Shown here piece after piece: positions 1 to 64,000 of a stretch of DNA of 64,000 nucleotides. This DNA comes from Leifsonia virtsii (GTDB lineage: Bacteria; Actinomycetota; Actinomycetes; Actinomycetales; Microbacteriaceae). Positions within the stretch are counted from its first letter, which is position 1; the number at the start of each line of letters is the position of its first letter. Made by a program: the position numbers and the translations under genes. The stretch lies in NCBI RefSeq assembly GCF_030433675.1, contig NZ_JAROCB010000003.1, positions 248,001-312,000 on the forward strand. The letters run 5' to 3'. The notes beneath the pieces are model-generated. The model saw only the letters and a list, made by a program, of their open reading frames with translations. It did no database searches and was not told where the DNA came from.

Positions 1-1
1 G

Positions 2-55
2 AAGAAGTCGAAGCGGAACAGGAAGGGGAGCGGCGATGCTGCTTCCGATCGCTAG
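2..55 (+). CDS. 3' end of an upstream gene, possibly the partner ABC exporter subunit
   Basis: An open frame enters from the left edge and stops at TAG 53-55, giving a lysine/arginine-rich tail of 17 residues. It overlaps the start of the next gene by about 20 bases. Paired ABC exporter half-subunits are often encoded in overlapping genes, so this may be the C-terminus of the partner half-transporter. That is inference only, because too little of the gene is inside the window to recognise it. Confidence 0.3.
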   Translation, partial: KKSKRNRKGSGDAASDR

Positions 56-1778
56 CACCGCGACGGTCCGGGCCACCGGCGTCCGGCTCATCCGCCAGCA
101 CCGCGGTGCGCTCTCCGTCGTGCTCGTGCTGCACACCCTCGCGGCGGTGGCCGGCCTCGCCGGGCCTGCGCTCATCGGCGTCATCATCGACGGCGTCACC
201 GGCCGCACGCTGGTCGCGAGCGGCATCGACGCCATCGCACTCATCCTGCTCGGGGCCATCGTCTGCCAGGCGGTGCTCATCCGGTTCGCCCAGCGGCAGT
301 CGATGGTGCTCGGCGAGGGCGTCTTCGCGCAGCTGCGCGAGGAGTTCCTCGCGACCGTCGCGCGCCTCCCGCTCTCCACGGTGGAGGCGGCGGGGACCGG
401 CGACCTGCTGGCGCGCACCACCAACGACATCCAGTCGGTCGCGCAGACCGTGCGGTTCGGCGTCCCGCGCATCCTGGTCGCCGGCGTCACGGCCGTGCTG
501 ACCGTGGTCGCCGCGTTCCTGGTGAACCCGGCGGTCGCCGTCGCGATGTTCGCCGGGGTGCCCATCCTGGTGATCGCCGCCCGGTGGTACCTCAAGCGCT
601 CGGGCCCGGGATACCAGCGCCAGCTGGCCTCGTACGCGACGCTCGGCGGCACCATCAGCGAGACGGTGGACGGCGTGCGCACCATCGAGGCGCTCAGCCT
701 GGCCCCGGCGCAGCGCGCGAAGATCGACGCCGCCCTGCGGGAGCGCCGCGACTCGGAGTGGTACACGCTGTGGCTGCGGTCGTGGTTCTTCCCCAGCACC
801 GACATCGCGTTCCTGCTCCCGGTGATCGTGGTGATCGCATGGGGCGCGTTCCTCGTCGGCGCGGGCGCGGCCTCCATCGGCGCCGTCACGGCGGTCGCCC
901 TCTACGCGATGCAGCTGGTGTCCCCGGTGGACGAGCTGATCAGCTGGCTGGACGAGATCCAGGTCGGCACCACGGCGCTCTCGCGCATCATCGGCGTCGC
1001 CGACGTGCCGGAGGACCGTCACCCGACCGGCGAGCAGCCGGCCGACGAGCACGTGGTCGCCGAGGACGTGCGGTTCTCGTACCGCGAGGGCACGGAGGTG
1101 CTGCACGGGGTGACCCTCGACCTCGCCGTCGGCGAGCGGCTCGCGATCGTGGGCCCGTCCGGCTCCGGCAAGTCGACCCTCGGCCGGCTCATGGCCGGCA
1201 TCACCGAGCCGAGCGGCGGACGCATCGTCGTCGGCGGCGTGCGGCTGGTCGACCTGCCGCTCGACGAACTGCGCAGCCACGTCGCGCTCGTCACGCAGGA
1301 GCACCACGTCTTCGTCGGCACCATCGCCGAGAACCTGTCGCTGGCCAAGCCCGGCGCGGGCCGCGACGAGCTGGCGCGCGCCCTCCGGGTGGTGGATGCG
1401 CTGCGCTGGGTCGCCGCCATGCCGCTCGGCCTCGACACGGTCGTCGGCTCGGGAGGCGTCGTGCTCACCCCGGCGCAGGCCCAGCAGCTGGCACTCGCCC
1501 GACTGGTGCTGCTCGACCCGCACACGCTGATCCTGGACGAGGCCACCTCCCTGCTCGACCCGACGGCCGCGCGCGACCTGGAGCGGGCGATGAACCGCGT
1601 CCTCGAGGGCCGGACGGTGGTCGCGATCGCGCACCGCCTGCACACCGCTCACGACGCCGACCGCATCGCCGTGGTGCGCGAAGGGCACGTGGAGGAGCTC
1701 GGCAGTCACGACGAGCTGGTGGCGGCGGGCGGAGCCTACGCCGAGCTGTGGGCGTCGTGGCACGGGGGCGGACGATGA
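36..1778 (+). CDS. ABC exporter half-subunit, fused membrane and ATPase domains, degenerate signature motif
   Basis: Predicted inner-membrane ABC exporter subunit of 580 residues: six membrane helices in roughly residues 15-310, then a nucleotide-binding domain. Walker A is at about 373-381 (GPSGSGKST), the Q-loop glutamine at 421, Walker B with DE at 501-502 and the H-loop histidine at 533. The signature motif reads LTPAQ (477-481) where LSGGQ is usual, so this half probably forms the weak ATP site of a heterodimer. The partner would be the gene cut off at the left edge. The stop overlaps the next start in ATGA, implying translational coupling. The substrate cannot be told from sequence. Confidence 0.9.
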   Translation: MLLPIASTATVRATGVRLIRQHRGALSVVLVLHTLAAVAGLAGPALIGVIIDGVTGRTLVASGIDAIALILLGAIVCQAVLIRFAQRQSMVLGEGVFAQLREEFLATVARLPLSTVEAAGTGDLLARTTNDIQSVAQTVRFGVPRILVAGVTAVLTVVAAFLVNPAVAVAMFAGVPILVIAARWYLKRSGPGYQRQLASYATLGGTISETVDGVRTIEALSLAPAQRAKIDAALRERRDSEWYTLWLRSWFFPSTDIAFLLPVIVVIAWGAFLVGAGAASIGAVTAVALYAMQLVSPVDELISWLDEIQVGTTALSRIIGVADVPEDRHPTGEQPADEHVVAEDVRFSYREGTEVLHGVTLDLAVGERLAIVGPSGSGKSTLGRLMAGITEPSGGRIVVGGVRLVDLPLDELRSHVALVTQEHHVFVGTIAENLSLAKPGAGRDELARALRVVDALRWVAAMPLGLDTVVGSGGVVLTPAQAQQLALARLVLLDPHTLILDEATSLLDPTAARDLERAMNRVLEGRTVVAIAHRLHTAHDADRIAVVREGHVEELGSHDELVAAGGAYAELWASWHGGGR

Positions 1779-3622
1779 CCGCGCGGTCGCCGCTGGCCTG
1801 GCGCGGCGTGGTCGAGGGCTTCTACGGCGAGCCGTGGTCGCACGCCGACCGGCTGGCCTGGTTCGACCGTGCAGGCGCACTCGGGCTCGACCACTACGTC
1901 TACGCGCCGAAGGACGACCCCTGGCACCGCGAGGAGTGGCGCGAGCCGTATCCCGCCGACCGGCTGGCGTCGCTCGCGTCTCTCGCCGCCGCAGCGGAGC
2001 AGCGCGGCGTGCGGTTCGTCTACGCGATCTCGCCCGGGCTGTCGATGCGCTACGACGACCCGGAGGAGCACCGCACGCTCGCCGCGAAGTGCCGTCAGCT
2101 GCTGGAGGCGGGCATCCACTCGTTCGCGCTGCTGTTCGACGACGTCCCGATGGACGAGCCGGAGGCTCTCGGCCGCGCCCACGGCGAGACCGGCGCGCGG
2201 TTCGAGCGCGGGTTCCTCCGGCCCGCGGGCATCGACGAGCCGGTGCTGCTGTGCCCGACCGACTACGCCGGTGTCGCCGCGACGCCCTATCGCACCGGGC
2301 TCGCCGATGCGCTCCCGGCGGACGCACGGCTGTTCTGGACCGGGGCGGACATCGTGGTCGGCGAGGTCACGGCGGAGCAGATCCGCCTGGCCGTCGAGAG
2401 CTACGGCCGCGAGCTTGTGCTGTGGGACAACTTCCCGGTCAACGACTTCGACCGCTCCCGCGTCTTCCTCGGCCCGCTGACCGGCCGCGCGACGGCGCCG
2501 GGGCTCGTCGGCATCGCCGCGAACCCCATGGTGGAGGCCGCGGCCTCGCGGTTCGCGCTGCACACGGTAGCCGAGTGGGCCGCCGACCCGGAGGCGTACG
2601 AGCCCGCGGCCGCGGCTTCGCGCGCCTATGCGGAGGTCGCCGGACCGGGCGAGGGGCTGCGCACTCTCGTGGACGCGTGCAGCGCGTGGCCGCCCGGAGC
2701 GCCGCGCTGGCCACGACTCGACGAGCTGGTGTCGCACGAGCGCTGGGATGCGGCGGAGGCGCTGCTCGGGCGGCTCGCCGACACGCACGCGGAACCGGGC
2801 ACGGCCCCCGACCTGGCGGTCCAGCTCGCGCCGTGGGTCGCCGCCGCGCGTGCCGCAGGCGCCGCCGGCGTACTCGCCTGCCGGGTGCTCGTCGCGGACA
2901 CAGGCGGCCCGGCCGTCCCCGACGTCGATACGCTCCTCGCCGCGCGCCGCGCGCTCGAAGCCGAGTACGCGGACGTCGCCCGCGGCGCCGTGCTGTCGCT
3001 GCTCGACGCGGCCCTCGAACGTCTCGGCGTCGCCCCGCAGCGCGGCCGCGGCGACGGCGCGCTCATCGCCGTGCTCACGGGCGAGAACCCGGCGCCGGGC
3101 GACCGCGAGCTGGTCGAGTTCCTCGGCGCCTCCGGCTTCCGCGCGCACCTCGGCGACGACCCCGCGGCCGACCTGCTCGTCGTCACGCGCGCCGCGCCGG
3201 AGCAGCTCGCCGCATCCGCCGCCGGCCGCCCGGTGCCGCTGCTGGCCTGGGGGCACCTGGTGCCGCTCGGGATGGCATCGGCGTCCACCGTCCCGCTCTC
3301 GCTCGACCGCATCCACATCGCCGACGCCGACCACCCCGTGGCGGCCGGGCTCGACGGCGAGGTGGTGGTCTACCGCGGCCGGTCGAAGCTGACGATCGGC
3401 GACCCGCCCGACGCCGCGGCCGTCGTCGCACGCGACCCGGAGTCGGGCCGCGCCGTCATCGGCGTCACCCCGGCGGGAGCCACCCTCGCCGACGGGAGCG
3501 TCGCGCCCGCCGCCCGGGCCACCTTCTTCCTCGCCGCCGACGGCTTCGCCCCCTGGCTCGTGACCCCCGAAGCCCGCACCCTCCTCCTCGCCACCGTCCG
3601 CACCCTCCTCGAACCGTCCTGA
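1775..3622 (+). CDS. GH84-type beta-N-acetylglucosaminidase
   Basis: Predicted glycoside hydrolase of family 84 (O-GlcNAcase/hyaluronidase group), which removes beta-linked N-acetylglucosamine by substrate-assisted catalysis. The N-terminal barrel opens with GVVEGFYGEPW and carries the catalytic Asp pair at residues 122-123 (LLFDDVP). A C-terminal stretch from about residue 430 looks like a separate alpha/beta domain, perhaps related to ThuA or glutamine-amidotransferase folds; this is tentative. There is no signal peptide, so it is likely cytoplasmic. The start ATG at 1775 overlaps the stop of the ABC gene by 4 bases, so import or export of an amino-sugar glycoside is a reasonable but unproven link. 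Length 615 residues. Confidence 0.85.
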   Translation: MTARSPLAWRGVVEGFYGEPWSHADRLAWFDRAGALGLDHYVYAPKDDPWHREEWREPYPADRLASLASLAAAAEQRGVRFVYAISPGLSMRYDDPEEHRTLAAKCRQLLEAGIHSFALLFDDVPMDEPEALGRAHGETGARFERGFLRPAGIDEPVLLCPTDYAGVAATPYRTGLADALPADARLFWTGADIVVGEVTAEQIRLAVESYGRELVLWDNFPVNDFDRSRVFLGPLTGRATAPGLVGIAANPMVEAAASRFALHTVAEWAADPEAYEPAAAASRAYAEVAGPGEGLRTLVDACSAWPPGAPRWPRLDELVSHERWDAAEALLGRLADTHAEPGTAPDLAVQLAPWVAAARAAGAAGVLACRVLVADTGGPAVPDVDTLLAARRALEAEYADVARGAVLSLLDAALERLGVAPQRGRGDGALIAVLTGENPAPGDRELVEFLGASGFRAHLGDDPAADLLVVTRAAPEQLAASAAGRPVPLLAWGHLVPLGMASASTVPLSLDRIHIADADHPVAAGLDGEVVVYRGRSKLTIGDPPDAAAVVARDPESGRAVIGVTPAGATLADGSVAPAARATFFLAADGFAPWLVTPEARTLLLATVRTLLEPS

Positions 3623-3628
3623 CCCCGC

Positions 3629-3686
3629 CGAGTTGCACGTCGTGGCGGCTATTCCGCCGGGATAGTCGCCACAAGGTGCAGCTCGA
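3629..3686. repeat. 58-nt palindromic repeat, family A copy 1
   Basis: Starts CGAGTTGCACGTCGTGG and ends in an imperfect inverse of it. It lies between the GH84 gene and the Stealth gene, both on the plus strand. Four other copies of the same 58-nt length occur at 28619, 34413, 40416 and 44279. Confidence 0.85.
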
Positions 3687-3713
3687 CCGGTCGGCCTCCG
3701 CCGGGAACCGGCC

Positions 3714-3719
3714 TAGAGT
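3714..3719 (+). promoter_or_regulatory. Possible -10 element (TAGAGT) for a leaderless Stealth gene transcript
   Basis: TAGAGT fits the TANNNT form and ends 9 bases before the ATG at 3729. No Shine-Dalgarno sequence lies between them, so transcription would begin at or next to the start codon. No clear -35 hexamer is seen. Confidence 0.35.
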
Positions 3720-3728
3720 GAAGCTGTA

Positions 3729-5321
3729 ATGGCAGAGCTTCCTCCCGCATCCCTCTCCGACCAGCCCGAGCCCGTCGTCGTCACCAGCGACCAAGGCACG
3801 AGCGTGCGCCGGCTCACCCGCGACGACGTCGTTCAGCGCAAGGGGCTGTGGACGCTCGTCTCGGGCCCCTTCACGCCCCGCGAGTCGATGATCGAAGACC
3901 TCCTCGCGGTCCGCGACGCCCTCGACGAGGCCGGCATCGAGTACCTTCTGGTGCGCGACGACGACAACCGCCTGATCGTCGCGCTCGACCGCCGCAGGCG
4001 CAAGGAGGTCGCCGCCGCCCTCGCGCAGGCCTTCGCCGACGAGCCCTTCTATGCGCGCAGCATCGATCCCGAACGGGATGCGCACGGCGACGACCTGCTC
4101 ATCGCCGACGGCCGCCTCTCACGCCGCAAGGCCGACATCCTGCGCGTCTACCGCCCGCGCCTCGAACCGATCGGCCGGCTGCGCTACGGCGCCGACACCG
4201 CGTTCCAGCTGGAGTTCTGGAAGTTCGGCGACGACGAGATCACCGCGCCCCGCGAGAACGCGCTGATGCGCCCCCGCCTGCCCCGCGGCGAGGCCGTCGA
4301 GGCCGAGGTGGAGCTGTACGGTCGCCGCTGGCGCACGCTGCAGCACATGTTCGACCCGCTCTCCAGCGACATCCGGTTCGACATCGACATCGTGTTCTCC
4401 TGGGTCGACGGCTCCAGCGCCGAGTACCAGCGGCAGCGGGCCGCGCAGATGGCGTCGTACGTCGTCGGCGAGGGCGACGACAACGAGGCCAGGTACCGGC
4501 AGATCGACGAGCTCAAGTACGCGCTGCGCAGCATCCACATGTTCGCGCCGTGGATCCGCAACATCTACATCGCGACCGACTCCCCGGTGCCGGCGTGGCT
4601 GGACCCCGAGCACCCGCGCATCCACATCATGCGCAGCGAGGACTTCTTCTCCGACCCGTCGACGCTGCCCACGCACAACTCGCACGCCGTCGAGAGCCAG
4701 CTGCACCACATCCCGGGACTCTCCGAGCACTTCCTGTACTCGAACGACGACATGTTCATCGGCCGGCCGCTCTCCCCCGACGTGTTCTTCTCGCCGGGCG
4801 GCGTGACCAAGTTCGTGGAGGCGGGCACCCGCATCGGCCTCGGCGAGACCGACCCGGCCAGGAGCGGCTTCGAGAACGCCGCCCGCGTCAACCGCCGGCT
4901 GCTCTGGGAGCGGTTCGGCGCGGTCACCACGCGCCACCTGGAGCACTGCGCGGCCCCGCTGCGGATCAGCGTGCTGCGGGAGATGGAGGCGGAGTTCGCC
5001 GACGATTTCCGGCGCACCGCGTCCAGCCCGTTCCGCTCGGCGACCGACATCTCGGTCACCAACTCGCTGTACCACTATTACGCGCTGATGACCGGGCGGG
5101 CGGTCACGCAGACGCAGGCGAAGGTGCTCTACATCGAGACGACGCTGCGGCAGGCGCCCGACATGATGCGGCGGCTGCTGAAGAAGCGCGACCAGGACAT
5201 GTTCTGCCTCAACGACGGCTCCAAGCCCGAGATCGACCCGGCGGAACGCACCCGCATCGTCACCGACTTCCTCGAGCGCTACTTCCCCTTCCCCGCCCCC
5301 TGGGAGCGCCCCGCCTCCTAA
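3729..5321 (+). CDS. Stealth family sugar-phosphate transferase
   Basis: A 530-residue protein of the Stealth family, enzymes that transfer a sugar-1-phosphate from a nucleotide sugar onto capsule or cell-wall polysaccharide. The conserved region 2 signature is seen as DIDIVFSWVDGSS (from about residue 217), followed by the ELKYALRSI stretch. A later conserved block has LYSNDDMFIG near residue 339. The N-terminal 200 residues are charged and match the conserved region 1 position loosely. There is no signal peptide or membrane helix, so it acts in the cytoplasm on lipid-linked or nucleotide substrates. It stands alone, with repeat elements on both sides. Confidence 0.88.
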   Translation: MAELPPASLSDQPEPVVVTSDQGTSVRRLTRDDVVQRKGLWTLVSGPFTPRESMIEDLLAVRDALDEAGIEYLLVRDDDNRLIVALDRRRRKEVAAALAQAFADEPFYARSIDPERDAHGDDLLIADGRLSRRKADILRVYRPRLEPIGRLRYGADTAFQLEFWKFGDDEITAPRENALMRPRLPRGEAVEAEVELYGRRWRTLQHMFDPLSSDIRFDIDIVFSWVDGSSAEYQRQRAAQMASYVVGEGDDNEARYRQIDELKYALRSIHMFAPWIRNIYIATDSPVPAWLDPEHPRIHIMRSEDFFSDPSTLPTHNSHAVESQLHHIPGLSEHFLYSNDDMFIGRPLSPDVFFSPGGVTKFVEAGTRIGLGETDPARSGFENAARVNRRLLWERFGAVTTRHLEHCAAPLRISVLREMEAEFADDFRRTASSPFRSATDISVTNSLYHYYALMTGRAVTQTQAKVLYIETTLRQAPDMMRRLLKKRDQDMFCLNDGSKPEIDPAERTRIVTDFLERYFPFPAPWERPAS

Positions 5322-5332
5322 CGCGCCCCCCA

Positions 5333-5398
5333 CCGTCGAGTCCGCAAAGACTGCACGCTCGCACGGCGTGTCGCGTGCAGTCTTTGCGGACTCGACGG
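5333..5398. terminator. Perfect 26-bp palindrome between convergent genes
   Basis: Arms 5333-5358 and 5373-5398 are exact reverse complements (26 bp) around a 14-nt loop. It lies between the 3' ends of the Stealth gene (+) and the phosphodiesterase gene (-), so it can act as a bidirectional terminator. There is no T-tract. The size and placement resemble the family A repeats, but the sequence is different. Confidence 0.8.
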
Positions 5399-5409
5399 CG
5401 GGCTGAGGG

Positions 5410-6333
5410 TCAGGCGAGGATGGTGACGGGCTCGGTGGGCAGCTCGCGGCGAGCGGCCGGCGGGATGCGGATGCCGTCGGCGGCCAGGCGGCGGGCCGAC
5501 TCCTCGGCATCGATGTAGTCGAGCGTCGGGTAGTGGCCGAGCGGCACGACCGAGTGCAGCACCGTGTTCGGGTACACGTGCACCAGGTTGAAGGCGAGCG
5601 CACCGTCGCGGCCGCGCGTCCCTCCCACCGGCACGTTGAGGTCCTGCGTGTAGCAGCTCGCCGACGCCACCGACACCGGGATGCCCGCGAAGGTCGCCGT
5701 CGACGAGTAGTGCAGGTGCCCGGCGAGGATGCTGCGCACGTCGCTCCCCTCGAGCACCTCACGCAGCTGCGACTGGTCGCGCAGCTCCACCGACACCGCG
5801 AGGTCGAGCACGCTCGGCACGGGCGGGTGGTGCATCGCCAGGATGGTGCCCTCGGGCGCGGCGCTGGCCAGCTCGGCCGCCAGCCAGTCCAGTTGCGACT
5901 CGCTCACGTCGCCGTAGTGGTGGCCCGGCACGGTGGAGTCGAGCACGATCACCCGCAGGCCGCCGATCCAGTACACGTCGTCGATCGGCGAGGCGTCCCC
6001 GAGCTCGTCGCGCAGCCCCTGCCGGAACGACGCCCGGTCGTCGTGGTTGCCCATCACCCAGATGATGCGCGCACCCATCCGCTCCGCCGCCGGCTCCACG
6101 AGCGAGCGCAGCCGCGCGTACGCGTCCGGCTGCCCGCGATCGGCGAGGTCGCCGGTGAACACGATCGCCTCCGGCCGTCCGCCCGACGCCTCGACCTCCT
6201 GGAGGAGGGCGCGCAGGTGCTGCTCGCTGTCGACGGTGCCGTAGAGGCGTTCACCTCCCGCCAGCAGGTGCGTGTCGCTGATGTGCAGGAGGAAGTGGTC
6301 CGGCCGCGGGTACTCCGCGATTCGCGTCTTCAC
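5410..6333 (-). CDS. Class III cyclic-nucleotide phosphodiesterase-like metallophosphoesterase
   Basis: Predicted calcineurin-type metallophosphoesterase of the CpdA/Icc group, with the full set of metal-binding motifs in order: SDTHL, GDLAD, GNHDD, MHHPP and GHLHYS. Family members hydrolyse cyclic AMP or other phosphodiesters in the cytoplasm using two metal ions; the true substrate here is unknown. The frame is open up to an ATG at 6375, but homologous proteins begin close to the [11 protein letters not shown] block, so the GTG at 6333 (307 residues) is preferred. It lies just downstream of the beta-mannosidase gene on the same strand and could be cotranscribed with it. Confidence 0.82.
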
Positions 6334-6399
6334 GGGCCCTATCACACCACTCCCGTCTGAACACCCCGTGAACATGTCCGGTGTGCCGCCTGGATCGGC

Positions 6400-9042
6400 T
6401 CAGTCCAGGTCGATCGGCTCGGCATTCCACGCCTCCACCCGGACTGCGGCACCATACCGGGATTCCAGGATGCGCTCCTCCCCCGGCAGCAGCGGTCGCG
6501 GATCCCCGCCCACCGCCGAGGGCGCTCCGCCTGCGGCCGGACGCGGGTCGACCAGCCGCACCGTCAGCGCCGCCGACGACCCGGCGTTCCGCACCCGCAC
6601 GGCTCCGTCCGCGTCGCGCGACGCCTCCAGCCGCGGGGCGGCCACGTCGAACAACGCGGCGAAGTCGTGCGTCGTCGTCGCGAGCATCCGCTCCCGGTCG
6701 AGCTCGCCTGCCGCGTCGCGCCACTCCGCCTCCCACAGGAACACCTCCGGCAGCGCGGCGACCGGCACCTCCAGCGTCCCGACCGCTGCCGGGTGCCCCA
6801 CCGCAGGGGCGGTGAACGCCGTCTCCGCCACGACAGCACCGTCGAGCCCGAGCGCGCGCACGGCGACCGTCGAGCCGGCGGCCACCGCATCCACCGCCTC
6901 CGCCCACAGCCACACCTCGGCCGACGCCATCCGCTCGCCGCCCCACACCGCGCGGGACACCCGAAGGGTCGCCCGACGCCGCTCGAACGCCCGCGTCACG
7001 GCGAAGTACGCCGGCTTCGGGTCGCCGCGGAAGTCGACCGCCGCCGTGCACCACGCGTTCGGATGGCTCTCGTTCAGCTGCCACGGCAGCACCATGCTGC
7101 AGCGCGGGAACCTCCGCCGGTCCGCCTCGACCGAGTACTGCAGTCCCGTCGCCTGCAGCAGCTGCGAGGCGCGGTTGAGCGTCTCCAGCGTGTCCGGGCG
7201 GCCGCCGAACAGCTCGACGACCTGGTCGGCGTTGTTCCACCACTCGCCCAGGTGCCGGTAGACCGGGTTCGTGCGGTCGGCGGGCCAGCGGTCGGACTCG
7301 GGGATGAGCGCCTCCAGCGAGCGCAGGTTCGTCATCCCCTCCACCCCGAACTCGGTGTGCGCGAGGTTCGTGCCCGCGTTCGCCAGCGTGTAGTGGCCGA
7401 CGAGACCCTGGTGCTCCCACGGGCCGTGCACGTCGTGCTGGCCGTCCGGGTTCGCGTTGATGCGGTCGAGCCGGTTGTGGAACTCCGGCCCGGTCGGCGA
7501 GGTCGGCAGCCACGCGCGATCCGGGTCGAGCCGCGCGACCGTGCCGGAGAGCGCGGCGAGCACCGGAGAGCGGTCGTCGGAGAGCGGCACCCCGCCCTGG
7601 TCGAGCTCGTTGCCGCCGCCCCAGACGAGCAGCGAGGGATGGTGCACCCGGGTCGGCACGATCGCCTCCGCCTCGGCGCGCATGAGCTCGACGAACGCGG
7701 GGTCCTCGCTCGGCGCGCTCTGCATCCCGGAGCTGGACTGCGAGAACTCCTGCCACACCAGCAGCCCGATCCGGTCGCAGGTGGCGTAGAAGTGCTCCGA
7801 CTCGATCAGGCCACCGCCCCAGACGCGCACCAGCCGCGCGCCGGAGGCGGCTGCCAACCCGAGCAGGTGCTCGACGCGGGCCTCGTCGATGGAGCCGAAC
7901 ATCGCGTCCGCCGGTGTCCAGTTCCAGCCGAGCAGCGGGACCGTCACGCCGTTCACGACCGCCGTGTAGGGCAGCGCATCTGCCGGCGCGCCTGCGTTCG
8001 GCACCAGCCGGGCCGTGCGGAAGCCGACCTGCCGCTCCGTGCGGTCGGCCTCGCCGGCGTCGTCGGCGAGCGCGACCGTCACGGTGTGGAGCGGCTGCTC
8101 CCCGAACGTGTTCGGCCACCAGAGGGCGGGGTCCGGGATGTTGACCCTCGCGCGCCCGACGGTCGCGTCCACCTCGGCAGTGCCGAGCGTGCGTCCGTCG
8201 CGGGAGACCGTCACCGTCACCCTGAGCGGACCGGCGTCCGGCCCGGCGTCCGGGCCGGCGTCCGCCGCCCGTCCGTCCATCGGCGCCTCCCACTCCACCT
8301 CCACGACCCCGACGCCCGCCTCGAGGTGCGACATCTTGTCGCCGCTCGGCGCGAGGGGAGACATCATGTCGCCACTGGGCGGGGCGCCGAGCCGGGTTCG
8401 CACCGTGACGTCGCCGAGCAGGGCGCGGCCGAAGCGTAGGCGGGCGCTCTTCCAGACGCCCTGGTGCCGGAGACGCGGCGAGAAGTCCCAGCCGTAGCCG
8501 AGGCGGGGCGTGTGGACGCGCACCCGCTCCGTGCGGCCCACCTGCGGCTCCGAGTCGGGCGCCGGGTGCACGCGCAGGGCCAGCTTGTGCCGCCCCTCGC
8601 CGCGGCGGGAGGCGTCCAGCGGCAGGCGGAGCCGGTGGTAGAGGCCGCGCACGGAGCCGAGCAGCTCGCCGTCCCAGTACACGTCCGCCGCCGGGTCGAT
8701 GCCGTCGAACTCCAGCACCGCGACGCCGTCGGCGGCCGCCGCATCCAGGTCGACCGCGCGGCGGTACACCCAGGAGCGCTCCGCCACCCACTCCGCGGCG
8801 CGGCTGTTGCGGCCGACGCGCGGATCCGGCAGCTCGCCCGCCCGGTGCAGGTCGTCGACCACCGCCCCGGGGACCCGCGCCGGCAGCCAGCCGGGAGCCG
8901 CGGCGATGGCGACGGAGGCCTCAGCCACGTTGTTGCCCGCCTCGGGCAGCGGCGCCCCCAGGTACCACTCCGCGGTGTCCCCGAGGGCCTCCCGGATGCT
9001 CCACTGCTCGCCGTCCAGAACGATCGTCGTCGATGTGCTCAC
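6400..9042 (-). CDS. GH2-family beta-mannosidase
   Basis: An 880-residue glycoside hydrolase family 2 protein with the layout of beta-mannosidases: jelly-roll N-terminal domain (YWDGELLG), immunoglobulin-like domains, a TIM barrel and C-terminal sandwich domains. The acid/base is Glu479 (GGGNELDQGG) and the nucleophile is Glu564 (HTEFGVEG). It would release terminal beta-mannose from imported manno-oligosaccharides; no signal peptide is present. The start is the GTG at 9042, as upstream codons run through the operator region. A low-complexity insert near residues 220-270 contains a palindromic DNA element and an Asp-Ala-Gly-Pro tandem repeat. The gene is probably under the LacI-type operator at 9062. 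Confidence 0.88.
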   Translation of the reverse strand: MSTSTTIVLDGEQWSIREALGDTAEWYLGAPLPEAGNNVAEASVAIAAAPGWLPARVPGAVVDDLHRAGELPDPRVGRNSRAAEWVAERSWVYRRAVDLDAAAADGVAVLEFDGIDPAADVYWDGELLGSVRGLYHRLRLPLDASRRGEGRHKLALRVHPAPDSEPQVGRTERVRVHTPRLGYGWDFSPRLRHQGVWKSARLRFGRALLGDVTVRTRLGAPPSGDMMSPLAPSGDKMSHLEAGVGVVEVEWEAPMDGRAADAGPDAGPDAGPLRVTVTVSRDGRTLGTAEVDATVGRARVNIPDPALWWPNTFGEQPLHTVTVALADDAGEADRTERQVGFRTARLVPNAGAPADALPYTAVVNGVTVPLLGWNWTPADAMFGSIDEARVEHLLGLAAASGARLVRVWGGGLIESEHFYATCDRIGLLVWQEFSQSSSGMQSAPSEDPAFVELMRAEAEAIVPTRVHHPSLLVWGGGNELDQGGVPLSDDRSPVLAALSGTVARLDPDRAWLPTSPTGPEFHNRLDRINANPDGQHDVHGPWEHQGLVGHYTLANAGTNLAHTEFGVEGMTNLRSLEALIPESDRWPADRTNPVYRHLGEWWNNADQVVELFGGRPDTLETLNRASQLLQATGLQYSVEADRRRFPRCSMVLPWQLNESHPNAWCTAAVDFRGDPKPAYFAVTRAFERRRATLRVSRAVWGGERMASAEVWLWAEAVDAVAAGSTVAVRALGLDGAVVAETAFTAPAVGHPAAVGTLEVPVAALPEVFLWEAEWRDAAGELDRERMLATTTHDFAALFDVAAPRLEASRDADGAVRVRNAGSSAALTVRLVDPRPAAGGAPSAVGGDPRPLLPGEERILESRYGAAVRVEAWNAEPIDLD
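8328..8373. repeat. Paired short palindromes inside the beta-mannosidase gene
   Basis: GCGACATCTTGTCGC at 8328-8342 and GACATCATGTC at 8360-8370 are two similar short palindromes, encoding the unusual peptide SGDMMSPLAPSGDKMSHLE. They fall in a spacer between enzyme domains, as expected for a captured mobile palindrome. Confidence 0.35.
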
Positions 9043-9061
9043 CCGATGATCATGCCGAATA

Positions 9062-9075
9062 TGGGAACGATTCCA
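9062..9075. promoter_or_regulatory. Probable LacI-family operator
   Basis: TGGGAACGATTCCA has the central CG and the partly symmetric arms typical of LacI/GalR-family operators. It sits between the divergent beta-mannosidase (start 9042) and the oxidoreductase gene (start 9173), so one repressor could control both. No LacI-type regulator is encoded in the window. Confidence 0.5.
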
Positions 9076-9172
9076 GAAATCTTCCGCCAAAGGGTTACGA
9101 CTGCTCGGGAGCAGAAGGTACGCTTCCATGGTTCGCGCGCAACGTAACCCAGGCAAGGAGGCCTTCACAGGC

Positions 9173-10198
9173 ATGTCCCACCCACTCACCGTCGCAGCGA
9201 TCGGCTTCTGGCACGTCCACGCGGGCGACTACGCGCGTGACGCCCAGCGGCACCCCGACACCCAACTCGTCGCCGTCTGGGACGACGACGAGCAGCGCGG
9301 CCGGGCGGCCGCCGAGGAATTCGGCGTGGAGTTCGTCGCCGACCTCGACGAACTGCTCGCCCGTCCCTCCCTCGACGCCGTCACCATCACCACCGCCACG
9401 GACCAGCACCGCGACGTCATCGGCCGCGCGATCGCCGCCGGGAAGCACGTCTTCACCGAGAAGGTCCTCGCGCCGACCGTCGCGGAGGCGGAGGAGCTCG
9501 TCGACCTCGCCCGCGAGGCCGGCGTCGCGCTCGTCGTCTCCCTCCCGCGGCTGTACGACGACTACACCGTCGCGATCGAGCGCGTCCTCGACGACGGCGC
9601 GCTCGGCGAGCTCACCTACTCTCGTGTCCGCCTCGCGCACGACGGCTGGGTGGCGGGTTGGCTGCCCGAGCAGTTCGCCGACCCCGAGGCGGCGATCGGC
9701 GGCGCGCTCACCGACCTGGGCTGCCACCCGGCGTACCTCACGCGGCTGTTTCACCGCGCCGAGCCGCTGAGCATCCAGGCGAGCTACGGCCACGTCACCG
9801 GCCGTGCCGTGGAGGACAACGCCGTGGTCACGGCCGAGTTCCCGGACGGCCGGCTCGGCGTGTTCGAGGCGAGCGTCGTCACCACGCCCGGCGCCTTCAC
9901 CGTGGAGCTGCGCGGCACCGAGGCGAGCCTCATGTTCGGCTTCGGCGGCGAGCGCCTGCTCGCCAAGGGCGGCGCGTTCGGCGAGGAGTGGCGGGAACTG
10001 CCGCTGCCCGAGCGCCGGCCCGGCGCGTTCGCGCAGTGGGTGCAGCACATCCACGACGGCACCATCGCCGACGACAACCTGCGCCACGCGGTCGAGCTGA
10101 CCCGGATAGTCGTCGCCTCCAACGAGTCGGCCGCTACCGGCCGCACGGTCCCGCTCGAGCCCGCATTCGTGCCGAATGTGCGGAATGGCCGCGCGTAA
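9173..10198 (+). CDS. Gfo/Idh/MocA family oxidoreductase
   Basis: A 341-residue NAD(P)-dependent sugar or polyol dehydrogenase-type protein with an N-terminal Rossmann fold (VAAIGFWHVHAGDYAR; the usual glycine-rich loop is GFWHVHAG here) and the EKVLAPT motif where family members have EKP. The start at 9173 is chosen over an upstream ATG because AAGGAGG at 9155 precedes it and the Rossmann strand begins directly after it. The substrate is unknown. It is divergent from the mannosidase and followed by a second member of the same family, suggesting a sugar-modification pathway. The last codons and stop lie inside a palindrome (10165-10217). Confidence 0.85.
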   Translation: MSHPLTVAAIGFWHVHAGDYARDAQRHPDTQLVAVWDDDEQRGRAAAEEFGVEFVADLDELLARPSLDAVTITTATDQHRDVIGRAIAAGKHVFTEKVLAPTVAEAEELVDLAREAGVALVVSLPRLYDDYTVAIERVLDDGALGELTYSRVRLAHDGWVAGWLPEQFADPEAAIGGALTDLGCHPAYLTRLFHRAEPLSIQASYGHVTGRAVEDNAVVTAEFPDGRLGVFEASVVTTPGAFTVELRGTEASLMFGFGGERLLAKGGAFGEEWRELPLPERRPGAFAQWVQHIHDGTIADDNLRHAVELTRIVVASNESAATGRTVPLEPAFVPNVRNGRA

Positions 10199-10217
10199 GC
10201 GCACATTCGGCACGAAT
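10165..10217. terminator. 18-bp perfect palindrome overlapping a gene end
   Basis: Arms 10165-10182 and 10200-10217 are exact reverse complements (18 bp) with a 17-nt loop that contains the stop codon of the first oxidoreductase. The stem therefore encodes the protein's last residues. It could reduce read-through into the second oxidoreductase gene, or be another mobile palindrome. Confidence 0.7.
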
Positions 10218-10253
10218 CTTCCCCCGACTTTCCTACACAAGGAGTAATTCAGC

Positions 10254-11291
10254 ATGTCCACGAACAGCACCGTCCGCATCGGACTGATCGGCGCGGGCGG
10301 CATCGCCGGGGCGCACGTCGCCGGCTACCTGCGCAATCCCGAGACCGTCACCTTCGCCGCGGTCGCCGACCCGGTCCAGGAGGCCGCAGAGCGCCGCGCC
10401 GGCGACACCGGCGCCGCGATCTACGCCGACTACCGCACCATGCTCGCCGAGGCCGACATCGACGCCGTCGACATCTGCCTGCCCCACCACCTGCACAAGG
10501 ACGCGATCGTCGCCGCCGCCCGCGCCGGCAAGCACATCCTGTGCGAGAAGCCCCTCTGCCTCACCCCCGAGGAGGCGGCGGAGGTGGACGCCGCGGTCGC
10601 CGAGGCGGGCGTGACGCTGATGTGCGCGCACAACCAGCTCTTCCTCCCGGCCGTCGCCAAAGCCAAGCAGCTCATCGACACCGGCGCCCTCGGCAAGGTC
10701 TACGAGGTGCGCACCACCGACAGCTTCTACAACGACTTCGACCCGTCGAACATGGGATGGCGGGCCCACGCGTCCACCAGCGGCGGCGGCGAGCTGATCG
10801 ACACCGGTTACCACCCGACCTACCTGCTGCTGCACCTGGCAGGGGGATCGCCGGTCGAGGTGACCGCGATGCTGGCGACCCACCGCCTCACCTTCATGGA
10901 GGGCGAGGACTCGGCGCAGGTGCTGGTCCGCTTCGACAACGGCGTGATCGGGAGCCTCGTCACCAGCTGGGCCTACCAGCCGGCCGACGGCACCGAGAAG
11001 TTCTCCGTCGTCGGCGAGGGCGGCAGCCTCACCAGCGACGGCACCTCGCTCAGCCTGCACGTGCGCGGCGAGGAGCAGGCGACCGTGTTCGAGCTGGAGC
11101 CGGTGCACGAGTTCGCGGCGGAGGTGGCCCACTTCGCTCGCAGCATCCTGGACGGCACGCGGCCGCTGCACACCCAGAAGGAGGGCATCGAGGTGCTCGG
11201 CATCATCCTGGCCGCGTACGAGTCGGCGCAGAACCGGACCATCGCGCCGGTCCGCTCTGTGAGGGAGCTGGTGAGCGCTCTCACCGAGTGA
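10254..11291 (+). CDS. Gfo/Idh/MocA family oxidoreductase
   Basis: A 345-residue NAD(P)-dependent oxidoreductase with a clear Rossmann loop (GLIGAGGIAGAH) and the family EKP motif (CEKPLCLT). The C-terminal alpha/beta domain contains the histidine-containing stretch DTGYHPTYLLLH that lines the active site in relatives. A strong ribosome site (AAGGAG) precedes the ATG. It follows the first oxidoreductase with a 55-base gap filled by a palindrome, so the pair is probably one transcription unit acting on successive sugar intermediates. Substrate not predictable. Confidence 0.87.
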   Translation: MSTNSTVRIGLIGAGGIAGAHVAGYLRNPETVTFAAVADPVQEAAERRAGDTGAAIYADYRTMLAEADIDAVDICLPHHLHKDAIVAAARAGKHILCEKPLCLTPEEAAEVDAAVAEAGVTLMCAHNQLFLPAVAKAKQLIDTGALGKVYEVRTTDSFYNDFDPSNMGWRAHASTSGGGELIDTGYHPTYLLLHLAGGSPVEVTAMLATHRLTFMEGEDSAQVLVRFDNGVIGSLVTSWAYQPADGTEKFSVVGEGGSLTSDGTSLSLHVRGEEQATVFELEPVHEFAAEVAHFARSILDGTRPLHTQKEGIEVLGIILAAYESAQNRTIAPVRSVRELVSALTE

Positions 11292-11326
11292 GAAATGGGG
11301 TATATCCGGCGGGCCCGCGCCAGAGT

Positions 11327-11332
11327 TACAGT
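11327..11332 (+). promoter_or_regulatory. Possible -10 element (TACAGT), leaderless start
   Basis: TACAGT ends 5 bases before the ATG at 11338, and there is no Shine-Dalgarno sequence between them, a layout typical of leaderless actinobacterial genes. Confidence 0.35.
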
Positions 11333-11337
11333 GCAGC

Positions 11338-11586
11338 ATGAGCACGCAGCGGACGGGGGCCCGCCGAACCTTTCCGGAGCCCCCACGTCAAGATGATTTC
11401 GTCGCGGTCCCGTACCTGCGACAGGGCCAGCTCATCTCGCTGATCCATTGGTCGCTCGTCGCGGGTGAATGGAAGTACACCACCATCCTCGCCGAGTACC
11501 TCCATCGGGATGAGAGCTCCTGGTATCTCGTGATCAAGGGGAACAGAGCCAGACTCGACCGCTCGGAGTGGGCGATCTTCAACTGA
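11338..11586 (+). CDS. Small hypothetical protein
   Basis: An 82-residue soluble protein with no motif I recognise. It is rich in aromatic residues (six Trp, several Tyr) and has the stretch VPYLRQGQLISLIHW. Codon use fits the neighbouring genes, with G or C at most third positions, which supports it being real. It stands alone between the oxidoreductase pair and the truncated lipoprotein gene. Nothing in the context suggests a job. Confidence 0.6.
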   Translation: MSTQRTGARRTFPEPPRQDDFVAVPYLRQGQLISLIHWSLVAGEWKYTTILAEYLHRDESSWYLVIKGNRARLDRSEWAIFN

Positions 11587-11609
11587 CGTCGCTCTCGCGG
11601 GTGGGAAAG

Positions 11610-11636
11610 CTGCCCGTATGCCCAGAGAACGGGCAG
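11610..11636 (+). terminator. Possible hairpin terminator
   Basis: CTGCCCGT (11610-11617) pairs with ACGGGCAG (11629-11636) around an 11-nt loop, just after the small hypothetical gene. The rest of the gap up to 11711 shows nothing else clear. Confidence 0.4.
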
Positions 11637-11711
11637 ACGCCGTAATCCTCCGCGCCCTTTCGAGTCTTCAACAGTGAGACCGGATGCGGAACGAAGCGGA
11701 GGGAACGCGGG

Positions 11712-12197
11712 ATGATCACGACACGGGCACGACGGACGGCACGGATGTTCGCGCTGGCGGGGATGGCGGGGGCCGTCCTCGCCGCCGGGACGGCGTGCTC
11801 CGCGCCGGTCGGTGCGGGCGACCCTGCGACGCCCGCACCGACGGCGACCGCCTCCGTCGACTGGAAGCTGCCGGCCGGGGAGCGCATCGTGTTCCGGAAC
11901 ACCGAGAAGGGTGACGGCTTCGGCCGGGTCGCCTCGGTGCCGCTGACCTCGCCGAAGGGCAAGCGGACGCTGTCGGGACTCTCGTGCGAGCGCGTCTACG
12001 CCACCCGCGAGGCCGTCTCGTGCATGAGCCTCAACAGCACGAACCCGGTGGGCTACCGCGAGACCCTCTACGACGGCTCCGGCGGCGAGCTCCGCTTCTG
12101 GCCGCTCCCCGGCGCGCCGAGCCGCACCCGGCTCTCGCCCGACTCGAAGCTGGCCGCGTGGACGGCCTTCGTCGACGGTGAGTCGTACTCCGGTGTC
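11712..12197 (+). pseudogene. 5' fragment of a TolB-like lipoprotein gene, cut at a breakpoint
   Basis: The first 162 residues look genuine: basic N-terminus, hydrophobic segment, then GTACS as a likely lipobox (the -3 position is not ideal), followed by beta-propeller-like sequence ending TAFVDGESYSGV. After about 12197 the frame stays open to 12794 but simply reads the antisense of the DUF11 gene, with no further similarity to the family. Relatives continue for several more propeller blades, so this is a 5' remnant. The product, if made, would be a fusion with a meaningless tail. A ribosome site (GGAGG) precedes the ATG. See the junction at 12190-12200. Confidence 0.6.
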
Positions 12198-15100
12198 GCC
12201 TTGCCGGTGTTCGTGGCGACGAACGTGTACTCGATCGTGTTGCCCACGGCGGCCGGATCGGCGACGCCCAGGCTGTTCGCACTCTTCGTGAGGCTCAGCT
12301 CCGGCCCCTGGTCGAGCGGCACCTGGACCCCGGAGGGCGGGGTCGTGACGGGCGGACCGGTCGGCGGGTTGCCGGTCGCGGTCGCGGTGTTCTGGACGAG
12401 GCCGGCATCGATGTCGGCTTGGGTCAGCGCGTACGTCGCCGTCGCGGTCACCGTCTGGCCGGGGAGCAGCCTGCCCGCGTTCGCGGGGCTCGGCCAGGTG
12501 TACACGAGTGCGCCGAGTCCCGGGTGGGCGTCGGCGATGGTCACGCCGTCGAGGGTGGTCTGGCCGGTGTTGTGCGCGGTGAAGTCGTACGTGATGACGT
12601 CGCCGACCCGCGCCGGGGACTGCACGGATGCGGAGTCGGCGGTCTTGGTGACGGTCAGGTCGGAGACGGGGACGTTCGCGGTGCAGTCCGCGTCCGACGA
12701 CCCGGACGCGCAGTTGCTGCCGATGGTCGGCGAGACGACCGTGTTGATCATGCGGTGGTCGCCCGGGTCCGGATTCCTGACCTTCGCCGAGTAGGTGATG
12801 GTCGCTGCCGCGCCGGCCGCGAGCGGTCCCGACCAGCTGAGGTTCGGCGACGCGTAGGAGACCGTCCCGGTGGAGGCGGACTGGTCGTCGTTGAAGGTCG
12901 CATCCTGGAGCACGTCGCTCAGGTCGTCGGTGAAGGAGGCGTTGTCGTAGGCCTGGGTTCCCGTGTTCCTCACGGTGATCATGTACGTCACCGTGTCGCC
13001 GGGTCTGGCGGAGGCGGCCGACGGCGTCTTGGTGATGGCCAGGGAGCACTGGGAGGGGTCGGCCGACACCAGGAAGTCGGCCTGGTTCGCCGACGTGCCG
13101 CCGCCCGCACTGTTCCCGGAGGGAGCGTCGCTGCCGCCCGCCGACGTGGTGACGGCCGAGGCGGATGACCAGATCCGGGTCGGCGCGGGCGCGTCGCACG
13201 AGACGGGAGGCGCGACGGTCTCGAAGCACAGCTCCGGCGGGCTGCCGTTCCACGACACGGAGATCTGGCCCGGTGTCACGCCCGATGGATCGTTGACGCC
13301 GTTCACGGTCACCGTCGCGGAGATGGAGGTCACCGTCGTGGGGATGCCGGCGAGCGACAGAGTGCCCCCGGCGGCGAGCGTGACGTTGTCGAAGCCGGCG
13401 ATGATCGCGTCGTTCTGGTCGCGCAACGTCACCGAGCTGTTCGAGTAGGTGCCGACCACGAGTCCCGGCAGGGACAGGGTGCCCCAGCCCGTGAATCCGG
13501 CGGCACCTGAACCGCAGTAGGACGACGCCGGCGTGACCGTCATCGTGCTCGGGCCCGAGGTGCCGACGCATCCACCGCCCGTGATGGCGTTGAAGAAGGT
13601 GATCTGGCCCGAGTCGGAGTCAGCGACCAGGCAGTTGGGCGCGATCGAGGCCGCGGAGCGGACGGTGTAGTTCTTGTTGTTGGTCGGGTTCGTGAAACCG
13701 GCGCAGGCCGGAACCGCGCCGGTGCCGCTCCACTGGGCGAAATCGCGGCACATGACGGTGTTCCCGGTGGACACGTACACCCTCGTCCCACTCCGGAACA
13801 CGTCGCCGGAAGTGTTGGTGGTGACGTTGTAGAAGGCGCCGGTGCCGGCGTACGGGTTCGCCGGTGCGGGAGCGCCGGAGAGGCTCCAGCACGAGGTCGA
13901 GCTCCCGGCGCCGTTCGCAATCGTGCAGACGCCCGTGAGGGTCCCCGTCGTGCTCAGGATGGGTGCGTACACGTTGCCGCCGAGCGCAGCCGACGTGGAG
14001 CTCGTCACCGGCCAGCTCCCGGTGCAGAGCTGGCCGCCCGCGACGTAGCAGTACGTTTGCCATGACGACGTGGACGTCTGCTGCACGCTCGCGAACACCC
14101 TGTCGCCGAAGGTGGTCGCCTGAAGCGCCTGAGACGACGTGACGCCGCTCATGATCTGCAACGTGCCGCACGAGGCGCCGGTCGATGGCGAAATGCACAC
14201 GTAGGAATAGGTGCCGGTGCCGTTTACCCGGCCGCCCGAAGCGACGGCGTAGATGTTGCCGTTGCTCGCCGGGATGCCGGACGCGCCGATGTGCGCCCAC
14301 TGGCTGTTGTTGATCGGGTTCGTCGTGAGCACGGTGTAGCCGCAGCTCGTCGGGGTGGTGGTCGAGAGGTCCAGGCAGGCAGTGCCGGTGCTCGAGTTGT
14401 CCCACGTCCCCATCAGCCAGAAGAGCTTGTTCCCGGAGATCCAGGTGCCGTTCTGCCAAGCGGTGCCCAATTCTATGGCGGCGCCCGTCCCGATCGGAGT
14501 CCCGACGACCGTGGACCAGCGCTGCGCATTCTGATTCGTCGGCCACCCCGGGCAGGTGGCCCCGTTCTGCAGGGCGCAGTAGACCACGTCCCCCGCCTTG
14601 TGATGGAACACCGCGTAGGTCAGATTGCCGCGGGTGACGGCGTTGTAGCCGTCACCACCGACTGTCGCGAGGGTCGTGCCGGTCGGGCTGGGGAAGTTCA
14701 GCGAGAGCTGCCGCGTGCGGGTGGGGAGGAGCGTCCCCGTGTAACCGACGCCCGTCGCGTTCGCGGGCGGGGTGCCCGACGTCCACGTCTGATCGCCCGG
14801 CGCGGTGTACTGGGGCGTGAGGGTGCCGAGCGCGTTCAGGTTGGACGGCAGCTGCAGCGAGCCGGGCACGTATGTGCCCGCCGGCGCGCTCTGGCTGCCG
14901 ATGTGCAGGTCGGCCTGCAGGTTCACCGAGGCGTTGGCGCTGGTGTTGTTGGCGTACGGGACGACCCACTTGATCGTGTCGCCAGGCTTCGCCGTGCCCG
15001 TCTTGCGGCCGCCTGGCGCGTCAGAGGAGGCGCCGACCGAGTTGTTCGCCGTGTTCGTGGCGGTCTCGTAGATGGTCGAGATCGCGGTGGTCTCGGCGGA

Positions 15101-15229
15101 CGCGTAGTACTCGGGCAGCATGAGGGTGCCGACGAGGGCGCCGACGGCCGCCACAGCCACCAGTCCGATCCCCCGGCCCCAGCGGGTACGGGGGCGGGTG
15201 CGGCGGGTACGGGTCGTCGCAGGGCGCAT
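12068..15229 (-). CDS. DUF11-repeat surface protein, 3' end missing
   Basis: A large secreted protein, 1053 residues as it stands. An Arg-rich N-terminus and hydrophobic core (about residues 18-46) form a signal peptide. Next comes a long Thr/Ser/Gly/Asn-rich adhesin-like region with scattered Cys pairs. Then follow two DUF11 domains (from about 735 LAITKTP and about 855 LTVTKTA) and the start of a third (LSLTKSA). The third breaks off after TNTGKAT at about 12194, and the remaining 42 codons are antisense to the lipoprotein fragment. The usual C-terminal wall or membrane anchor is therefore absent. The ATG at 15229 is preferred because GGAGGAGG lies 7 bases upstream. Likely cell-surface adhesion; currently probably non-functional or mis-anchored. 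Confidence 0.75.
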   Translation of the reverse strand: MRPATTRTRRTRPRTRWGRGIGLVAVAAVGALVGTLMLPEYYASAETTAISTIYETATNTANNSVGASSDAPGGRKTGTAKPGDTIKWVVPYANNTSANASVNLQADLHIGSQSAPAGTYVPGSLQLPSNLNALGTLTPQYTAPGDQTWTSGTPPANATGVGYTGTLLPTRTRQLSLNFPSPTGTTLATVGGDGYNAVTRGNLTYAVFHHKAGDVVYCALQNGATCPGWPTNQNAQRWSTVVGTPIGTGAAIELGTAWQNGTWISGNKLFWLMGTWDNSSTGTACLDLSTTTPTSCGYTVLTTNPINNSQWAHIGASGIPASNGNIYAVASGGRVNGTGTYSYVCISPSTGASCGTLQIMSGVTSSQALQATTFGDRVFASVQQTSTSSWQTYCYVAGGQLCTGSWPVTSSTSAALGGNVYAPILSTTGTLTGVCTIANGAGSSTSCWSLSGAPAPANPYAGTGAFYNVTTNTSGDVFRSGTRVYVSTGNTVMCRDFAQWSGTGAVPACAGFTNPTNNKNYTVRSAASIAPNCLVADSDSGQITFFNAITGGGCVGTSGPSTMTVTPASSYCGSGAAGFTGWGTLSLPGLVVGTYSNSSVTLRDQNDAIIAGFDNVTLAAGGTLSLAGIPTTVTSISATVTVNGVNDPSGVTPGQISVSWNGSPPELCFETVAPPVSCDAPAPTRIWSSASAVTTSAGGSDAPSGNSAGGGTSANQADFLVSADPSQCSLAITKTPSAASARPGDTVTYMITVRNTGTQAYDNASFTDDLSDVLQDATFNDDQSASTGTVSYASPNLSWSGPLAAGAAATITYSAKVRNPDPGDHRMINTVVSPTIGSNCASGSSDADCTANVPVSDLTVTKTADSASVQSPARVGDVITYDFTAHNTGQTTLDGVTIADAHPGLGALVYTWPSPANAGRLLPGQTVTATATYALTQADIDAGLVQNTATATGNPPTGPPVTTPPSGVQVPLDQGPELSLTKSANSLGVADPAAVGNTIEYTFVATNTGKATPEYDSPSTKAVHAASFESGESRVRLGAPGSGQKRSSPPEPS
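12190..12200. other. Rearrangement or assembly junction between two truncated genes
   Basis: Family-like sequence of the plus-strand lipoprotein continues to about 12197. Family-like sequence of the minus-strand DUF11 protein ends at about 12194-12196. Both genes lose their 3' parts at the same point. Confidence 0.6.
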
Positions 15230-15418
15230 CACGCTGCCTCCTCCAAGACCCGGCGAGCCGAGACTCGGCGACCGGGCGATGTCGATTACGCGACGACGAC
15301 CACGTACTCACGAGGGAGTCTTGCGGGATCGCGCCCCGATCGAAAGACAGCGGTGCCGAGAGAGGAGGAGGGTGACCGGCGGGTCCGTCAGCGCCCGATC
15401 CGTACGGGCCCGCCGGCC

Positions 15419-15458
15419 GCATCCCCTGGCCCGATAGGGGGCTCGCGACAGGGGATGC
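15419..15458. terminator. 10-bp inverted repeat downstream of the SDR gene
   Basis: GCATCCCCTG (15419-15428) pairs with CAGGGGATGC (15449-15458). It lies 70 bases beyond the SDR stop codon, in the 300-base gap that also carries the DUF11 gene's upstream region. GAAAGACAGCG occurs twice in the gap (near 15342 and 15492). No other feature was seen there. Confidence 0.4.
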
Positions 15459-15529
15459 TGCTCACCGATGACAGCAGACCGGAGGGCGCGCCGAAAGACA
15501 GCGCGCAGAATGACGGCCGGTTCTGGCGG

Positions 15530-16348
15530 CTAGAGGCGCCGCCAGTCGTCGGAGGTGAGGTGCGAGCCCGCCTGCGGCCCCATCTGCAGCATCCCGCCGT
15601 CGACCGCCCAGGAGACGCCGGTGACGTACGACGCCGCTGGCGACGCGAGGAAGGCGATGACCGCCGCGATCTCGCGCGCGTCGCCCGGGCGGCCCAGCGG
15701 CACGCCGGGGCGGTGCACCTCGCGGGGGTCCTCGTCCTCGGCGTCGTTCATCGGGGTGGAGATCTCGCCCGGCGCGACCGCGTTCGCCGTGATGCCGTAC
15801 TCGCCGAGCTCGAGCGCGAGCGTCTTGAGCAGCCCGCCGAGCCCGTGCTTCGCGGCGTCGTAGGCGGCCGATCCGACCCGCGGCTGGTGCTCGTGCACGC
15901 TGGTGACGCCGATGATGCGGCCGCCGTGTCCCGCATCCACCATCCGCCGCGCCATGCGCTGGATGCAGACGAACGCACCGTCGAGGTCGGCGCAGACGGT
16001 CTTCCGCCAGGTCTCCCAGTCCGTCTCGAAGAACGGGGTGCCGCCGTTCAGGCCGGCGTTGTTGACGAACACATCGCAGCCGCCGAGCTCGTCGGCCATG
16101 CGGTCCACGACGTCGCCGCAGGCGGGGGCGTCGGTGGTGTCGAGCTGCGCCACGACGGCGCGACGGCCCGCCTCGCGCACGAGACGCGCGGTCTCCTCCG
16201 CTCCCTCCTCGTCGGAGTGCCAGGTGATGCCGACGTCCATGCCGGCCTCGGCGAGCGCGACGGCGGTGGCACGGCCGATGCCGGAGTCGGATCCGGTGAC
16301 GATGGCGGTGCGCGGTTCGGTGAGTTCCGGGTACGAGTGATCAGCCAT
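15530..16348 (-). CDS. Short-chain dehydrogenase/reductase
   Basis: A 272-residue classical SDR. The cofactor loop TGSDSGIG is near residue 19, NNAG follows at the expected place, and the active site has Ser (VTSVHEH) with Tyr163 and Lys167 (SAAYDAAKHG). Such enzymes reduce or oxidise a hydroxyl/keto group with NAD(P)H; the sequence resembles the glucose-dehydrogenase-like branch, but the substrate is unknown. The start at 16348 (MADHSYPE) is preferred to an upstream codon because the cofactor loop sits at the usual distance from it. It is divergent from the HAD gene with only a 56-base gap. Confidence 0.87.
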   Translation of the reverse strand: MADHSYPELTEPRTAIVTGSDSGIGRATAVALAEAGMDVGITWHSDEEGAEETARLVREAGRRAVVAQLDTTDAPACGDVVDRMADELGGCDVFVNNAGLNGGTPFFETDWETWRKTVCADLDGAFVCIQRMARRMVDAGHGGRIIGVTSVHEHQPRVGSAAYDAAKHGLGGLLKTLALELGEYGITANAVAPGEISTPMNDAEDEDPREVHRPGVPLGRPGDAREIAAVIAFLASPAASYVTGVSWAVDGGMLQMGPQAGSHLTSDDWRRL

Positions 16349-16404
16349 GCCGGGAACGGTGCACCCCATGCCGGGTGGGCGCAAGGGGTGGTAGTCGTGG
16401 AGCC

Positions 16405-17073
16405 ATGACGATCTCCGCTGTGCTCTTCGACGTCGACGGGACCCTCGTCGACTCCAACTTCCTCCATGTGGACGCCTGGAGCCGCGCCTTCGCGGAGCTG
16501 GGGGCGCCGGTGGACTCGTGGCGCATCCACCGCTCGATCGGCCAGGACTCGGCCCGGCTGCTGGAGTCGCTGGTGGGCGACCGCGACGAGGAGTGGACCT
16601 CGCGCGCGAAGGACCTGCACTCGCGGTACTACCTCGAGCAGGCGGGCCGCCTGCGCGCGTTCGACCGCGCGGCCGACCTGCTGGCGGAGCTGTCGTCGCG
16701 GGGGATCCGCGTCGTGCTCGCCACCTCGGCTCCCGAGGACGAGCTGAAACTGCTGATGGACGTGCTGGATGCCGGCGACTCCATCCACGCCACCACCAAC
16801 GCTGACGACGTGGCGACGGCGAAGCCCGAACCCGGCATCATCGAGGTCGCACTGGAGCGGGCGGGCGCGCAGCCGTCGGACGCGCTGTTCATCGGCGACT
16901 CGGTGTGGGACATGATGGCCGCCGCCCGGGCGCACGTCCGGGCCGCCGGGGTGCTCTCCGGCGGGGTGGGTCCGTCGGAGCTGCTGGAGGCCGGCGCGGT
17001 GTCGGTCTTCGACGACCCGGCCGACCTGCTGGCGCGGATCGACGGCGTGCTCAGCGGCCGCCGCTCGGCCTGA
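16405..17073 (+). CDS. HAD-superfamily phosphatase
   Basis: A 222-residue haloacid dehalogenase-type hydrolase, beta-phosphoglucomutase/phosphoglycolate phosphatase-like subclass. Motif I is FDVDGTLVDS with the Asp nucleophile at residue 9, motif II is the ATSAPEDE region, Lys of motif III is in TAKPEPG and motif IV is FIGDSVWDM. The helical cap lies between motifs I and II. It probably dephosphorylates a small sugar phosphate or phosphoglycolate. The start MTISAVLFD is chosen because motif I normally begins within ten residues. It is followed at 100 bases by small hypothetical genes on the same strand. Confidence 0.86.
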   Translation: MTISAVLFDVDGTLVDSNFLHVDAWSRAFAELGAPVDSWRIHRSIGQDSARLLESLVGDRDEEWTSRAKDLHSRYYLEQAGRLRAFDRAADLLAELSSRGIRVVLATSAPEDELKLLMDVLDAGDSIHATTNADDVATAKPEPGIIEVALERAGAQPSDALFIGDSVWDMMAAARAHVRAAGVLSGGVGPSELLEAGAVSVFDDPADLLARIDGVLSGRRSA

Positions 17074-17172
17074 ACTGGCGGCCCGGCGGCGGCGCAGCTG
17101 CCACCGCCCTCTTGCCAACCGCCTCGGCACGGCGTTCCATGGTGTCCGACGAGTCCGAGGAGAGGAGTCGCC

Positions 17173-17472
17173 ATGTCGGCGAGCGAGCTCGAGATGTCCA
17201 GCGTGAGGTATCCGTACCGCGACCGCATCTTCCACGTGGAGAAGAAGTCCCCCGGGGTGTGGGTCGTGCTCGATGAGTCCCACGCGGAGCTCGGGACGCT
17301 GATCCGCGTCTCGGCGGAGGGCGAGGAGCACGAGCCGGTGTTCGGTGCCGTGCCGCCCGGGTACACCGAGACGCTGCACGAGGGTTCCGACTGGCGGACG
17401 CTGGTCTCCTCCCTGATCAACGAGTCGCTCGACGCCGAGACCGCCGCGACGGGCAATCAGGGTGAGGCATGA
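17173..17472 (+). CDS. Small hypothetical protein
   Basis: A 99-residue soluble, acidic protein that I cannot assign. It has a hydrophobic beta-rich middle (GVWVVLDESHAELGTLIRV) and a Glu-rich C-terminus. GAGGAG lies just upstream of the ATG. Its stop overlaps the start of the next gene in an ATGA, so the two are translated together and may act together. Confidence 0.65.
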   Translation: MSASELEMSSVRYPYRDRIFHVEKKSPGVWVVLDESHAELGTLIRVSAEGEEHEPVFGAVPPGYTETLHEGSDWRTLVSSLINESLDAETAATGNQGEA

Positions 17473-17816
17473 GCGTCCACCTGAACAAGAAGGCTCTGGA
17501 GCACGCCCGCAGGCTGGTCGAGCAGGGCAAGGTGGTGCGTGACGAGCGCGACGACTGGAGCGAGCACGCGCCGAGCGCCGACGACGAGAACGCGTACATC
17601 GAGAAGAACGGCTGGGACGACTACGCGCTCTGGCACCTGGGCGAGGACCCGGAGAAGAGCGAGGAGACGAAGGGGCGGTTCAGCTTCCCCTACGGCGACT
17701 TCACGAAGGTGCACCGCTGCGCGGTCATCTCGCTGGAGAGCCGGGCCGCGCAGAACGACCACGACGACATCGCACGGGAGACCAAGCGTCTGCTCCAGTT
17801 GATCGACGGGGAGTAG
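17469..17816 (+). CDS. Small conserved-looking hypothetical protein
   Basis: A 115-residue acidic, probably helical protein without membrane segments. It has the features SVHLNKKALEHARRLV at the start and HRCAVISLESRAAQNDHDDI near the end. I have seen similar short proteins in actinobacteria annotated only as hypothetical, so no function is offered. Translational overlap (4 bases) with the preceding gene suggests an operon of two. Confidence 0.7.
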   Translation: MSVHLNKKALEHARRLVEQGKVVRDERDDWSEHAPSADDENAYIEKNGWDDYALWHLGEDPEKSEETKGRFSFPYGDFTKVHRCAVISLESRAAQNDHDDIARETKRLLQLIDGE

Positions 17817-17834
17817 TCCCCGCGCTCGGCGGGC

Positions 17835-17840
17835 TACGAT
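17835..17840 (+). promoter_or_regulatory. -10 element (TACGAT) with leaderless spacing
   Basis: TACGAT ends 7 bases before the ATG at 17848 and no ribosome site intervenes, so the mRNA would begin at the start codon. Confidence 0.45.
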
Positions 17841-17847
17841 ACCCCGG

Positions 17848-18042
17848 ATGAACGCGACGCTGCGCACGACCCTGGGCTGGCTCGCCGCCGTGCTGCTCAA
17901 CGTCGGCGCGCTGCTGGTCGTCGTCGGCCTGCTGCTGCCCCGGCCTGCGGGGGACGTCTCCGTGCTCGGCGTCGGAGCGGCTCTCTGCGTGGCCGGTCTG
18001 GCTGCGGGCGCGGTCTGGTTGGCCGGGCGCCCCGCCGGCTGA
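17848..18042 (+). CDS. Small two-helix membrane protein
   Basis: A 64-residue protein with two hydrophobic helices (about residues 10-31 and 38-60) separated by a short Pro/Gly/Asp turn, so both ends probably face the same side of the membrane. Its function is unknown. It has its own TANNNT element at leaderless distance rather than a ribosome site. It is followed by a family B palindromic repeat. Confidence 0.55.
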   Translation: MNATLRTTLGWLAAVLLNVGALLVVVGLLLPRPAGDVSVLGVGAALCVAGLAAGAVWLAGRPAG

Positions 18043-18055
18043 CGCCGCCGCTACC

Positions 18056-18130
18056 GTCGGAGATTCGGCCGTCACGGCTCCGAATCTCCGACTCCAGGCA
18101 GCCCAGCAGGAGATTCGAACGTTCGATCGC
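18056..18130. repeat. 75-nt palindromic repeat, family B copy 1
   Basis: Begins with a perfect 13-bp inverted repeat (18056-18068 with 18080-18092, arm GTCGGAGATTCGG) and ends with the palindrome TCGAACGTTCGA (18115-18126). It aligns without gaps to the reverse complement of 36588-36662, about 60 of 75 bases identical. It lies between convergent genes and may terminate both. Confidence 0.8.
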
Positions 18131-18224
18131 TCACGTAGGCGGCCGGACAGCGGCCGGCCCCGCCCTGGGATGAGGAGGGCGGGGCCGGTCGTCACCGGCT
18201 GTGCCGGTGGCTGGTGGGGCCGGA

Positions 18225-18563
18225 TCAGTCCGGCGGCTCGCTGGCGTCGGTCCCGCTGACGAGGTCGGGATTCGACGGGTCGTCGGCCGGGTCGAAGTCG
18301 GCGGGAGGCGCCTGGGCGGGCTCGGTGTCCGCCGTCGTCACGTCCTCCGCGCCCTCCGGTGCGACGCCCGTGTCGCCCGGCGCGGAGACGTCACCGGACT
18401 GGCCGGCGTCGGTCTCGGCCGGTTCCGCCGCCTGCGCGTCGCGCTCGCCCGAGTCGTCCGAGGCGCCCGGGTCTGCGCCCTGGCCCTCCTCGAACCGCTC
18501 CGGCTGGTCCTCCGCCGGCACGCCCTTGGCGTCGGTGTTCGGCAGTCCGCTCGTGTCGCTCAT
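18225..18563 (-). CDS. Acidic, disordered small protein
   Basis: A 112-residue protein made almost entirely of Asp, Glu, Ala, Pro, Ser, Gly and Thr, with no predicted folded domain or membrane segment. Such disordered acidic proteins are frequent in Microbacteriaceae and usually left unassigned. A ribosome site (GAAGGAG) sits upstream of the ATG. It is adjacent to a second small acidic gene that carries a frameshift. Confidence 0.6.
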   Translation of the reverse strand: MSDTSGLPNTDAKGVPAEDQPERFEEGQGADPGASDDSGERDAQAAEPAETDAGQSGDVSAPGDTGVAPEGAEDVTTADTEPAQAPPADFDPADDPSNPDLVSGTDASEPPD

Positions 18564-18585
18564 GTTCAGCTCCTTCCGGGCTCGC

Positions 18586-18797
18586 CTACGGCTTGCCCTC
18601 TTCGCTGTACGGGGTCGTGGAGTCGGTGTCGTCGTCGCGCCGGTCGCCGTCCGCGAGGTCGGCGATCACCTCCTGGAAGACGCTCTCGTGCCGCTCCGGC
18701 TCGACGGCACCGCCGTCGTCGCCCTGAGATCGCCGGCCAGCCCGTTGGTCGGGTCGTTGCCGGTGATCGGCTCCTGTTCGTCGCGCTGATCGGTCAT
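18586..18797 (-). pseudogene. Small acidic gene with an apparent frameshift
   Basis: From the ATG at 18797 the first 25 codons read as a sensible acidic peptide (MTDQRDEQEPITGN...), then run into an unlikely Arg/Ser-rich tail. The neighbouring frame takes over from about 18725 with a matching acidic sequence (GDDGGAVEPERHESVFQEV...) to the stop at 18586. A single-base change near 18720-18728 would restore one protein of roughly 69 residues. This is either a real frameshift or a sequencing error. Function unknown. Confidence 0.5.
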
Positions 18798-18866
18798 AGG
18801 CGCCACGAAACGCCCAACCCCGTCCGCCCGCAAGGGGGGTCGACAGCTCGCGGAGGCGGGGTAGGG

Positions 18867-21707
18867 TCAGCGCTTCTCCAGGCGCGCGATCAGATCGAGC
18901 AGGGCGGTCCGGTACTGCGGGGCCGATTGGTAGTCGGGATGCGTCGCGACCTTCACCAGGTAGCGCGGCGGCCCGAACTCGTCCGCCCCGCGGTCGATGT
19001 CGTCGGGTCGCTGGTCCTCCAGGCGGTAGCTGTTCACCGGGAAGCCGAGGTAGTCGGTGCGCCGCCACAGGTTGATCCAGGCGACGGAGCCGTCGGGCTG
19101 GGTGAGCAGGTCGACCAGCGACGGATCGGTGGCGCCGGAGGCGTCCACGACGACCGGGTCGCCGTCCTGATCCAGCTCCACCTGGGTGAACCACGGGTCG
19201 GCCTTGGCGAGCAGCGGGCGGCGCGCGCCGAGCGTCCCGAGCGCATCCGGGCCGAACAGCTCGGGGAAGAACCGGCCGAAGTACACGCGAAGCTGCGAGC
19301 CGTAGGTCAGCAGGGCGACGTTGCGCAGTCGCTCCGCGTCGTCCGGTCGCAGGGTGAACAGCGTTGAGACGGCGAGCACGGCGCCGAGGCTGTGCGCAGA
19401 GAGCACGACGCTGAACGGACGCTCCTCGGCGAGCGCCTCCTCCTCGCGCCGGTCGCGCCAGGCCAGCTGCTCCGCCAGGGTGAGGCCGTCGGGCGGCCGG
19501 AGGTCGTGGGTGAGCCAGTCGGTGACCCTGTCGCGCAGCTCCGGCACCACCCGCTCGGCGTAGCAGGGCGGGCCGAACGGGTGCCCCGCGCGCGGGAGGA
19601 AGCACATCAGGTCCCACAGCACGCTGATCGGGCGCTCCTTCGCGGTGAGCGCGTTCTCCACGATGACGAGCAGGATGGCGGCGGCGATCGCCGTGAGCGC
19701 AGGGCCCACCAGGCCATCGATCGTGCGGAAGGCGACCGAGTAGGAGACGGCGAGCGCCACCACGAAGCCGACCGCGAGCAGTCCGGCGAGGATGCCGAGG
19801 ATGGGCTCCCCCCTGTGTACGAGCGCCGCGAGCCGGCGGGCGCGCAGGATCTTCAGCGCGAGGCGGTCGGCGGTCGTGCTCGCGGCGATCCTGCCGTCGC
19901 TGTACGAGTCGACCTGCTCGAGGAGGGGACGACGGCCGCCGCGGGTGCGCGGCGTCGTGAGGAGCGGCATCCAGCGCAGCACGGCGAGCGCCACGACGAT
20001 GCCGACGATGGCCAGGGCGAGCGCGATGAACGGGAGCACGTCGCCGAAGTTGTGGTAGACGATCGGCGGCCGGAGTGTCCCGGCCGGACCGGTCGCGCAG
20101 CCGCACGGCGGCGACCCGCTGACCAGCCAGCCCTGCACCCCGAGCACCAGCAGCGTCGACAGGATCATGGCGGCGCCGAGCGAGAGCAGCATGAGGATGC
20201 CCGGGCCCATCCCGGCCCATCCCTCGGCGCGGAACCGCTCCGGCGGCCCCGCACGGCGTCCTGCCCTAGAACGCGGCCACCACCAGACGAGGATCAGCTG
20301 CACCGCGGTGAAGACTGCAGCGACCGCGAACAACGGAAGGCGCAGCGGGCCGGGCGAGCCGTCCTGCGTCGGCGGGTTCTGCGCGACGCCGCCGAGGAAG
20401 GCCAGCCCGGCGACGGTCATCAGCGTGATCGACAGCCAGTGCGGGACGCCGCGGCGCCAGCCGAGCGCCGAGACGCAGATCGCGACCAGCACCCCGAGCA
20501 GGATGGACGGCGCGGTCGCCAGCCCCAGGAACGTACCGGACTCGGCCGCGTAGTCGCCGCCGAACCACAGCGACGCGCCGACGAAGAGGTACACGGCGAC
20601 CGCCGCGATCAGCACCCACGCCGTCACGGTTCCCCTGGTGCGCAGCCGGTCGCGCAGGAACTCGTCGACCGAGGCGTCCCCCGCGCTCACCGTCTCGGCC
20701 AGCACGCCCACCAGGACGATGGTGAGCACGAGACCGGCGGCGGCCACCAGGCCGCCGACCTTGGCGAGCACGTCGCTGGAGGCGGCGGCGCCACCCAGGC
20801 ACTCCCCCGAGACGAAGGTCTGCAGTTTCACGCACGACGCCGTCCCGGCGAAGATGCGGTCCCAGGCCAGCAGCAGGGCGACCAGGAGGAAGGTCGCAGC
20901 CAAGTGCAGCCGTTCCGTCGGCGAGCCGACCCGTGCCGTGCGCCAGAACCCCTCCGAGGCGAGCGGGCGGAGACGGCCGGTGCGCTGCACGCCGCGGCCG
21001 CCCATCCGGTCGGCGGCGTCGAAGATGGCGGCCTCGTACCGGGTGCGGGCACGGCGAGCCACCAGGAAGAGCAGCAGCACGCCACCGATCGGCACGAGCG
21101 ACAGCAGCGCCAGCTGCGGGCCGCGCCACGACAGCGGCGCGCCGGCGAAGAAGTCGTGGAAGGCGCCGGGCAGAGCGGTGCATGCCCTGCCGTTCGCGCA
21201 CTGCACGCCCAGGTCGAGACTCACCGAGCCGAGGGCGCAGACGTAGAGCAGCGTCAGCCCCAGGGCGAAGATGCGCAGCGACGCGCCACCGACCCCCGAC
21301 TCCCACTCGCCGCCCGGCCGCTGGGTCGGGATGCGCCTGGTCCAGTAGGCGGTGTTGGCGAGGCCGAACGGCGCGAGCAGCAGCCAGGCGAGCTGGACGA
21401 AGAGCTGGCCGACGAACAGCAGCGGGCCGGAGCCGTACCGGGCGAGCCGCCCCCAGGAGTACGCCTCGGTGCGGACCCCCTGCGGAGGGACGGCCGGGTC
21501 GACCGTGCCAGGCGCGTCGTCCGGATCCCGGTCCGGCTGATCCTGTCCGGGCGCCCACCAGAAGCCGCCGTTCTCGTCCCCCTGCGTCTGCCGCAGCTCG
21601 GACTGCTCCCGGCCGAGAATCTCCGTCGGCGGAGTGTTCTTGATGCCGTGGATGCGCAGCTCGAGCACGCGGTGTGGCCAGTCGTGGCCCTGCGCTTCGT
21701 CGCTCAT
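18867..21707 (-). CDS. Large polytopic membrane protein with a lipase-like serine elbow
   Basis: A 946-residue protein. The N-terminal part (HRVLELRIHGIKNTPP) is hydrophilic, followed by many hydrophobic segments, about ten to twelve membrane helices between residues 90 and 700. A cytoplasmic-looking C-terminal domain contains VVLSAHSLGAVLAVS. The Ser at about 773 in AHSLG fits the nucleophile elbow of alpha/beta-hydrolases, so a membrane-bound lipase or esterase is possible. I do not recognise a named family. The start at 21707 is preferred because the preceding codons are Arg/Pro-rich shadow sequence. Confidence 0.75.
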   Translation of the reverse strand: MSDEAQGHDWPHRVLELRIHGIKNTPPTEILGREQSELRQTQGDENGGFWWAPGQDQPDRDPDDAPGTVDPAVPPQGVRTEAYSWGRLARYGSGPLLFVGQLFVQLAWLLLAPFGLANTAYWTRRIPTQRPGGEWESGVGGASLRIFALGLTLLYVCALGSVSLDLGVQCANGRACTALPGAFHDFFAGAPLSWRGPQLALLSLVPIGGVLLLFLVARRARTRYEAAIFDAADRMGGRGVQRTGRLRPLASEGFWRTARVGSPTERLHLAATFLLVALLLAWDRIFAGTASCVKLQTFVSGECLGGAAASSDVLAKVGGLVAAAGLVLTIVLVGVLAETVSAGDASVDEFLRDRLRTRGTVTAWVLIAAVAVYLFVGASLWFGGDYAAESGTFLGLATAPSILLGVLVAICVSALGWRRGVPHWLSITLMTVAGLAFLGGVAQNPPTQDGSPGPLRLPLFAVAAVFTAVQLILVWWWPRSRAGRRAGPPERFRAEGWAGMGPGILMLLSLGAAMILSTLLVLGVQGWLVSGSPPCGCATGPAGTLRPPIVYHNFGDVLPFIALALAIVGIVVALAVLRWMPLLTTPRTRGGRRPLLEQVDSYSDGRIAASTTADRLALKILRARRLAALVHRGEPILGILAGLLAVGFVVALAVSYSVAFRTIDGLVGPALTAIAAAILLVIVENALTAKERPISVLWDLMCFLPRAGHPFGPPCYAERVVPELRDRVTDWLTHDLRPPDGLTLAEQLAWRDRREEEALAEERPFSVVLSAHSLGAVLAVSTLFTLRPDDAERLRNVALLTYGSQLRVYFGRFFPELFGPDALGTLGARRPLLAKADPWFTQVELDQDGDPVVVDASGATDPSLVDLLTQPDGSVAWINLWRRTDYLGFPVNSYRLEDQRPDDIDRGADEFGPPRYLVKVATHPDYQSAPQYRTALLDLIARLEKR

Positions 21708-21818
21708 CGGTCCGCCGATCGTCCGTAAACGCGCGAAGACTACTCCGGAGGCACTGCCGGCGGCTACGTGCGGGCGGCTACGTGCCGGCCGACCATAGCC
21801 GTCCGGGCGCGCTCGGCG

Positions 21819-21824
21819 TAATGT
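21819..21824 (+). promoter_or_regulatory. -10 element (TAATGT) with leaderless spacing
   Basis: TAATGT ends 7 bases before the ATG at 21832. No Shine-Dalgarno sequence is present. Confidence 0.45.
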
Positions 21825-21831
21825 CTGGCGT

Positions 21832-22059
21832 ATGAGCAACCCAGAGCAGCCGACCGGCGACGCACGCGAGAACCTCGAGGGCAGCTACACCGAGGTCGAC
21901 GGCGAAGAGCCGCACGAGCGCACCGTCCACGGCCAGTACACCGAGACCGCGGAGAACCCCGGCCCCGAGCCCGACGTCGAGGGCACCTACACGGATGCCG
22001 CCGAGCCCGTCGAGGCGCCGGAGGGCGAGTACACCGAGGGCGACTACGACGAGCCCTGA
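21832..22059 (+). CDS. Small acidic protein with G-x-Y-T-E/D repeats
   Basis: A 75-residue, strongly acidic protein with four spaced copies of a Gly-x-Tyr-Thr-(Glu/Asp) motif (GSYTE, GQYTE, GTYTD, GEYTE) and a final GDY. The regular spacing suggests a linear binding motif or phosphorylation site array rather than a folded enzyme. Function unknown. A perfect 12-bp hairpin lies after it. Confidence 0.65.
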   Translation: MSNPEQPTGDARENLEGSYTEVDGEEPHERTVHGQYTETAENPGPEPDVEGTYTDAAEPVEAPEGEYTEGDYDEP

Positions 22060-22082
22060 CCCTGAACTCTGACGGCGCTGAG

Positions 22083-22111
22083 CTCTGACGCGGCGCCTGG
22101 CCGCGTCAGAG
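22083..22111. terminator. Bidirectional hairpin terminator
   Basis: CTCTGACGCGGC (22083-22094) pairs perfectly with GCCGCGTCAGAG (22100-22111) across a 5-nt loop, between convergent genes ending at 22059 and 22120. Confidence 0.7.
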
Positions 22112-22119
22112 GCGGCACG

Positions 22120-22308
22120 TCAGGACAGGCGCTTGCGCGCCTTCGCGGCCTGGGCCTTCGCCTTCTTGCGCGCCTTCTTCACGTCGGGCGCGTTCCAGAA
22201 CGACTGGACCGTGTCGACGAGCTGCTCGTAGCGTTCACGGCCCGCCCGGGCTCCGAGGATGTACGCGACCGCGATCGCGATCAGGACGAAGAAGGTCTTC
22301 CCACGCAT
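22120..22308 (-). CDS. Small single-helix membrane protein, YtxH-like
   Basis: A 62-residue protein with one N-terminal membrane helix (about residues 5-20, FFVLIAIAVAYILGARAG) followed by a basic amphipathic tail rich in Lys, Arg and Ala. The helix-GARAGRERYE layout is common in short actinobacterial proteins resembling the YtxH group; their role is unknown. The start is probably leaderless from the TAGCGT element immediately upstream. Confidence 0.65.
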   Translation of the reverse strand: MRGKTFFVLIAIAVAYILGARAGRERYEQLVDTVQSFWNAPDVKKARKKAKAQAAKARKRLS

Positions 22309-22314
22309 GCCCCG

Positions 22315-22320
22315 ACGCTA
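22315..22320 (-). promoter_or_regulatory. -10 element (TAGCGT) with leaderless spacing
   Basis: Read on the minus strand, TAGCGT ends 6 bases before the ATG at 22308. The element lies between the TMEM175-like gene's stop (22325) and this start. Confidence 0.4.
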
Positions 22321-22324
22321 GCCC

Positions 22325-22954
22325 TCAGCTCGTCGTCTGGGAAGGCCCGTACACGAGCCTGTGGAGAAGCCCGTGCAGCGGCCCCGAGAGGAACAGCAGG
22401 AACAGCCAGAACAGGTTGACCTCGGGGATGAGCACGGCGAGCACCAGCGCGACCGCCATGATCGACATCTCGGCGATGCCTGCCGTCACGTCGATGCTGC
22501 CGCGGGACTCCTCCGTCATCAGCTCCGGGTTCCTGTGCAGCACCGAGGTCATCAGCCGCGTCGCGATCGTCGCCACCAGCATGTCGCCGATGTACAGCGC
22601 GTACACGTCCGGGCGCTGGCCGGCCCCGGCCGAGAGCACGTTCGCGGAGAACGGGATGGTCACGATCGCGAGCAGCCAGAGGAAGTTGAACCAGACGATC
22701 GCGCCGTTGTAGTCGCGCACGCTCTCGAAGATCTGGTGGTGCACCACCCAGAAGCGGGCGATCACGACGAACGACACGACGAAGGCGACGATCTCCCAGA
22801 CGTTGTCGGCCACGAAATCGCCGAACGGCTTGCTCCCGATGTGGGAAGCCGCATCCACCAGGGGCAGGATGAGCAGGGTGATCGCGATGGCGACCGTGGC
22901 GTCCGAGAAGTTCACGAGCCGGTCGAGCCCGCGCTCCGTCCTGATCCGCGCCAT
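22325..22954 (-). CDS. TMEM175-family (DUF1211) potassium channel-like protein
   Basis: A 209-residue membrane protein with about six helices and the family signature FSDATVAIAITLL in the first helix, which in bacterial TMEM175 proteins lines a potassium-selective pore. A second conserved block is FWVVHHQIFESV. Such channels act as tetramers in the cytoplasmic membrane. The ATG at 22954 is preferred to a GTG six codons upstream because the first conserved helix starts close to the N-terminus in relatives. It follows a response regulator gene on the same strand with a 21-base gap. Confidence 0.85.
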   Translation of the reverse strand: MARIRTERGLDRLVNFSDATVAIAITLLILPLVDAASHIGSKPFGDFVADNVWEIVAFVVSFVVIARFWVVHHQIFESVRDYNGAIVWFNFLWLLAIVTIPFSANVLSAGAGQRPDVYALYIGDMLVATIATRLMTSVLHRNPELMTEESRGSIDVTAGIAEMSIMAVALVLAVLIPEVNLFWLFLLFLSGPLHGLLHRLVYGPSQTTS

Positions 22955-22975
22955 GCGGTCATTCTGCCGCACAGG

Positions 22976-23599
22976 TCAGTCGAGCAGGCCGAGCTCCAGG
23001 GCGCGGCGCACGGCGGAGGTGCGGTCGGAGACGCCGAGCTTCTCGTACGCACGGCTCAGGTAGGTCTTGACCGTCGCCTCGCCGATGAACAGCTGCGCGC
23101 CGATCGAGGCGTTGGTGAGGCCGTCGGCGGCGAGCCGCAGCACCTTCACCTCCTGCACAGACAGAGCGGGGGCGGCCTGCCTGCCCTGCACCCGGCCGAG
23201 GAGGGCGGTCTGCGCCGAGGTGGCGAGCACCGTCTCCCCCGCGGCGGCCGCACGCACGGAGCGGGCGAGCTCCGCGGGCGCGATGTCCTTCAGCAGGTAG
23301 CCGCTCGCGCCCGCCTCGATGGCGCGCAGGATGTCCTGGTCGGTCTCATAGGTCGTGAGCACCACGACACGGGTCGAGGGATGCGCCGCGACGATCGCGC
23401 GGGTCGCCTCCACGCCGTCCCCTCCGGGCATCCGCAGATCCATCAGCACGAGGTCCGGGGCGAGCGCCGCCACCAGCGCGACGGCCTCCGGGCCGCTGCC
23501 GGCCTGGCCGACCACCTCGATGTCGTCGTAGCCCTGCAGCATCCCGCGGATGCCCTCCCGCACCACGGGATGGTCGTCGGCGAGCACGATCCGGATCAC
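22976..23599 (-). CDS. NarL/LuxR-type response regulator
   Basis: A 207-residue regulator with a receiver domain (acidic pocket Asp8-Asp9, phospho-acceptor Asp54 in LVLMDLRMPGGD, Lys104) and a C-terminal LuxR helix-turn-helix (LSVQEVKVLRLAADGLTNASIGAQLFIGEATVKTY, given here in part). It is the partner of the kinase gene it overlaps by 4 bases (ATGA). Once phosphorylated it should bind DNA as a dimer, probably at the promoter of the upstream exporter operon. Confidence 0.93.
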   Translation of the reverse strand: MIRIVLADDHPVVREGIRGMLQGYDDIEVVGQAGSGPEAVALVAALAPDLVLMDLRMPGGDGVEATRAIVAAHPSTRVVVLTTYETDQDILRAIEAGASGYLLKDIAPAELARSVRAAAAGETVLATSAQTALLGRVQGRQAAPALSVQEVKVLRLAADGLTNASIGAQLFIGEATVKTYLSRAYEKLGVSDRTSAVRRALELGLLD

Positions 23600-24792
23600 G
23601 ACGCGGCCTCCTCAGGCGTGGACGTGGGCAGCACGACGCGCAGCCGCGTCCCGTCGCCGGGCGCACTGGTCAGCTCGAACTCCCCGCCCGCCTCGCGGAC
23701 CCTGGCCTGCATGCCGTCGAGCCCGAAGCCGTCGCGCGGGGCGGCCGGGTCGAACCCTCTGCCGTCGTCGTGCACGGTGAGCGCCACCGCGTCGGCGCGG
23801 TACGCGAGCTCGGCGTCCACCTCGCTCGCCTCCGCGTGCTTGCGCACGTTGGCGAGCGCCTCCTGCAGCACTCGCAGCGCGACCACCTCGACGGCGGGCG
23901 GCGCCTGCCGCACCTCTCCTTCGATGCGGAAGGCGACGGGCACGCCTGTCTCCTCCTCGAACCGGCGCGCCACCCGGCCGAGCGCCTGACCGAGCGTCGC
24001 CTCTGCCAGGCGACCGGGCGTCATCGCGGCGATGATCCGCCGCGACTCCTGCAGGTTCTCCTGCGCCGTCTCGGTGATCAGCTCCGCGTGCCGCCTCGCG
24101 GTCGCCGGGTCGGAGTCGAGCTCGCCCTGCACCGCGTGGCCGAGCGTGACGATGCTCGTGAAGCCCTGCGCGAGCGTGTCGTGCATCTCGCGCGCGATCC
24201 GCTCCCGCTCCGCCGCGGCGCCCTGCTGCTCCGACAGCTCCGCGATCTCCCGCTGCTGCTCCCGGAGTCGCTGGATCAGGAGGCCGCGCTCCCTGCTCTC
24301 CTTCGTCACCGCAGTGATGCGGTTGCTGAAGTAGATCGACACCGCGATGACCAGCAGCGTCAGCCCGAGCGTGCTCGCCACATCCCCCGGCGCCAGGTCG
24401 CCGACCAGCCAGCGGACCGTGACGCCGCCCAGGTTGATCACGACGATCGCGATCGCCGCAGGCACCGCGGAGAGCACCAGGAAGAACTGCGGCGACACGA
24501 TGAACAGGGCGATGTTGGCCCAGTTGTTGAGTCCGTAGGCGACGAAGTAGACCGCAGTCGAGAGTCCGACGTAGGTCCACGCCTGCCAGCTGTTGCCGCG
24601 GACGCCCGCGCGGCTGGGGCGGGCGAGGAACCAGTAGAGCGGGAAGAGCGCGAGGACGAGCAGGGCCGAGGCGATGGTCCTCGGGTACCCGGTGAACGGG
24701 TTCGCGAGGATCAGCACCACCGACGCGAAGGTCGCGGCGGCGGAGTAGCCGATCCAGTCGCCGAACCAGCGGTCGTCCACGCGCTCTGTCAC
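23596..24792 (-). CDS. NarL-type sensor histidine kinase (HisKA_3)
   Basis: A 398-residue membrane kinase. The N-terminal half has about six hydrophobic helices and no large extracellular loop, so it likely senses a membrane signal. The HisKA_3 dimerisation box is ERERIAREMHDTLAQG with the phospho-acceptor His204. The HATPase domain has the N box (ALANVRKHA) and G box (DDGRGFD, DGFGLDGM). The start is a GTG at 24792, only 2 bases after the stop of the exporter gene. The arrangement exporter-kinase-regulator suggests a system sensing cell-envelope stress or the exported compound. Confidence 0.92.
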   Translation of the reverse strand: MTERVDDRWFGDWIGYSAAATFASVVLILANPFTGYPRTIASALLVLALFPLYWFLARPSRAGVRGNSWQAWTYVGLSTAVYFVAYGLNNWANIALFIVSPQFFLVLSAVPAAIAIVVINLGGVTVRWLVGDLAPGDVASTLGLTLLVIAVSIYFSNRITAVTKESRERGLLIQRLREQQREIAELSEQQGAAAERERIAREMHDTLAQGFTSIVTLGHAVQGELDSDPATARRHAELITETAQENLQESRRIIAAMTPGRLAEATLGQALGRVARRFEEETGVPVAFRIEGEVRQAPPAVEVVALRVLQEALANVRKHAEASEVDAELAYRADAVALTVHDDGRGFDPAAPRDGFGLDGMQARVREAGGEFELTSAPGDGTRLRVVLPTSTPEEAAS

Positions 24793-24794
24793 GA

Positions 24795-26375
24795 TCAGAC
24801 TGTAGCCGTGTCGGCGGTCGGCTCCGAAGCGGGCGCGGCGTCCTCCGGCAGGGACGTGCGGCCGGCCGGGTAGAGCAGGCCGACGACGGCCACGACGGCC
24901 ATGGCCGCGGCCATGCCCCAGAACGCCCACTGCACGGCGGAGGCGTAGTCGGAGCGGACGGCGTGCATGATCTGCTCCTGGATCGCCTGCGGGAGGGTGG
25001 ACAGCCCGCTGCCGCTGTCGCCCGAGGCGCCGCTGATGCGCTCGACGGCGCTCTGGGCGTCCGCCGCGGTTCCGCCGAACTTCGCGAACGAGGCCGTGAG
25101 CAGGTCGGTCAGGCGCGAGGTCACCACGGTGGTGAAGACCGCGAGGCCGAGGGCGCCGCCGAAGTTCTTCATCGTCTGGGTGATGGCGCTGACCTCGCCG
25201 TAGCTGGCGCCGATCGCGCGGTTCACCGCGTCGGTCGAGACGGGGCTGAACATGAGGCCGATGCCGGCGCCCGCGACCAGGATCGGCCAGGTCTGCGGGT
25301 TGAAGAAGGCGTCGGCGTGGATGGAGAGGTCGGTCGCCGTCGTCGCCAGCCAGCCGAAGCCGACCGCGCCGACGATGCCGCCGAGGAGCACCACACCGCG
25401 GGCGCCGTGCTTGTCGAACCGTACGGAGCCGATCCGGCTGGCGATCACGAAGCCGATGAAGAACTTGAGGAACAGCAGCCCGGTCTCGGCGGCGGACAGC
25501 TGGAGCGAGACCTGGCCGTAGACGCTGAGGAAGAAGAACGTGCTGATGAACGCGATGGAGGCGAACAGCGTCGCGACGGTCGACAGCGTGAAGCCGCGGT
25601 CGCGGAACGCCGCGATCCGGATGAGCGGATGACCGCTGCGCCGCTGGACCACGACGAACAGCACGAGCAGGGCGGCGCCGAGCACGAGCGAGCCGATGAC
25701 GGCCGGGTTCGCCCATCCCCACGGGCTGGCCTGCTGCAGGCCGAAGACGACGAGGCCCATCCCGCCCGCCACGATCACGGCGCCGAGCCAGTCGATCCGC
25801 TCCCTGCGACGCACCGACGGGCGCGCGGCGATGGCGACGATGACGAAGGCGGCGACCGCGATCGGCACGTTCACCCAGAAGATCGCGCGCCACGTCCACA
25901 CCGTCAGGTAGCCGCCGGCGATCGGGCCGAGGGCGGTCATGGCGCCGGTGATCGCGAAGAAGATCGCCATCGCACGGCCGCGGCTCTCCCGGGCGAAGCC
26001 CTCGACGACGATGCCGATCGCGGCCGGGAACATGATCGCTCCGCTCACGCCCTGCAGCGCACGGGCGGTCACGAGCCACGGCTCGGCCAGGTCGCCCGTG
26101 GGAGCCAGGCCGCACAGCAGCGAGGTGACGCCGAAGCCGGCGATGCCGACCAGCGCCATGCGCTTGTGGCCGACGACGTCGGCGACACGGCCGCCGAGCA
26201 GGAAGAACGCCGCGGTGGTGAGCAGGTAGACGTTGACCGCCCACTGCATCCCGTCGTGCGTGAGGCCGAGGTTCTGCTGGATGCTCGGAGCGGAGAGCGC
26301 GACGATCGTCTGGTCGATCGTCGTCATCGAGACGGCGAAGATGAGCCCGGTCAGGGCGAGGGTGGACGACTTCAT
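24795..26375 (-). CDS. MFS exporter, DHA2 (14-helix) family
   Basis: A 526-residue major facilitator protein with 14 predicted helices, of the DHA2 drug:proton antiporter group (EmrB/QacA-like). The helix 1 motif TTIDQTIVALSAPSI, the motif A loop GGRVADVVGHKRM and the antiporter motif C GPIAGGYLTVWTWRAIFW are all present. It probably exports hydrophobic or cationic toxic compounds. It is the first gene of a three-gene operon with a sensor kinase and response regulator. A TetR gene lies upstream on the same strand. Confidence 0.92.
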   Translation of the reverse strand: MKSSTLALTGLIFAVSMTTIDQTIVALSAPSIQQNLGLTHDGMQWAVNVYLLTTAAFFLLGGRVADVVGHKRMALVGIAGFGVTSLLCGLAPTGDLAEPWLVTARALQGVSGAIMFPAAIGIVVEGFARESRGRAMAIFFAITGAMTALGPIAGGYLTVWTWRAIFWVNVPIAVAAFVIVAIAARPSVRRRERIDWLGAVIVAGGMGLVVFGLQQASPWGWANPAVIGSLVLGAALLVLFVVVQRRSGHPLIRIAAFRDRGFTLSTVATLFASIAFISTFFFLSVYGQVSLQLSAAETGLLFLKFFIGFVIASRIGSVRFDKHGARGVVLLGGIVGAVGFGWLATTATDLSIHADAFFNPQTWPILVAGAGIGLMFSPVSTDAVNRAIGASYGEVSAITQTMKNFGGALGLAVFTTVVTSRLTDLLTASFAKFGGTAADAQSAVERISGASGDSGSGLSTLPQAIQEQIMHAVRSDYASAVQWAFWGMAAAMAVVAVVGLLYPAGRTSLPEDAAPASEPTADTATV

Positions 26376-26453
26376 GCCTCAAGCCTCGCGATCGCGGGCA
26401 TCCGGCGGCACCGGCGTCAGGATGTCACCCGTGTCCGCCGATCGGCGGACACG

Positions 26454-27146
26454 TCACTCCCCCGGCCGGTCGGCGGACGCCCACTCCGGCCGCAGTCGCT
26501 CGACGCCGTCCAGGATGAGGTCGAGCCCGGTGAGGAACTCCTCGTCGTAGTCGTACCCGGCCTTCGCCAGCTCGGAGACGACCTCGATCAGGTGCGGGAA
26601 CATCGCGGCCAGCTCGGGCGGGGTCGCCTCGAGCTTCTGCGCGGCGGCCTCCCCCGACTCCTCCGGCGTGCCGAAGGGCAGCGACTTCTCCTGCAGCGCG
26701 AAGCCGTAGACGTAGGCGTCGAGCGCAGAGGTGACGTGCACGGTCGTGCGGAACGAGAAGCCGGAGCGGCCGAGGCAGCCCATCATCGCGTCGTGCTGGG
26801 CGAGGTTGGCGGGTCCCGGCCGCATCCGGGACTCCATCAGCCCGACCGCCCAGCGGTGGCGGCGGAGGGCGTCGCGGAGCGACACGGACCGGCGGCGCAT
26901 CGCCTCCCGCCAGCCGAGGGCAGGGTCGGGCGCCTGCACCTCCGCCCAGACGCGGTCGACCATCCCGTCGAGCAGCTCGTCCTTGTTCGCCACGTGCTTG
27001 TAGAGCGCCATCGGCACGACCCCGAGCGTCTGCGCGAGCGCCCGCATGCTCAGCCCGTCGAGGCCGTCGCGGTCGGCCACGTCGAGCGCCGTCGTGACGA
27101 CCCGGTCGACGCGGAGCGTCTGGCGCGGCGGATCGTCTCTTGACAT
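26454..27146 (-). CDS. TetR-family repressor
   Basis: A 230-residue repressor with an N-terminal helix-turn-helix (DGLSMRALAQTLGVVPMALYKHVANKDELLDG) resembling tetracycline-repressor-type DNA readers, and a C-terminal ligand domain. The ATG at 27146 is directly preceded by the operator GGTGTACAGCGTACACC, without a ribosome site. The minus-strand -10 TACGCT lies inside this operator at leaderless distance, so the protein should repress itself as well as the divergent membrane-protein gene. Two identical-type operators (27147 and 27180) support this. The inducer is unknown. Confidence 0.93.
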   Translation of the reverse strand: MSRDDPPRQTLRVDRVVTTALDVADRDGLDGLSMRALAQTLGVVPMALYKHVANKDELLDGMVDRVWAEVQAPDPALGWREAMRRRSVSLRDALRRHRWAVGLMESRMRPGPANLAQHDAMMGCLGRSGFSFRTTVHVTSALDAYVYGFALQEKSLPFGTPEESGEAAAQKLEATPPELAAMFPHLIEVVSELAKAGYDYDEEFLTGLDLILDGVERLRPEWASADRPGE

Positions 27147-27169
27147 GGTGTACAGCGTACACCTAATGT
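27140..27169 (+). promoter_or_regulatory. Promoter TTGACA-N18-TAATGT for the DUF4386 gene
   Basis: TTGACA at 27140-27145 and TAATGT at 27164-27169 are separated by 18 bases, which are filled by the first TetR operator. RNA polymerase and repressor cannot bind together. Confidence 0.75.
27147..27163. promoter_or_regulatory. TetR operator 1
   Basis: GGTGTACAGCGTACACC: 7-bp arms around a 3-base centre. It overlaps the -10 (TACGCT, minus strand 27159-27154) of the leaderless tetR-type gene and the spacer of the divergent promoter. Confidence 0.8.
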
Positions 27170-27179
27170 GTTCGGCAGA

Positions 27180-27198
27180 AGGTGTACGCCGTACACCT
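27180..27198. promoter_or_regulatory. TetR operator 2
   Basis: AGGTGTACGCCGTACACCT: 8-bp arms with a 3-base centre, the same half-site as operator 1 and 33 bases downstream of it. It lies in the leader of the DUF4386 gene. Confidence 0.8.
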
Positions 27199-27217
27199 CG
27201 CGTCGAGAGGACCTCCC

Positions 27218-27937
27218 ATGACACCCGACCACCGCCGCGTGATGCTCGCCGGCGTGCTGTTCCTGCTCACCTTCGCCACGTCCATCCCCGGCGCACTGCT
27301 CTACGGCCCTGTGCTGAACGACCCGGACTTCGTGCGGGGCGCCGGACAGACGGCACCGGTGCTCGCGGGCGCGCTGCTGGAGATCGGGCTCATCGTCGCC
27401 AACCTGGGCACGGCCCTCGTGCTCTACCCGCTGCTGCGCCGCACCAGCCCCTCCCTCGCCCTCGCCTACGTCGTCGCGCGGGTGATGGAGTCGACGCTCA
27501 TCGCCGTCGGCATCCTGAGCCTGCTCACCGTGGTGACGCTGCGGCAGGACGGCCCGGCGACCGGCGGCGAGGCCGCGGCGGTCGTGATCTCGCAGGCGCT
27601 GGTGGCGCTGCACAGCTGGACGTTCCTGCTCGGCCCTGGCTTCGTCGTCGGGCTCGGCAACGGGCTCATCCTCGGCGTGCTGCTCTACCGCGCCCGCCTG
27701 GTGCCGCGCGGCTGGGCCGTGCTCGGCATGGTCGCGGGACCGCTCGTCTCGCTCTCCGGCGTGGCGGTGCTGCTCGGCGCCTACGACCAGGTGTCGCCGT
27801 GGTCGGCGCTGCTCACGCTGCCGGAGGTCGTCTGGGAGCTGTTCCTCGGCGTGTACCTCACGGTGCGAGGGGCGCGTGGACCGCGCGGCGCGGCCTCACC
27901 CGCCGTCGCCGGGGTCAGAGGCCGAGCGACTTCTTGA
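27218..27937 (+). CDS. DUF4386 membrane protein, TetR-controlled
   Basis: A 239-residue protein with six or seven hydrophobic helices, of the DUF4386 family, whose role is unknown. A ribosome site (GAGAGG) precedes the ATG. The gene faces its probable repressor and is preceded by a sigma-70-type promoter with two operators. The last 23 bases overlap the 3' end of csrA on the other strand, so the two mRNAs would be complementary at their ends. Confidence 0.83.
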   Translation: MTPDHRRVMLAGVLFLLTFATSIPGALLYGPVLNDPDFVRGAGQTAPVLAGALLEIGLIVANLGTALVLYPLLRRTSPSLALAYVVARVMESTLIAVGILSLLTVVTLRQDGPATGGEAAAVVISQALVALHSWTFLLGPGFVVGLGNGLILGVLLYRARLVPRGWAVLGMVAGPLVSLSGVAVLLGAYDQVSPWSALLTLPEVVWELFLGVYLTVRGARGPRGAASPAVAGVRGRATS

Positions 27938-28151
27938 TGAGGGCCTCGGCGTCGTCGGTGCCCGCGGCGCTCTGGGTCGCCTCCTGGTTGGCCTCCGTGA
28001 CCGCCTTGACGACCTCGTCGCGCTGGATGCGGATGCCGCGCGGCGCGTCGATGCCGATGCGGACGCCGTCGCCCCGCGCATCGAGGATGGTGACGACGAT
28101 GTCGTCGCCGATGAGCACCCGCTCCCCCGCCTTGCGCGTCAGTACCAGCAT
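27915..28151 (-). CDS. csrA: CsrA translational regulator
   Basis: A 78-residue CsrA, opening MLVLTRKAGERVLIGDDI and with the RNA-binding segment GVRIGIDAPRGIRIQRDEV near residues 28-48. CsrA dimers bind GGA-containing loops in mRNA leaders and block ribosome binding. In Gram-positive flagellated bacteria the main target is flagellin mRNA, with FliW as antagonist; both FliW and flagellin are encoded in this window. It ends the fliO-to-flhA operon, 9 bases after the hypothetical gene at 28161. The C-terminal tail of about 20 residues is longer than in minimal CsrA proteins. Confidence 0.95.
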   Translation of the reverse strand: MLVLTRKAGERVLIGDDIVVTILDARGDGVRIGIDAPRGIRIQRDEVVKAVTEANQEATQSAAGTDDAEALIKKSLGL

Positions 28152-28160
28152 CGTCCCAGC

Positions 28161-28862
28161 CTATCCGCCGGGCGGCGCGTCCAGCCAGAGCACCGGGAGA
28201 CCGAGCAGGTGGATGTCGTCGGGGCTCGACGTGAAGGCGGCGCCGGTCGCAGCCACGGCGTCGACGGCGAGCACCGCATCAACCGCCCGCACCCACTGCG
28301 CGGTGTCCTCGGGCCTGCGCGACACATCGACCGCGACCCAGACCTGGTCGGGGGCGATTCCCGCGAGCTCGGCGACGACGGACGGCACGGCGGCGGGTCC
28401 GGCGAGGGCGTAGGCGGCGACCAGGGGGAGGTCGCGGCGGACGCCGTCCGCCCGGGCCGCGAGGGCATCCCTCCGGTCGGCGACGTGCACCACCTCGGCG
28501 CCGGCGTCGGCCGACGCCGCGAGCACCGCGGCCGCCGCCTCCGCGTCGCCGCCCAACCCGACCACCAACGTCAGATCCCCTCGCCCGCGCAACCGTCCCG
28601 GCGGCGGCCCCGCCCGGTCGAGTTGCACGTCGTGGTCGCTATCCGCCGCCTTTTCCGACCACCACGTGCCGTTCGATGGCGTGATGGCTTCGGCGGGAGG
28701 CGGAGCGGGAGGGGCGGAGGCGGCTGGGGCGAATGGCGCGGGGAGGTCGGTGGTGCGGATGAGGTCGTCGAGCACCGCCTGGAACGCCAGCGACGAGGTG
28801 GAGACGGCCGGCAGGATCTCCTCCTCGCCGCCGAGCCACTCAGGCCGCGAGCGACTCCGCAC
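28161..28862 (-). CDS. Hypothetical protein between flhA and csrA, with an embedded repeat
   Basis: A 233-residue protein I cannot assign. The N-terminal 30 residues (RPEWLGGEEEILPAV...LAFQAVLDDLI) and the alpha/beta domain from about residue 95 (GDLTLVVGLGGDAEAAAAV) are joined by a linker. The linker is partly encoded by a family A palindrome. The gene sits where flhF lies in many flagellar clusters, and the alpha/beta domain might be a degenerate FlhF-like fold, but no P-loop is present. The start is taken as GTG 28862, overlapping flhA by 23 bases; a later start is possible. Confidence 0.6.
   Translation of the reverse strand: MRSRSRPEWLGGEEEILPAVSTSSLAFQAVLDDLIRTTDLPAPFAPAASAPPAPPPAEAITPSNGTWWSEKAADSDHDVQLDRAGPPPGRLRGRGDLTLVVGLGGDAEAAAAVLAASADAGAEVVHVADRRDALAARADGVRRDLPLVAAYALAGPAAVPSVVAELAGIAPDQVWVAVDVSRRPEDTAQWVRAVDAVLAVDAVAATGAAFTSSPDDIHLLGLPVLWLDAPPGG
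28619..28676. repeat. 58-nt palindromic repeat, family A copy 2 (inside a gene)
   Basis: Starts CGAGTTGCACGTCGTGG and ends with an imperfect inverse arm. It is read in frame on the minus strand as part of the hypothetical protein, giving WWSEKAADSDHDVQLD. Confidence 0.8.
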
Positions 28863-30897
28863 CGCGCACCACCCCCACGGTCTCGATCGCCGCCTGCACC
28901 GCGGTCACCTCCTGGTACGACAGCACCGCGAGGCCCGCGATCTGGCCCGCCACCAGCCGGCGGATCGCGGGGCGCAGCGCCGGCGCGCACACCAGCACCG
29001 CCGAGACGCCAGAGTCGTCGAGCCGGGACGCCGTGTCGCGCAGCGAGGCGAGCACGGCCTCCAGCCGCGTCGGGTCGAGCACGATCTGGGTGCCCGCCTC
29101 CGACGGGCGCAGACTCTCCAGCATCGACTGCTCCAGCCCCGGGTCGATCATGATGACCCGCAGCGTCCCGGCGTCGATGTGCGGCGCGACGACCGCGGGC
29201 CCGAGCGCGGCGCGCGCCGCCTCCACCAGCCCCTCCGGGTCGTTCGACACCTTGGCGCGCAGAGTGAGAGCCTCCAGGATCCGCGGCAGGTCGTTGATCG
29301 GCACCTGCTCGGCCAGCAGCCCCTGGAGCACGCGCTGCACCTCCGCGAGCGACAGCAGCGCCGGGATGAGCTCCTCCACCGCGGGCGGGTTCACCTGCTT
29401 GACGCCCTCGGTCAGCAGTCGCACGTCCTCGCGGGTGAGCAGGCGGGCGGCGTTCGAGGTGATGATCGACGACAGGTGCGTGATCAGCACGGACACCCGG
29501 TCGATGACCGTCGCTCCGCCGAGCTCCGCACTGTGCCGCATCTCCGACGGGATCCACTTCGCCGGCAGCCCGAACACCGGCTCGACCGTCGGGGTGCCCG
29601 GCAGGTTGTCGAGCGCGTCGCCGAGCGCGAGCACGCGGCCGGCCGGCGCCTGGCCGCGGCCCGCCTCCACGCCCGCGATCTTGATGACGTAGGTCGAGGG
29701 CGCCAGCTCCGCGCTGTCCCGGGTCCGCACCGGCGGCACGATGACGCCGAGTTCGAGCGCGATCTTGCGGCGGAGGGCCCGCACGCGGGCGAGGAGGTCA
29801 TCCGACGCGCCGCTCACGATGTCCACCAGGTCGGGCGCGAGCGTGATCTCGAGCGCGTGCACCCGCATCTGCTCGATCAGGTCCTCCGTCGTCTCCGGCT
29901 TCGTCGTCGCGGCGACGGCGTTCTGGGCGGCCTCCGCCTTCTTCTTCGCCGCCTGCGCGTTCTTGATCCGCTGCGAGGCGAGGATGAGGAACGCGCCGAC
30001 CAGCACGAACGGGATCGGCGGCATGCCGGGGATGAGCGCCATGACGATCGCGGCGCATCCGGCGATCATCAGCGCGTTGCGCGACTGGCTCAGCTGGCTG
30101 CCGGCCTGCGTCCCCATCTCCGACTCGGCGTTCGACCGTGTCACGATCATGCCGGTCGACACCGCCATGAGCAGGGCCGGGATCTGCGACACCAATCCGT
30201 CGCCGATGGTGAGGAGCGTGTAGGAGTTGACCGCGTCCCCCAGCTGCATGCCGCGTTGGATCATGCCGATCGCGATGCCGCCGACGACATTGATGACGAT
30301 GATCAGGATGCCCGCGATCGCGTCGCCCTTGACGAACTTCGAGGCGCCGTCCATCGCGCCGTAGAAGTCGGCCTCGGCCGACACCTCCGCGCGCCGCGCG
30401 CGGGCCTGCTCCTCGGTGATCAGGCCCGCGTTGAGGTCGGCGTCGATCGCCATCTGCTTGCCCGGCATGGCGTCGAGGGTGAAGCGGGCGCCCACCTCGG
30501 CGACACGCTCCGCGCCCTTGGTGACCACGATGAACTGGATGACGACCAGGATGAGGAACACCACCGCGCCGATGATGATCGACCCGCCCACGGCGACATG
30601 CCCGAACGCCTGGATGACCTGGCCGGCGAACCCGTCGCCCAGCACCAGCCGGGTGGAGGCCACGTTGAGCCCCAGCCGGAACAGCGTCGCCACCAGCAGC
30701 AGCGACGGGAACACCGAGAAGTCGAGCGGCTTCTTGACGAACATCGTGGTGAGCAGGATGACCAGCGCCAGCATGATGTTGACGATGATGAGCATGTCGA
30801 GCAGCCACGACGGCACCGGCACCACCAGCAGCATGATGATGCCGACGACGGCGATCGGCACGGCCACCTTGGCGGCGAGACCCTTGTTCGGCTTCAT
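28840..30897 (-). CDS. flhA: FlhA, flagellar type III export gate
   Basis: A 685-residue FlhA, the nonameric export gate protein of the flagellar type III secretion system. The N-terminal half has eight helices with the conserved DFSVFPSLLLVATLFRLGLN block (about residues 59-78) and the FHIPEP region GDGFAGQVIQAFG. A cytoplasmic domain of about 350 residues docks export chaperones. The gene follows flhB with a 4-base overlap and precedes the hypothetical gene and csrA. Length and motifs are normal. Confidence 0.97.
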   Translation of the reverse strand: MKPNKGLAAKVAVPIAVVGIIMLLVVPVPSWLLDMLIIVNIMLALVILLTTMFVKKPLDFSVFPSLLLVATLFRLGLNVASTRLVLGDGFAGQVIQAFGHVAVGGSIIIGAVVFLILVVIQFIVVTKGAERVAEVGARFTLDAMPGKQMAIDADLNAGLITEEQARARRAEVSAEADFYGAMDGASKFVKGDAIAGILIIVINVVGGIAIGMIQRGMQLGDAVNSYTLLTIGDGLVSQIPALLMAVSTGMIVTRSNAESEMGTQAGSQLSQSRNALMIAGCAAIVMALIPGMPPIPFVLVGAFLILASQRIKNAQAAKKKAEAAQNAVAATTKPETTEDLIEQMRVHALEITLAPDLVDIVSGASDDLLARVRALRRKIALELGVIVPPVRTRDSAELAPSTYVIKIAGVEAGRGQAPAGRVLALGDALDNLPGTPTVEPVFGLPAKWIPSEMRHSAELGGATVIDRVSVLITHLSSIITSNAARLLTREDVRLLTEGVKQVNPPAVEELIPALLSLAEVQRVLQGLLAEQVPINDLPRILEALTLRAKVSNDPEGLVEAARAALGPAVVAPHIDAGTLRVIMIDPGLEQSMLESLRPSEAGTQIVLDPTRLEAVLASLRDTASRLDDSGVSAVLVCAPALRPAIRRLVAGQIAGLAVLSYQEVTAVQAAIETVGVVRGAESLAA

Positions 30898-31988
30898 GAC
30901 AGCCCTCCCTGCAGCTGGGGTCGCATGGTGTGGAAGCCCGCGGCGGAGCCGCGCTGCTTCAGGGACATGACGAACGCGAGCACGCGCGCGACGGAGTTGT
31001 AGAGCTCGACCGGGATCTCCTCGCCGATCTCGCAGCCGGCGTGAAGCGCCCGGGCGAGCGGGATGTCCTTGACGATCGGCACCCGCTCCGCCTCGGCCTT
31101 CTCGCGGATGCGCAGGGCGATCGCGCCTGCGCCCTTCGCGACGACCCGCGGGGCCGACTTGCCCGGCTCGTACTTCACGGCGACCGCGATGTGCGTCGGG
31201 TTGACGAGCACGACGTCCGCGCCGCCGATCGCGGCGATCATGCGATTGCGGCTCATCGCCAGCTGCCGCGAGCGGCGGTGCGAGCGGACCAGCGGGTCGC
31301 CCTCGCTGTTCTTGTTCTCGTCGCGGATCTCCTGCTTGCTCATGCGCGTGTGCTTGCGGTTGCGCCGCATGACGACGAGCACGTCGAGGCCCGCGAGCAC
31401 GAGCCCCGCGCCGATGGCGGCCTGGAGGAGACCCGCAGTGCCGCCGGACGCGGCGGAGAGCAGGGAGGTGAGCGGCATCGAGCCCGAGGTGAGCAGCACC
31501 GGCATCAGGCCCTGCACCACCAGGAACAGCCCGATGCCGACGACCGCCGACTTCAGCAAGGTCTTGGCGCCCTCCCAGAGCGCGCGCATCCCGAACACCC
31601 GGCCGAGGCCCTTCACCACGTTGAACTGCTCGTACTTGCCCTCGAGCTTCTTGAAGTGGATGCCGCCCTGCACCGCCGCCGCGCCCACCACGGCGAGCGC
31701 GCCCACCCCGAGCAGCGGTCCGATGGTGGCCATGATGCTCCCGAGCCCGTCGCCGAGCGCGGCGAGCGCCTTCGCGGGGTCGGGACTCTCGATCACCGAG
31801 CGCACGGTGAACAGCTGCCCGACCGCCGCATTGCTGCCGGTCTGCAGCGTGAACGGCAGCATCACCGCGGCGGCTCCGACGCCCACCCAGGCGGTGAGGT
31901 CGGTGGACTTGGCGAGACGGCCCTTGGAGCGGGCCTCCTTCATCCGCTTCTCGGTCGCCTGCTCGGTGCGTTCCTGCGCATCGCTCAT
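30894..31988 (-). CDS. flhB: FlhB, flagellar export substrate-specificity switch
   Basis: A 364-residue FlhB with four N-terminal helices and a cytoplasmic domain containing the self-cleavage motif NPTH (Asn263-Pro-Thr-His). Cleavage between Asn and Pro changes the exporter from rod/hook to filament substrates, triggered by FliK, which is also present (46006). The N-terminus is the usual basic EQTEKRMKEAR sequence, here EQATEKRMKEARSKG. It overlaps fliR and flhA by 4 bases on each side. Confidence 0.96.
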   Translation of the reverse strand: MSDAQERTEQATEKRMKEARSKGRLAKSTDLTAWVGVGAAAVMLPFTLQTGSNAAVGQLFTVRSVIESPDPAKALAALGDGLGSIMATIGPLLGVGALAVVGAAAVQGGIHFKKLEGKYEQFNVVKGLGRVFGMRALWEGAKTLLKSAVVGIGLFLVVQGLMPVLLTSGSMPLTSLLSAASGGTAGLLQAAIGAGLVLAGLDVLVVMRRNRKHTRMSKQEIRDENKNSEGDPLVRSHRRSRQLAMSRNRMIAAIGGADVVLVNPTHIAVAVKYEPGKSAPRVVAKGAGAIALRIREKAEAERVPIVKDIPLARALHAGCEIGEEIPVELYNSVARVLAFVMSLKQRGSAAGFHTMRPQLQGGLS

Positions 31989-32746
31989 CGGCCCACCCCC
32001 AGCATGGTTTTGACGGCGGTGTCGGTGAGCCCGGAGACGACGCCGGGGAGGGCGACGAAGACGATCGCGGAGAGCACGACCGTGAGCATGATCTTGAGCG
32101 GGAACCCGAGCGAGAGCGCGTTGAGGGCCGGCGCGACGCGGGTGAGGAGGCCGAGGCCCACGTCCGCGAGGAAGAGCACCACGATCAGTGGCCCTGCGAT
32201 CTGCAGCGCCGCCAGGAACATCTGCGTGACGCCGTTCACCATCTGCTTGGCGGGGTCGGCGAGGTCGAGTCCCGCGGCGAGCGGGATGGCGTCGAAGGTG
32301 CGCACCAGGCCGCCGATGATGAGCTGGTAGCCGCCGGATGCGAACAGCAGCGCGAGGGCGGTCAGCTGGAACATCCGTGTGAACTGGGCGCCGTTGATCA
32401 TCGACTGCGGGTCGAACGCCTGCGCCAGCTGGAAGCCGCCGAACAGGTCGATCAGGCTGCCCGCGGACTGGATCGCGGCGAACACCAGGAAGACGAGGAA
32501 GCCGAGCGTCGCGCCGACGGCGAGCTCGCGCACCATGTCGAGCAGGAACGCCCCGATGTCGCCGGAGTGGTAGCCGGCGCCGACGCGCGGCGCGACCGCG
32601 AGCGCCAGGCCGATCGCCAGCATCCCCTTCACCTGCGCGGGGAAGCCGTTGTACGAGAACGGGGGCGCGATGACGAGGAAGGCCACCATCCGGAGCGACG
32701 CCAGCGCGATCGCCTCGATGGCGGCGAGGTCGATGGGGATGTTCAT
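31985..32746 (-). CDS. fliR: FliR, flagellar export apparatus membrane protein
   Basis: A 253-residue, very hydrophobic FliR with about six helices. The conserved Phe-rich start (PFSYNGFPAQVKGMLAIGLA) and LGFLVFLVFAAIQSAGSLID block are present. FliR forms, with FliP and FliQ, the helical core of the export gate. The start at 32746 overlaps the fliQ stop in an ATGA. Upstream codons in the same frame only read the antisense of fliQ and fliP. Confidence 0.95.
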   Translation of the reverse strand: MNIPIDLAAIEAIALASLRMVAFLVIAPPFSYNGFPAQVKGMLAIGLALAVAPRVGAGYHSGDIGAFLLDMVRELAVGATLGFLVFLVFAAIQSAGSLIDLFGGFQLAQAFDPQSMINGAQFTRMFQLTALALLFASGGYQLIIGGLVRTFDAIPLAAGLDLADPAKQMVNGVTQMFLAALQIAGPLIVVLFLADVGLGLLTRVAPALNALSLGFPLKIMLTVVLSAIVFVALPGVVSGLTDTAVKTMLGVGR

Positions 32747-33021
32747 CAGCCGCCGCCCAGCAGCTGCGGGATCTTGTCGAAGAGGACGTGGGTGAAGGTG
32801 ACCAGCTCGGAGATCATCCACTGGCCGCAGACGATGAGCGCCACCGCGACCGCCGCCGCCTTCGGCACGAACGAGAGGGTGACCTCCTGGATCTGAGTGA
32901 TCGACTGCACGAGCGAGATCGCGAAGCCGACGACGAGGGCCGTGACGACGATCGGCGCGGCGAGCTTCGCCGTGACCATGAGCCCCTGCATGGCGATGTC
33001 GAGCACCGCATTCGGGTTCAT
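32746..33021 (-). CDS. fliQ: FliQ, flagellar export apparatus membrane protein
   Basis: A 91-residue FliQ with two long helices (about 15-38 and 52-75) and the family feature ISLVQSITQIQEVTLSFVPK. Four copies assemble around FliP5-FliR1 in the basal body. It overlaps fliP and fliR by 4 bases each, so stoichiometry is probably set by coupled translation. The start ATG is at 33021; the open frame extends further upstream only as shadow of fliP. Confidence 0.95.
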   Translation of the reverse strand: MNPNAVLDIAMQGLMVTAKLAAPIVVTALVVGFAISLVQSITQIQEVTLSFVPKAAAVAVALIVCGQWMISELVTFTHVLFDKIPQLLGGG

Positions 33022-33878
33022 CCGCCACCCCGGTAGCTCGTGATCAGGCTGGTGATGATCAGCCCCCAGCCGTCGACCAGCACGAACAGGAGGATCTTGA
33101 ACGGCAGCGAGATCATCACCGGCGGCAGCATCATCATGCCCATCGACATCAGCGCGGCGGAGACGACCATGTCGATGACGAGGAACGGCACGAAGATGAC
33201 GAAGCCGATGATGAACGCGGCGCGCAGCTCGGAGATCATGAACGCCGGGATGAGCGTCAGCATCGGCACGGCCTTGATGCTGTCCGGGTTGGGGCGGCCG
33301 GCCGCGCGGGTCATCAGCGCGATGTCCTCCTCGCGGGTGTGCGCCGCCATGAAGCCGCGCAGCGGTCCCTCGGCCGCATGCACCGCCGCCGTGAAGTCGA
33401 TGTGGCCGGCGAGGTACGGCTGCACGGCCGTGTTGTTGATGTCGACGAGCACCGGGCTCATGATGAACAGGCTCAGGAACAGCGCGAGACCCGCCAGCAC
33501 CTGGTTCGGCGGGATGGACGGGAGCGCGAGCGCGTTCCGGGTGATCGCCAGCACCACGAAGATCTTGGTGAACGACGACATCATCAGCAGCAGCGCCGGG
33601 GCGACCGAGAGCACGGTGATGCCGACGAGCGTCAGGATGGCGGCGCTGGGGGTGCCGTTCGGGCCGTTGATGTCGACGGTGATGCCGCCTCCGCCCGCTC
33701 CTGGGCCGGTCGGGCCCGTCGGGGTGGGGACCGGCGTCGGGACGGCGTGGGCCGCGTTCGCGCCCAGCAGCACGATCGCGACGGCGATGAGAGCGACGAG
33801 CAGGCCGGCCAGCGCGAGACGGGGCATCCGCCCGGCGCGCGACGCCGTGGCCAGCGCCGTCACTTCCGGCGCCGTCAC
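33018..33878 (-). CDS. fliP: FliP, flagellar export gate core
   Basis: FliP with an N-terminal cleavable-type signal sequence (LALAGLLVALIAVAIVLLGANAAHA) and the conserved body SFTKIFVVLAITRNAL, QVLAGLALFLSLFIM and FMISELRAAFIIGFVIFVPF. Two starts are possible: GTG 33878, which overlaps the fliO stop in GTGA (286 residues), or ATG 33827, which gives a more ordinary signal peptide (269 residues). I give the coupled start. A proline/threonine/glycine-rich linker follows the signal sequence. It forms the export pore with FliQ and FliR. Confidence 0.93.
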   Translation of the reverse strand: MTAPEVTALATASRAGRMPRLALAGLLVALIAVAIVLLGANAAHAVPTPVPTPTGPTGPGAGGGGITVDINGPNGTPSAAILTLVGITVLSVAPALLLMMSSFTKIFVVLAITRNALALPSIPPNQVLAGLALFLSLFIMSPVLVDINNTAVQPYLAGHIDFTAAVHAAEGPLRGFMAAHTREEDIALMTRAAGRPNPDSIKAVPMLTLIPAFMISELRAAFIIGFVIFVPFLVIDMVVSAALMSMGMMMLPPVMISLPFKILLFVLVDGWGLIITSLITSYRGGG

Positions 33879-34372
33879 TTCTTTGGCCGCACCGCCGAAC
33901 TCGCCTGCCGCCACGTTGCCGGGGACAGGATCGAGCCTTTGAGTGCCTCGTCGAAGAGCGAGGCGCGTCCCTGCGCCGTGAGGAAGTCGGCATCCTGCCT
34001 GGTGGTGGTGCTGGTCGTGCTGGTGGAGCTCGCCACCGGGGCGTCGTCGGTGCCCGTGCGGACCTCGGCGGCCGGGGCCTCCGGCACCCGGACGAGCGGG
34101 GTGACGTCCGCATCCTGCGGACGTTCGGAGGTGTGGAGCACGGAGACCTGGCGTTCGGTGACACCCAGCACGAAGCGGTTGCCGTCCACATCCACGACGA
34201 CGACCGAGGCCTTCTGCCCGACGCCCTGCCGCCCGACGACGGTCACCGCGTTGCCGCGGCGCCCCCTGCTGGAGGTGCGCCCCTTCGTGACGCGCCGCTG
34301 GACCAGCCACAGCACCGTCACGATGACCCCGAGCACCACGAGCACTCGCAGCGCAACGAACAGGGTCTCCAC
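33875..34372 (-). CDS. fliO: FliO, flagellar export assembly factor
   Basis: A 165-residue protein with one N-terminal membrane helix (FVALRVLVVLGVIVTVLWLV), a beta-rich FliO domain (VVVDVDGNRFVLGVTERQVSVLH) and a long Ser/Thr-rich tail. FliO helps FliP assemble into its ring. The start is the GTG at 34372, only about two bases after the likely transcription start of the sigma-28 promoter at 34381-34407, so the message would be leaderless. It heads the operon fliO-P-Q-R-flhB-flhA-csrA. Confidence 0.88.
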   Translation of the reverse strand: METLFVALRVLVVLGVIVTVLWLVQRRVTKGRTSSRGRRGNAVTVVGRQGVGQKASVVVVDVDGNRFVLGVTERQVSVLHTSERPQDADVTPLVRVPEAPAAEVRTGTDDAPVASSTSTTSTTTRQDADFLTAQGRASLFDEALKGSILSPATWRQASSAVRPKK

Positions 34373-34380
34373 GTCCCTCC

Positions 34381-34407
34381 CTATCGGCCGCTGCGTCCAT
34401 CCCGTTA
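34381..34407 (-). promoter_or_regulatory. Sigma-28 (FliA) promoter of the fliO operon
   Basis: On the minus strand: TAAC (34407-34404), 15-base spacer, GCCGATAG (34388-34381). This exactly matches the rule shared by five other sites. Repeat A3 ends 3 bases upstream of the -35 element. Confidence 0.85.
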
Positions 34408-34410
34408 GGC

Positions 34411-34471
34411 GTCGAGTTGCACGTCGTGGTCGCTATTCGGCCGCGATAGCGACCACGACGTGCAACTCGAC
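34411..34471. repeat. Family A palindromic repeat copy 3, perfect 26-bp stem
   Basis: The best-preserved copy. Arms 34411-34436 and 34446-34471 are exact reverse complements with a 9-nt loop; the 58-nt core is 34413-34470. It lies between divergent fliO and the FGE-like gene and marks the left border of a non-flagellar module. Confidence 0.9.
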
Positions 34472-34492
34472 TGATGGGAGAGTGATGGGAGA

Positions 34493-35242
<750 letters not shown>

Positions 35243-35363
35243 CCCAACGCCGCGCCCGCGCGCCGTCACGGCCGGAGGGTCTTCTCGTCTTATACAGATG
35301 ATCGGTGCTCGGTTTGCCGCCGACATCCGCATCCGCTGCAACACGATCACCGGGGGGACCGCA

Positions 35364-36575
35364 GTGACCGAAGCCGACACCGATACCGACGCGCCCGAGG
35401 CCGCGCCCGAGCCCGAGCCCGCGCCCGCTCGCAGGCCCCGGAGGGCCGCGCTCTGGGTCTCGGCGACCGCGTTCGCGCTGCTGGCGACCGCCGCGGGCAT
35501 CGGTGCCGGGCTCGGCTGGCAGGCCCTCGCGGTGCAGGCCTCCGCGGAGGCCCACCAGCACCTCGAGGCGGAGTCGAAGGCGCTCGACGACGTCACCGGC
35601 CAGCGCGGGATGGCGCTCGACAAGGCGCACGCATCGCTGAGCTCCATCGCGGGCTTCGCAGCCCAGGCCAGGCCGAGCTACCTCGGCGAGGCCACGGCGG
35701 CCGCGCTCACCAAGGCGCAGGCCGAACTGACCGCGAAGAGCGAGCACCTGAGACAAGTCAGCTTCGACCCTCCGCAGGTGCCGGTCCGCAGCGCGGACCT
35801 GCTGCCGTGGACCGTGCTCGCCGACGTGCAGCACAAGGCCGCGCTGACCCGCTCCGAGGAGAAGACGAGGAAAACCCGGGCCGCAGAACTCAAGGCGCTC
35901 CAGAAGGCCCAGCACGCCTTCGGCACCAGCGTCGCCGCCGTCTACACGGAGCTGGCCGCCCACGGCGAGCAGGTGCTGACCGCCGACACGTCGGCCACAT
36001 ACGCCAGCAAGATCGTGCTGCGGCACGCCATCGACGGCGGCAAGGCGGATGGGTCGGCCACCGGCATCCGGGGCTCCGCGCTGCTGCAGATCGTCAGCGC
36101 GATCGGCGGCGTCGACACTGCGCAGGCCGCGGGCGAGGCGGCGAAGCAGGACCCCGCCTACCCCATCCGCGCCCAGATCGAGGAGTACGCCCGCTCGATC
36201 GCGCACGGCGTGACGCTCGACTTCGAGTGGCACAAGGAGGTAAGCGGCCTCGGCGACGGCTGGTACTCGGGCACGACCCAGTACCACGAGGAGGACGGCG
36301 GCTGGGCGACGATCGACCTCAACTTCACGATCCAGGACGGCTGGAGGGACGGCGACCGGGATGCCAAGGCCCTCGTCACGCACGAGGTCGGCCATGCCCA
36401 GGTGGTGCGGCCGGAGTGCAAGCCGCTGTTCGACGGTCCCGTCTTCCGCGACGACGACGAGATGTGGGCGACGGCCTGGGCGATCGCGATGGGTTTCGAC
36501 ACCGGGGGCTCTGGCATCGAGGCGTACGGACGCCCGACCGATCAGCAGATCGCCGTCGCCGGGCAGTGCCGCTAG
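35364..36575 (+). CDS. Membrane-anchored protein with HEVGH zinc-peptidase motif
   Basis: A 403-residue protein: acidic N-terminal tail, Arg-rich stop and one membrane helix (about residues 28-52, ALWVSATAFALLATAAGIGAGLGW). A helical, Ala/Lys/Glu-rich coiled-coil-like region (55-230) follows, then a C-terminal domain with HEVGH (His340-Glu-Val-Gly-His344). HExxH is the zinc-binding and catalytic motif of many metallopeptidases; the third ligand could be an Asp/Glu in EMWATAWAIAMG. The domain would face outside. The GTG start at 35364 has a GGGGGG ribosome site. No family name is offered. It is linked to the FGE-like gene in one non-flagellar module. Confidence 0.7.
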   Translation: MTEADTDTDAPEAAPEPEPAPARRPRRAALWVSATAFALLATAAGIGAGLGWQALAVQASAEAHQHLEAESKALDDVTGQRGMALDKAHASLSSIAGFAAQARPSYLGEATAAALTKAQAELTAKSEHLRQVSFDPPQVPVRSADLLPWTVLADVQHKAALTRSEEKTRKTRAAELKALQKAQHAFGTSVAAVYTELAAHGEQVLTADTSATYASKIVLRHAIDGGKADGSATGIRGSALLQIVSAIGGVDTAQAAGEAAKQDPAYPIRAQIEEYARSIAHGVTLDFEWHKEVSGLGDGWYSGTTQYHEEDGGWATIDLNFTIQDGWRDGDRDAKALVTHEVGHAQVVRPECKPLFDGPVFRDDDEMWATAWAIAMGFDTGGSGIEAYGRPTDQQIAVAGQCR

Positions 36576-36587
36576 GCGGCCAGGCGA

Positions 36588-36662
36588 GCAGTCGAACGGT
36601 CGAATCTCCTGCCTGACTGCCTGACGTCGGAGATTCGCAGCGCAGACCGCCGGATCTCCTAC
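36588..36662. repeat. 75-nt palindromic repeat, family B copy 2
   Basis: The reverse complement aligns without gaps to 18056-18130, about 60 of 75 bases identical. It lies between the convergent metallopeptidase gene and fliN and forms the right border of the 34.4-36.7 kb module. Confidence 0.8.
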
Positions 36663-36672
36663 GGAAGCCGGC

Positions 36673-37389
36673 TCAGTCCAGGTCTTCCGCGGTGTCCAGG
36701 ATCTTGGTGATGCGCACCGCGTAGTCCTGGTCGATGACGACGATCTCGCCGTGCGCGATGAGGCGGCCGTTCAGCAGCACGTCGGCGGGCGAACCGGCGG
36801 AGCGGTCCAGCTCGATGACCGCGCCCGGCTCCATCGCGAGCACGTCGCGGACCGCCATGCGGGTGCGGCCGATCTCGACGGTGAGCGCCATCTCCACGTT
36901 GCTGATCCGGCCGAGCTTGCCGCCCAGGCCGCTCGCGCCCGCCCGCTCGGCGACGGAGGCGCGGCCGCGCACCGCGAACCAGCCGGCGACGCCGGACGGG
37001 CCTGAGAGGGCGAAGACGGAGGTGGCGGGGTCGGAGAACAGCTCGGCGGCGTCCTCGGCGCGGGCGTCGTCGAGCACCCCGGCTCCGAGCGTGTCGCTCG
37101 CTGCCTCCAGCGCGGGCTGCAGCACGTCCTCCAGCGCGACGACCGGGGAGCCGTCGGCGCCCTCGTCCACCAGCTGCGGCGCCTCCACGAGCACGACGGC
37201 GAGGTCTGCCGCGACGGACCCGACGAAGGTCGCCACCACGGCGCGACCCGTCTCCCGGACCTCGGAGCCCTGCGAGAGCAGCGGCGTCAGCGGCGTGCCG
37301 GTCGGCAACACCCGGGCGAGCGCCTCTGCGGCGGCCTGCGCCTGGCCAAGCGACAGGCCTGCGGCGTTCGCGGTGCTGGTCATGCTCAT
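36673..37389 (-). CDS. fliN: FliN, flagellar switch (C-ring) protein
   Basis: A 238-residue FliN/FliY-like protein. The C-terminal SpoA domain (about residues 155-235: VEMALTVEIGRTRMAVRDVLAMEPGAVIELDR, given in part, and NGRLIAHGEIVVIDQDYAVRIT) is the part that builds the C-ring with FliM. An N-terminal domain of about 150 residues resembles the CheC-like region of FliY but lacks an obvious phosphatase motif. It starts 4 bases after fliM, so it is cotranscribed from the sigma-28 promoter upstream of fliM. Confidence 0.92.
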   Translation of the reverse strand: MSMTSTANAAGLSLGQAQAAAEALARVLPTGTPLTPLLSQGSEVRETGRAVVATFVGSVAADLAVVLVEAPQLVDEGADGSPVVALEDVLQPALEAASDTLGAGVLDDARAEDAAELFSDPATSVFALSGPSGVAGWFAVRGRASVAERAGASGLGGKLGRISNVEMALTVEIGRTRMAVRDVLAMEPGAVIELDRSAGSPADVLLNGRLIAHGEIVVIDQDYAVRITKILDTAEDLD

Positions 37390-37393
37390 CGGT

Positions 37394-38275
37394 TCAGTCC
37401 TCTGTCTTGACGATCACGCAGGCGAGACGGGAGCCGCTCGAGCCGAGGGCGGCCGAGGCGACGGTCTGTCCGCCGACGGTGAGATCGAAGGGTCGGTGTT
37501 GCGGGTGCGGGAGCGGCAGCAGGTCGCCGACGCGCAGGTCGAGCACGACGCTTGGGCGGACGTTCGCCGGCGTCAGGCGCAGGGCGACATCCACCGGGAC
37601 CTGGGCGAGCTGGGCATCCACCAGCTCGCGCGCGTTCTCGGTGCTGTGGGTCGGGTTCGTCTCGCCCAGCTGCGGCAGCACGGCGACGGCCGGCAGCGCG
37701 AGGGTGGCGCGGGCGGTGTTCTCTCCGACCCGCAGCTCGAAGCCGGCGACGATCATCAGCTCGTTGGTCGCGGCGGCCTGCGCGAACTGCGAGTTGTACT
37801 GGATGGCGTCCACCGAGATCGGGGCGAGCAGGATGGAGCCGAGCGAGTAGCGCAGGTCCTCCAGCGCGTCATCCATGAGCCGGCGGACGAGGGCGTGCTC
37901 GATCTGCGTGAACGTGCGCTCGTGATCCACCGGCGTCCCCTGGCCGCCGAGCATCGCGTTCACCCAGGAGAGGGCGGCGGTGGTCGGGAACTGGATGACG
38001 GCCTTCGGGGTCACCTCTCCCAGCTCGCACAGCACCATGGCGGTCGTCGCGGGCAGCGACGCGGCGTACTCGTCGTACGTCTGCATCTGCACGGAGTCGC
38101 ACTCGACCTGGCTGAGCACCCGCACCTTCGCCGTGAGCTGGGTGCCCCACTGCCGGGCGAACGTCTCGAACGCCAGCTCCAGCACGCGCGAGTGCTCGCG
38201 CGCGAGAGTCGTCGGCCGCCGGAAGTCGTAGACCGGCGCCTCGGGGGCGCCCGACGGGGCCTGCAGGATGGTCAC
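37394..38275 (-). CDS. fliM: FliM, flagellar switch protein
   Basis: A 293-residue FliM with the CheC-like middle domain (YDFRRPTTLAREHSRVLELAFETFARQ in part, and the GGQGTPVDHERTFTQIE block) and a C-terminal SpoA domain. It sits in the C-ring and binds phospho-CheY through an N-terminal peptide. That peptide (LSQxEIDALL-like) is not evident here: the N-terminus is VTILQAPSGAPEAP. The promoter's -10 ends at 38284, so a GTG at 38284 cannot be used. The GTG at 38275 is almost at the transcription start, making this a leaderless mRNA. Confidence 0.9.
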   Translation of the reverse strand: MTILQAPSGAPEAPVYDFRRPTTLAREHSRVLELAFETFARQWGTQLTAKVRVLSQVECDSVQMQTYDEYAASLPATTAMVLCELGEVTPKAVIQFPTTAALSWVNAMLGGQGTPVDHERTFTQIEHALVRRLMDDALEDLRYSLGSILLAPISVDAIQYNSQFAQAAATNELMIVAGFELRVGENTARATLALPAVAVLPQLGETNPTHSTENARELVDAQLAQVPVDVALRLTPANVRPSVVLDLRVGDLLPLPHPQHRPFDLTVGGQTVASAALGSSGSRLACVIVKTED

Positions 38276-38283
38276 GGGAGCCA

Positions 38284-38310
38284 CTATCGGCAGGTCGTCG
38301 AGAGCCGTTA
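38284..38310 (-). promoter_or_regulatory. Sigma-28 (FliA) promoter of fliM-fliN
   Basis: On the minus strand: TAAC (38310-38307), 15-base spacer, GCCGATAG (38291-38284). Transcription would start near 38277, two bases before the GTG. Confidence 0.88.
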
Positions 38311-38361
38311 GCCATCCCGCGGCGCCCGCGAACTCGTCTCTTCCGAAGCGCCCGGTCCCCC

Positions 38362-38388
38362 TAACGACCGACCGCGGCGCGCCGATAG
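38362..38388 (+). promoter_or_regulatory. Sigma-28 (FliA) promoter of flbD-motA-motB
   Basis: TAAC (38362-38365), 15-base spacer, GCCGATAG (38381-38388). It is divergent from the fliM promoter with about 50 bases between the two -35 elements. Confidence 0.88.
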
Positions 38389-38434
38389 TGCCCTCGTGAC
38401 GGCTCACCCGGAGCCGAGACCAGGATTCGCGCCC

Positions 38435-38761
38435 ATGATCGTCGTCACCCGATTGAACGACAGCCAGTTTGCGGTCAACCCCGACCTCATCGAGCGCATC
38501 CACGCCAGTCCGGACACCACTCTCGTCATGGTCGACGGGGCGAAGTTCATCGTCACCGAGTCCCTGAGCGAAGTGATCGAGAAGATCGCCGCGTACCGGG
38601 CGCGTGTGATCGCGCTCGCCCACGACCTCCCCGCCGCCGGCCCGCGCCCCGTGCCCGCGCCGCAGCTGGGGCTCGTGACGCTGACCGGGCTGGAAGACGA
38701 CGAAGCGGTGGAGGCTCACCCCGAGGCCCGCGCCGTCCCCCTGCGAGCAAGGAAGAAGTAA
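38435..38761 (+). CDS. flbD: FlbD family flagellar protein
   Basis: A 108-residue protein of the FlbD (SwrD) family, a short protein found beside motA in Gram-positive flagellar clusters. In Bacillus the homologue SwrD raises motor torque. The typical N-terminus MIVVTRLNDSQFAVNPDLIERI and the VMVDGAKFIVTESLSEVIEKI block are present. A Pro-rich C-terminal extension is longer than usual. The ATG at 38435 is used; a GTG at 38396 would sit directly at the transcription start. The stop overlaps the motA start by one base (TAATG). Confidence 0.88.
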   Translation: MIVVTRLNDSQFAVNPDLIERIHASPDTTLVMVDGAKFIVTESLSEVIEKIAAYRARVIALAHDLPAAGPRPVPAPQLGLVTLTGLEDDEAVEAHPEARAVPLRARKK

Positions 38762-39579
38762 TGGACCCGGCAACGATCATCGGCATCGTCCTCGCGTTCG
38801 GCGCCGTCGTCGCGATGGTGACGATGGAGGGCGCCCACCTGAGCGCCCTGCTGCTGCCCGCCCCCATGGTGCTGGTCTTCGGGGCCACCATCGCCGTCGG
38901 CATCGCCAGCGGCACGATCAAGGACTTCCTCGTGGCGGTGAAGGCGCTCCCCCGCGCGCTCCGGGGCAAGGTGGAGCCGCCGCAGCAGGTGATCGACCAG
39001 GTCGTCGGCCTCGCCGAGAAGGCCCGCGCCAACGGCCTGCTCGCCATGGAGCAGGAAGCCGACGGCGTCGACGACCCGTTCCTGAAGCGCGCGCTGCAGA
39101 ACATCGCGGACGGCACGGACGGCGACGAGCTTCGCGTGCTGCTGGAGGACGAGATCGCCACGCGCTCGAAGAAGGACCGCGTCGCCGCCAAGTTCTTCAG
39201 CGCCATGGGCGGCTACGCGCCCACGATCGGCATCATCGGCACCGTCGTCTCCCTCACCCACGTGCTGGAGAACCTGGCCGAGCCGGGCGAGCTGGGCCCG
39301 ATGATCGCGAGCGCCTTCGTCGCCACGCTCTGGGGTCTGCTGTCGGCCAACTTCCTGTGGCTGCCGCTCGGCGCCCGCCTCCGCCGCCTCTCCGAGCTGG
39401 ACGTGGAGCGGATGACACTGCTCATGGAGGGCGTGCTCGCCGTCCAGGCCGGGAGCCAGCCGCGCCTCCTCGGCGAGCGCCTGCGCGCCATGGTGCCCGG
39501 CGGCGAGGCCGACAAGCCCGCGGCGAAGAGCGCCAAGACGGCGCGCGGCTCGAAGGATCCCGTCGAGGAAGCCGCCTGA
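38761..39579 (+). CDS. motA: MotA, flagellar stator proton channel subunit
   Basis: A 272-residue MotA with four helices. The large cytoplasmic loop (about residues 65-150) carries the charged residues that contact FliG, and the last two helices include GGYAPTIGIIGTVVSLTHVLENL and ALWGLLSANFLWLPLGARL (each a contiguous conserved block). It works with MotB as a 5:2 ion-driven stator in the membrane. It is one base upstream of motB and cotranscribed. Confidence 0.95.
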   Translation: MDPATIIGIVLAFGAVVAMVTMEGAHLSALLLPAPMVLVFGATIAVGIASGTIKDFLVAVKALPRALRGKVEPPQQVIDQVVGLAEKARANGLLAMEQEADGVDDPFLKRALQNIADGTDGDELRVLLEDEIATRSKKDRVAAKFFSAMGGYAPTIGIIGTVVSLTHVLENLAEPGELGPMIASAFVATLWGLLSANFLWLPLGARLRRLSELDVERMTLLMEGVLAVQAGSQPRLLGERLRAMVPGGEADKPAAKSAKTARGSKDPVEEAA

Positions 39580-39580
39580 C

Positions 39581-40411
39581 ATGTCCGTCCGTCGACGAAA
39601 GAGGCACGAGGAGCCGGAGGAGCACGAGAACGAGGAGCGCTGGATGGCCTCCTACATGGACATGGTCACCGTGCTCATGTGCATGTTCATCGTGCTGTTC
39701 GCCATGTCGACGGTCGACGCGAAGAAGTTCGAGCAGCTGAAGGATTCGCTCGCGACCGGGTTCGGTCAGGTGAAGACGCAGAAGATCGACACGGCGACGG
39801 GGGTCGTCGTGCCGCCGAAGCACGTGGACGAGGCCGGCAAGGCGACCGACTTCTCCCTCGCCCAACAGGAGGCGCAGAACCTGCAGCACCTGAAGGACCA
39901 GATCCAGGCGGCCCTCACCCGCGACGGGCTGCAGGATTCGGTGGAGCTGAAGATCGACGAGCGCGGCCTCACGATCGGGCTGGTCGGCAACTCCACCTTC
40001 TTCGACTCCAACCGCGCCGAGCTGAGCGCCCGCGCGATCGGAGTCCTGAACGACATCGGACCGGTGCTCGCGCCCGCGCCGTACAACGTCTCGGTCGAGG
40101 GGCACGCCGACCTGCGGCAGCCTGGCGCGCCCTACCCGACCAACTGGGAGCTCTCCGCGGGCCGCGCGACCAGCGTGCTGCGGCACCTGGTGGAGACGAA
40201 CGGCTTCCCGCAGGAGCGCATCGCCGCCGTCAGCTTCGGCTCGGCGCGGCCGGTCGCCGGCCATACCGGGACGACGGACGCCGATCTGGCGCAGAACCGG
40301 CGGGTGGACGTGGTGGTGCTCTCCGCCCAGCCCGACGACATCCGCAAGCTGATCCCCCAGGCACTGCAGTCGCCGCCGCCCGCGGAGACCGCCCCAGCGG
40401 CCGCCGGCTGA
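39581..40411 (+). CDS. motB: MotB, peptidoglycan-anchored stator subunit
   Basis: A 276-residue MotB: basic cytoplasmic tail, one helix (about 22-45) with the ion-carrying Asp27 (MASYMDMVTVLM), then a linker and a C-terminal OmpA-like peptidoglycan-binding domain (VEGHADLRQPG, ELSAGRATSVLRHLV, QNRRVDVVVLS). The Asp and the surrounding residues fit a proton-driven motor, though ion type is not certain. It ends 5 bases before repeat A4. Confidence 0.95.
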   Translation: MSVRRRKRHEEPEEHENEERWMASYMDMVTVLMCMFIVLFAMSTVDAKKFEQLKDSLATGFGQVKTQKIDTATGVVVPPKHVDEAGKATDFSLAQQEAQNLQHLKDQIQAALTRDGLQDSVELKIDERGLTIGLVGNSTFFDSNRAELSARAIGVLNDIGPVLAPAPYNVSVEGHADLRQPGAPYPTNWELSAGRATSVLRHLVETNGFPQERIAAVSFGSARPVAGHTGTTDADLAQNRRVDVVVLSAQPDDIRKLIPQALQSPPPAETAPAAAG

Positions 40412-40415
40412 GCGC

Positions 40416-40473
40416 CGAGTTGCACGTCGTGGCGGCTATTCCCCTGGCTTTTCGGCCACGACGTGCAACTCGA
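40416..40473. repeat. 58-nt palindromic repeat, family A copy 4
   Basis: CGAGTTGCACGTCGTGG at the left and the matching inverse arm ending CAACTCGA at the right. It fills the gap between the convergent motB and arabinofuranosidase genes and forms the left border of the 40.4-44.3 kb module. Confidence 0.9.
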
Positions 40474-40478
40474 CGGGT

Positions 40479-41984
40479 CTAGGAGAGGGAGACGGCCGTC
40501 CAGGAGACCGGCGGCAGGGTCAGGGTGAGCTCGCCGTCGGCGAGGGTGGCCTCGGGAGTCGGGCGGAGGCCGACGCGGGTCTGGTCGTGCAGCGTGTTCT
40601 TCGCGTACACGTCGTCGTCCCACAGGGATACGGCCTCCCGGACGCGGTCGACGCCCAGGTCGCGCACATCCACCCGGACCGTCTGCGTCTCGGTCGTGCT
40701 GCGGTTCACCACGAACAGTGCGGCGGAGCCGGTCGCCTCGTCGAAGGTGGCGACCGCGTCCACCAGGTCGGCCTCGCCGTAGACGGCCGTCTCGTACGTG
40801 CCGGTCGCGATGGTCGGCCGCAGCACCTCCCCCGCCGCCAGCCGGCTGGTCACCGAGAACGGGAAGAACGTGGTCTGGCGCCAGGCGTCGCCGCCGGGCT
40901 CGGTCATGATCGGCGCGATCACGTTGACCAGCTGCGCGAGGGAGGCGCTGGTCACGCGGTCGTGGTTCTTCAGCAGCGTGATGAGCAGGTTGCCGAGCAC
41001 GACCGCGTCGGCGACCGAGTAGACGTCCTCCAGCAGGCGCGGCGCGTACCGCCACTCGTCGCCGACCTCGCCCGACTCCTTGTGCTCGTCGAGGTACCAG
41101 ATGTTCCACTCGTCGAAGGAGACCTGGATGCGCTTCCTGCTCCTCAGCCGGTTGCCCACGTGATCGGCCGTGGAGACGACGGTGTCGATGAAGTACTGCA
41201 TGTCGACCGACGACGCCAGGAACGAGCCGAGGTCGCCGCCGCGCTCCTGGTAGTACGCGTGGGCGGAGATGTAGTCGACGTGCTCGTAGGAGTGCTCGAG
41301 CACGATGCGCTCCCACTCGCCGAAAGTCGGCATCCCGGACCCGGAGGAGCCGCACACGACGAGCTGGAGGTCCTTGTCGGCCGTCTTCATCGCCGCAGCG
41401 GTGCGTGCCGCGAGCTTGCCGTAGTCGTCCGCCGTCATGTAGCCGGTCTGCCAGGGGCCGTCCATCTCGTTGCCGAGGCACCACATCCTGATGTCGTGCG
41501 GCTCCGGGGTGCCGTTGGCGATGCGCTGGTCGCTGAGGGCGGTGCCGGAGGGGTGGTTGGCGTACTCGAGCAGGTCGAGGGCCTCCTGGATGCCGCGGGT
41601 GCCCAGGTTGACGGCCAGCATCAGCTCCGAGCCGGTCAGCTTCAGCCAGCGGGCGAACTCGTCGAGCCCGACCTGGTTCGACTCCAGCGAGTGCCAGGCG
41701 AGGTCGCGGCGCACCGGCCGCTGGTCGCGCGGGCCGACCGAGTCCTCCCAGCGGAACCCGGAGACGAAGTTGCCGCCCGGGTAGCGGACCGTCGTCGTGC
41801 CGAGCTCGCGCACCAGGTCGACCACGTCGAGCCGGAAGCCGTCCTCGTTCGCCGTCGGGTGCCCCGGCTCGTAGATCCCGTCGTAGACGCAGCGTCCGAG
41901 GTGCTCGACGAACGAGCCGAAGAGGCGGCGGTCGACGGTCGCCACGCGGGCGGAGCGGGCGAGGGCGATGCGGGACTCGGTCAT
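40479..41984 (-). CDS. GH51 alpha-L-arabinofuranosidase
   Basis: A 501-residue family 51 arabinofuranosidase, an intracellular enzyme that removes alpha-L-arabinose from arabinoxylan or arabinan oligosaccharides. The acid/base is Glu173 (CLGNEMDG) and the nucleophile Glu292 (SFDEWNIW). The N-terminal FGSFVEHLGRCVYDGIYE and TVRYPGGNFVSGF motifs are typical, and a C-terminal beta-sandwich follows the barrel. The leader carries a LacI-type palindrome (42080) and a triple 16-bp repeat, so it is probably repressed in the absence of arabinose-containing sugars. No transporter for these sugars lies nearby. Confidence 0.92.
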   Translation of the reverse strand: MTESRIALARSARVATVDRRLFGSFVEHLGRCVYDGIYEPGHPTANEDGFRLDVVDLVRELGTTTVRYPGGNFVSGFRWEDSVGPRDQRPVRRDLAWHSLESNQVGLDEFARWLKLTGSELMLAVNLGTRGIQEALDLLEYANHPSGTALSDQRIANGTPEPHDIRMWCLGNEMDGPWQTGYMTADDYGKLAARTAAAMKTADKDLQLVVCGSSGSGMPTFGEWERIVLEHSYEHVDYISAHAYYQERGGDLGSFLASSVDMQYFIDTVVSTADHVGNRLRSRKRIQVSFDEWNIWYLDEHKESGEVGDEWRYAPRLLEDVYSVADAVVLGNLLITLLKNHDRVTSASLAQLVNVIAPIMTEPGGDAWRQTTFFPFSVTSRLAAGEVLRPTIATGTYETAVYGEADLVDAVATFDEATGSAALFVVNRSTTETQTVRVDVRDLGVDRVREAVSLWDDDVYAKNTLHDQTRVGLRPTPEATLADGELTLTLPPVSWTAVSLS

Positions 41985-41996
41985 GGGTCTCCTGTG

Positions 41997-42044
41997 CTCG
42001 ACGGTGAGGGGGCTCGACGGTGAGGGGGCTCGACGGTGAGGGGG
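41997..42044. repeat. Three tandem copies of a 16-bp unit in a leader region
   Basis: CTCGACGGTGAGGGGG is repeated three times exactly, directly upstream of the arabinofuranosidase start codon. It lies in the untranslated leader on the minus strand. Confidence 0.85.
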
Positions 42045-42079
42045 TCCTCCATCTTGCTGGGCCGGGATGCTGCGGTGTC

Positions 42080-42087
42080 AAACGTTT
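42080..42087. promoter_or_regulatory. Probable LacI-family operator core (AAACGTTT)
   Basis: A perfect 8-bp palindrome with central CG, as in LacI-type sugar repressor operators, between the arabinofuranosidase (minus) and the FetB-like gene (plus). Confidence 0.5.
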
Positions 42088-42110
42088 TCGTTCGCGTTTT
42101 CGGTACGGCC

Positions 42111-42116
42111 TAGGCT
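42111..42116 (+). promoter_or_regulatory. -10 element (TAGGCT) with leaderless spacing
   Basis: TAGGCT ends 6 bases before the GTG at 42123. No ribosome site is visible. Confidence 0.4.
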
Positions 42117-42122
42117 CGTGAC

Positions 42123-42872
42123 GTGCCGATCGTCCAGGAGCTCGCCCCGACCCTGCTGGGCGTCGCGGTGCTCGCGCTGGTCGCCGTCGCCGTGCTCACC
42201 GCGTACAGGGTCCCGCACCGGTGGGCTCCGGCGCTCGCGATCCTCCGGGGCGCGGCTCAGCTCGCCATCATCAGCCTCGTGCTCGCCGGCGTCATCACCG
42301 ACCCGCTGTGGGTGGCGCTGGCGCTCCTGGTCATGTTCTCCGTGGCGGCGGCGACCGCGACGCGCCGCGTTGGCTGGTCGCGCGACCACGCCGTGATGAT
42401 GGCCACCGGCATGGCGACCGGCGTGCTGGTGGCGGCCGGGGTCGTCTTCGTCACAGGGGCGATCGAGTTCAACGCGCGCTACGCGCTCGCCATCGGCGGC
42501 ATCGTCATCGGCAACTCGATGAGCATCGCCACCCTCGCCGGCCGCCGCTTCACCGAGGCGACGGACGACCACTGGGACGAGGTGGAGGGCTGGCTCGCCC
42601 TCGGCGCCACCCCGCGCCAGTCGACCCTGGAGCTCGCGCGCGGCGCGGTCTACTCCGCGCTCATCCCCTCGGTCGACCAGACCAAGACGACCGGGCTCGT
42701 CACGCTTCCCGGCGCCTTCGTCGGCGCGATCTTCGGCGGGGTGTCACCCCTCGAGGCCGGGCGGTTCCAGGTGGTCGTGCTCGCCGCGATCATGGCGGCG
42801 GGCTCCATCACCGCGGTCATCGTGACCGCCTGGCTCGCGCCCGTGAAGGTGCGGCCGGCGCGCCTGCGCTGA
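42123..42872 (+). CDS. FetB/UPF0014-family ABC permease
   Basis: A 249-residue membrane protein with about seven helices and the conserved UPF0014 blocks IGNSMSIATLAGRRF, LALGATPRQS and ALIPSVDQTKTTGLVTLPGA. In E. coli the homologue FetB, with the ATPase FetA, exports iron and protects against oxidative stress. No FetA-type ATPase gene is next to it, which is unusual; one may lie elsewhere. It precedes and converges with the arsR gene with a 6-base gap. Confidence 0.86.
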   Translation: MPIVQELAPTLLGVAVLALVAVAVLTAYRVPHRWAPALAILRGAAQLAIISLVLAGVITDPLWVALALLVMFSVAAATATRRVGWSRDHAVMMATGMATGVLVAAGVVFVTGAIEFNARYALAIGGIVIGNSMSIATLAGRRFTEATDDHWDEVEGWLALGATPRQSTLELARGAVYSALIPSVDQTKTTGLVTLPGAFVGAIFGGVSPLEAGRFQVVVLAAIMAAGSITAVIVTAWLAPVKVRPARLR

Positions 42873-42878
42873 GGCGGC

Positions 42879-43229
42879 TCAGACCGACGTCAGGAACGAC
42901 GAGACCGCATCCAGCGACCCCGGAACGATGCGGTAGTACGCCCAGGTGCCGCGCTTGCTTCGGCTGAGGAAGCCGGCGTCGACGAGGATCTTGAGGTGGT
43001 GCGAGACCGTCGGCTGCGAGAGGCCGAGCGGCTCGGTGAGGTCGCACACGCAGGCCTCGCCGTCTTCGTGGGCGGCGACCATCGAGATGAGTCGCAGACG
43101 AGCCGGATCGGCGAGCGCCTTCATCGCCCGGGCGACCGAGATGGCGTTCTCCTCGCTGATGACCTCGCGCGTGATGGGTGCGCAGCAGGCCTGCAGGTCG
43201 CGCAGCGGGAGCAGTTCGGTCATCGCCAT
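42879..43229 (-). CDS. arsR: ArsR-type arsenic/metal-responsive repressor
   Basis: A 116-residue winged-helix repressor. The helix alpha-3 metal site is seen as ACVCDL (Cys60, Cys62) just before the recognition helix (GLSQPTVSHHLKIL), with an extra N-terminal Cys15-Cys16 pair. This is the Cys pattern of arsenite/antimonite sensors. The start at 43229 is supported by GGGAGG 8 bases upstream. Two operators (43250 and 43286) lie between it and the divergent arsC unit, so arsenite would derepress both directions. Confidence 0.92.
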   Translation of the reverse strand: MAMTELLPLRDLQACCAPITREVISEENAISVARAMKALADPARLRLISMVAAHEDGEACVCDLTEPLGLSQPTVSHHLKILVDAGFLSRSKRGTWAYYRIVPGSLDAVSSFLTSV

Positions 43230-43249
43230 ACCCGAATCCTCCCGCATAT

Positions 43250-43265
43250 ATTGACAACCGTCAAT
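43250..43265. promoter_or_regulatory. ArsR operator 1, overlapping a -35 element
   Basis: ATTGAC-N4-GTCAAT is a perfect inverted repeat. TTGACA at 43251-43256 inside it could serve as the -35 of the plus-strand promoter. Confidence 0.7.
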
Positions 43266-43285
43266 GTATTCGTTCATGGTGTGTT

Positions 43286-43303
43286 CATCGACAAACGTCG
43301 ATG
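43286..43303. promoter_or_regulatory. ArsR operator 2
   Basis: CATCGAC-N4-GTCGATG is a perfect inverted repeat with the same CGAC/TGAC-N4 geometry as operator 1. It lies just upstream of the Cys-rich peptide gene. Confidence 0.6.
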
Positions 43304-43320
43304 AAGAAGGGAGAATCATC

Positions 43321-43389
43321 ATGGGATGCTGCGACAGCGACGACTGCCAGGTGCTGCCGGACGGCTCGTGCTCGCCCGACTGCTGCTGA
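43321..43389 (+). CDS. 22-residue cysteine-rich peptide of the ars locus
   Basis: A tiny open frame of 22 codons with six cysteines (positions 3, 4, 9, 17, 21, 22) arranged as CC, C, C and CC, and four Asp residues. It begins MGCCDSDDC and ends SPDCC. AGGGAGA sits about 7 bases before the ATG, a good ribosome site, and the peptide is the first gene after the ArsR operators. The arsC gene follows 61 bases later on the same strand. The vicinal Cys pairs suggest binding of arsenite or another soft metal, as a metallochaperone or small metallothionein. This is inference; I know no named family. Confidence 0.65.
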   Translation: MGCCDSDDCQVLPDGSCSPDCC

Positions 43390-43450
43390 CAGAGCCGGGC
43401 CGCCGTCCCGCCCGGGCGGCGGCCCACCCATCGACCACACGGAGCTGAAC

Positions 43451-43861
43451 ATGACCACCCCGACCGTCCTCTTCGTCTGCGTGCACAACGCCGGCCGCTC
43501 GCAGATGGCCGCGGGCTTCCTCCGCGAGCTCTCGGGCGGCCGCGTGGAGGTGCTCTCCGCAGGCTCCGAGCCGAAGGACTCCCTGAACCCGGTCGCCGTG
43601 CAGGCCATGGCCGAGGTCGGCATCGACATCGCCGGCAACACTCCGAAGGTGCTCACCACCGAAGCCGTGAAGGACTCCGACGTCGTCATCACCATGGGCT
43701 GCGGCGACACTTGCCCGATCTTCCCCGGCAAGCGCTACGAGGACTGGGACCTCACCGACCCCGCAGGCCGCCCGATCGAGGAGGTGCGGCCGATCCGCGA
43801 CGAGATCGAGCGCCGCGTCCGCACCCTGCTCGCGGAGCTCGCGCCGACGACCGCCGGCTGA
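43451..43861 (+). CDS. arsC: Arsenate reductase, low-molecular-weight phosphatase type
   Basis: A 136-residue arsenate reductase of the LMW tyrosine-phosphatase fold. The P-loop is Cys10-X5-Arg16 (CVHNAGRS), the redox pair is Cys84 and Cys88 (MGCGDTCP), and the Asp loop is DWDLTDPAG. It reduces arsenate to arsenite in the cytoplasm using thioredoxin or mycothiol. GGAG lies 6 bases before the ATG. It is expected to be induced through ArsR together with the Cys-rich peptide. No arsenite exporter (ArsB/Acr3) lies in the window. Confidence 0.93.
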   Translation: MTTPTVLFVCVHNAGRSQMAAGFLRELSGGRVEVLSAGSEPKDSLNPVAVQAMAEVGIDIAGNTPKVLTTEAVKDSDVVITMGCGDTCPIFPGKRYEDWDLTDPAGRPIEEVRPIRDEIERRVRTLLAELAPTTAG

Positions 43862-43865
43862 GTCC

Positions 43866-44315
43866 ATGCCGTCGTGGCTCGAGGTCGTCCTCGGTGTCGT
43901 GGGCGGGCTGGTGCTCCTCTGGGCGCTGCTGATCGCGGTGCTCTGGGTGCAGCAGCGGCGCGCAGGCAGGAACGTCGACTGGCGCGAGATCCTCCGTCTG
44001 GCGCCCGATGTCGTCCGGCTCATCAAGCGCCTCGCCACCGACCCGGCCGTACCGCGGGCGACGCGCTGGTGGCTCGGGGCGCTGCTCGTGTACCTGGTGC
44101 TGCCGATCGACCTCATCCCCGACTTCATCCCGGTCATCGGGTACGCGGACGACGCGATCATCGCCGCGATCGCCCTGCGCTTCGCCATCCGGCACGCCGG
44201 CTACGCGGCCGTCGAACGCAACTGGCAGGGCAGCCCCGGCGGCCTCGCGAGCGTGCTCGCGCTGGCACGGATCGCCTTCGAGTTGCACGTCGTGGTGGCG
44301 AAACGGGCGGAATAG
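43866..44315 (+). CDS. DUF1232 (YkvA-like) membrane protein
   Basis: A 149-residue protein with an N-terminal membrane helix (VVLGVVGGLVLLWALLIAVLW), then the DUF1232 core (WWLGALLVYLVLPIDLIPDF, VIGYADDAIIAAIALRF). Function of the family is unknown. It starts 4 bases after arsC, so it is cotranscribed. Its last dozen codons (ELHVVVAKRAE) are encoded by repeat A5, meaning the original C-terminus was probably replaced or extended by the repeat. Confidence 0.85.
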   Translation: MPSWLEVVLGVVGGLVLLWALLIAVLWVQQRRAGRNVDWREILRLAPDVVRLIKRLATDPAVPRATRWWLGALLVYLVLPIDLIPDFIPVIGYADDAIIAAIALRFAIRHAGYAAVERNWQGSPGGLASVLALARIAFELHVVVAKRAE

Positions 44316-44336
44316 CCGCCACAACGCGCAACTCGG
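44279..44336. repeat. 58-nt palindromic repeat, family A copy 5
   Basis: Starts CGAGTTGCACGTCGTGG. It overlaps the 3' end of the DUF1232 gene and ends 11 bases before the flgE stop. It forms the right border of the 40.4-44.3 kb module, in the same orientation as copy 4. Confidence 0.88.
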
Positions 44337-44346
44337 CGACGACGGA

Positions 44347-45519
44347 TCAGCGCTTCAGGTTCGTGAGCTCCTGGAGGACCTCGTCGGACGTGGTGATGAT
44401 GCGGGCGTTCGCCTGGAAGCCGCGCTGGGCGACGATCAGGTTGGTGAACTCCTGCGACAGGTCGACGTTCGACATCTCGAGCGAGCCGGCCTGGAGCTGG
44501 CCGAGGCCATCCTGGCCGGGGCCGCCGAGCTGGGCGGTGCCGGAGTTGACGGTCGCGCGGTAGGTCGAGCCGCCCGCCTTCTCCAGGCCGCCCGGGTTGA
44601 CGAAGGTGGCGAGCGCGATGCGTCCCACGGCCTGCTTGTCACCGTTCGAGAACAGGCCGGTGATGGTGCCGTCCTTGTCGAGGGTGAACGACTCCAGGGT
44701 GCCGGCGGCGCGCCCGTTCTGGTCCTTGAAGGCGACCGAGGTGATGCCCGAGTAGCCGGTCACCTTGGTGAGGTCGATGGCGACGCCGCCGACCGTCAGG
44801 TTTCCGCCGGCGGTCAGGACGCCGTTGGTGAAGGTGAGCGATCCCGCGCCCGTGGCGCCGTTGCTGTCGGCACCCGCGACATCCCAGCCGGTCCCCGTCT
44901 TGGTGAACGTGAGCGTCACCTTGCGGGCGGTGCCGCTCGCGTCGTAGACGGTGACGTCGCGCACCAGCTGGTCTCCGCCTGCGGCGTCGGACGGCAGGTT
45001 TCCCGTCACGTTCGAGGCGGTGGTGGCGGCCGCCGGGGTGACGGCCTTGAGCGGGATGGTGATGTCGCTCAGGGCGCCGCCCTGCTGGATGACGCCGTTG
45101 ACCGCGTTCCAGCCCTGGAGGATGGCGCCGCCCGGGCCGACCAGGCGGCCGAGCGAATCGGGGTCGAGAGACCCGGCGCGCGAGTACACGGTCTCACCAC
45201 CGACCTTCATCACGAAGAAGCCGTCGCCGTTGATCATCATGTCGGTGGAGCGGCCGGTCGCCTGCGCCGCGCCCTGGGTGAAGTTCGTCGAGATGCCCGC
45301 GACGAGCACGCCGAGGCCGATCTGGGCCGGGTTTGTGCCGCCGGTCTCGGCCTGCGCGCCGCCGGCGCCGCGGACGAGCTGGGACAGCGTGTCCTGGAAC
45401 TGCACCGCCGACGACTTGAAGCCCGTGGTGTTGACGTTGGCGATGTTGTTGCCGGTCACATCCAGCATGGTCTGGTGCGAGCGGAGGCCGGAGATTCCGG
45501 AGTAGAGCGAGCGGAGCAT
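44347..45519 (-). CDS. flgE: FlgE, flagellar hook protein
   Basis: A 390-residue hook protein with the flagellar rod-type N-terminus (MLRSLYSGISGLRSHQTMLDVTGNNIANVNTTGFK in part) and C-terminal helix (NVDLSQEFTNLIVAQRGFQANARIITTSDEVLQ in part). The central domains are Thr/Gly-rich. The hook polymerises outside the cell after export, and its length is controlled by FliK. It ends the long flgB-to-flgE operon and is preceded by an AAAGGA ribosome site. Confidence 0.96.
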   Translation of the reverse strand: MLRSLYSGISGLRSHQTMLDVTGNNIANVNTTGFKSSAVQFQDTLSQLVRGAGGAQAETGGTNPAQIGLGVLVAGISTNFTQGAAQATGRSTDMMINGDGFFVMKVGGETVYSRAGSLDPDSLGRLVGPGGAILQGWNAVNGVIQQGGALSDITIPLKAVTPAAATTASNVTGNLPSDAAGGDQLVRDVTVYDASGTARKVTLTFTKTGTGWDVAGADSNGATGAGSLTFTNGVLTAGGNLTVGGVAIDLTKVTGYSGITSVAFKDQNGRAAGTLESFTLDKDGTITGLFSNGDKQAVGRIALATFVNPGGLEKAGGSTYRATVNSGTAQLGGPGQDGLGQLQAGSLEMSNVDLSQEFTNLIVAQRGFQANARIITTSDEVLQELTNLKR

Positions 45520-45552
45520 GGCGGATCCTTTCGTGGAACGTTCGAGGTGAGA

Positions 45553-45993
45553 TCAGGCGGCCGGCGCGGCCGGGGTGACGACGCCGAGGATGGAGTCGAG
45601 GGCCAGCTTCTGGTCGCCGACGGTGACGACGGGCACGGCGCCCGCGTAGGAGACGGAGGAGGCGACGCCGGTCTGGGTGTCGCCGTTCTTGTCGAGGTAG
45701 CTCACGGTGTGACCGATGAGTGTCGCGGCGGCCTGCCGCATCTGCAGGGCGAAGCCCTCCTGCGCGGTGGTGTCCATGTTGGTGAGCTTCTCCATCATGG
45801 CCAGCTGCGTGGTCTGCTGGATCATCTGGTTGGTGTCCATCGGCGAGCTCGGGTCCTGGTTGCGGAGCTGGGTGACCAGCAGCTGCATGAACGCCTCGCT
45901 GTCGAGCGACTGCTTCGGCGTGCGGGTGGGCGGGGTGGAGTAGATGCCGCCCGTGGAGGCGGTGTCTGCTCCGGTGACGGGGTCGACGGCCAC
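45553..45993 (-). CDS. flgD: FlgD, hook cap protein
   Basis: A 146-residue FlgD. The conserved N-terminal part has LDSEAFMQLLVTQLRNQDP and MDTNQMIQQTTQLAMMEKL. The C-terminal Ig-like/tudor domains of larger FlgDs are reduced to a short beta-rich region. It acts as the scaffold cap for hook assembly. The start codon is GTG. It lies 12 bases after fliK. Confidence 0.93.
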   Translation of the reverse strand: MAVDPVTGADTASTGGIYSTPPTRTPKQSLDSEAFMQLLVTQLRNQDPSSPMDTNQMIQQTTQLAMMEKLTNMDTTAQEGFALQMRQAAATLIGHTVSYLDKNGDTQTGVASSVSYAGAVPVVTVGDQKLALDSILGVVTPAAPAA

Positions 45994-46005
45994 GGTGGCT
46001 CCCTT

Positions 46006-47373
46006 CTAGACGATCAGGTCGATGCTGTGCGATGACCCGTCTGCGGGTGCGGACGGGGTGGAGCGGATGGATGCGGCGGGCGCGGCGGCCGGTCGGGACT
46101 CGGACTGGTGCGGCGCCGGCTCCTGCCTGGCTCCGCCCCTGCCGTCCTGCTGGGTCGCCGGCTGGTTCTGGGACGACAGGTCGAGCGTCCCGGTGAGCCC
46201 GGCGCCGGTGAGGTCGCGGCGCAGGTCGGGCAGGATCGCGCGGAGGGCGTCGCGCCCGACGTCGGTCGGTGCGAACAGCTCCACCCGGACGCCCTCGCCG
46301 CCGACGTGCGCCCGCACGGTGACGGGCCCGAGGTTGTCAGGCCGGACGTGCACCGTCATCACGTGCTCCCCCGCGCCCGCGGCGGCGAGGGTGAAGACGG
46401 GGCGCGCGAGCTGGCCGGCGAGCGGCTGCGGGGTGGATGCCGCGGGGGCGGGTGCCGCGGCAGGCGCGGCCGCGGCGGTGCGGTCGACCGCGACGGGTGC
46501 AGGGGCGGGCGCGGCGGGCGGCGGAGCGGTAGGCGGCTCGACGGTTGCGGTCTTCGGCTTCGCGACGGCTGCGGCCTCGGCGAGGGGCGCGGCCGCGGGA
46601 GCCGGGGTGGCCGCGGCCGTGAGGGCGGCGGCGTCGGGCTGCGCGGCTGCGGGAGGCTGCGGCGAGACACGGTTGTCCGCGCGCGCTGGGTCGACAACGG
46701 GTTGTGGGGCGATGGTCGTGGGCGCCGTCGGCGCGGAGGCAGTGGCGGTCGAGGGGGCGATCTCCGCCGCCGGAGCGGAAGTCGCGGGCGTCGCGGTCGG
46801 CTGAGCGGAAGCAGCAGAGGCGGTCGCAGGCGTCACCACCGGCGCAGGCGCAGGCTTGGAGGGCGCAGTCGCCGCAGGCGCGGCAGTCTGACGCGGCGCA
46901 GCACCCGGAACGGCCGGCGCGACCGACGAGGCGACAGCGGCGGTCGCGACCGTCGCGGCCGGCGTGACGGTCTGCGTCGCGTTCGCGGGAGCGGGAGCGG
47001 CAACGTTTGCCGACGGCTCGACGGAGACGGTCGGCGCTGCCGGAGCCACGGCCGTCACGAGCACCGCCGTCGGAGTGGGAGCAGGGGCCGCCGCGACCGC
47101 GTCCGGCTGGCCTGCAGCGAACGGCGAAGTGGTGTGCGTGCCGTCGGTCGAGGCATCGGCGGCCTTCGCAGGCTCGTCCGTGTTCGCCGCCTCTCCCCCG
47201 CTCACGTCGTCACCCGTGCCGCGCGTCGCGTGGCCGCGGCCGGGACGCGGGGACGCCTCCACCGCGCCCTTGAGGAAACCGTCGAACGCGTCAGCCGACC
47301 CCTTCGCCGCGGCGGACGCGGCAGGCCTCGCGGCCGCGGCAGGCGGCGCGGCGGTCACGGTCGCCGGGCTCAC
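46006..47373 (-). CDS. fliK: FliK, hook-length control protein
   Basis: A 455-residue protein with a very long Ala/Pro/Thr/Val-rich, probably disordered N-terminal ruler. A compact C-terminal FliK domain (HVRPDNLGPVTVRAHVGGEG and AILPDLRRDL) follows, which in other bacteria triggers the FlhB switch. The low complexity makes exact homology hard to follow, but position between flgD and the NlpC gene and the C-terminal domain fit. It starts with GTG, overlapping the preceding stop by 4 bases (GTGA). Confidence 0.87.
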   Translation of the reverse strand: MSPATVTAAPPAAAARPAASAAAKGSADAFDGFLKGAVEASPRPGRGHATRGTGDDVSGGEAANTDEPAKAADASTDGTHTTSPFAAGQPDAVAAAPAPTPTAVLVTAVAPAAPTVSVEPSANVAAPAPANATQTVTPAATVATAAVASSVAPAVPGAAPRQTAAPAATAPSKPAPAPVVTPATASAASAQPTATPATSAPAAEIAPSTATASAPTAPTTIAPQPVVDPARADNRVSPQPPAAAQPDAAALTAAATPAPAAAPLAEAAAVAKPKTATVEPPTAPPPAAPAPAPVAVDRTAAAAPAAAPAPAASTPQPLAGQLARPVFTLAAAGAGEHVMTVHVRPDNLGPVTVRAHVGGEGVRVELFAPTDVGRDALRAILPDLRRDLTGAGLTGTLDLSSQNQPATQQDGRGGARQEPAPHQSESRPAAAPAASIRSTPSAPADGSSHSIDLIV

Positions 47374-48023
47374 AGCGAGCCTCCGCTCGTCATCGACGCG
47401 AACAGCGAACGCAGCATGTCCGCCTTCGCGGTCGAGCCCGAGAGTGCAGAGGCACCGCTCGCCGCGGGCGCCGCCTGCGGCGCCACCCGGCGGATGGTCA
47501 CGATGTCGGAGTCCTTCATCCAGTTGTCCACCAGGCTCACGTTGCGTCCTTCGCTCGGAGCGTGGATGACCTTCCCGTCGCCCGCGTAGATCACGATGTG
47601 CTCGCCGCCGTTGGTGACGATCAGGTCGCCGGGCTGGGCCTGGGCGAGCGACGGCACCTCCGTGCCGACCGTCGACTGGCCGGAGACCAGGCGCGGCACG
47701 TCGATCCCGAGGTCCTTGAACACGCGCTGCACGAGCCCGGAGCAGTCCAGGCCGGAGGCGCTCGTGCCGCCGAAGACGTACGGGACGCCGAGGTACTTCT
47801 TCGCGTCCGCCACCACGTCGGCGCCGGTCACCGAGCCGGTCGAGGTGCCCTGCGTTGCGCCGAGCGCTCCGGAGAGGGCGGAGGCGAAGTCCGTCGCCGA
47901 CGTCCCGGAGGACGCCGAGGTCCCCGAAGCCGAGCCGGTCGCCGCCGTCTTCCCGGCGCTGTCGAGCTGCACCAGCGTCGCCTGGATCTGCGCGATGCGC
48001 CCGATCGCATCCGTCACGGTCAT
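47370..48023 (-). CDS. NlpC/P60 peptidoglycan hydrolase of the flagellar operon
   Basis: A 217-residue protein with a Ser/Thr/Gly-rich N-terminal part and an NlpC/P60 cysteine-peptidase domain (Cys94 in GLDCSGLV, His142 in GGEHIVIYAG, a second His154 in VIHAP). It has no signal peptide, as expected if it is exported through the flagellar system. It is likely to cut peptidoglycan to let the rod pass, the job done by FlgJ elsewhere. It overlaps fliJ and fliK by 4 bases each. The ATG at 48023 is chosen from the ATGA overlap. Confidence 0.86.
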   Translation of the reverse strand: MTVTDAIGRIAQIQATLVQLDSAGKTAATGSASGTSASSGTSATDFASALSGALGATQGTSTGSVTGADVVADAKKYLGVPYVFGGTSASGLDCSGLVQRVFKDLGIDVPRLVSGQSTVGTEVPSLAQAQPGDLIVTNGGEHIVIYAGDGKVIHAPSEGRNVSLVDNWMKDSDIVTIRRVAPQAAPAASGASALSGSTAKADMLRSLFASMTSGGSL

Positions 48024-48454
48024 GCCTCTCCCCCTTCCCTGGCGCGCTGCCACGCGCCGGTCGCGATCTCGTCGATGGCCGCCTGCTCGGCGCTCAGGTC
48101 GCCCGCGGCGAGCTGCTCGCGGTGACGCGTCTCGAGCTTCTCCAGCCCCACCGCGCGCTTCTTCGCCTCGGTGAACGCCTCCTGCGCGACCTCGGCCTCC
48201 GCCTCCGCCTCCGCGGCGAGCGCGGTCAGGTCGGCGAGCATGCTGCGGCTGGAGGCGCGCGCGGCGGCCATCGCGAACAGCGTGCTCGCGTCGGTCGCCT
48301 CGACAGGCACCGCGTGCAGGGCGGCGATGGCGCGCGCCTGCCGCTCGCTTGCGTCGCGCCGCATCGCGTTGGCGGCGGCCAGGTCGCTCGCCGCGTGCTC
48401 CTTCTCGATCTGCCGCAGCCGCAGCAGACCGGCGAGTGCGAATGCTCGTGCCAT
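48020..48454 (-). CDS. fliJ: FliJ, flagellar export chaperone-like protein
   Basis: A 144-residue, almost wholly helical, Ala/Glu/Arg-rich protein in the fliJ position between fliI and the hydrolase. The N-terminal FALAGLLRLRQIEKEHA resembles the FliJ start, which forms a two-stranded coiled coil inserted in the FliI hexamer. Sequence identity in this family is low, so the call rests on size, coiled-coil character and position. It overlaps fliI in an ATGA. Confidence 0.85.
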   Translation of the reverse strand: MARAFALAGLLRLRQIEKEHAASDLAAANAMRRDASERQARAIAALHAVPVEATDASTLFAMAAARASSRSMLADLTALAAEAEAEAEVAQEAFTEAKKRAVGLEKLETRHREQLAAGDLSAEQAAIDEIATGAWQRAREGGEA

Positions 48455-49767
48455 CACGCGCCTCCCAGCATCCCGTTGAGCGCGTCGAGCCGCGCCCACG
48501 ATTCGGCCGGCGGCGCCGGCTCGTCGATCGCCTGCCGCAGGAACGCGTCGATCGCGTCGGCGTGGGCGACCGCGGCGTCCACCTTCGGGTTCGTCCCTGG
48601 TTTGTAGGCGCCGACGTCGAGCAGGTCCTGCGCGCCGACCTTGGCGGCGAGGATGCTCCGCAGCGCCACGGCGGCCGCGCGCTGCTGCGGCGTGGCCACC
48701 CGCGACGCCAGCCGCGACACCGAGCCGAGCACGTCGACGGACGGGAAGTGGCCGACCACGGCCAGCCGCCGGTCGAGCACCACGTGCCCGTCGAGGATGG
48801 AGCGCGCGGCGTCGGCGATCGGCTCGTTGTGGTCGTCGCCGTCGACGAGCACCGTGTACAGCCCGGTGATCGAGCCGGTCTCGCCGGTGCCCGCGCGTTC
48901 GAGCAGCTGGGCGAGGAGCGAGAACGTCGACGGCGGGTAGCCGCGCGTCGCCGGGGGCTCGCCCGCCGAGAGGCCGATCTCGCGCTGCGCCATGGCGACG
49001 CGGGTGAGCGAGTCCATCATCAGGACCACGTCGGCGCCCTCGTCGCGGAACGCCTCGGCGATCCGCGTCGCCGCGAACGCGGCCCGCATGCGCATGACGG
49101 CCGGCTCGTCCGACGTCGCGACCACCACGACGGAGCGGGCCAGGCCCGCCGGGCCGAGGTCGTCCTCCAGGAACTCGCGCACCTCGCGTCCGCGCTCCCC
49201 CACCAGCGCGATCACGGACACCTGCGCGTCGGTCCCCCGCGCGATCATCGACAGCAGCGACGACTTGCCGACGCCGGAGCCGGCGAAGAGGCCCAGCCGC
49301 TGGCCGCGACCGGTGGTGACCATGGTGTCGAGCACCCGGACGCCGAGCCCGAGGGGCTGCAGGATGCGCGCGCGGCGCATGGCGTCCGGCGCACGGTTGC
49401 CGAGCGGCACGAAGCCGTCCGGCTCGATCGGTCCGCGGCCGTCGACCGGCCGGCCGAGCGCGTCGATGACGCGGCCGAGCATCCCGCGACCGGTCGGGAC
49501 GAGCAGCGGTGCGCTGACTGCGCGCGCCGGAGCGCCCGCGGCGACCCCGGTCAGCGGGCCGTACGGCATGACCCTCACGCGGTCGGCCGTGGTGGCCACG
49601 ACCTCGGCGTGCACGCCCGGGTCGGATCCGATCACGACGACGTCGCCGATGGCAGCAGGCACGCCCTCGAGCTCCGCGCTCAGGCCGAGCACGGCCGTCA
49701 CGCGCCCGACGCGTTCGACACCTGCCGCCTCGACGGCGGTCCCCCACCGGGTCAGCACGGCGCTCAC
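48454..49767 (-). CDS. fliI: FliI, flagellum-specific ATPase
   Basis: A 437-residue ATPase of the F1-beta/type III secretion group. The Walker A is GSGVGKSS (163-170), Walker B is DVVLMMDSLTRVA, and the conserved GEPPATRGYPPSTFSLLAQLLERAG block is intact (quoted in part by family name). It energises substrate unfolding at the base of the export gate. The start is GTG 49767, overlapping the fliH stop by 4 bases; the extra upstream codons are shadow sequence. Confidence 0.96.
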   Translation of the reverse strand: MSAVLTRWGTAVEAAGVERVGRVTAVLGLSAELEGVPAAIGDVVVIGSDPGVHAEVVATTADRVRVMPYGPLTGVAAGAPARAVSAPLLVPTGRGMLGRVIDALGRPVDGRGPIEPDGFVPLGNRAPDAMRRARILQPLGLGVRVLDTMVTTGRGQRLGLFAGSGVGKSSLLSMIARGTDAQVSVIALVGERGREVREFLEDDLGPAGLARSVVVVATSDEPAVMRMRAAFAATRIAEAFRDEGADVVLMMDSLTRVAMAQREIGLSAGEPPATRGYPPSTFSLLAQLLERAGTGETGSITGLYTVLVDGDDHNEPIADAARSILDGHVVLDRRLAVVGHFPSVDVLGSVSRLASRVATPQQRAAAVALRSILAAKVGAQDLLDVGAYKPGTNPKVDAAVAHADAIDAFLRQAIDEPAPPAESWARLDALNGMLGGA

Positions 49768-50369
49768 GACAGCGCCTCCTTCGCGCGCTGCAGCGCCGAG
49801 TGGATGCGCGCATCCAGCCACCCGTTCGGCAGCTCCCCGACGGCGTCGCCGCGGTGGAGCGCCGGGTCGGCGACCAGCTGCATCCCGTCGGCCCCGAAGG
49901 CTGCGGCCTGAAGCGCCGCGACGTCGTCCGGGTGCAGGCGGACGACCGGCACCGCGCCGGGAGCACCCGCGGCCTGCACGCGCGCGACGGCCGCCCGCGC
50001 GGCCGCGAGCCGGTCCTCCAGCGCGATGCCGACGACGGCGGTCGCGAGCTCGAACGCGGCGGCGGTCAGCGCCGCCTCCGCCTCGGCCAGCACCGGGACG
50101 GTCGCCTCGCGCAGTTCCACTGCGGCGGTCCGCAGCGCCGAGGCGAGCACGGCGACGCGATCCGCCGCCTCCGCGCTCTCCGCCGCCCTGGCGTCCTCCG
50201 CCTCGGCGAGCCAGCGCGCCTGCTCGGCCGCAGCCGCGCGCCTGCCCTCGGCGTACCCGGCCGCGTAGCCGCGGGAGCGGGCGGACGTCATCGCGGCGCG
50301 CTCCTGCTCCGTCTCGGCGATCACCGGGACGGTCAGGGGCTCGAAGCCGGCGACGGCGTCACTCGACAT
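49764..50369 (-). CDS. fliH: FliH, negative regulator of the FliI ATPase
   Basis: A 201-residue protein, Ala/Glu/Arg-rich and helical. Its central AGYAEGRRAAAAEQA repeat resembles the GxxxG-rich FliH helix, followed by a C-terminal globular part (VPVVRLHPDDVAALQAAAF). FliH binds FliI and tethers it to the C-ring. Position between fliG and fliI supports the call. The start overlaps fliG by 11 bases. Confidence 0.88.
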   Translation of the reverse strand: MSSDAVAGFEPLTVPVIAETEQERAAMTSARSRGYAAGYAEGRRAAAAEQARWLAEAEDARAAESAEAADRVAVLASALRTAAVELREATVPVLAEAEAALTAAAFELATAVVGIALEDRLAAARAAVARVQAAGAPGAVPVVRLHPDDVAALQAAAFGADGMQLVADPALHRGDAVGELPNGWLDARIHSALQRAKEALS

Positions 50370-51369
50370 ACGCGTCCTCGTCGCTGCGCTGCACGGTGAT
50401 CGCGCCGCTCGCCTCCAGGTCGCGGATGGCGCGCACGATCTCGGCGCGCGCGTCCTCGACCTGCGAGAGACGCACCGGGCCGAGGATGCGGACCTCGTCC
50501 TCCAGCACCTCGCGGTTGCGCTCCGACAGGTTGGAGGTGATGACCTCGACCACCGCAGCGGCGGCGCCCTTCATCGCGACGGCGAGCACGGCCGCGTCGA
50601 GACCGCGCAGCACCTGCTGCACGTCCCGCGCCTCCAGGCGCACGATGTCGTCGAAGGTCAGCATCCGGGAGCGCACCTCCTCGGCCAGCTGCGGGTCGCG
50701 CTGCTCCAGCGCCTCCAGCAGGGCCTTCTCGGTGGCGGCGTCGGCGCGGTTGATGATGTCGACGAGCGGCTGCACTCCCCCGACCGCGTCGGAGGCTGTC
50801 CGCGACGAGACGACCGCGCTCGCGCGCTGCTTGAGCGTCTCGGCGACGACCCGCACCGCGTCCGGGCTCGGAGAGCCCATGGTGGCGATGGCGTGCGCGA
50901 CCTCGGTGCGCGCACCGTCGTCGAGGCCCGCGAGCACGCGCGACGCGTGGTCGGCGCGCAGGTGCGCCAGCACGAGGGCGCTGGTCTGCGGGAGCTCGCC
51001 CGCGAGCAGCATCTGCACCTGGGCGGGCTCGACCGCGTCGAGGAACTCGAACTGCTTGCCCGCGAGGTTCGACGCGACCCGGTTGAGCACGCCGGTCGCG
51101 CGCTCCGCGCCGAAGGAGGCCTCCAGCAGCCCGACCGCGATGTCGCGGCCGCCGCGGGTGGTCACTGTTCCGTGGGTCGCGAGCTCGTGGAACTCGTTCA
51201 GCGCCTTCTCCGCGACCCCCGGGTCCACCCGGCGCAGCCGCAGGATCTCTGCGGTGATCTCGTCGGCCTCCTCGTCGGAGAACTGCTTCATCACCTGGGC
51301 CGCGCGCTGCTGATCCATGTTCATCAGCACCACGGCGACCTTCTGCGCCCCGGTCAGTGCCGCGTTCAT
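50359..51369 (-). CDS. fliG: FliG, rotor/switch protein
   Basis: A 336-residue FliG. The N-terminal domain binds FliF (LTGAQKVAVVLMNMDQQRAAQVMKQFSDEEAD in part), the middle has the EHPQ-like region, here LVLAHLRADHASRVL, and the C-terminal domain has the charged torque helix (DDIVRLEARDVQQVLRGLD). It transmits torque from MotA to the ring. It overlaps fliF by 4 bases. Confidence 0.96.
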   Translation of the reverse strand: MNAALTGAQKVAVVLMNMDQQRAAQVMKQFSDEEADEITAEILRLRRVDPGVAEKALNEFHELATHGTVTTRGGRDIAVGLLEASFGAERATGVLNRVASNLAGKQFEFLDAVEPAQVQMLLAGELPQTSALVLAHLRADHASRVLAGLDDGARTEVAHAIATMGSPSPDAVRVVAETLKQRASAVVSSRTASDAVGGVQPLVDIINRADAATEKALLEALEQRDPQLAEEVRSRMLTFDDIVRLEARDVQQVLRGLDAAVLAVAMKGAAAAVVEVITSNLSERNREVLEDEVRILGPVRLSQVEDARAEIVRAIRDLEASGAITVQRSDEDAYVE

Positions 51370-52967
51370 ACGCCCGCCCTGTCATCCATCAGGCTGCGCA
51401 GGAACTCGGCCGTGCGCTGCGGGTCGCGCTCGGCAAGCGCCTCGATCTCGGCGCGTCGGCGGTCGGCCTCGAGCTCGGCCGGGTCCGTGATCTCCGGGAC
51501 GGGGTCGAGCTGCATCGGGACGGTCGGCGCCGCCTGCTCCAGCGCGATCGGGAACGCGCCTGCGTCGAGCGCGAGGGAGTCGGTGTCCTGCTCCAGCGCC
51601 GCGAGCTCGGCGGCCCGCTTCCGGCTGCGGCGGAACAGGGCGAACGCGATGATCGCTGCCGCGACGATGGCCCCGGCGATGAGCGAGGTGCGGATGATGC
51701 TGGTGAGCTGGTCCTGCGCTGCGGCGTCCTTCGCCTCCTGCAGCGCCTTGGCGGCCTCGGTCGCCCCCGCCTTGCTGAACGGCACCATCTCGACGCTCAC
51801 CGAGTCGCCTCGCTTGACGTCGATGCCGGCGGCCGCGTTCACCAGGTTGCGGATCTCGTTCGCGCTGACACCGCCCACGGCGTCGGAGTTGAGCGCGACC
51901 GACACGGTCTGCCGGTTGATGGCGCCGGCCGGGATGGTGCGCTGCTCGGTGACCTTGTCGACCGCGTTGTCCTTCGTGCTCGACTCGGAGTTGAAGGTCC
52001 CGTTGCCGTTGGTGCCGTTCGGAACGGCGATGTTGTCCGGTCCGAGCACGCCGGCGTTGCCGCCGCCTCCGGAGCCCGTGTAGGTCTCCTTCTGGGTGGT
52101 CTCGCTCAGCGACGGCGCGTCCGTCGGCGCGGTGTACGACTCCTCGGTGCGCTGCGCGCTCTCGGTGCTGACGTCGGCCGCGACGGCGACGGTCGCGTTG
52201 CCGGGGCCGACGACCTTGTCGAGCATCTGCTGCACGGCCGACTTCACGCGCGTCTCGTAGTCGCTCGCCTGCTTGTCCGCTCCCCCGGTCGCCCCGCCGC
52301 CGACCGTGCTGAGCACGGTGCCGTCGGCGTCAACCACGGCGACGTCGGTCGGCTTCATGCCCGGGACGGCGGCGCTGGTGAGGTGCACGATGGCCTGCAC
52401 CTGGTCGGCCGTGAGGGTCACGCCGCTCTGGGTCTCCACGAAGACCGAGGCGGTCGGGTCCTTCTTCTCGGAGGCGAACACCGTCTCCTGCGGGATGGCG
52501 AGCCGCACCGAGGCCGCCTTGACGCCCTTCATCGCGGCGATGGTGTTGCCGAGCTCCCCCTCCATCGCACGCTTGTAGGTGACGTTCTGCTGGAACTCGG
52601 ACGACGTGACCCCCATCTTGTCGAGCAGCGAGTACCCGCCCGTGGTGGACGCGGGCAGGCCCGCCGACGCAGCCTTCAGCCGCTCGTCGTAGACCTTCTC
52701 CTGCGGGACGAGGATGGTCGAACCGCCGTCGGTCAGCTGGTACGGCACCCCGTCGGTGCGCAGCTGGTCGACGATCGCGGAGGCGTCCGACGCGGCGACG
52801 CCGGAGAACAGTGGGGTGTACGACGGCTGGGACGCCCACATGGCGATCCCGGTCACACCGAGGGCGACGACGGCCACGCCGATGATCGCGATGACCCGCT
52901 GGGCCACGCTGAAGCCGCGGATCGTGTCGCCGAGCCGCCGGAAGAAACTGGTCACCTGCTGAGGCAT
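51366..52967 (-). CDS. fliF: FliF, MS-ring protein
   Basis: A 533-residue FliF with an N-terminal helix (about 22-44), the YscJ-like ring-building domains (YTPLFSGVAASDASAIVDQLR and the VRLAIPQETVF block), a Gly/Thr-rich linker and a second helix (about 438-458). A cytoplasmic tail that binds FliG ends the protein. It forms the base on which the rest of the flagellum is built. Its start shares one base with the fliE stop (TGATG). Confidence 0.96.
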   Translation of the reverse strand: MPQQVTSFFRRLGDTIRGFSVAQRVIAIIGVAVVALGVTGIAMWASQPSYTPLFSGVAASDASAIVDQLRTDGVPYQLTDGGSTILVPQEKVYDERLKAASAGLPASTTGGYSLLDKMGVTSSEFQQNVTYKRAMEGELGNTIAAMKGVKAASVRLAIPQETVFASEKKDPTASVFVETQSGVTLTADQVQAIVHLTSAAVPGMKPTDVAVVDADGTVLSTVGGGATGGADKQASDYETRVKSAVQQMLDKVVGPGNATVAVAADVSTESAQRTEESYTAPTDAPSLSETTQKETYTGSGGGGNAGVLGPDNIAVPNGTNGNGTFNSESSTKDNAVDKVTEQRTIPAGAINRQTVSVALNSDAVGGVSANEIRNLVNAAAGIDVKRGDSVSVEMVPFSKAGATEAAKALQEAKDAAAQDQLTSIIRTSLIAGAIVAAAIIAFALFRRSRKRAAELAALEQDTDSLALDAGAFPIALEQAAPTVPMQLDPVPEITDPAELEADRRRAEIEALAERDPQRTAEFLRSLMDDRAGV

Positions 52968-53272
52968 CAGGCCTGCATCCGCATGATCTCGTTGAACGCG
53001 TCGACGGCCTTGTTCCGCACGCCCGCCACGAGCTCGAGCGTCACCTGGGCGCGCGTCGAGGCCAGGGTGGCGTCATGGATGTCGTCGAGGTTGCCGGTGA
53101 CGGCCTGGATGGCGAGCTTGTCGCTCGTGCCCTGCAGCTGCTGCAGGTTGTCGATCGCCCCGGTGAGGGCGTTCCCGAAGGCCGCTCCCCCGGTGGGCTG
53201 CGTCGTCGAGGCCGGCTGGACGCCGGTGCTCGCGCCGATGCCGGACAGTGCGCCGATGGCGGGGATGGGCAT
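52967..53272 (-). CDS. fliE: FliE, MS-ring/rod junction protein
   Basis: A 101-residue FliE ending with the conserved helices ATLASTRAQVTLELVAGVRN and KAVDAFNEIMRMQA. It adapts the ring to the rod and is the first exported subunit. It shares one base with flgC and one with fliF. Confidence 0.94.
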   Translation of the reverse strand: MPIPAIGALSGIGASTGVQPASTTQPTGGAAFGNALTGAIDNLQQLQGTSDKLAIQAVTGNLDDIHDATLASTRAQVTLELVAGVRNKAVDAFNEIMRMQA

Positions 53273-53664
53273 CAGTTCCTCCCGATCTGGAGCGCGGCCT
53301 GGTAGGTCTCCTTCGCGCGGTCGACCACCGCCGCGTTGGCCTGGTAGCCGCGCTGGGCCATGATCAGCGAGCCCATCTGCTCGGACAGGTCGATGTCCGG
53401 GTAGCGGACGTAACCGTCGGCGTCGGCGACGGGGTTGGTCGGCTCGTAGACCATGCGGCCCTCGGCGCTTCCGTAGGCGGCGCCGGCGACGTACACGCCG
53501 GAGACGCCCTCGCCCTCCTGCGCCACGACGTACCGGGCCTGGAAGGCGGAGCCGTTCGTGGGCTTCGCGGTGTTGATGTTGGCGAGGTTGTCGGAGATGG
53601 CGTCGAGCCAGTGCCGGTGCAGGTTGAGGCCCGTGCCGGCGATCCCGATGGCGTCGAAAGTCAT
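53272..53664 (-). CDS. flgC: FlgC, proximal rod protein
   Basis: A 130-residue rod protein. The N-terminus has the rod motif (GTGLNLHRHWLDAISDNLANINT) and the C-terminus the matching helix (DLSEQMGSLIMAQRGYQANA), with the FlgC-typical DPxxPxADADGYV-like block seen as PTNPVADADGYVRYPDID. It lies 25 bases after flgB and is cotranscribed. Confidence 0.95.
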   Translation of the reverse strand: MTFDAIGIAGTGLNLHRHWLDAISDNLANINTAKPTNGSAFQARYVVAQEGEGVSGVYVAGAAYGSAEGRMVYEPTNPVADADGYVRYPDIDLSEQMGSLIMAQRGYQANAAVVDRAKETYQAALQIGRN

Positions 53665-53689
53665 GTGCAGTGCTCCTCGTTGTCCGGCG

Positions 53690-54031
53690 TCAGACGGTCT
53701 TCAGGGCGGCGCGGATGGCGGAGAACTGGTTGCCGGCCGCCTGGGAGGCGAACTGGAACCGCAGCACGGTGTCCACGTTCGAGAGGGTCTCGGTGTCGAG
53801 GTTGACGTTGTTGCCGTCGAGGCGCGTCGGCTCCAGCGAGCGCTGGGACGTCGCCGCCGCATGTCCGTCGTGCTCGGCGACGGAGGCTGCGAGCGCGGAC
53901 TCGAAGGACACCCGCTCGGCCGTGTAGCCGGGGGTGTTGACGTTGGCGATGTTGTTCGCGATGGCGCGTTGCCGCGCTGCGAGGCCGTCGAGGGCACTCG
54001 CCAGGGCGGCGCTGGTCACGGATTCGAGCAC
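53690..54031 (-). CDS. flgB: FlgB, proximal rod protein
   Basis: A 113-residue rod protein with RQRAIANNIANVNTPGYTAERVSFE near the start and a C-terminal helix. It heads the twelve-gene operon flgB-flgC-fliE-F-G-H-I-J-NlpC-fliK-flgD-flgE. The GTG at 54031 is used: CTGGAG precedes it at a good distance and upstream codons are Arg/Pro shadow sequence. The sigma-28-type promoter lies about 65 bases upstream. Confidence 0.93.
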   Translation of the reverse strand: MLESVTSAALASALDGLAARQRAIANNIANVNTPGYTAERVSFESALAASVAEHDGHAAATSQRSLEPTRLDGNNVNLDTETLSNVDTVLRFQFASQAAGNQFSAIRAALKTV

Positions 54032-54101
54032 AGCTGCACTCCAGGGTCGTGGGGCGGCCCATCCGTGGCCAAATCGGTGAGCGATCCGTGCTCGATCTGA
54101 G

Positions 54102-54128
54102 CTATCGGCAGGTCTCCCCCGGCCGTTA
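54102..54128 (-). promoter_or_regulatory. Sigma-28 (FliA) promoter of the flgB operon
   Basis: On the minus strand: TAAC (54128-54125), 15-base spacer, GCCGATAG (54109-54102). Confidence 0.88.
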
Positions 54129-54160
54129 GGCACTCCGCTCAGCAGTTGTTCGCCGGGCGA

Positions 54161-54377
54161 TTGCCCACACCGTCATCCACAGTATGTACCCCGTTGTGAA
54201 TTACACCCGTGTGTTTTCGAAGAGACCTTCGATTGCGGTCGAGCGCAGGTAAAAGGCCAGGTCAAGTGGCTTTTATCAATCCTGAGAATCTGAGAATCCA
54301 CACATCCCGCGCGTGTCCTCCACACGATCGCGGCAGTAGTCCACGCGTTTTGCACGTAGTTATCCACAGGTGGACAA
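54161..54377. other. AT-rich non-coding stretch with a cluster of DnaA-box-like sites
   Basis: The only clearly AT-enriched gap in the window, between flgB and the fliT-position gene. It holds TTATCCACA (54360-54368, perfect DnaA box) directly facing TTGTCCACC on the other strand (54369-54377), plus near-matches TTGCCCACA (54161) and TCATCCACA (54173), and weaker ones near 54294 and 54316. A direct repeat TGAGAATC occurs twice at 54283-54298. No gene is supported here. Confidence 0.6.
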
Positions 54378-54389
54378 CGTGTGGGGGAG

Positions 54390-54701
54390 TCAGCCGATCA
54401 GATCGAAGTACACCGGATGCGGGCCGGCCTCCGAGCGGGGTACAGCCCGCACGGCCGCGAGATGGCGCGCGGTCGTCTGCCGCACGTCCTCCAGGTAGCG
54501 CATCGTGTGCAGCTGAGCCTCGATCAGACGCGCCGCGCGCTCCTGCAGCTCGGCCGGGATGGGGCCGAGGCCGATGGGTGGCCGCCAGGGGACGGGGTCG
54601 GCCTGGGCGAGCGCGCCGTGCAGCTCGCGCTCCATCCGGTCGAGCGCCTCCGACCAGCCGGCGAGGCCGCCGGTCGCAGGCTCAGGCGACGCCGAGGTCA
54701 C
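54390..54701 (-). CDS. Hypothetical protein in the fliT position
   Basis: A 103-residue helical protein immediately after fliS, overlapping it by 20 bases. It has no recognised domain, but size, helicity (WSEALDRMERELHGALAQAD, ERAARLIEAQLHTMRYLEDV) and position match FliT-type export chaperones, which guard FliD. The start codon is GTG 54701. The call as a chaperone is inference from position. Confidence 0.6.
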   Translation of the reverse strand: MTSASPEPATGGLAGWSEALDRMERELHGALAQADPVPWRPPIGLGPIPAELQERAARLIEAQLHTMRYLEDVRQTTARHLAAVRAVPRSEAGPHPVYFDLIG

Positions 54702-55113
54702 GCGTGATCCCGGTGGCGGCGGTCGCGGACGGCAACAGGGCGGCCGCCTCGTGCCAGGTCTGGCGCAAGGGTTCCGCGAGGGCGATCGCCTCGCGCACCT
54801 TGGTCACGTCGCGCTCGATCATCCCGCCAACGATCAGGTCGGCGAGGTAACCGTAGAGCTGCAGAAGACCCTCGGCGCCGTCCCACAGGTCCACCCGGAG
54901 GCTGCCGGCCAGCTCGGCGACGATCTGATCGGCGTGCCGCAGGTTCTCCCACGCGGTCGGCCACTGCTCGGCCTCCAGCGCGGTCTCGCCCCGGGTGAGG
55001 TCGAGCAGCAGGCGGTCGTACAGCATCGTGAGCAGCCTCGCGGGGCTGGCCGAGAGGACGCTGTCGCGGTTGTACGCGGAGAGCTTGGCGGCGGCGGAGG
55101 TCAATGGGTTCAT
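54682..55113 (-). CDS. fliS: FliS, flagellin export chaperone
   Basis: A 143-residue FliS with the typical start AYNRDSVLSASPARLLTMLYDRLLLDL and helical body. It binds the C-terminal helix of flagellin to prevent premature polymerisation, and in Gram-positives also interacts with FliW. The ATG at 55113 overlaps the fliD stop in ATGA. Operon order is fliC-fliD-fliS. Confidence 0.95.
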   Translation of the reverse strand: MNPLTSAAAKLSAYNRDSVLSASPARLLTMLYDRLLLDLTRGETALEAEQWPTAWENLRHADQIVAELAGSLRVDLWDGAEGLLQLYGYLADLIVGGMIERDVTKVREAIALAEPLRQTWHEAAALLPSATAATGITRDLGVA

Positions 55114-56498
55114 GAGGCGCTCGCAGTGGGGAGGGACGACAGCTGGCCGCTCAGCCACGACGACTGGGACTGCAGCTGCTGCAGCTGGACTTCGAGGTTC
55201 GCGTAGGTCTTCTCGAGCGTGGACCGACGATCGGCGAGACGCGTGTCCCAGTCGGTGATCTGGTCGTTGAGGTCCTTCACGGTCGACTGCTCGCCCTTGA
55301 TGCGGAGCGAGAGCGAGCCGGTGTAGGTGTCGCTCGCGGCGGTCGAGGCGTCCGCGACACGCTGCGCGATCGTGGTGAGCGCGCCCTTCACCGCGTCCGG
55401 GTCGGCGGCCATCGCGGTGGCGAAGACGTTCTGGTCGAAAGTGACCGTGCCGTCGCGCTGGATGCTGATGCCGTAGGTGGAGGGGGAGACGCCGTTGACG
55501 GGAGCGCTGATCGCATCCACCAGCTTCTGGTTGACGTCACGGGTCGTCGAGTCGCCGGTGAACGGGCCGCCCGTCACGACGGTGCCCCCGGCCGAGTCGG
55601 TGGAGGTGCTCACCGCCTGCTTCTGGGAGATGAGCGACAGGATGTCGTTGACGGAGGTGACGAGCGAGTTCGCCGCGGCCGTGAGCCCCTTGTCGTCGCG
55701 TGCGACCGTGAGCGTGACGGGGGTGGTCGACGCGGCGGTGACCGTGACCGAGACCCCGGGGAGCACATCCGAGAACGTGTTGGTGGAGCTGGTGACCGTC
55801 TGGGCGGCTCCGCTTCCGGCCCACAGCGTCAGCTGGGCGTCCTGCGCGGCGCGCACCTGCGCGGCGCCCGGATCGGAGAGCAGATTCGTCGCGGTGCCCG
55901 CGGCCACGTCCGCGGGAGTCCCTCGGTACGCGGTGAACGCGCCCGCCGCGCCGGTCTTCGTGGAGCTCAGCTGCAACCGGTACAGGGGCTGACCGGTCGA
56001 CGGGTCGAGGCCCGCGGCCACCCGGGTTGCGCTGACGCCGACGCCGGCCTGATTGATGGCGGCGGCGACATCGGCGAGCGAGCCGCTCGCCGCGGTCACC
56101 TGCTTGGTGGTGCCGTCGGCCGCGACGAAGGTGAGCGTCGGCGGCTGGTCCGGCCACTGGGTGAGCGGGCCGGTGACCGTGACCTGGGACTGGGCCAGCC
56201 GGTCCACGGTGAAGTCGATGGTGCCGTCCACGGCTCCGGTGCCGGCGGTCGCCGTGACCGCGGTGGAGGTGGTGGAGGCGGTGTGGAGGTCGACACCCGT
56301 CGGCTTTGCGAGCGCGCCGGCCGAGGTCGCGAGCGCGGCGACCTTGGTGTTCAGGGCCTGCATGGCCGTGATGTAGGTCGTGGAGTCGGAGAGCTTGTTC
56401 TTGAGCAGCGTCTGCGGAATCGCTTCGGCCTGCATCAGGCTGTTGATCAGCTGCGTCGTGTTCAAGCCGCTGATGAGGCCGTCGACCGCCATGCCCAT
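55110..56498 (-). CDS. fliD: FliD, filament cap protein
   Basis: A 462-residue FliD with the N-terminal DGLISGLNTTQLINSLMQAE helix and a C-terminal coiled coil (DTRLADRRSTLEKTYANLEVQLQQLQSQSSW in part). The central domains are Thr/Ala/Val-rich. Five copies cap the growing filament. GGAGG lies about 13 bases before the ATG at 56498. A strong hairpin lies between fliC and this gene. Confidence 0.93.
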   Translation of the reverse strand: MGMAVDGLISGLNTTQLINSLMQAEAIPQTLLKNKLSDSTTYITAMQALNTKVAALATSAGALAKPTGVDLHTASTTSTAVTATAGTGAVDGTIDFTVDRLAQSQVTVTGPLTQWPDQPPTLTFVAADGTTKQVTAASGSLADVAAAINQAGVGVSATRVAAGLDPSTGQPLYRLQLSSTKTGAAGAFTAYRGTPADVAAGTATNLLSDPGAAQVRAAQDAQLTLWAGSGAAQTVTSSTNTFSDVLPGVSVTVTAASTTPVTLTVARDDKGLTAAANSLVTSVNDILSLISQKQAVSTSTDSAGGTVVTGGPFTGDSTTRDVNQKLVDAISAPVNGVSPSTYGISIQRDGTVTFDQNVFATAMAADPDAVKGALTTIAQRVADASTAASDTYTGSLSLRIKGEQSTVKDLNDQITDWDTRLADRRSTLEKTYANLEVQLQQLQSQSSWLSGQLSSLPTASAS

Positions 56499-56536
56499 GC
56501 GGGTCTCTCCCTCCTACGTCGGTGGTGCGGATGGTT

Positions 56537-56573
56537 CGGCGGCCGGGGCGTCAGAACGACGCCCCGGCCGCCG
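56537..56573 (-). terminator. 16-bp perfect hairpin after fliC
   Basis: CGGCGGCCGGGGCGTC (56537-56552) pairs with its exact complement (56558-56573), loop of 5 nt, starting 8 bases beyond the fliC stop. No T-tract follows, so it is likely a partial terminator or an mRNA stabiliser that lowers fliD relative to fliC. Confidence 0.75.
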
Positions 56574-56580
56574 GGCCTGA

Positions 56581-57417
56581 TCAGCGGAGCAGCTGCAGGA
56601 CGCCCTGGTTGGACTGGTTCGCCTGAGCGAGCATCGCCGTGCCGGCCTGCGACAGGATGTTGGAGCGGGTGTACTTCACCATCTCCTCCGCCATGTCGGT
56701 GTCGGTGATGCGGCTGGACGCGGCCGACAGGTTCTCCTTCGACACGTTGAGGCTGCGAACGGCCGACTCGAAGCGGTTCTGCGAGGCGCCGAGCTCCGAG
56801 CGGGCGGTCGAGATCGCGGTGATCGCGGTGTCGATCGCGGTGATCGTCGTGTTCGCCGTCGCGTTGCTGGTGACGTCGAAGCCGGTGGCGCCGGCGGCGC
56901 CGGACAGCGTGCCGACCGAGGTCGCCACGTCGGCCAGGTTGACCGCGATGGTGTCGTTGGCGGTCGAGCCCGCGCCCACCTGGAAGTTCAGCGAGCCGCC
57001 CTTGAGCAGGTCGATCCCGTTGAAGTTGGTGCCGTTGGTGATGCGGTTGAGCTCCTTGCCCAGCTCGTCGGCCTCCGTCTTGATCGCCGCGCGCGAGGTC
57101 GCGTTGTTCGAGTCGTTGCCGCCCTGCACCGCGAGGTCGCGCATGCGCTGCAGGATGGAGTGGACCTCGGTGAGCGAGCCTTCAGCGGTCTGCACGACGC
57201 TGATGCCGTCCTGGGCGTTGCGGGCCGCGACGGTCAGACCGCCGACCTGCGACTTCAGGCCCTCCGAGATGGCGAGACCCGCCGCGTCGTCCGCCGCACG
57301 GTTGATGCGGAGGCCGCTGGACAGCTTCTCGAGCGACTTCGAGAGGTCGCCCTGCGTGTTGTTCAGGTTGCGGTAGGCGTTGTTCGCCGCGATGTTGGTG
57401 TTGATCTGCATACCCAT
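56581..57417 (-). CDS. fliC: FliC, flagellin
   Basis: A 278-residue flagellin with the conserved N-terminal D0/D1 helices (INTNIAANNAYRNLNNTQ, LEKLSSGLRINRAADDAAGL) and C-terminal helices (MVKYTRSNILSQAGTAMLAQ, ANQSNQGVLQLL). The variable central part is only about 90 residues, so the filament is thin and simple. It is strongly expressed in other bacteria. Its leader has a sigma-28 promoter, a good ribosome site (GGAGGAAAC) and several GGA motifs for CsrA. It is the only flagellin gene in the window. Confidence 0.97.
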   Translation of the reverse strand: MGMQINTNIAANNAYRNLNNTQGDLSKSLEKLSSGLRINRAADDAAGLAISEGLKSQVGGLTVAARNAQDGISVVQTAEGSLTEVHSILQRMRDLAVQGGNDSNNATSRAAIKTEADELGKELNRITNGTNFNGIDLLKGGSLNFQVGAGSTANDTIAVNLADVATSVGTLSGAAGATGFDVTSNATANTTITAIDTAITAISTARSELGASQNRFESAVRSLNVSKENLSAASSRITDTDMAEEMVKYTRSNILSQAGTAMLAQANQSNQGVLQLLR

Positions 57418-57469
57418 GATGTTTCCTCCATGACTGGGTGGTGGTCCGCGGCCCTTCCGTGGTCCGCAT
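57418..57469 (-). promoter_or_regulatory. fliC mRNA leader with CsrA-type GGA motifs
   Basis: The leader, about 50 nt on the minus strand, holds five GGA triplets: two in the direct repeat GCGGACCAC, one in ACGGAAG, and two in the ribosome site TGGAGGA. CsrA binds such motifs and can cover the ribosome site. Confidence 0.6.
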
Positions 57470-57475
57470 GAGCCT

Positions 57476-57502
57476 CTATCGGCTCGGGTTCCCGTCCCGT
57501 TA
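57476..57502 (-). promoter_or_regulatory. Sigma-28 (FliA) promoter of fliC
   Basis: On the minus strand: TAAC (57502-57499), 15-base spacer, GCCGATAG (57483-57476). Confidence 0.9.
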
Positions 57503-57512
57503 GGGACGAGGT

Positions 57513-58325
57513 TCAGGACGCCCGGGCTGAGCTGGGCGAGGTGGGGGAGAGGAGCGAGACGCCCGCGACCGCGTGCTGCGCGAGGCGCGCCAGGTAGGCG
57601 CTCCGGCGGGCCTGCGAGGTCTTCGCCTCGATCACGACCGGGTCGCCCTCGTCGGCGTAGTGCGTGGCCATGCCCTCGCGCATGAGCCGGATCGCCTCCG
57701 AGCGCTGCTGCGAGACGGCGGAGTGCGTGATCCCGAGCTCTTCCGCGATCTCGGTGACCGTGCGGTCGTCGAAGTAGATCGCCTCGACGATGGAGCGCAT
57801 CCGGTCGGGGAGTGCCGCGACGGCCGCACGGACGTAGGCGGTCTGCTCGTTCGCCAGGAGGGAGTCCTCGGGGCCGACCGTCTCGGAGACGAGGAGCGGT
57901 TCGACGGTCTCGTCGAGCGCGGTCACGGTGCGGGAGGCGTCGGCGAGGCCGGCCTCGGCCGTCGCGCGGTCGACGCCGAGCGCGTTGGCGATCTCGTCGA
58001 CGCTCGGGCCGCGCCCAAGCGCCGCCGTCAGGCTCTCCTGCACCGCCAGCGTCTCCTTGATGCGCTTGCGGGCGGAGCGGGTGGCCCAGTCGGATGCGCG
58101 GAGCTCGTCGGCGAGCGCTCCGACGATACGGGTGCGGGCGTAGGCGCCGAACGGCACGCCGATGGTCGGGTCGTAGGCGTCAGCGGCGGTCACCAGCGCG
58201 ACGGCGCCGGCCGAGGCGAGGTCGTCGCGCGACAGGTGGGTGGCACGAGAGCAGAGGTCGGACACCAGGTAGCCGACCAGCGGCAGGTTCTCGACGACAA
58301 GCGCGTTGCGTTCTGTGCGGTTCAC
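57513..58325 (-). CDS. fliA: FliA/WhiG-type sigma-28 factor
   Basis: A 270-residue sigma factor: region 2 (LVGYLVSDLCSRATHLSRDDLASAG, AYARTRIVGALADELRASDW), region 3, and region 4 with a helix-turn-helix (RTVTEIAEELGITHSAVSQQRSEAI in part). It directs RNA polymerase to flagellar promoters of the TAAC-N15-GCCGATAG type found in this window. Start choice is GTG 58325, which has GAGGGG 9 bases upstream; an ATG at 58346 is the alternative. A Ser/Ala-rich C-terminal tail follows region 4. No FlgM anti-sigma gene is seen nearby. Confidence 0.93.
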   Translation of the reverse strand: MNRTERNALVVENLPLVGYLVSDLCSRATHLSRDDLASAGAVALVTAADAYDPTIGVPFGAYARTRIVGALADELRASDWATRSARKRIKETLAVQESLTAALGRGPSVDEIANALGVDRATAEAGLADASRTVTALDETVEPLLVSETVGPEDSLLANEQTAYVRAAVAALPDRMRSIVEAIYFDDRTVTEIAEELGITHSAVSQQRSEAIRLMREGMATHYADEGDPVVIEAKTSQARRSAYLARLAQHAVAGVSLLSPTSPSSARAS

Positions 58326-58600
58326 GCTGGGCGACCCCTCATTCATCGGACGGATACGTGGCGATGTCTCGATCGGGCGAGTCATTGCTGGTACTCGGGC
58401 GGTGCGGTTCGCAACCGGGCTTACTTCGGGTGCCGATCGCGGTGCTAGGGGCCTTACGTGTTCACGGTAACAATGCGAATCCACTCAGGTCCCGCGTCCG
58501 GTGCCCCCATTAAGGGGCAGCCCCTACCCCCAGTACGGGGAATACTGGCATGCCGCCGAGAAGCGGTACGTCGTGGCTCCCGCGGACGCGCACCCGCGCC
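58326..58600. other. Divergent intergenic region fliA / flgN, left part
   Basis: No gene is supported. It contains short inverted repeats: CCCCATTAAGGGG near 58505 and CCAGTA-N7-TACTGG (58530-58548). These may be operators or promoter parts for fliA. I see no convincing -35/-10 pair for fliA. Confidence 0.4.
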
Positions 58601-58627
58601 TAACATCGGGCGAAAGCGTGCCGATGG
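58601..58627 (+). promoter_or_regulatory. Sigma-28 (FliA) promoter of flgN-flgK-flgL-fliW
   Basis: TAAC (58601-58604), 15-base spacer, GCCGATGG (58620-58627), one base from the rule shared by the other five sites. Confidence 0.75.
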
Positions 58628-58710
58628 TCTGGTACGCCGGCACAGGATCCCGGCATCAGACCCGAGGAGACCAGGTGCGCACATCGACTCACGAGGAAGT
58701 TGGTAGCGAC

Positions 58711-59202
58711 ATGGCCGCGAGCGAGCTCTCCGCGCAGCTGTGGAAGGAGCGCGAGCTCCTGGAACTCCTGCTGTTCAAGCTCGAGGAGGAGCAGCTGCTC
58801 CTGATCGCCGGCAAGTCGCGGTGGATCTCCCACGCCACCCGTGAGGTCGAGCAGGTAGTCGAGCGGATGCGCGCCGTGGGTCTCGCCCGCACCGTCGAGG
58901 TCTCCTCCGTCGCCGAGGAGTGGGGGCTCGGTCCCGACGCCACCCTGCGGGAGCTCGCGACCGCCGCGCCCGACGGCATCTGGTCCGACATCTTCGGCTC
59001 GCACCTGGCCGCCATGACCGAGCTGACCGCGCAGATCGCCGAGGTGCGCGACACCAACGAGCGTCTGCTCCGTGAGGCCGCCCGCTCGACGCAGGAGACG
59101 CTGAGCTCGATGTCGGCGGCCGGCGACGACCCCGGCGTCTACGGCGCAGGGGGAGCGGGCAGCACCGGCGACACGGCCCGCTTCTTCGACACGGAGGCCT
59201 GA
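58711..59202 (+). CDS. flgN: FlgN family export chaperone
   Basis: A 163-residue helical protein with the FlgN-like start LSAQLWKERELLELLLFKLEEEQLLL and a long second helix. FlgN holds the hook-filament junction proteins FlgK and FlgL ready for export; both follow directly. GAGGAAG lies upstream of the ATG. The open frame upstream of 58711 is leader sequence including the promoter. Confidence 0.88.
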   Translation: MAASELSAQLWKERELLELLLFKLEEEQLLLIAGKSRWISHATREVEQVVERMRAVGLARTVEVSSVAEEWGLGPDATLRELATAAPDGIWSDIFGSHLAAMTELTAQIAEVRDTNERLLREAARSTQETLSSMSAAGDDPGVYGAGGAGSTGDTARFFDTEA

Positions 59203-59206
59203 CCGG

Positions 59207-60631
59207 ATGAGCACCTTCAGCGGTCTGAACACCGCGTACTCCGGCCTCGTCGCCGCCAAGGCGGGGCTCGACGTCGTCGGGCAGAACCTGGTGAACGCGA
59301 ACACGCCGGGCTACACGCGCCAGCGGGTCAGCACCTCGGGCGTCCCGGCCCTCAACTCCGCCGGCCTGTTCTCGGGCGGCGTCCGCCCAGGTCAGGGCGT
59401 CAGCGTCGACGGCATCCAGCGCCTCGACGACGCGGCCATCGACGCGAGGGTCCGGAGCACGACGGCACTCTCCGGGTACACGAACACCCGGGCGGACGCG
59501 CTCTCCACCCTGGAGGCGTCGCTGAACGAGCCGGGCACCAACGGCCTGTCGACGCAGCTGCAGAAGTTCTGGTCCGCCTGGGGCGATGTCGCCAACCAGG
59601 CGGGGGAGCAGGCGCCGGTCGGCGTACTGCTCGGCCAGGCGGGCAGCCTCGTGACGCAGCTGCAGACCGGGTACCGCGCGGTCGACGACCAGTGGAGCGC
59701 GGTGCGGACCTCGATGGACGGCATGGTCGCCGACCTCAACACGGCCGCGACCGAGGTCGCCGACCTGAACGGGCGCATCCGCTCGGCCCTCATGTCGGGA
59801 CAGTCGCCCAACGAGCTGATGGACCGCCGGGACCTGCTCACCACGTCCATCGCCAAGCTGGCCGGGGGAGTGGTGCGGCCCAACGAGGACGGCACGGTGG
59901 ACGTTCTGGTCGGCGGTAACGCGCTCGTCGCCGGCACGACCGCCAACGCGGTCAAGGCCGCCGGTGCGACCCGCATGGTGGACGCCGGGGCCGACCCGGC
60001 GCGGCTGGAGTGGGCGTACCGTCCGGGCGCGGCGATCGCGCTCGAGGGCGGTTCGATCGCCGGCGCGGTCTCGACCCTTGCTCCCGCCGACGCCTCCGGC
60101 ACGGGCGGTGTGCTCGCCGAGGCCGCCGCGAGCTACAACGCGTTCGCCGTCGCGCTCGCTCAGCGGGTGAACGCCGTGCACCAGACCGGCGTGACGCCGA
60201 CCGGCGCGACCGGGCTCGACTTCTTTGCGATCGACGCCAGCAAGCCCGCGGCCCTCGGACTCTCCGTCGTACCGACCGGCGTCTCTCAGGTGGCCACGGG
60301 AGCACCCGGTGCGGGAGGCTCCGACGGCAGCATCGCCGACGCGATCGGCCAGCTCGGCACCGGGGCCAACGCCGTCGACAAGCAGTGGTCGGCCTTCGTC
60401 GTGCGCGTCGGCGTCGCGAGCAAGACCGAGAAGCAGCAGTCCGATCTCGCCGACCTCGCCACCAGTGCCGCGACCAACGCCCAGTTGTCCGGCGCATCCG
60501 TCGACCTCGACGAGGAGAACATGAACATGCTCTCGTTCCAGCATGCCTACCAGGGAGCCGCGCGCGTGATGACCGCCGTGGACGAAGCCCTCGACGTGCT
60601 CATCAACCACACCGGACTCGTCGGGAGATGA
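59207..60631 (+). CDS. flgK: FlgK, hook-filament junction protein 1
   Basis: A 474-residue FlgK. The N-terminal rod-type helix (LNTAYSGLVAAKAGLDVVGQNLVNANTPGYTRQRV in part) and C-terminal helix (NMLSFQHAYQGAARVMTAVDEALDVLI in part) are clear, with the FlgK-typical NGLSTQLQKFWSAWGDVANQ block near residue 100. It is exported and links hook to filament. It lies 4 bases after flgN and overlaps flgL in ATGA. Confidence 0.95.
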   Translation: MSTFSGLNTAYSGLVAAKAGLDVVGQNLVNANTPGYTRQRVSTSGVPALNSAGLFSGGVRPGQGVSVDGIQRLDDAAIDARVRSTTALSGYTNTRADALSTLEASLNEPGTNGLSTQLQKFWSAWGDVANQAGEQAPVGVLLGQAGSLVTQLQTGYRAVDDQWSAVRTSMDGMVADLNTAATEVADLNGRIRSALMSGQSPNELMDRRDLLTTSIAKLAGGVVRPNEDGTVDVLVGGNALVAGTTANAVKAAGATRMVDAGADPARLEWAYRPGAAIALEGGSIAGAVSTLAPADASGTGGVLAEAAASYNAFAVALAQRVNAVHQTGVTPTGATGLDFFAIDASKPAALGLSVVPTGVSQVATGAPGAGGSDGSIADAIGQLGTGANAVDKQWSAFVVRVGVASKTEKQQSDLADLATSAATNAQLSGASVDLDEENMNMLSFQHAYQGAARVMTAVDEALDVLINHTGLVGR

Positions 60632-61518
60632 CCGTGATCAGCCGAGTGACCAACGCGACCCAGACCGCGAACGCCCAGCGCAACCTGCAGTTGAGCCTCC
60701 AGCGCCAGGCGGCGCTGTACGACCAGGCGACCAGCCGTCGCCTGCTCAACAAGCCGTCGGACGACCCCACCGCCACGGCCAGCGCGCTCGGCGTGCGCTC
60801 CGACCAGGCGGCGACCGCGCAGTACCAGCGCAATGTCGACAACGGCGATGCCTGGCTGAACACGGCCGACTCCGCGCTCTCGTCCGTCGAGACCCTCATG
60901 CGTCGCGCCCGTGACCTGACCGTCCAGGGCGCGAACGACGGCGCGATGTCGCCGGAGGCGAAGGAGTCGATCGCGACGGAGCTCGACGGCATCAAGAAGA
61001 GCCTGCTCGCGCTCGCCAACACCACCTACCTCGGGCGGACCGTCTTCGCCGGCAACTCGGACGCAGGAGTCGCCTTCCAGCCCGACTACTCCTTCACCGG
61101 GGCGGCTGGAAGTACAGTGGAGCGCAGGATCGGCCCCGACACCACGGTGCGGGTGGATGCCGACGGCGCCGCGGTCTTCGGAACGGGCGCTTCGTCGGTG
61201 TTCTCGCTGATCGACAACACCGTGAACGACCTCCGCACGGGCGTGAACGTCCGGCCCCGGCTGGCGGAGATCGACGACAGGATGAAGGCCATCGTGGGAG
61301 AGCACGCGGAGATCGGCGGCCGCCAGACCCGCATCGACAAGGCGAAGGACGCCCTCGCCGTCGGCGCGAACGCCCTGGAGGGTCAGCGCTCCTCCCTGGA
61401 AGACGTCGACCTGAGCAAGGTGATCCTCGACCTCAAGACCCAGGACGTGAACTACCAGACCGCCATCGCCGTGACCGCGCGCGTGCTCCAGCCGACCCTG
61501 ATGGACTTCCTCCGATGA
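60628..61518 (+). CDS. flgL: FlgL, hook-filament junction protein 2
   Basis: A 296-residue flagellin-like FlgL: N-terminal helix (NATQTANAQRNLQLSLQRQAALYDQATSRRLLNKPSDDP in part), the ARDLTVQGANDG helix and C-terminal LEGQRSSLEDVDLSKVILDL region. It forms the second adaptor ring below the filament. The start ATG overlaps the flgK stop and its own stop overlaps the fliW start in ATGA. Confidence 0.94.
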   Translation: MTVISRVTNATQTANAQRNLQLSLQRQAALYDQATSRRLLNKPSDDPTATASALGVRSDQAATAQYQRNVDNGDAWLNTADSALSSVETLMRRARDLTVQGANDGAMSPEAKESIATELDGIKKSLLALANTTYLGRTVFAGNSDAGVAFQPDYSFTGAAGSTVERRIGPDTTVRVDADGAAVFGTGASSVFSLIDNTVNDLRTGVNVRPRLAEIDDRMKAIVGEHAEIGGRQTRIDKAKDALAVGANALEGQRSSLEDVDLSKVILDLKTQDVNYQTAIAVTARVLQPTLMDFLR

Positions 61519-61898
61519 CCGCGATCAGCTTCCTCGCACCCCCGCCCGGCCTCGAGCCGCTCGACGCCTTCGAGCTGGAGCCGGTCGCCGGCGCGGACGG
61601 GCTCTACACGCTCGCCTCGACCGAGCGTCCCGAGATCCGCCTGTTCACGATCGACGCGGAGCGCCACCTGCCCGGCTACTCGCCGGAGCTGCCCGACGAC
61701 CGTGCGGCGGAGCTCGGCATCCAGGAGGCCTCAGAGGCCCTCCTGCTCGTCGTGGTCACGCCCTCCCAGTCCGGCAGCACGGTCAACCTGCTCGCGCCGG
61801 TGATCGTCAACCGCGGGACGGGCGCGGCCCTGCAGCTGGTGCTCGACGACGACGCGTTCCCTGTGCGGGCAGAGCTCGCCGCCCTCGCCGGCGCGTAG
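61515..61898 (+). CDS. fliW: FliW, flagellar assembly factor and CsrA antagonist
   Basis: A 127-residue FliW with the hydrophobic beta-rich core typical of the family (ALLLVVVTPSQSGSTVNLLAPVIVNRGTGAALQLVL in part). In Bacillus FliW binds either flagellin or CsrA; when flagellin is exported, freed FliW inhibits CsrA and flagellin is made. It is translationally coupled to flgL. CsrA (27915) and fliC (56581) are both in the window. Confidence 0.93.
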   Translation: MTAISFLAPPPGLEPLDAFELEPVAGADGLYTLASTERPEIRLFTIDAERHLPGYSPELPDDRAAELGIQEASEALLLVVVTPSQSGSTVNLLAPVIVNRGTGAALQLVLDDDAFPVRAELAALAGA

Positions 61899-61902
61899 GG
61901 CG

Positions 61903-61932
61903 GCTCAGCCGGCCTTCGCTCAGCCGGCCTTC
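61903..61932. repeat. Tandem duplication of 15 bp at a gene end
   Basis: GCTCAGCCGGCCTTC occurs twice in a row. It spans the stop codon of the minus-strand lipoprotein gene, giving a second in-frame stop after the first. Confidence 0.75.
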
Positions 61933-63191
61933 TTAGCGGGGCACGGCGCAGCCTTGGTCATCGCGTCCACGGTCTGCTGCTCCGACCATGGCAGCGAGGG
62001 AACCACCTTCGCGCCCTTCTGCTTCGCGGGCAGCTTGGAGGCGATGGACGCCAAGCGCTGAGCCAGCGCCTGAGCGAACCCGGCACCGGGGGTGGAGTTG
62101 TTGAGCGCCACCACGACGGTCAGGCCCGAGGACGGGTCGGAGAACACCGCGGACAGGTACCCGGGAACGGCCCCGCTGCTCCCGCGCAGCGGACCGAGGA
62201 GCTGCACGCCGAGGCCGTAGCGCTGCCACGACTGGCCGTTGACCACCGCGTCCACCTGGGCCTTGTCGCTCTTGTCGCTCAGGAGGCTGCCCGCGGCGAG
62301 CGCCTGCCCGAACGACTTCAGGTCGGCCAGGTTCGAGACGGCTCCGCCCGAGGTCCACCCCTGCGACGGGGAGAGGCGGCTCACGTCCCTCATCGGCTCG
62401 CAGACGACCGCACCGGCGCCGTCGACTCCGGCCGCGTAACCCGCCGGGTGCTTCCCCGGCACGGAGAACTGCGAGCTGCCCGGCAGGCTCGTCGCTTTCA
62501 TCCCCAGCTCGTCGAAGACGTACTGCTTGTACAGCTCGGGCCAGCTTCGGTCGGTGGCGTTCTGCAGCGCCATCCCGACGAGCACGGCGTTCGTGGCCGA
62601 GCGGCCGTACTTCTCGCCCGGCTTCCCGTAGCGCTGCATCGCGATGCCGTCGCTCGCCAGCTCCAGGGGAGGCCACTGCCGGGTCGGGTTCATCACGAAC
62701 TTGCCCGACAGCGCCGCCGTGTAGTCGGCGATGCCGGAGGTGTCCTGGCACAGCTCCCGCAGGGTGACGCCCTCCACCCCGACGAGCCCGGGCACCCACT
62801 TGGTGAGCGGGTCGTCGAGTCCGACCCGGCCCTCGTCGACCAGCCGGAGGAGGACAGTGCACGTCATCGGGGTGGTGTTCTGGCCGATCCGGAAGGTCAT
62901 GTCCTCGGTCACCGGCGTCGAACCGCCACGGGTCGTCGTCCCGACGGCCGTCGTCCAGCTGCCCGCCCAGGGCGCCCACACGCCCGCCACACCGGCGGAG
63001 GCGTCCGCCAGGGTCATGGCGTCGGTGACGGCGGCGGTCATGCGCTTCTCGACGTCCGCCCCCAGACCGCCCGGCTGCTGCGACGGCAGGTCGGTGCTGC
63101 CCGCGGCGCCCGTGCATCCGGCCAGCGCGAGCGTCGCCAGCCCGGCGGCTGCGGCGAGCGCGAGCCGCCCGAACTTGCTCTGACGTCGCAT
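61920..63191 (-). CDS. Penicillin-binding-like serine hydrolase lipoprotein, catalytic motifs lost
   Basis: A 423-residue lipoprotein (signal LALAAAAGLATLALAGC, lipobox Cys26) of the class C beta-lactamase/DD-carboxypeptidase fold. Structural landmarks remain: FRIG, LVDEGRVGLDDPLTKWVPG, TLRELCQDTSGIADY. But the SxxK position reads Gln104-Asn-Thr-Thr107, the YxN position Arg197-Ser-Ala199, and the HxG position Ser-Ser-Gly near 338-340. It is therefore probably a catalytically dead binding protein on the outer face of the membrane. The start at 63191 is set by the signal peptide and a GGGGGG stretch upstream. Confidence 0.85.
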   Translation of the reverse strand: MRRQSKFGRLALAAAAGLATLALAGCTGAAGSTDLPSQQPGGLGADVEKRMTAAVTDAMTLADASAGVAGVWAPWAGSWTTAVGTTTRGGSTPVTEDMTFRIGQNTTPMTCTVLLRLVDEGRVGLDDPLTKWVPGLVGVEGVTLRELCQDTSGIADYTAALSGKFVMNPTRQWPPLELASDGIAMQRYGKPGEKYGRSATNAVLVGMALQNATDRSWPELYKQYVFDELGMKATSLPGSSQFSVPGKHPAGYAAGVDGAGAVVCEPMRDVSRLSPSQGWTSGGAVSNLADLKSFGQALAAGSLLSDKSDKAQVDAVVNGQSWQRYGLGVQLLGPLRGSSGAVPGYLSAVFSDPSSGLTVVVALNNSTPGAGFAQALAQRLASIASKLPAKQKGAKVVPSLPWSEQQTVDAMTKAAPCPAKKAG

Positions 63192-63354
63192 CGTTACATC
63201 CCCCCGGGGGTCGGCCCTGTGTGTCCAGCGATTATACGTGCGGCAGAATTCCGGCTCCGGCGCAAGGGGCTGTGTCCGCAATCCGATTCGGTCGATGCTG
63301 CGAATGGAATGTGAGGCGCGCATCCGTGCGCCGTCCCTACGGAAGGAACGTGTC

Positions 63355-63774
63355 ATGCGCAACTCACCGAATCGTCTGGTGGCCACCATCTTCGGTGCGG
63401 TCTACCTGCTCGTCGGTCTCCTCGGCTTCGCCGTCACCGGCGGTGTCGGCTTCGTCGCCACCAAGGGCGGACTGCTGCTCGGCATCTTCGAGGTGAACCC
63501 GCTGCACAACATCGCCCACCTCCTGATCGGCGCCGCCCTGCTGATTGCCGGTCTGACCCGGGTCGCCGCGGCCAAGGCAGTCAACACCACGGTCGGCGCC
63601 GTCTACCTGCTGCTGGGTATCGTCGGCTTCTTCCTGGTCGGCACTGGCGCGAACATCCTCGCGCTGAACACGCCCGACCACTTCCTGCACCTGGTGAGCG
63701 CCATCGTCCTGCTGGGCACGGGACTCGGCGCCGACCGCGGCACGCGCGCCACCACGGCCGCGACCGCCCGCTAA
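63355..63774 (+). CDS. DUF4383 membrane protein
   Basis: A 139-residue protein with four hydrophobic helices and the family features NRLVATIFGAVYLLVGLLGF and NPLHNIAHLLIGAALL, matching DUF4383. The repeat of a similar helix pair (TVGAVYLLLGIVGFFLVG ... TPDHFLHLVSAIVLLGTG) suggests an internal duplication. Function unknown. The ATG at 63355 has GGAAGGA about 8 bases upstream. Confidence 0.85.
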   Translation: MRNSPNRLVATIFGAVYLLVGLLGFAVTGGVGFVATKGGLLLGIFEVNPLHNIAHLLIGAALLIAGLTRVAAAKAVNTTVGAVYLLLGIVGFFLVGTGANILALNTPDHFLHLVSAIVLLGTGLGADRGTRATTAATAR

Positions 63775-63790
63775 GCAGGCCACGGCTCCC

Positions 63791-64000
63791 ATGAGCAGGA
63801 TGACGGGAACGCTGCGGGCCGCCCCCGCCGCCTCGGCCGACACGGCCGTGGCGGTGGGCCCGGCGGCCCGCGCGTTCCTCGCCGTGGCCGCGCTGGGGGC
63901 GGGGCTGCTGCATGCGGCCCTCGCCCCCAGCGCACCCCCCGCGCTGCTCGCCGCGTTCCTCACGATGTCGCTCGCCGAGCTCGGCTGGGCGGCGGGAACG
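63791..64000 (+). CDS. Membrane protein, 5' part only
   Basis: A frame open from ATG 63791 to the right edge gives at least 70 residues: a short Ala/Thr-rich start, then hydrophobic segments (ARAFLAVAALGAGLLHAALA, ALLAAFLTMSLAELGWAAG). It is probably a polytopic membrane protein cotranscribed with the DUF4383 gene 16 bases upstream. Too little is present to assign it. Confidence 0.55.
   Translation, partial: MSRMTGTLRAAPAASADTAVAVGPAARAFLAVAALGAGLLHAALAPSAPPALLAAFLTMSLAELGWAAGT

Follow-up and report, generated by a model that had tools for sequence, protein, structure and literature searches.

A 22-codon gene for a peptide with six cysteines was found at apparent ArsR operators in the soil bacterium Leifsonia virtsii. 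Its amino-acid sequence is under purifying selection, which identifies it as a conserved, overlooked coding unit. The window analyzed here is the whole stretch of 64,000 nucleotides (contig NZ_JAROCB010000003.1, positions 248,001 to 312,000), and the features of interest are listed in Table 1. The best explanation for the peptide is, in our opinion, an ArsR-controlled, metallothionein-like arsenite sink; we regard this as reasonably probable, with arsenite binding as its central prediction.

Table 1. Features of the ars locus in the window (positions are those of the window)
Feature	Position	Strand	Basis or remark
arsR, metalloregulator	42879..43223	-	CC at 13, 14 and CVC at 58-60, as in type 3 arsenite sites
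First operator-like inverted repeat, core TTGACAACCGTCAA	43243..43272		Sequence repeat; ArsR site predicted only
Second operator-like inverted repeat TTCATCGACaaacGTCGATGAA	43284..43305		Sequence repeat; ArsR site predicted only
Shine-Dalgarno-like AAGGGAG	43307..43313	+	Ends 7 nt 5' of the peptide ATG; from sequence
22-residue peptide gene MGCCDSDDCQVLPDGSCSPDCC	43321..43389 (incl. stop)	+	Translation, conservation, frame-specific purifying selection
GC hairpin	43397..43425	+	Between peptide stop and arsC
arsC-like reductase, LMWPc fold	43451..43861	+	Below the cut-offs of the three matching NCBIfam arsenate reductase models

The initial annotation had proposed a 22-codon frame with six Cys codons in CC-C-C-CC order, preceded by two ArsR operators and a good ribosome site. 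Translation bore out the frame and its cysteines (residues 3, 4, 9, 17, 21 and 22, spaced CC-x4-C-x7-C-x3-CC and followed by a TGA stop), and two apparent operators, seen as inverted repeats, and the AAGGGAG motif were indeed present upstream, with a TTGACA at 43251-43256 inside the first repeat. The gene is divergent from arsR, and 97 nt separate the two starts on opposite strands. The further claim that it precedes arsC in one unit stood only in part: arsC does start 61 nt past the peptide gene, but a hairpin that the annotation did not mention separates the two, and the peptide is not tied to arsC. A terminator scan of the window, which requires a T run, returned no terminator-like site, and the hairpin has no such run; it may represent a leaky end of transcription, with some read-through at those loci where arsC comes next. 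In the ars operon of Bacillus CDB3, a hairpin between arsC and arsD reduces read-through, as stated in an excerpt of PMC4562236. An Rfam search of the window returned nothing. A pattern drawn from the peptide had an expectation of 0.00 in shuffles of the window, which is a weak test because the pattern was fitted to the sequence.

The same frame is open further upstream to an ATG at 43264, which would give 41 residues. This longer ATG-started frame was open in seven of the 11 peptide loci compared and absent in four (L046, L047, L048 and L049), and in the window it overlaps the first operator. The 22-residue form was therefore preferred, and the 41-residue form was dropped as the likely product.

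The neighboring ArsR has a cysteine layout like that of the Corynebacterium type 3 arsenite site (Cys15, Cys16, Cys55), and three-Cys sites are the common form of arsenite site among ArsR proteins, according to an excerpt of PMC11868830. On the other side, a gene for a DUF1232 membrane-type protein (43866-44315) starts 4 nt past arsC and may be cotranscribed with it. Just one arsenic-pump-like gene was found in the genome, that of an unlinked CitMHS/ArsB-like transporter (L219, G000:C2:1130227-1131354), which scores as CitMHS and matches ArsB only below the NCBIfam cut-offs; an SBF-type match was not found in this genome.

To describe the distribution of the peptide, we start with its own genus. 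Of 28 Leifsonia genomes, 15 contain it, with 16 copies in all, and a further genus has it in two genomes. Every Leifsonia copy adjoins one type of arsR, 94-97 nt away, and the 16 ArsR matches of at least 84% identity were located in those same 15 genomes. Among 13 scanned ArsR matches at 68% identity or less, a short Cys-rich frame was seen in a single locus (L089), elsewhere in that locus. For 18 sequences (16 from Leifsonia and two from the other genus), pN/pS was 0.19 in the frame of the peptide versus 1.89 and 1.81 in the shifted frames, as calculated from 17 comparable codons of about 22, with the first and the variable codons left out. Variation within these 17 codons fell on 12 third, five first and three second positions. 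Gln10 and Leu-Pro-Asp-Gly are kept alongside the Cys residues in the Leifsonia-type peptides, and one- or two-codon deletions in two Leifsonia copies preserve both the frame and the CC-C-C-CC order. Low in-frame pN/pS was obtained again in a second genus (0.23, four sequences) and for one pair (0.20).

Searches by sequence had a short reach. A strict 9-residue pattern matched 17 stretches in the named genomes, where four loci were confirmed (three in Leifsonia, one in Diaminobutyricibacter); as one strict pattern, it undercounts. In a profile search of 394 class genomes, no genome but the own one matched over the full length; 31 others gave partial matches, and the CC-C-C-CC peptide was not seen in the 13 of these 31 that were inspected. 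Plasmid tblastn gave no match with this peptide or with the second type of peptide described below.

A wider family was found by position beside arsR. The ArsR protein was searched against 299 family genomes (172 with a match) and 216 class genomes (136 with a match), and the best ArsR loci were taken, with longer stretches for many. Loci sharing identical first 150 upstream bases were merged, and 120 non-redundant loci were scanned. A frame of 9-27 codons ending in Cys-Cys occurred in 42 of these, under 15 genus labels: 36 frames are divergent from arsR, five lie just past arsC and one lies past a flavoprotein gene. All but one of the divergent frames are located within 84-108 nt of the arsR start, the remaining one at 150 nt. 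When the upstream regions were replaced by first-order Markov copies, four of 12000 matched, against 36 of the 120 real regions; on this control, together with the frame-specific pN/pS, a chance frame was rejected. The initial annotation named a lack of conservation at the ars loci of relatives as a refutation, and this was not borne out; its suggestion of a class of such tiny peptides was supported. Two operator-like repeats were listed for each of the 36 divergent loci, using loose patterns and without a shuffle control.

Elsewhere in the 120 loci (about 1.03 million strand-bases), eight further such frames were found. Six of them, each with a ribosome site, belong to ars operons (the five past arsC and the one past the flavoprotein gene), and two were judged spurious by place and composition. 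The smallest peptide gene, just past arsC in L162 (minus strand, start at 2354), has nine codons (MDECCEGCC), a good ribosome site and an exact CCxxCC; the scan gave a 12-residue frame here, and the ribosome site favors nine. For L163 the scans used an inner start; the peptide has 26 residues when read from the start whose ribosome site is better. Peptide-less loci showed the same ArsR Cys layout just as often (69 of 77), in a tally whose 43 peptide loci still include a false frame in L140; this frame, which is the tail of a flavoprotein gene, was excluded from the operon-content counts onward.

The 36 distinct peptides contain 222 Cys, 154 Asp or Glu, three Lys or Arg and one aromatic residue in 758 residues, in contrast to spurious frames in these GC-rich loci, which are Arg-rich. 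Examples are MNGCCDPEEGCCEPGCC, MDEDCCDPLTCPPELCGTGCC, MADGCCGTDASCCEGCCENGCCETSCC, MTDLTVCADCGCDPCCCQDDCC, MNADATCLELGCPPELDEQCCTTSCC and MESSTGCCSGGCC, besides the nine-residue form. Several members hold CCxxCC or CCxxxCC, and residues other than Cys and acidic ones drift strongly between genera. The class-wide ArsR search contributed 29 loci, 22 of them outside the family, with ~1.5 kb of flank each; no Cys-Cys-ending divergent frame was found in these, and Arg-rich Cys frames in two of them were judged spurious. Scanning of six of the seven plasmid arsR loci revealed no peptide. In L132 (2534-3175), whose ArsR stands beside that of L166 on the tree, there is no peptide; the matches to arsC and arsR overlap, which looks like a loss of the sequence between the two genes.

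A second type of very small peptide, MECCDPTVCDPSACEDCC, was observed in L089 (3259-3315, genome G782) and also in L097. Its frame comes directly after the gene of an ArsO-like flavoprotein, within an ars cassette of several genes, and the peptide was not found in 296 class genomes in a search run without a positive control.

We propose the following course of events for the sink. Arsenite would cause ArsR to leave the two operators, an expectation based on the presence of these sites and on the arrangement of Cys in ArsR. A short transcript would be induced, from which the peptide would be translated as the first or only product, early and in larger amounts than arsC, and the hairpin past the peptide would probably limit read-through into arsC. 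The Cys pairs would hold As(III), and perhaps Sb(III), and the peptide would act as a cytosolic sink or buffer, a minimal metallothionein, sequestering arsenite produced by ArsC or entering the cell. Such a peptide would be favored where the operon encodes no other route of arsenite disposal. Against the sink stand the 13 of 28 Leifsonia genomes that live without the peptide, the ArsR Cys layout that is just as frequent in peptide-less loci, the unlinked ArsB/CitMHS-like transporter of the own genome, and a true Acr3 encoded elsewhere in four of 39 peptide genomes.

Operon content was compared for the 85 loci whose divergent flank spans 2.6 kb or more. Of these, 52 have neither Acr3 nor an ArsO-like flavoprotein, and the peptide was present in 41 of them, versus one of the 33 with either; that one (L097) is the single locus with both flavoprotein and peptide. 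In the subset with 65-84% ArsR identity, the counts were 26 of 36 versus 0 of 29 (Fisher 3.3e-10). This link to efflux genes is confounded by descent and must be read with care: presence is clustered on a poorly resolved ArsR tree, with seven changes and two independent pairs on supported branches. Eleven of the 52 loci without Acr3 or flavoprotein also have no peptide. Among ten peptide-less loci of this kind with at least 65% ArsR identity, two have the flavoprotein gene on the opposite flank of arsR and another has an arsenite methyltransferase past arsC. L170 (~1568-2796) was seen to carry arsR, a divergent arsC and then an arsenite methyltransferase over the NCBIfam cut-off, with CC near its start, and no peptide. 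At the genome level, Acr3 scored over the cut-off in four of 39 genomes with the peptide and in 11 of the 41 remaining ones, a count that left out 11 of 91 genomes.

The ArsO-like flavoproteins of peptide-less ars operons (L083-L217) have a Cys-rich C-terminal tail (GVCSTG...SSCC), e.g. GVCSTGASGSSCCS, and at least two Cys occur in the last 24 residues of 33 of 35 distinct tails. The proteins score far below the cut-off of the ArsO model (52.8 of 425 bits). With this tail they might provide, in tethered form, the arsenite-binding function that we propose for the peptide.

The strongest competitor of the sink is a metallochaperone, a kind of mini-ArsD that hands As(III) to a partner such as an unlinked pump, an aquaglyceroporin route or ArsR, and we consider it unlikely. 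ArsD has Cys pairs as well, the own genome has the unlinked ArsB/CitMHS-like transporter, and some peptide loci lie next to a MIP gene of aquaglyceroporin type. However, there is no constant partner gene beside the peptide, Acr3 was absent from all 22 Leifsonia genomes searched, with or without the peptide, and the strong drift outside Cys and acidic residues would be unusual for a docking peptide. The sink is preferred because of this drift and the missing constant partner.

The position of the peptide relative to arsC bears on two other explanations, both of low probability. In the first, the peptide is a leader or attenuator, and translation of its Cys codons sets the read-through of the hairpin into arsC. 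The arrangement in the window would suit this, with a first frame that ends in two Cys codons and a hairpin that follows, and hairpins lie past the peptide in most loci (folding z-score below -2 on the 3' side of divergent peptides in 26 of 36 loci). In L226, L228 and L229, short direct repeats (GCAAGCAGGATG-type) were observed in the first 55 bases past the peptide stop, before the hairpin. Yet in L224, L226, L227, L228 and L235 the nearest gene found past the peptide is convergent, which leaves the peptide as the only gene found under the arsR promoter and nothing to attenuate; L226, L227 and L228 are close relatives, which reduces these to about three independent cases. The peptide lies past arsC in five loci, four of which show by eye a strong inverted repeat past the peptide, and the selection on non-Cys residues in Leifsonia likewise speaks against a leader. 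An arsC leader was rejected as a general account because of these stand-alone loci and the five with the peptide past arsC. The peptide, not the downstream gene, is therefore the constant, and it is independent of arsC.

In the second explanation, which we rate marginally lower still, the paired thiols pass electrons to ArsC. Vicinal thiols are redox active and arsC is the most frequent neighbor of the peptide, but several loci have the peptide and no arsC in the divergent flank (L224, L226-L228, L235, L163, L133 and L178), and no CxxC motif is common to the family members. Least probable of all is a metallothionein that serves a different metal (Cd, Zn, Cu or Bi) under an ArsR/SmtB repressor. 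The usual ligands of metallothioneins are Zn, Cd or Cu, and repressors of the ArsR/SmtB family respond to several metals, but the ArsR carries the CC and CxC layout of arsenite sensors and has arsC as its usual companion at the peptide loci.

Bacteria are usually viewed as resisting arsenic by reducing it and pumping it out, by oxidizing it or by methylating it. An excerpt of PMC12093948 (2025) states that no specific intracellular sequestration gene has so far been found within the ars operon, and the arsenite sink proposed here is a direct candidate for this missing strategy. Our broader hypothesis, to which we give an even chance, is that Microbacteriaceae possess ArsR-run, fast-evolving, tetracysteine-like micropeptides, down to the nine residues of MDECCEGCC, as gene-encoded arsenite scavengers. 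These would be the first sequestration genes inside ars operons and the smallest ribosomally made metallothioneins, would take the place of efflux in operons that lack a pump, and would have a tethered equivalent of the same function in the ArsO-like tails of sister operons. Such genes are easily overlooked, with 9-27 codons and little in common beyond Cys pairs, acidity and place. If true, this would be an example of a gene family found by its place beside a regulator, where a sequence search sees one genus at a time. No description of such peptides was found in the titles and abstract openings of the open-licence literature among the matches listed.

By sequence, the peptides match no described family. 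No NCBIfam or Pfam family, including the metallothionein and ArsD models, was returned for eight peptides, and no PDB sequence matched the peptide of the window, although such short queries have little power in both searches. By proposed function, they are metallothionein-like. Metallothioneins, such as the bacterial SmtA and MymT and the 25-residue fungal forms, are also small and Cys-rich, have almost no aromatic residues and are controlled by metals, and the traits of this class (small size, many Cys, few aromatics) are found in the 36 distinct peptides. The peptides differ in being shorter (9-27 residues), acidic, almost without Lys or Arg, and under ArsR. With ArsD they share paired Cys and their origin in an ars operon, but the peptide has about a fifth of its length and no match to its Pfam or NCBIfam models. 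In mycobacteria, polycysteine short frames were reportedly proposed as attenuators by Canestrari in 2020. Like the peptide gene of the window, these frames are very short and rich in Cys, precede a gene of an operon and have a hairpin after them, whereas the peptide described here has its own ribosome site, may stand alone or past arsC, and is under selection at non-Cys residues. QueF and QueE of Lysinibacillus are arsenic-binding accumulation proteins under ArsR, and they differ from the peptides as full enzymes encoded outside the ars operon, according to the excerpt of PMC12093948. The engineered tetracysteine tag CCPGCC is bound by biarsenical dyes, as reported in an excerpt of PMC10341821, which shows that such spacing suits arsenic. 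The natural CCEGCC, CCAPGCC and CCEPGCC share this CCxxCC-type spacing, and the peptides differ from the tag in that they are natural, are under ArsR and vary in spacing. If they do bind arsenite, they would provide natural short peptides for arsenic capture or sensing, as the counterpart of the engineered biarsenical tag.
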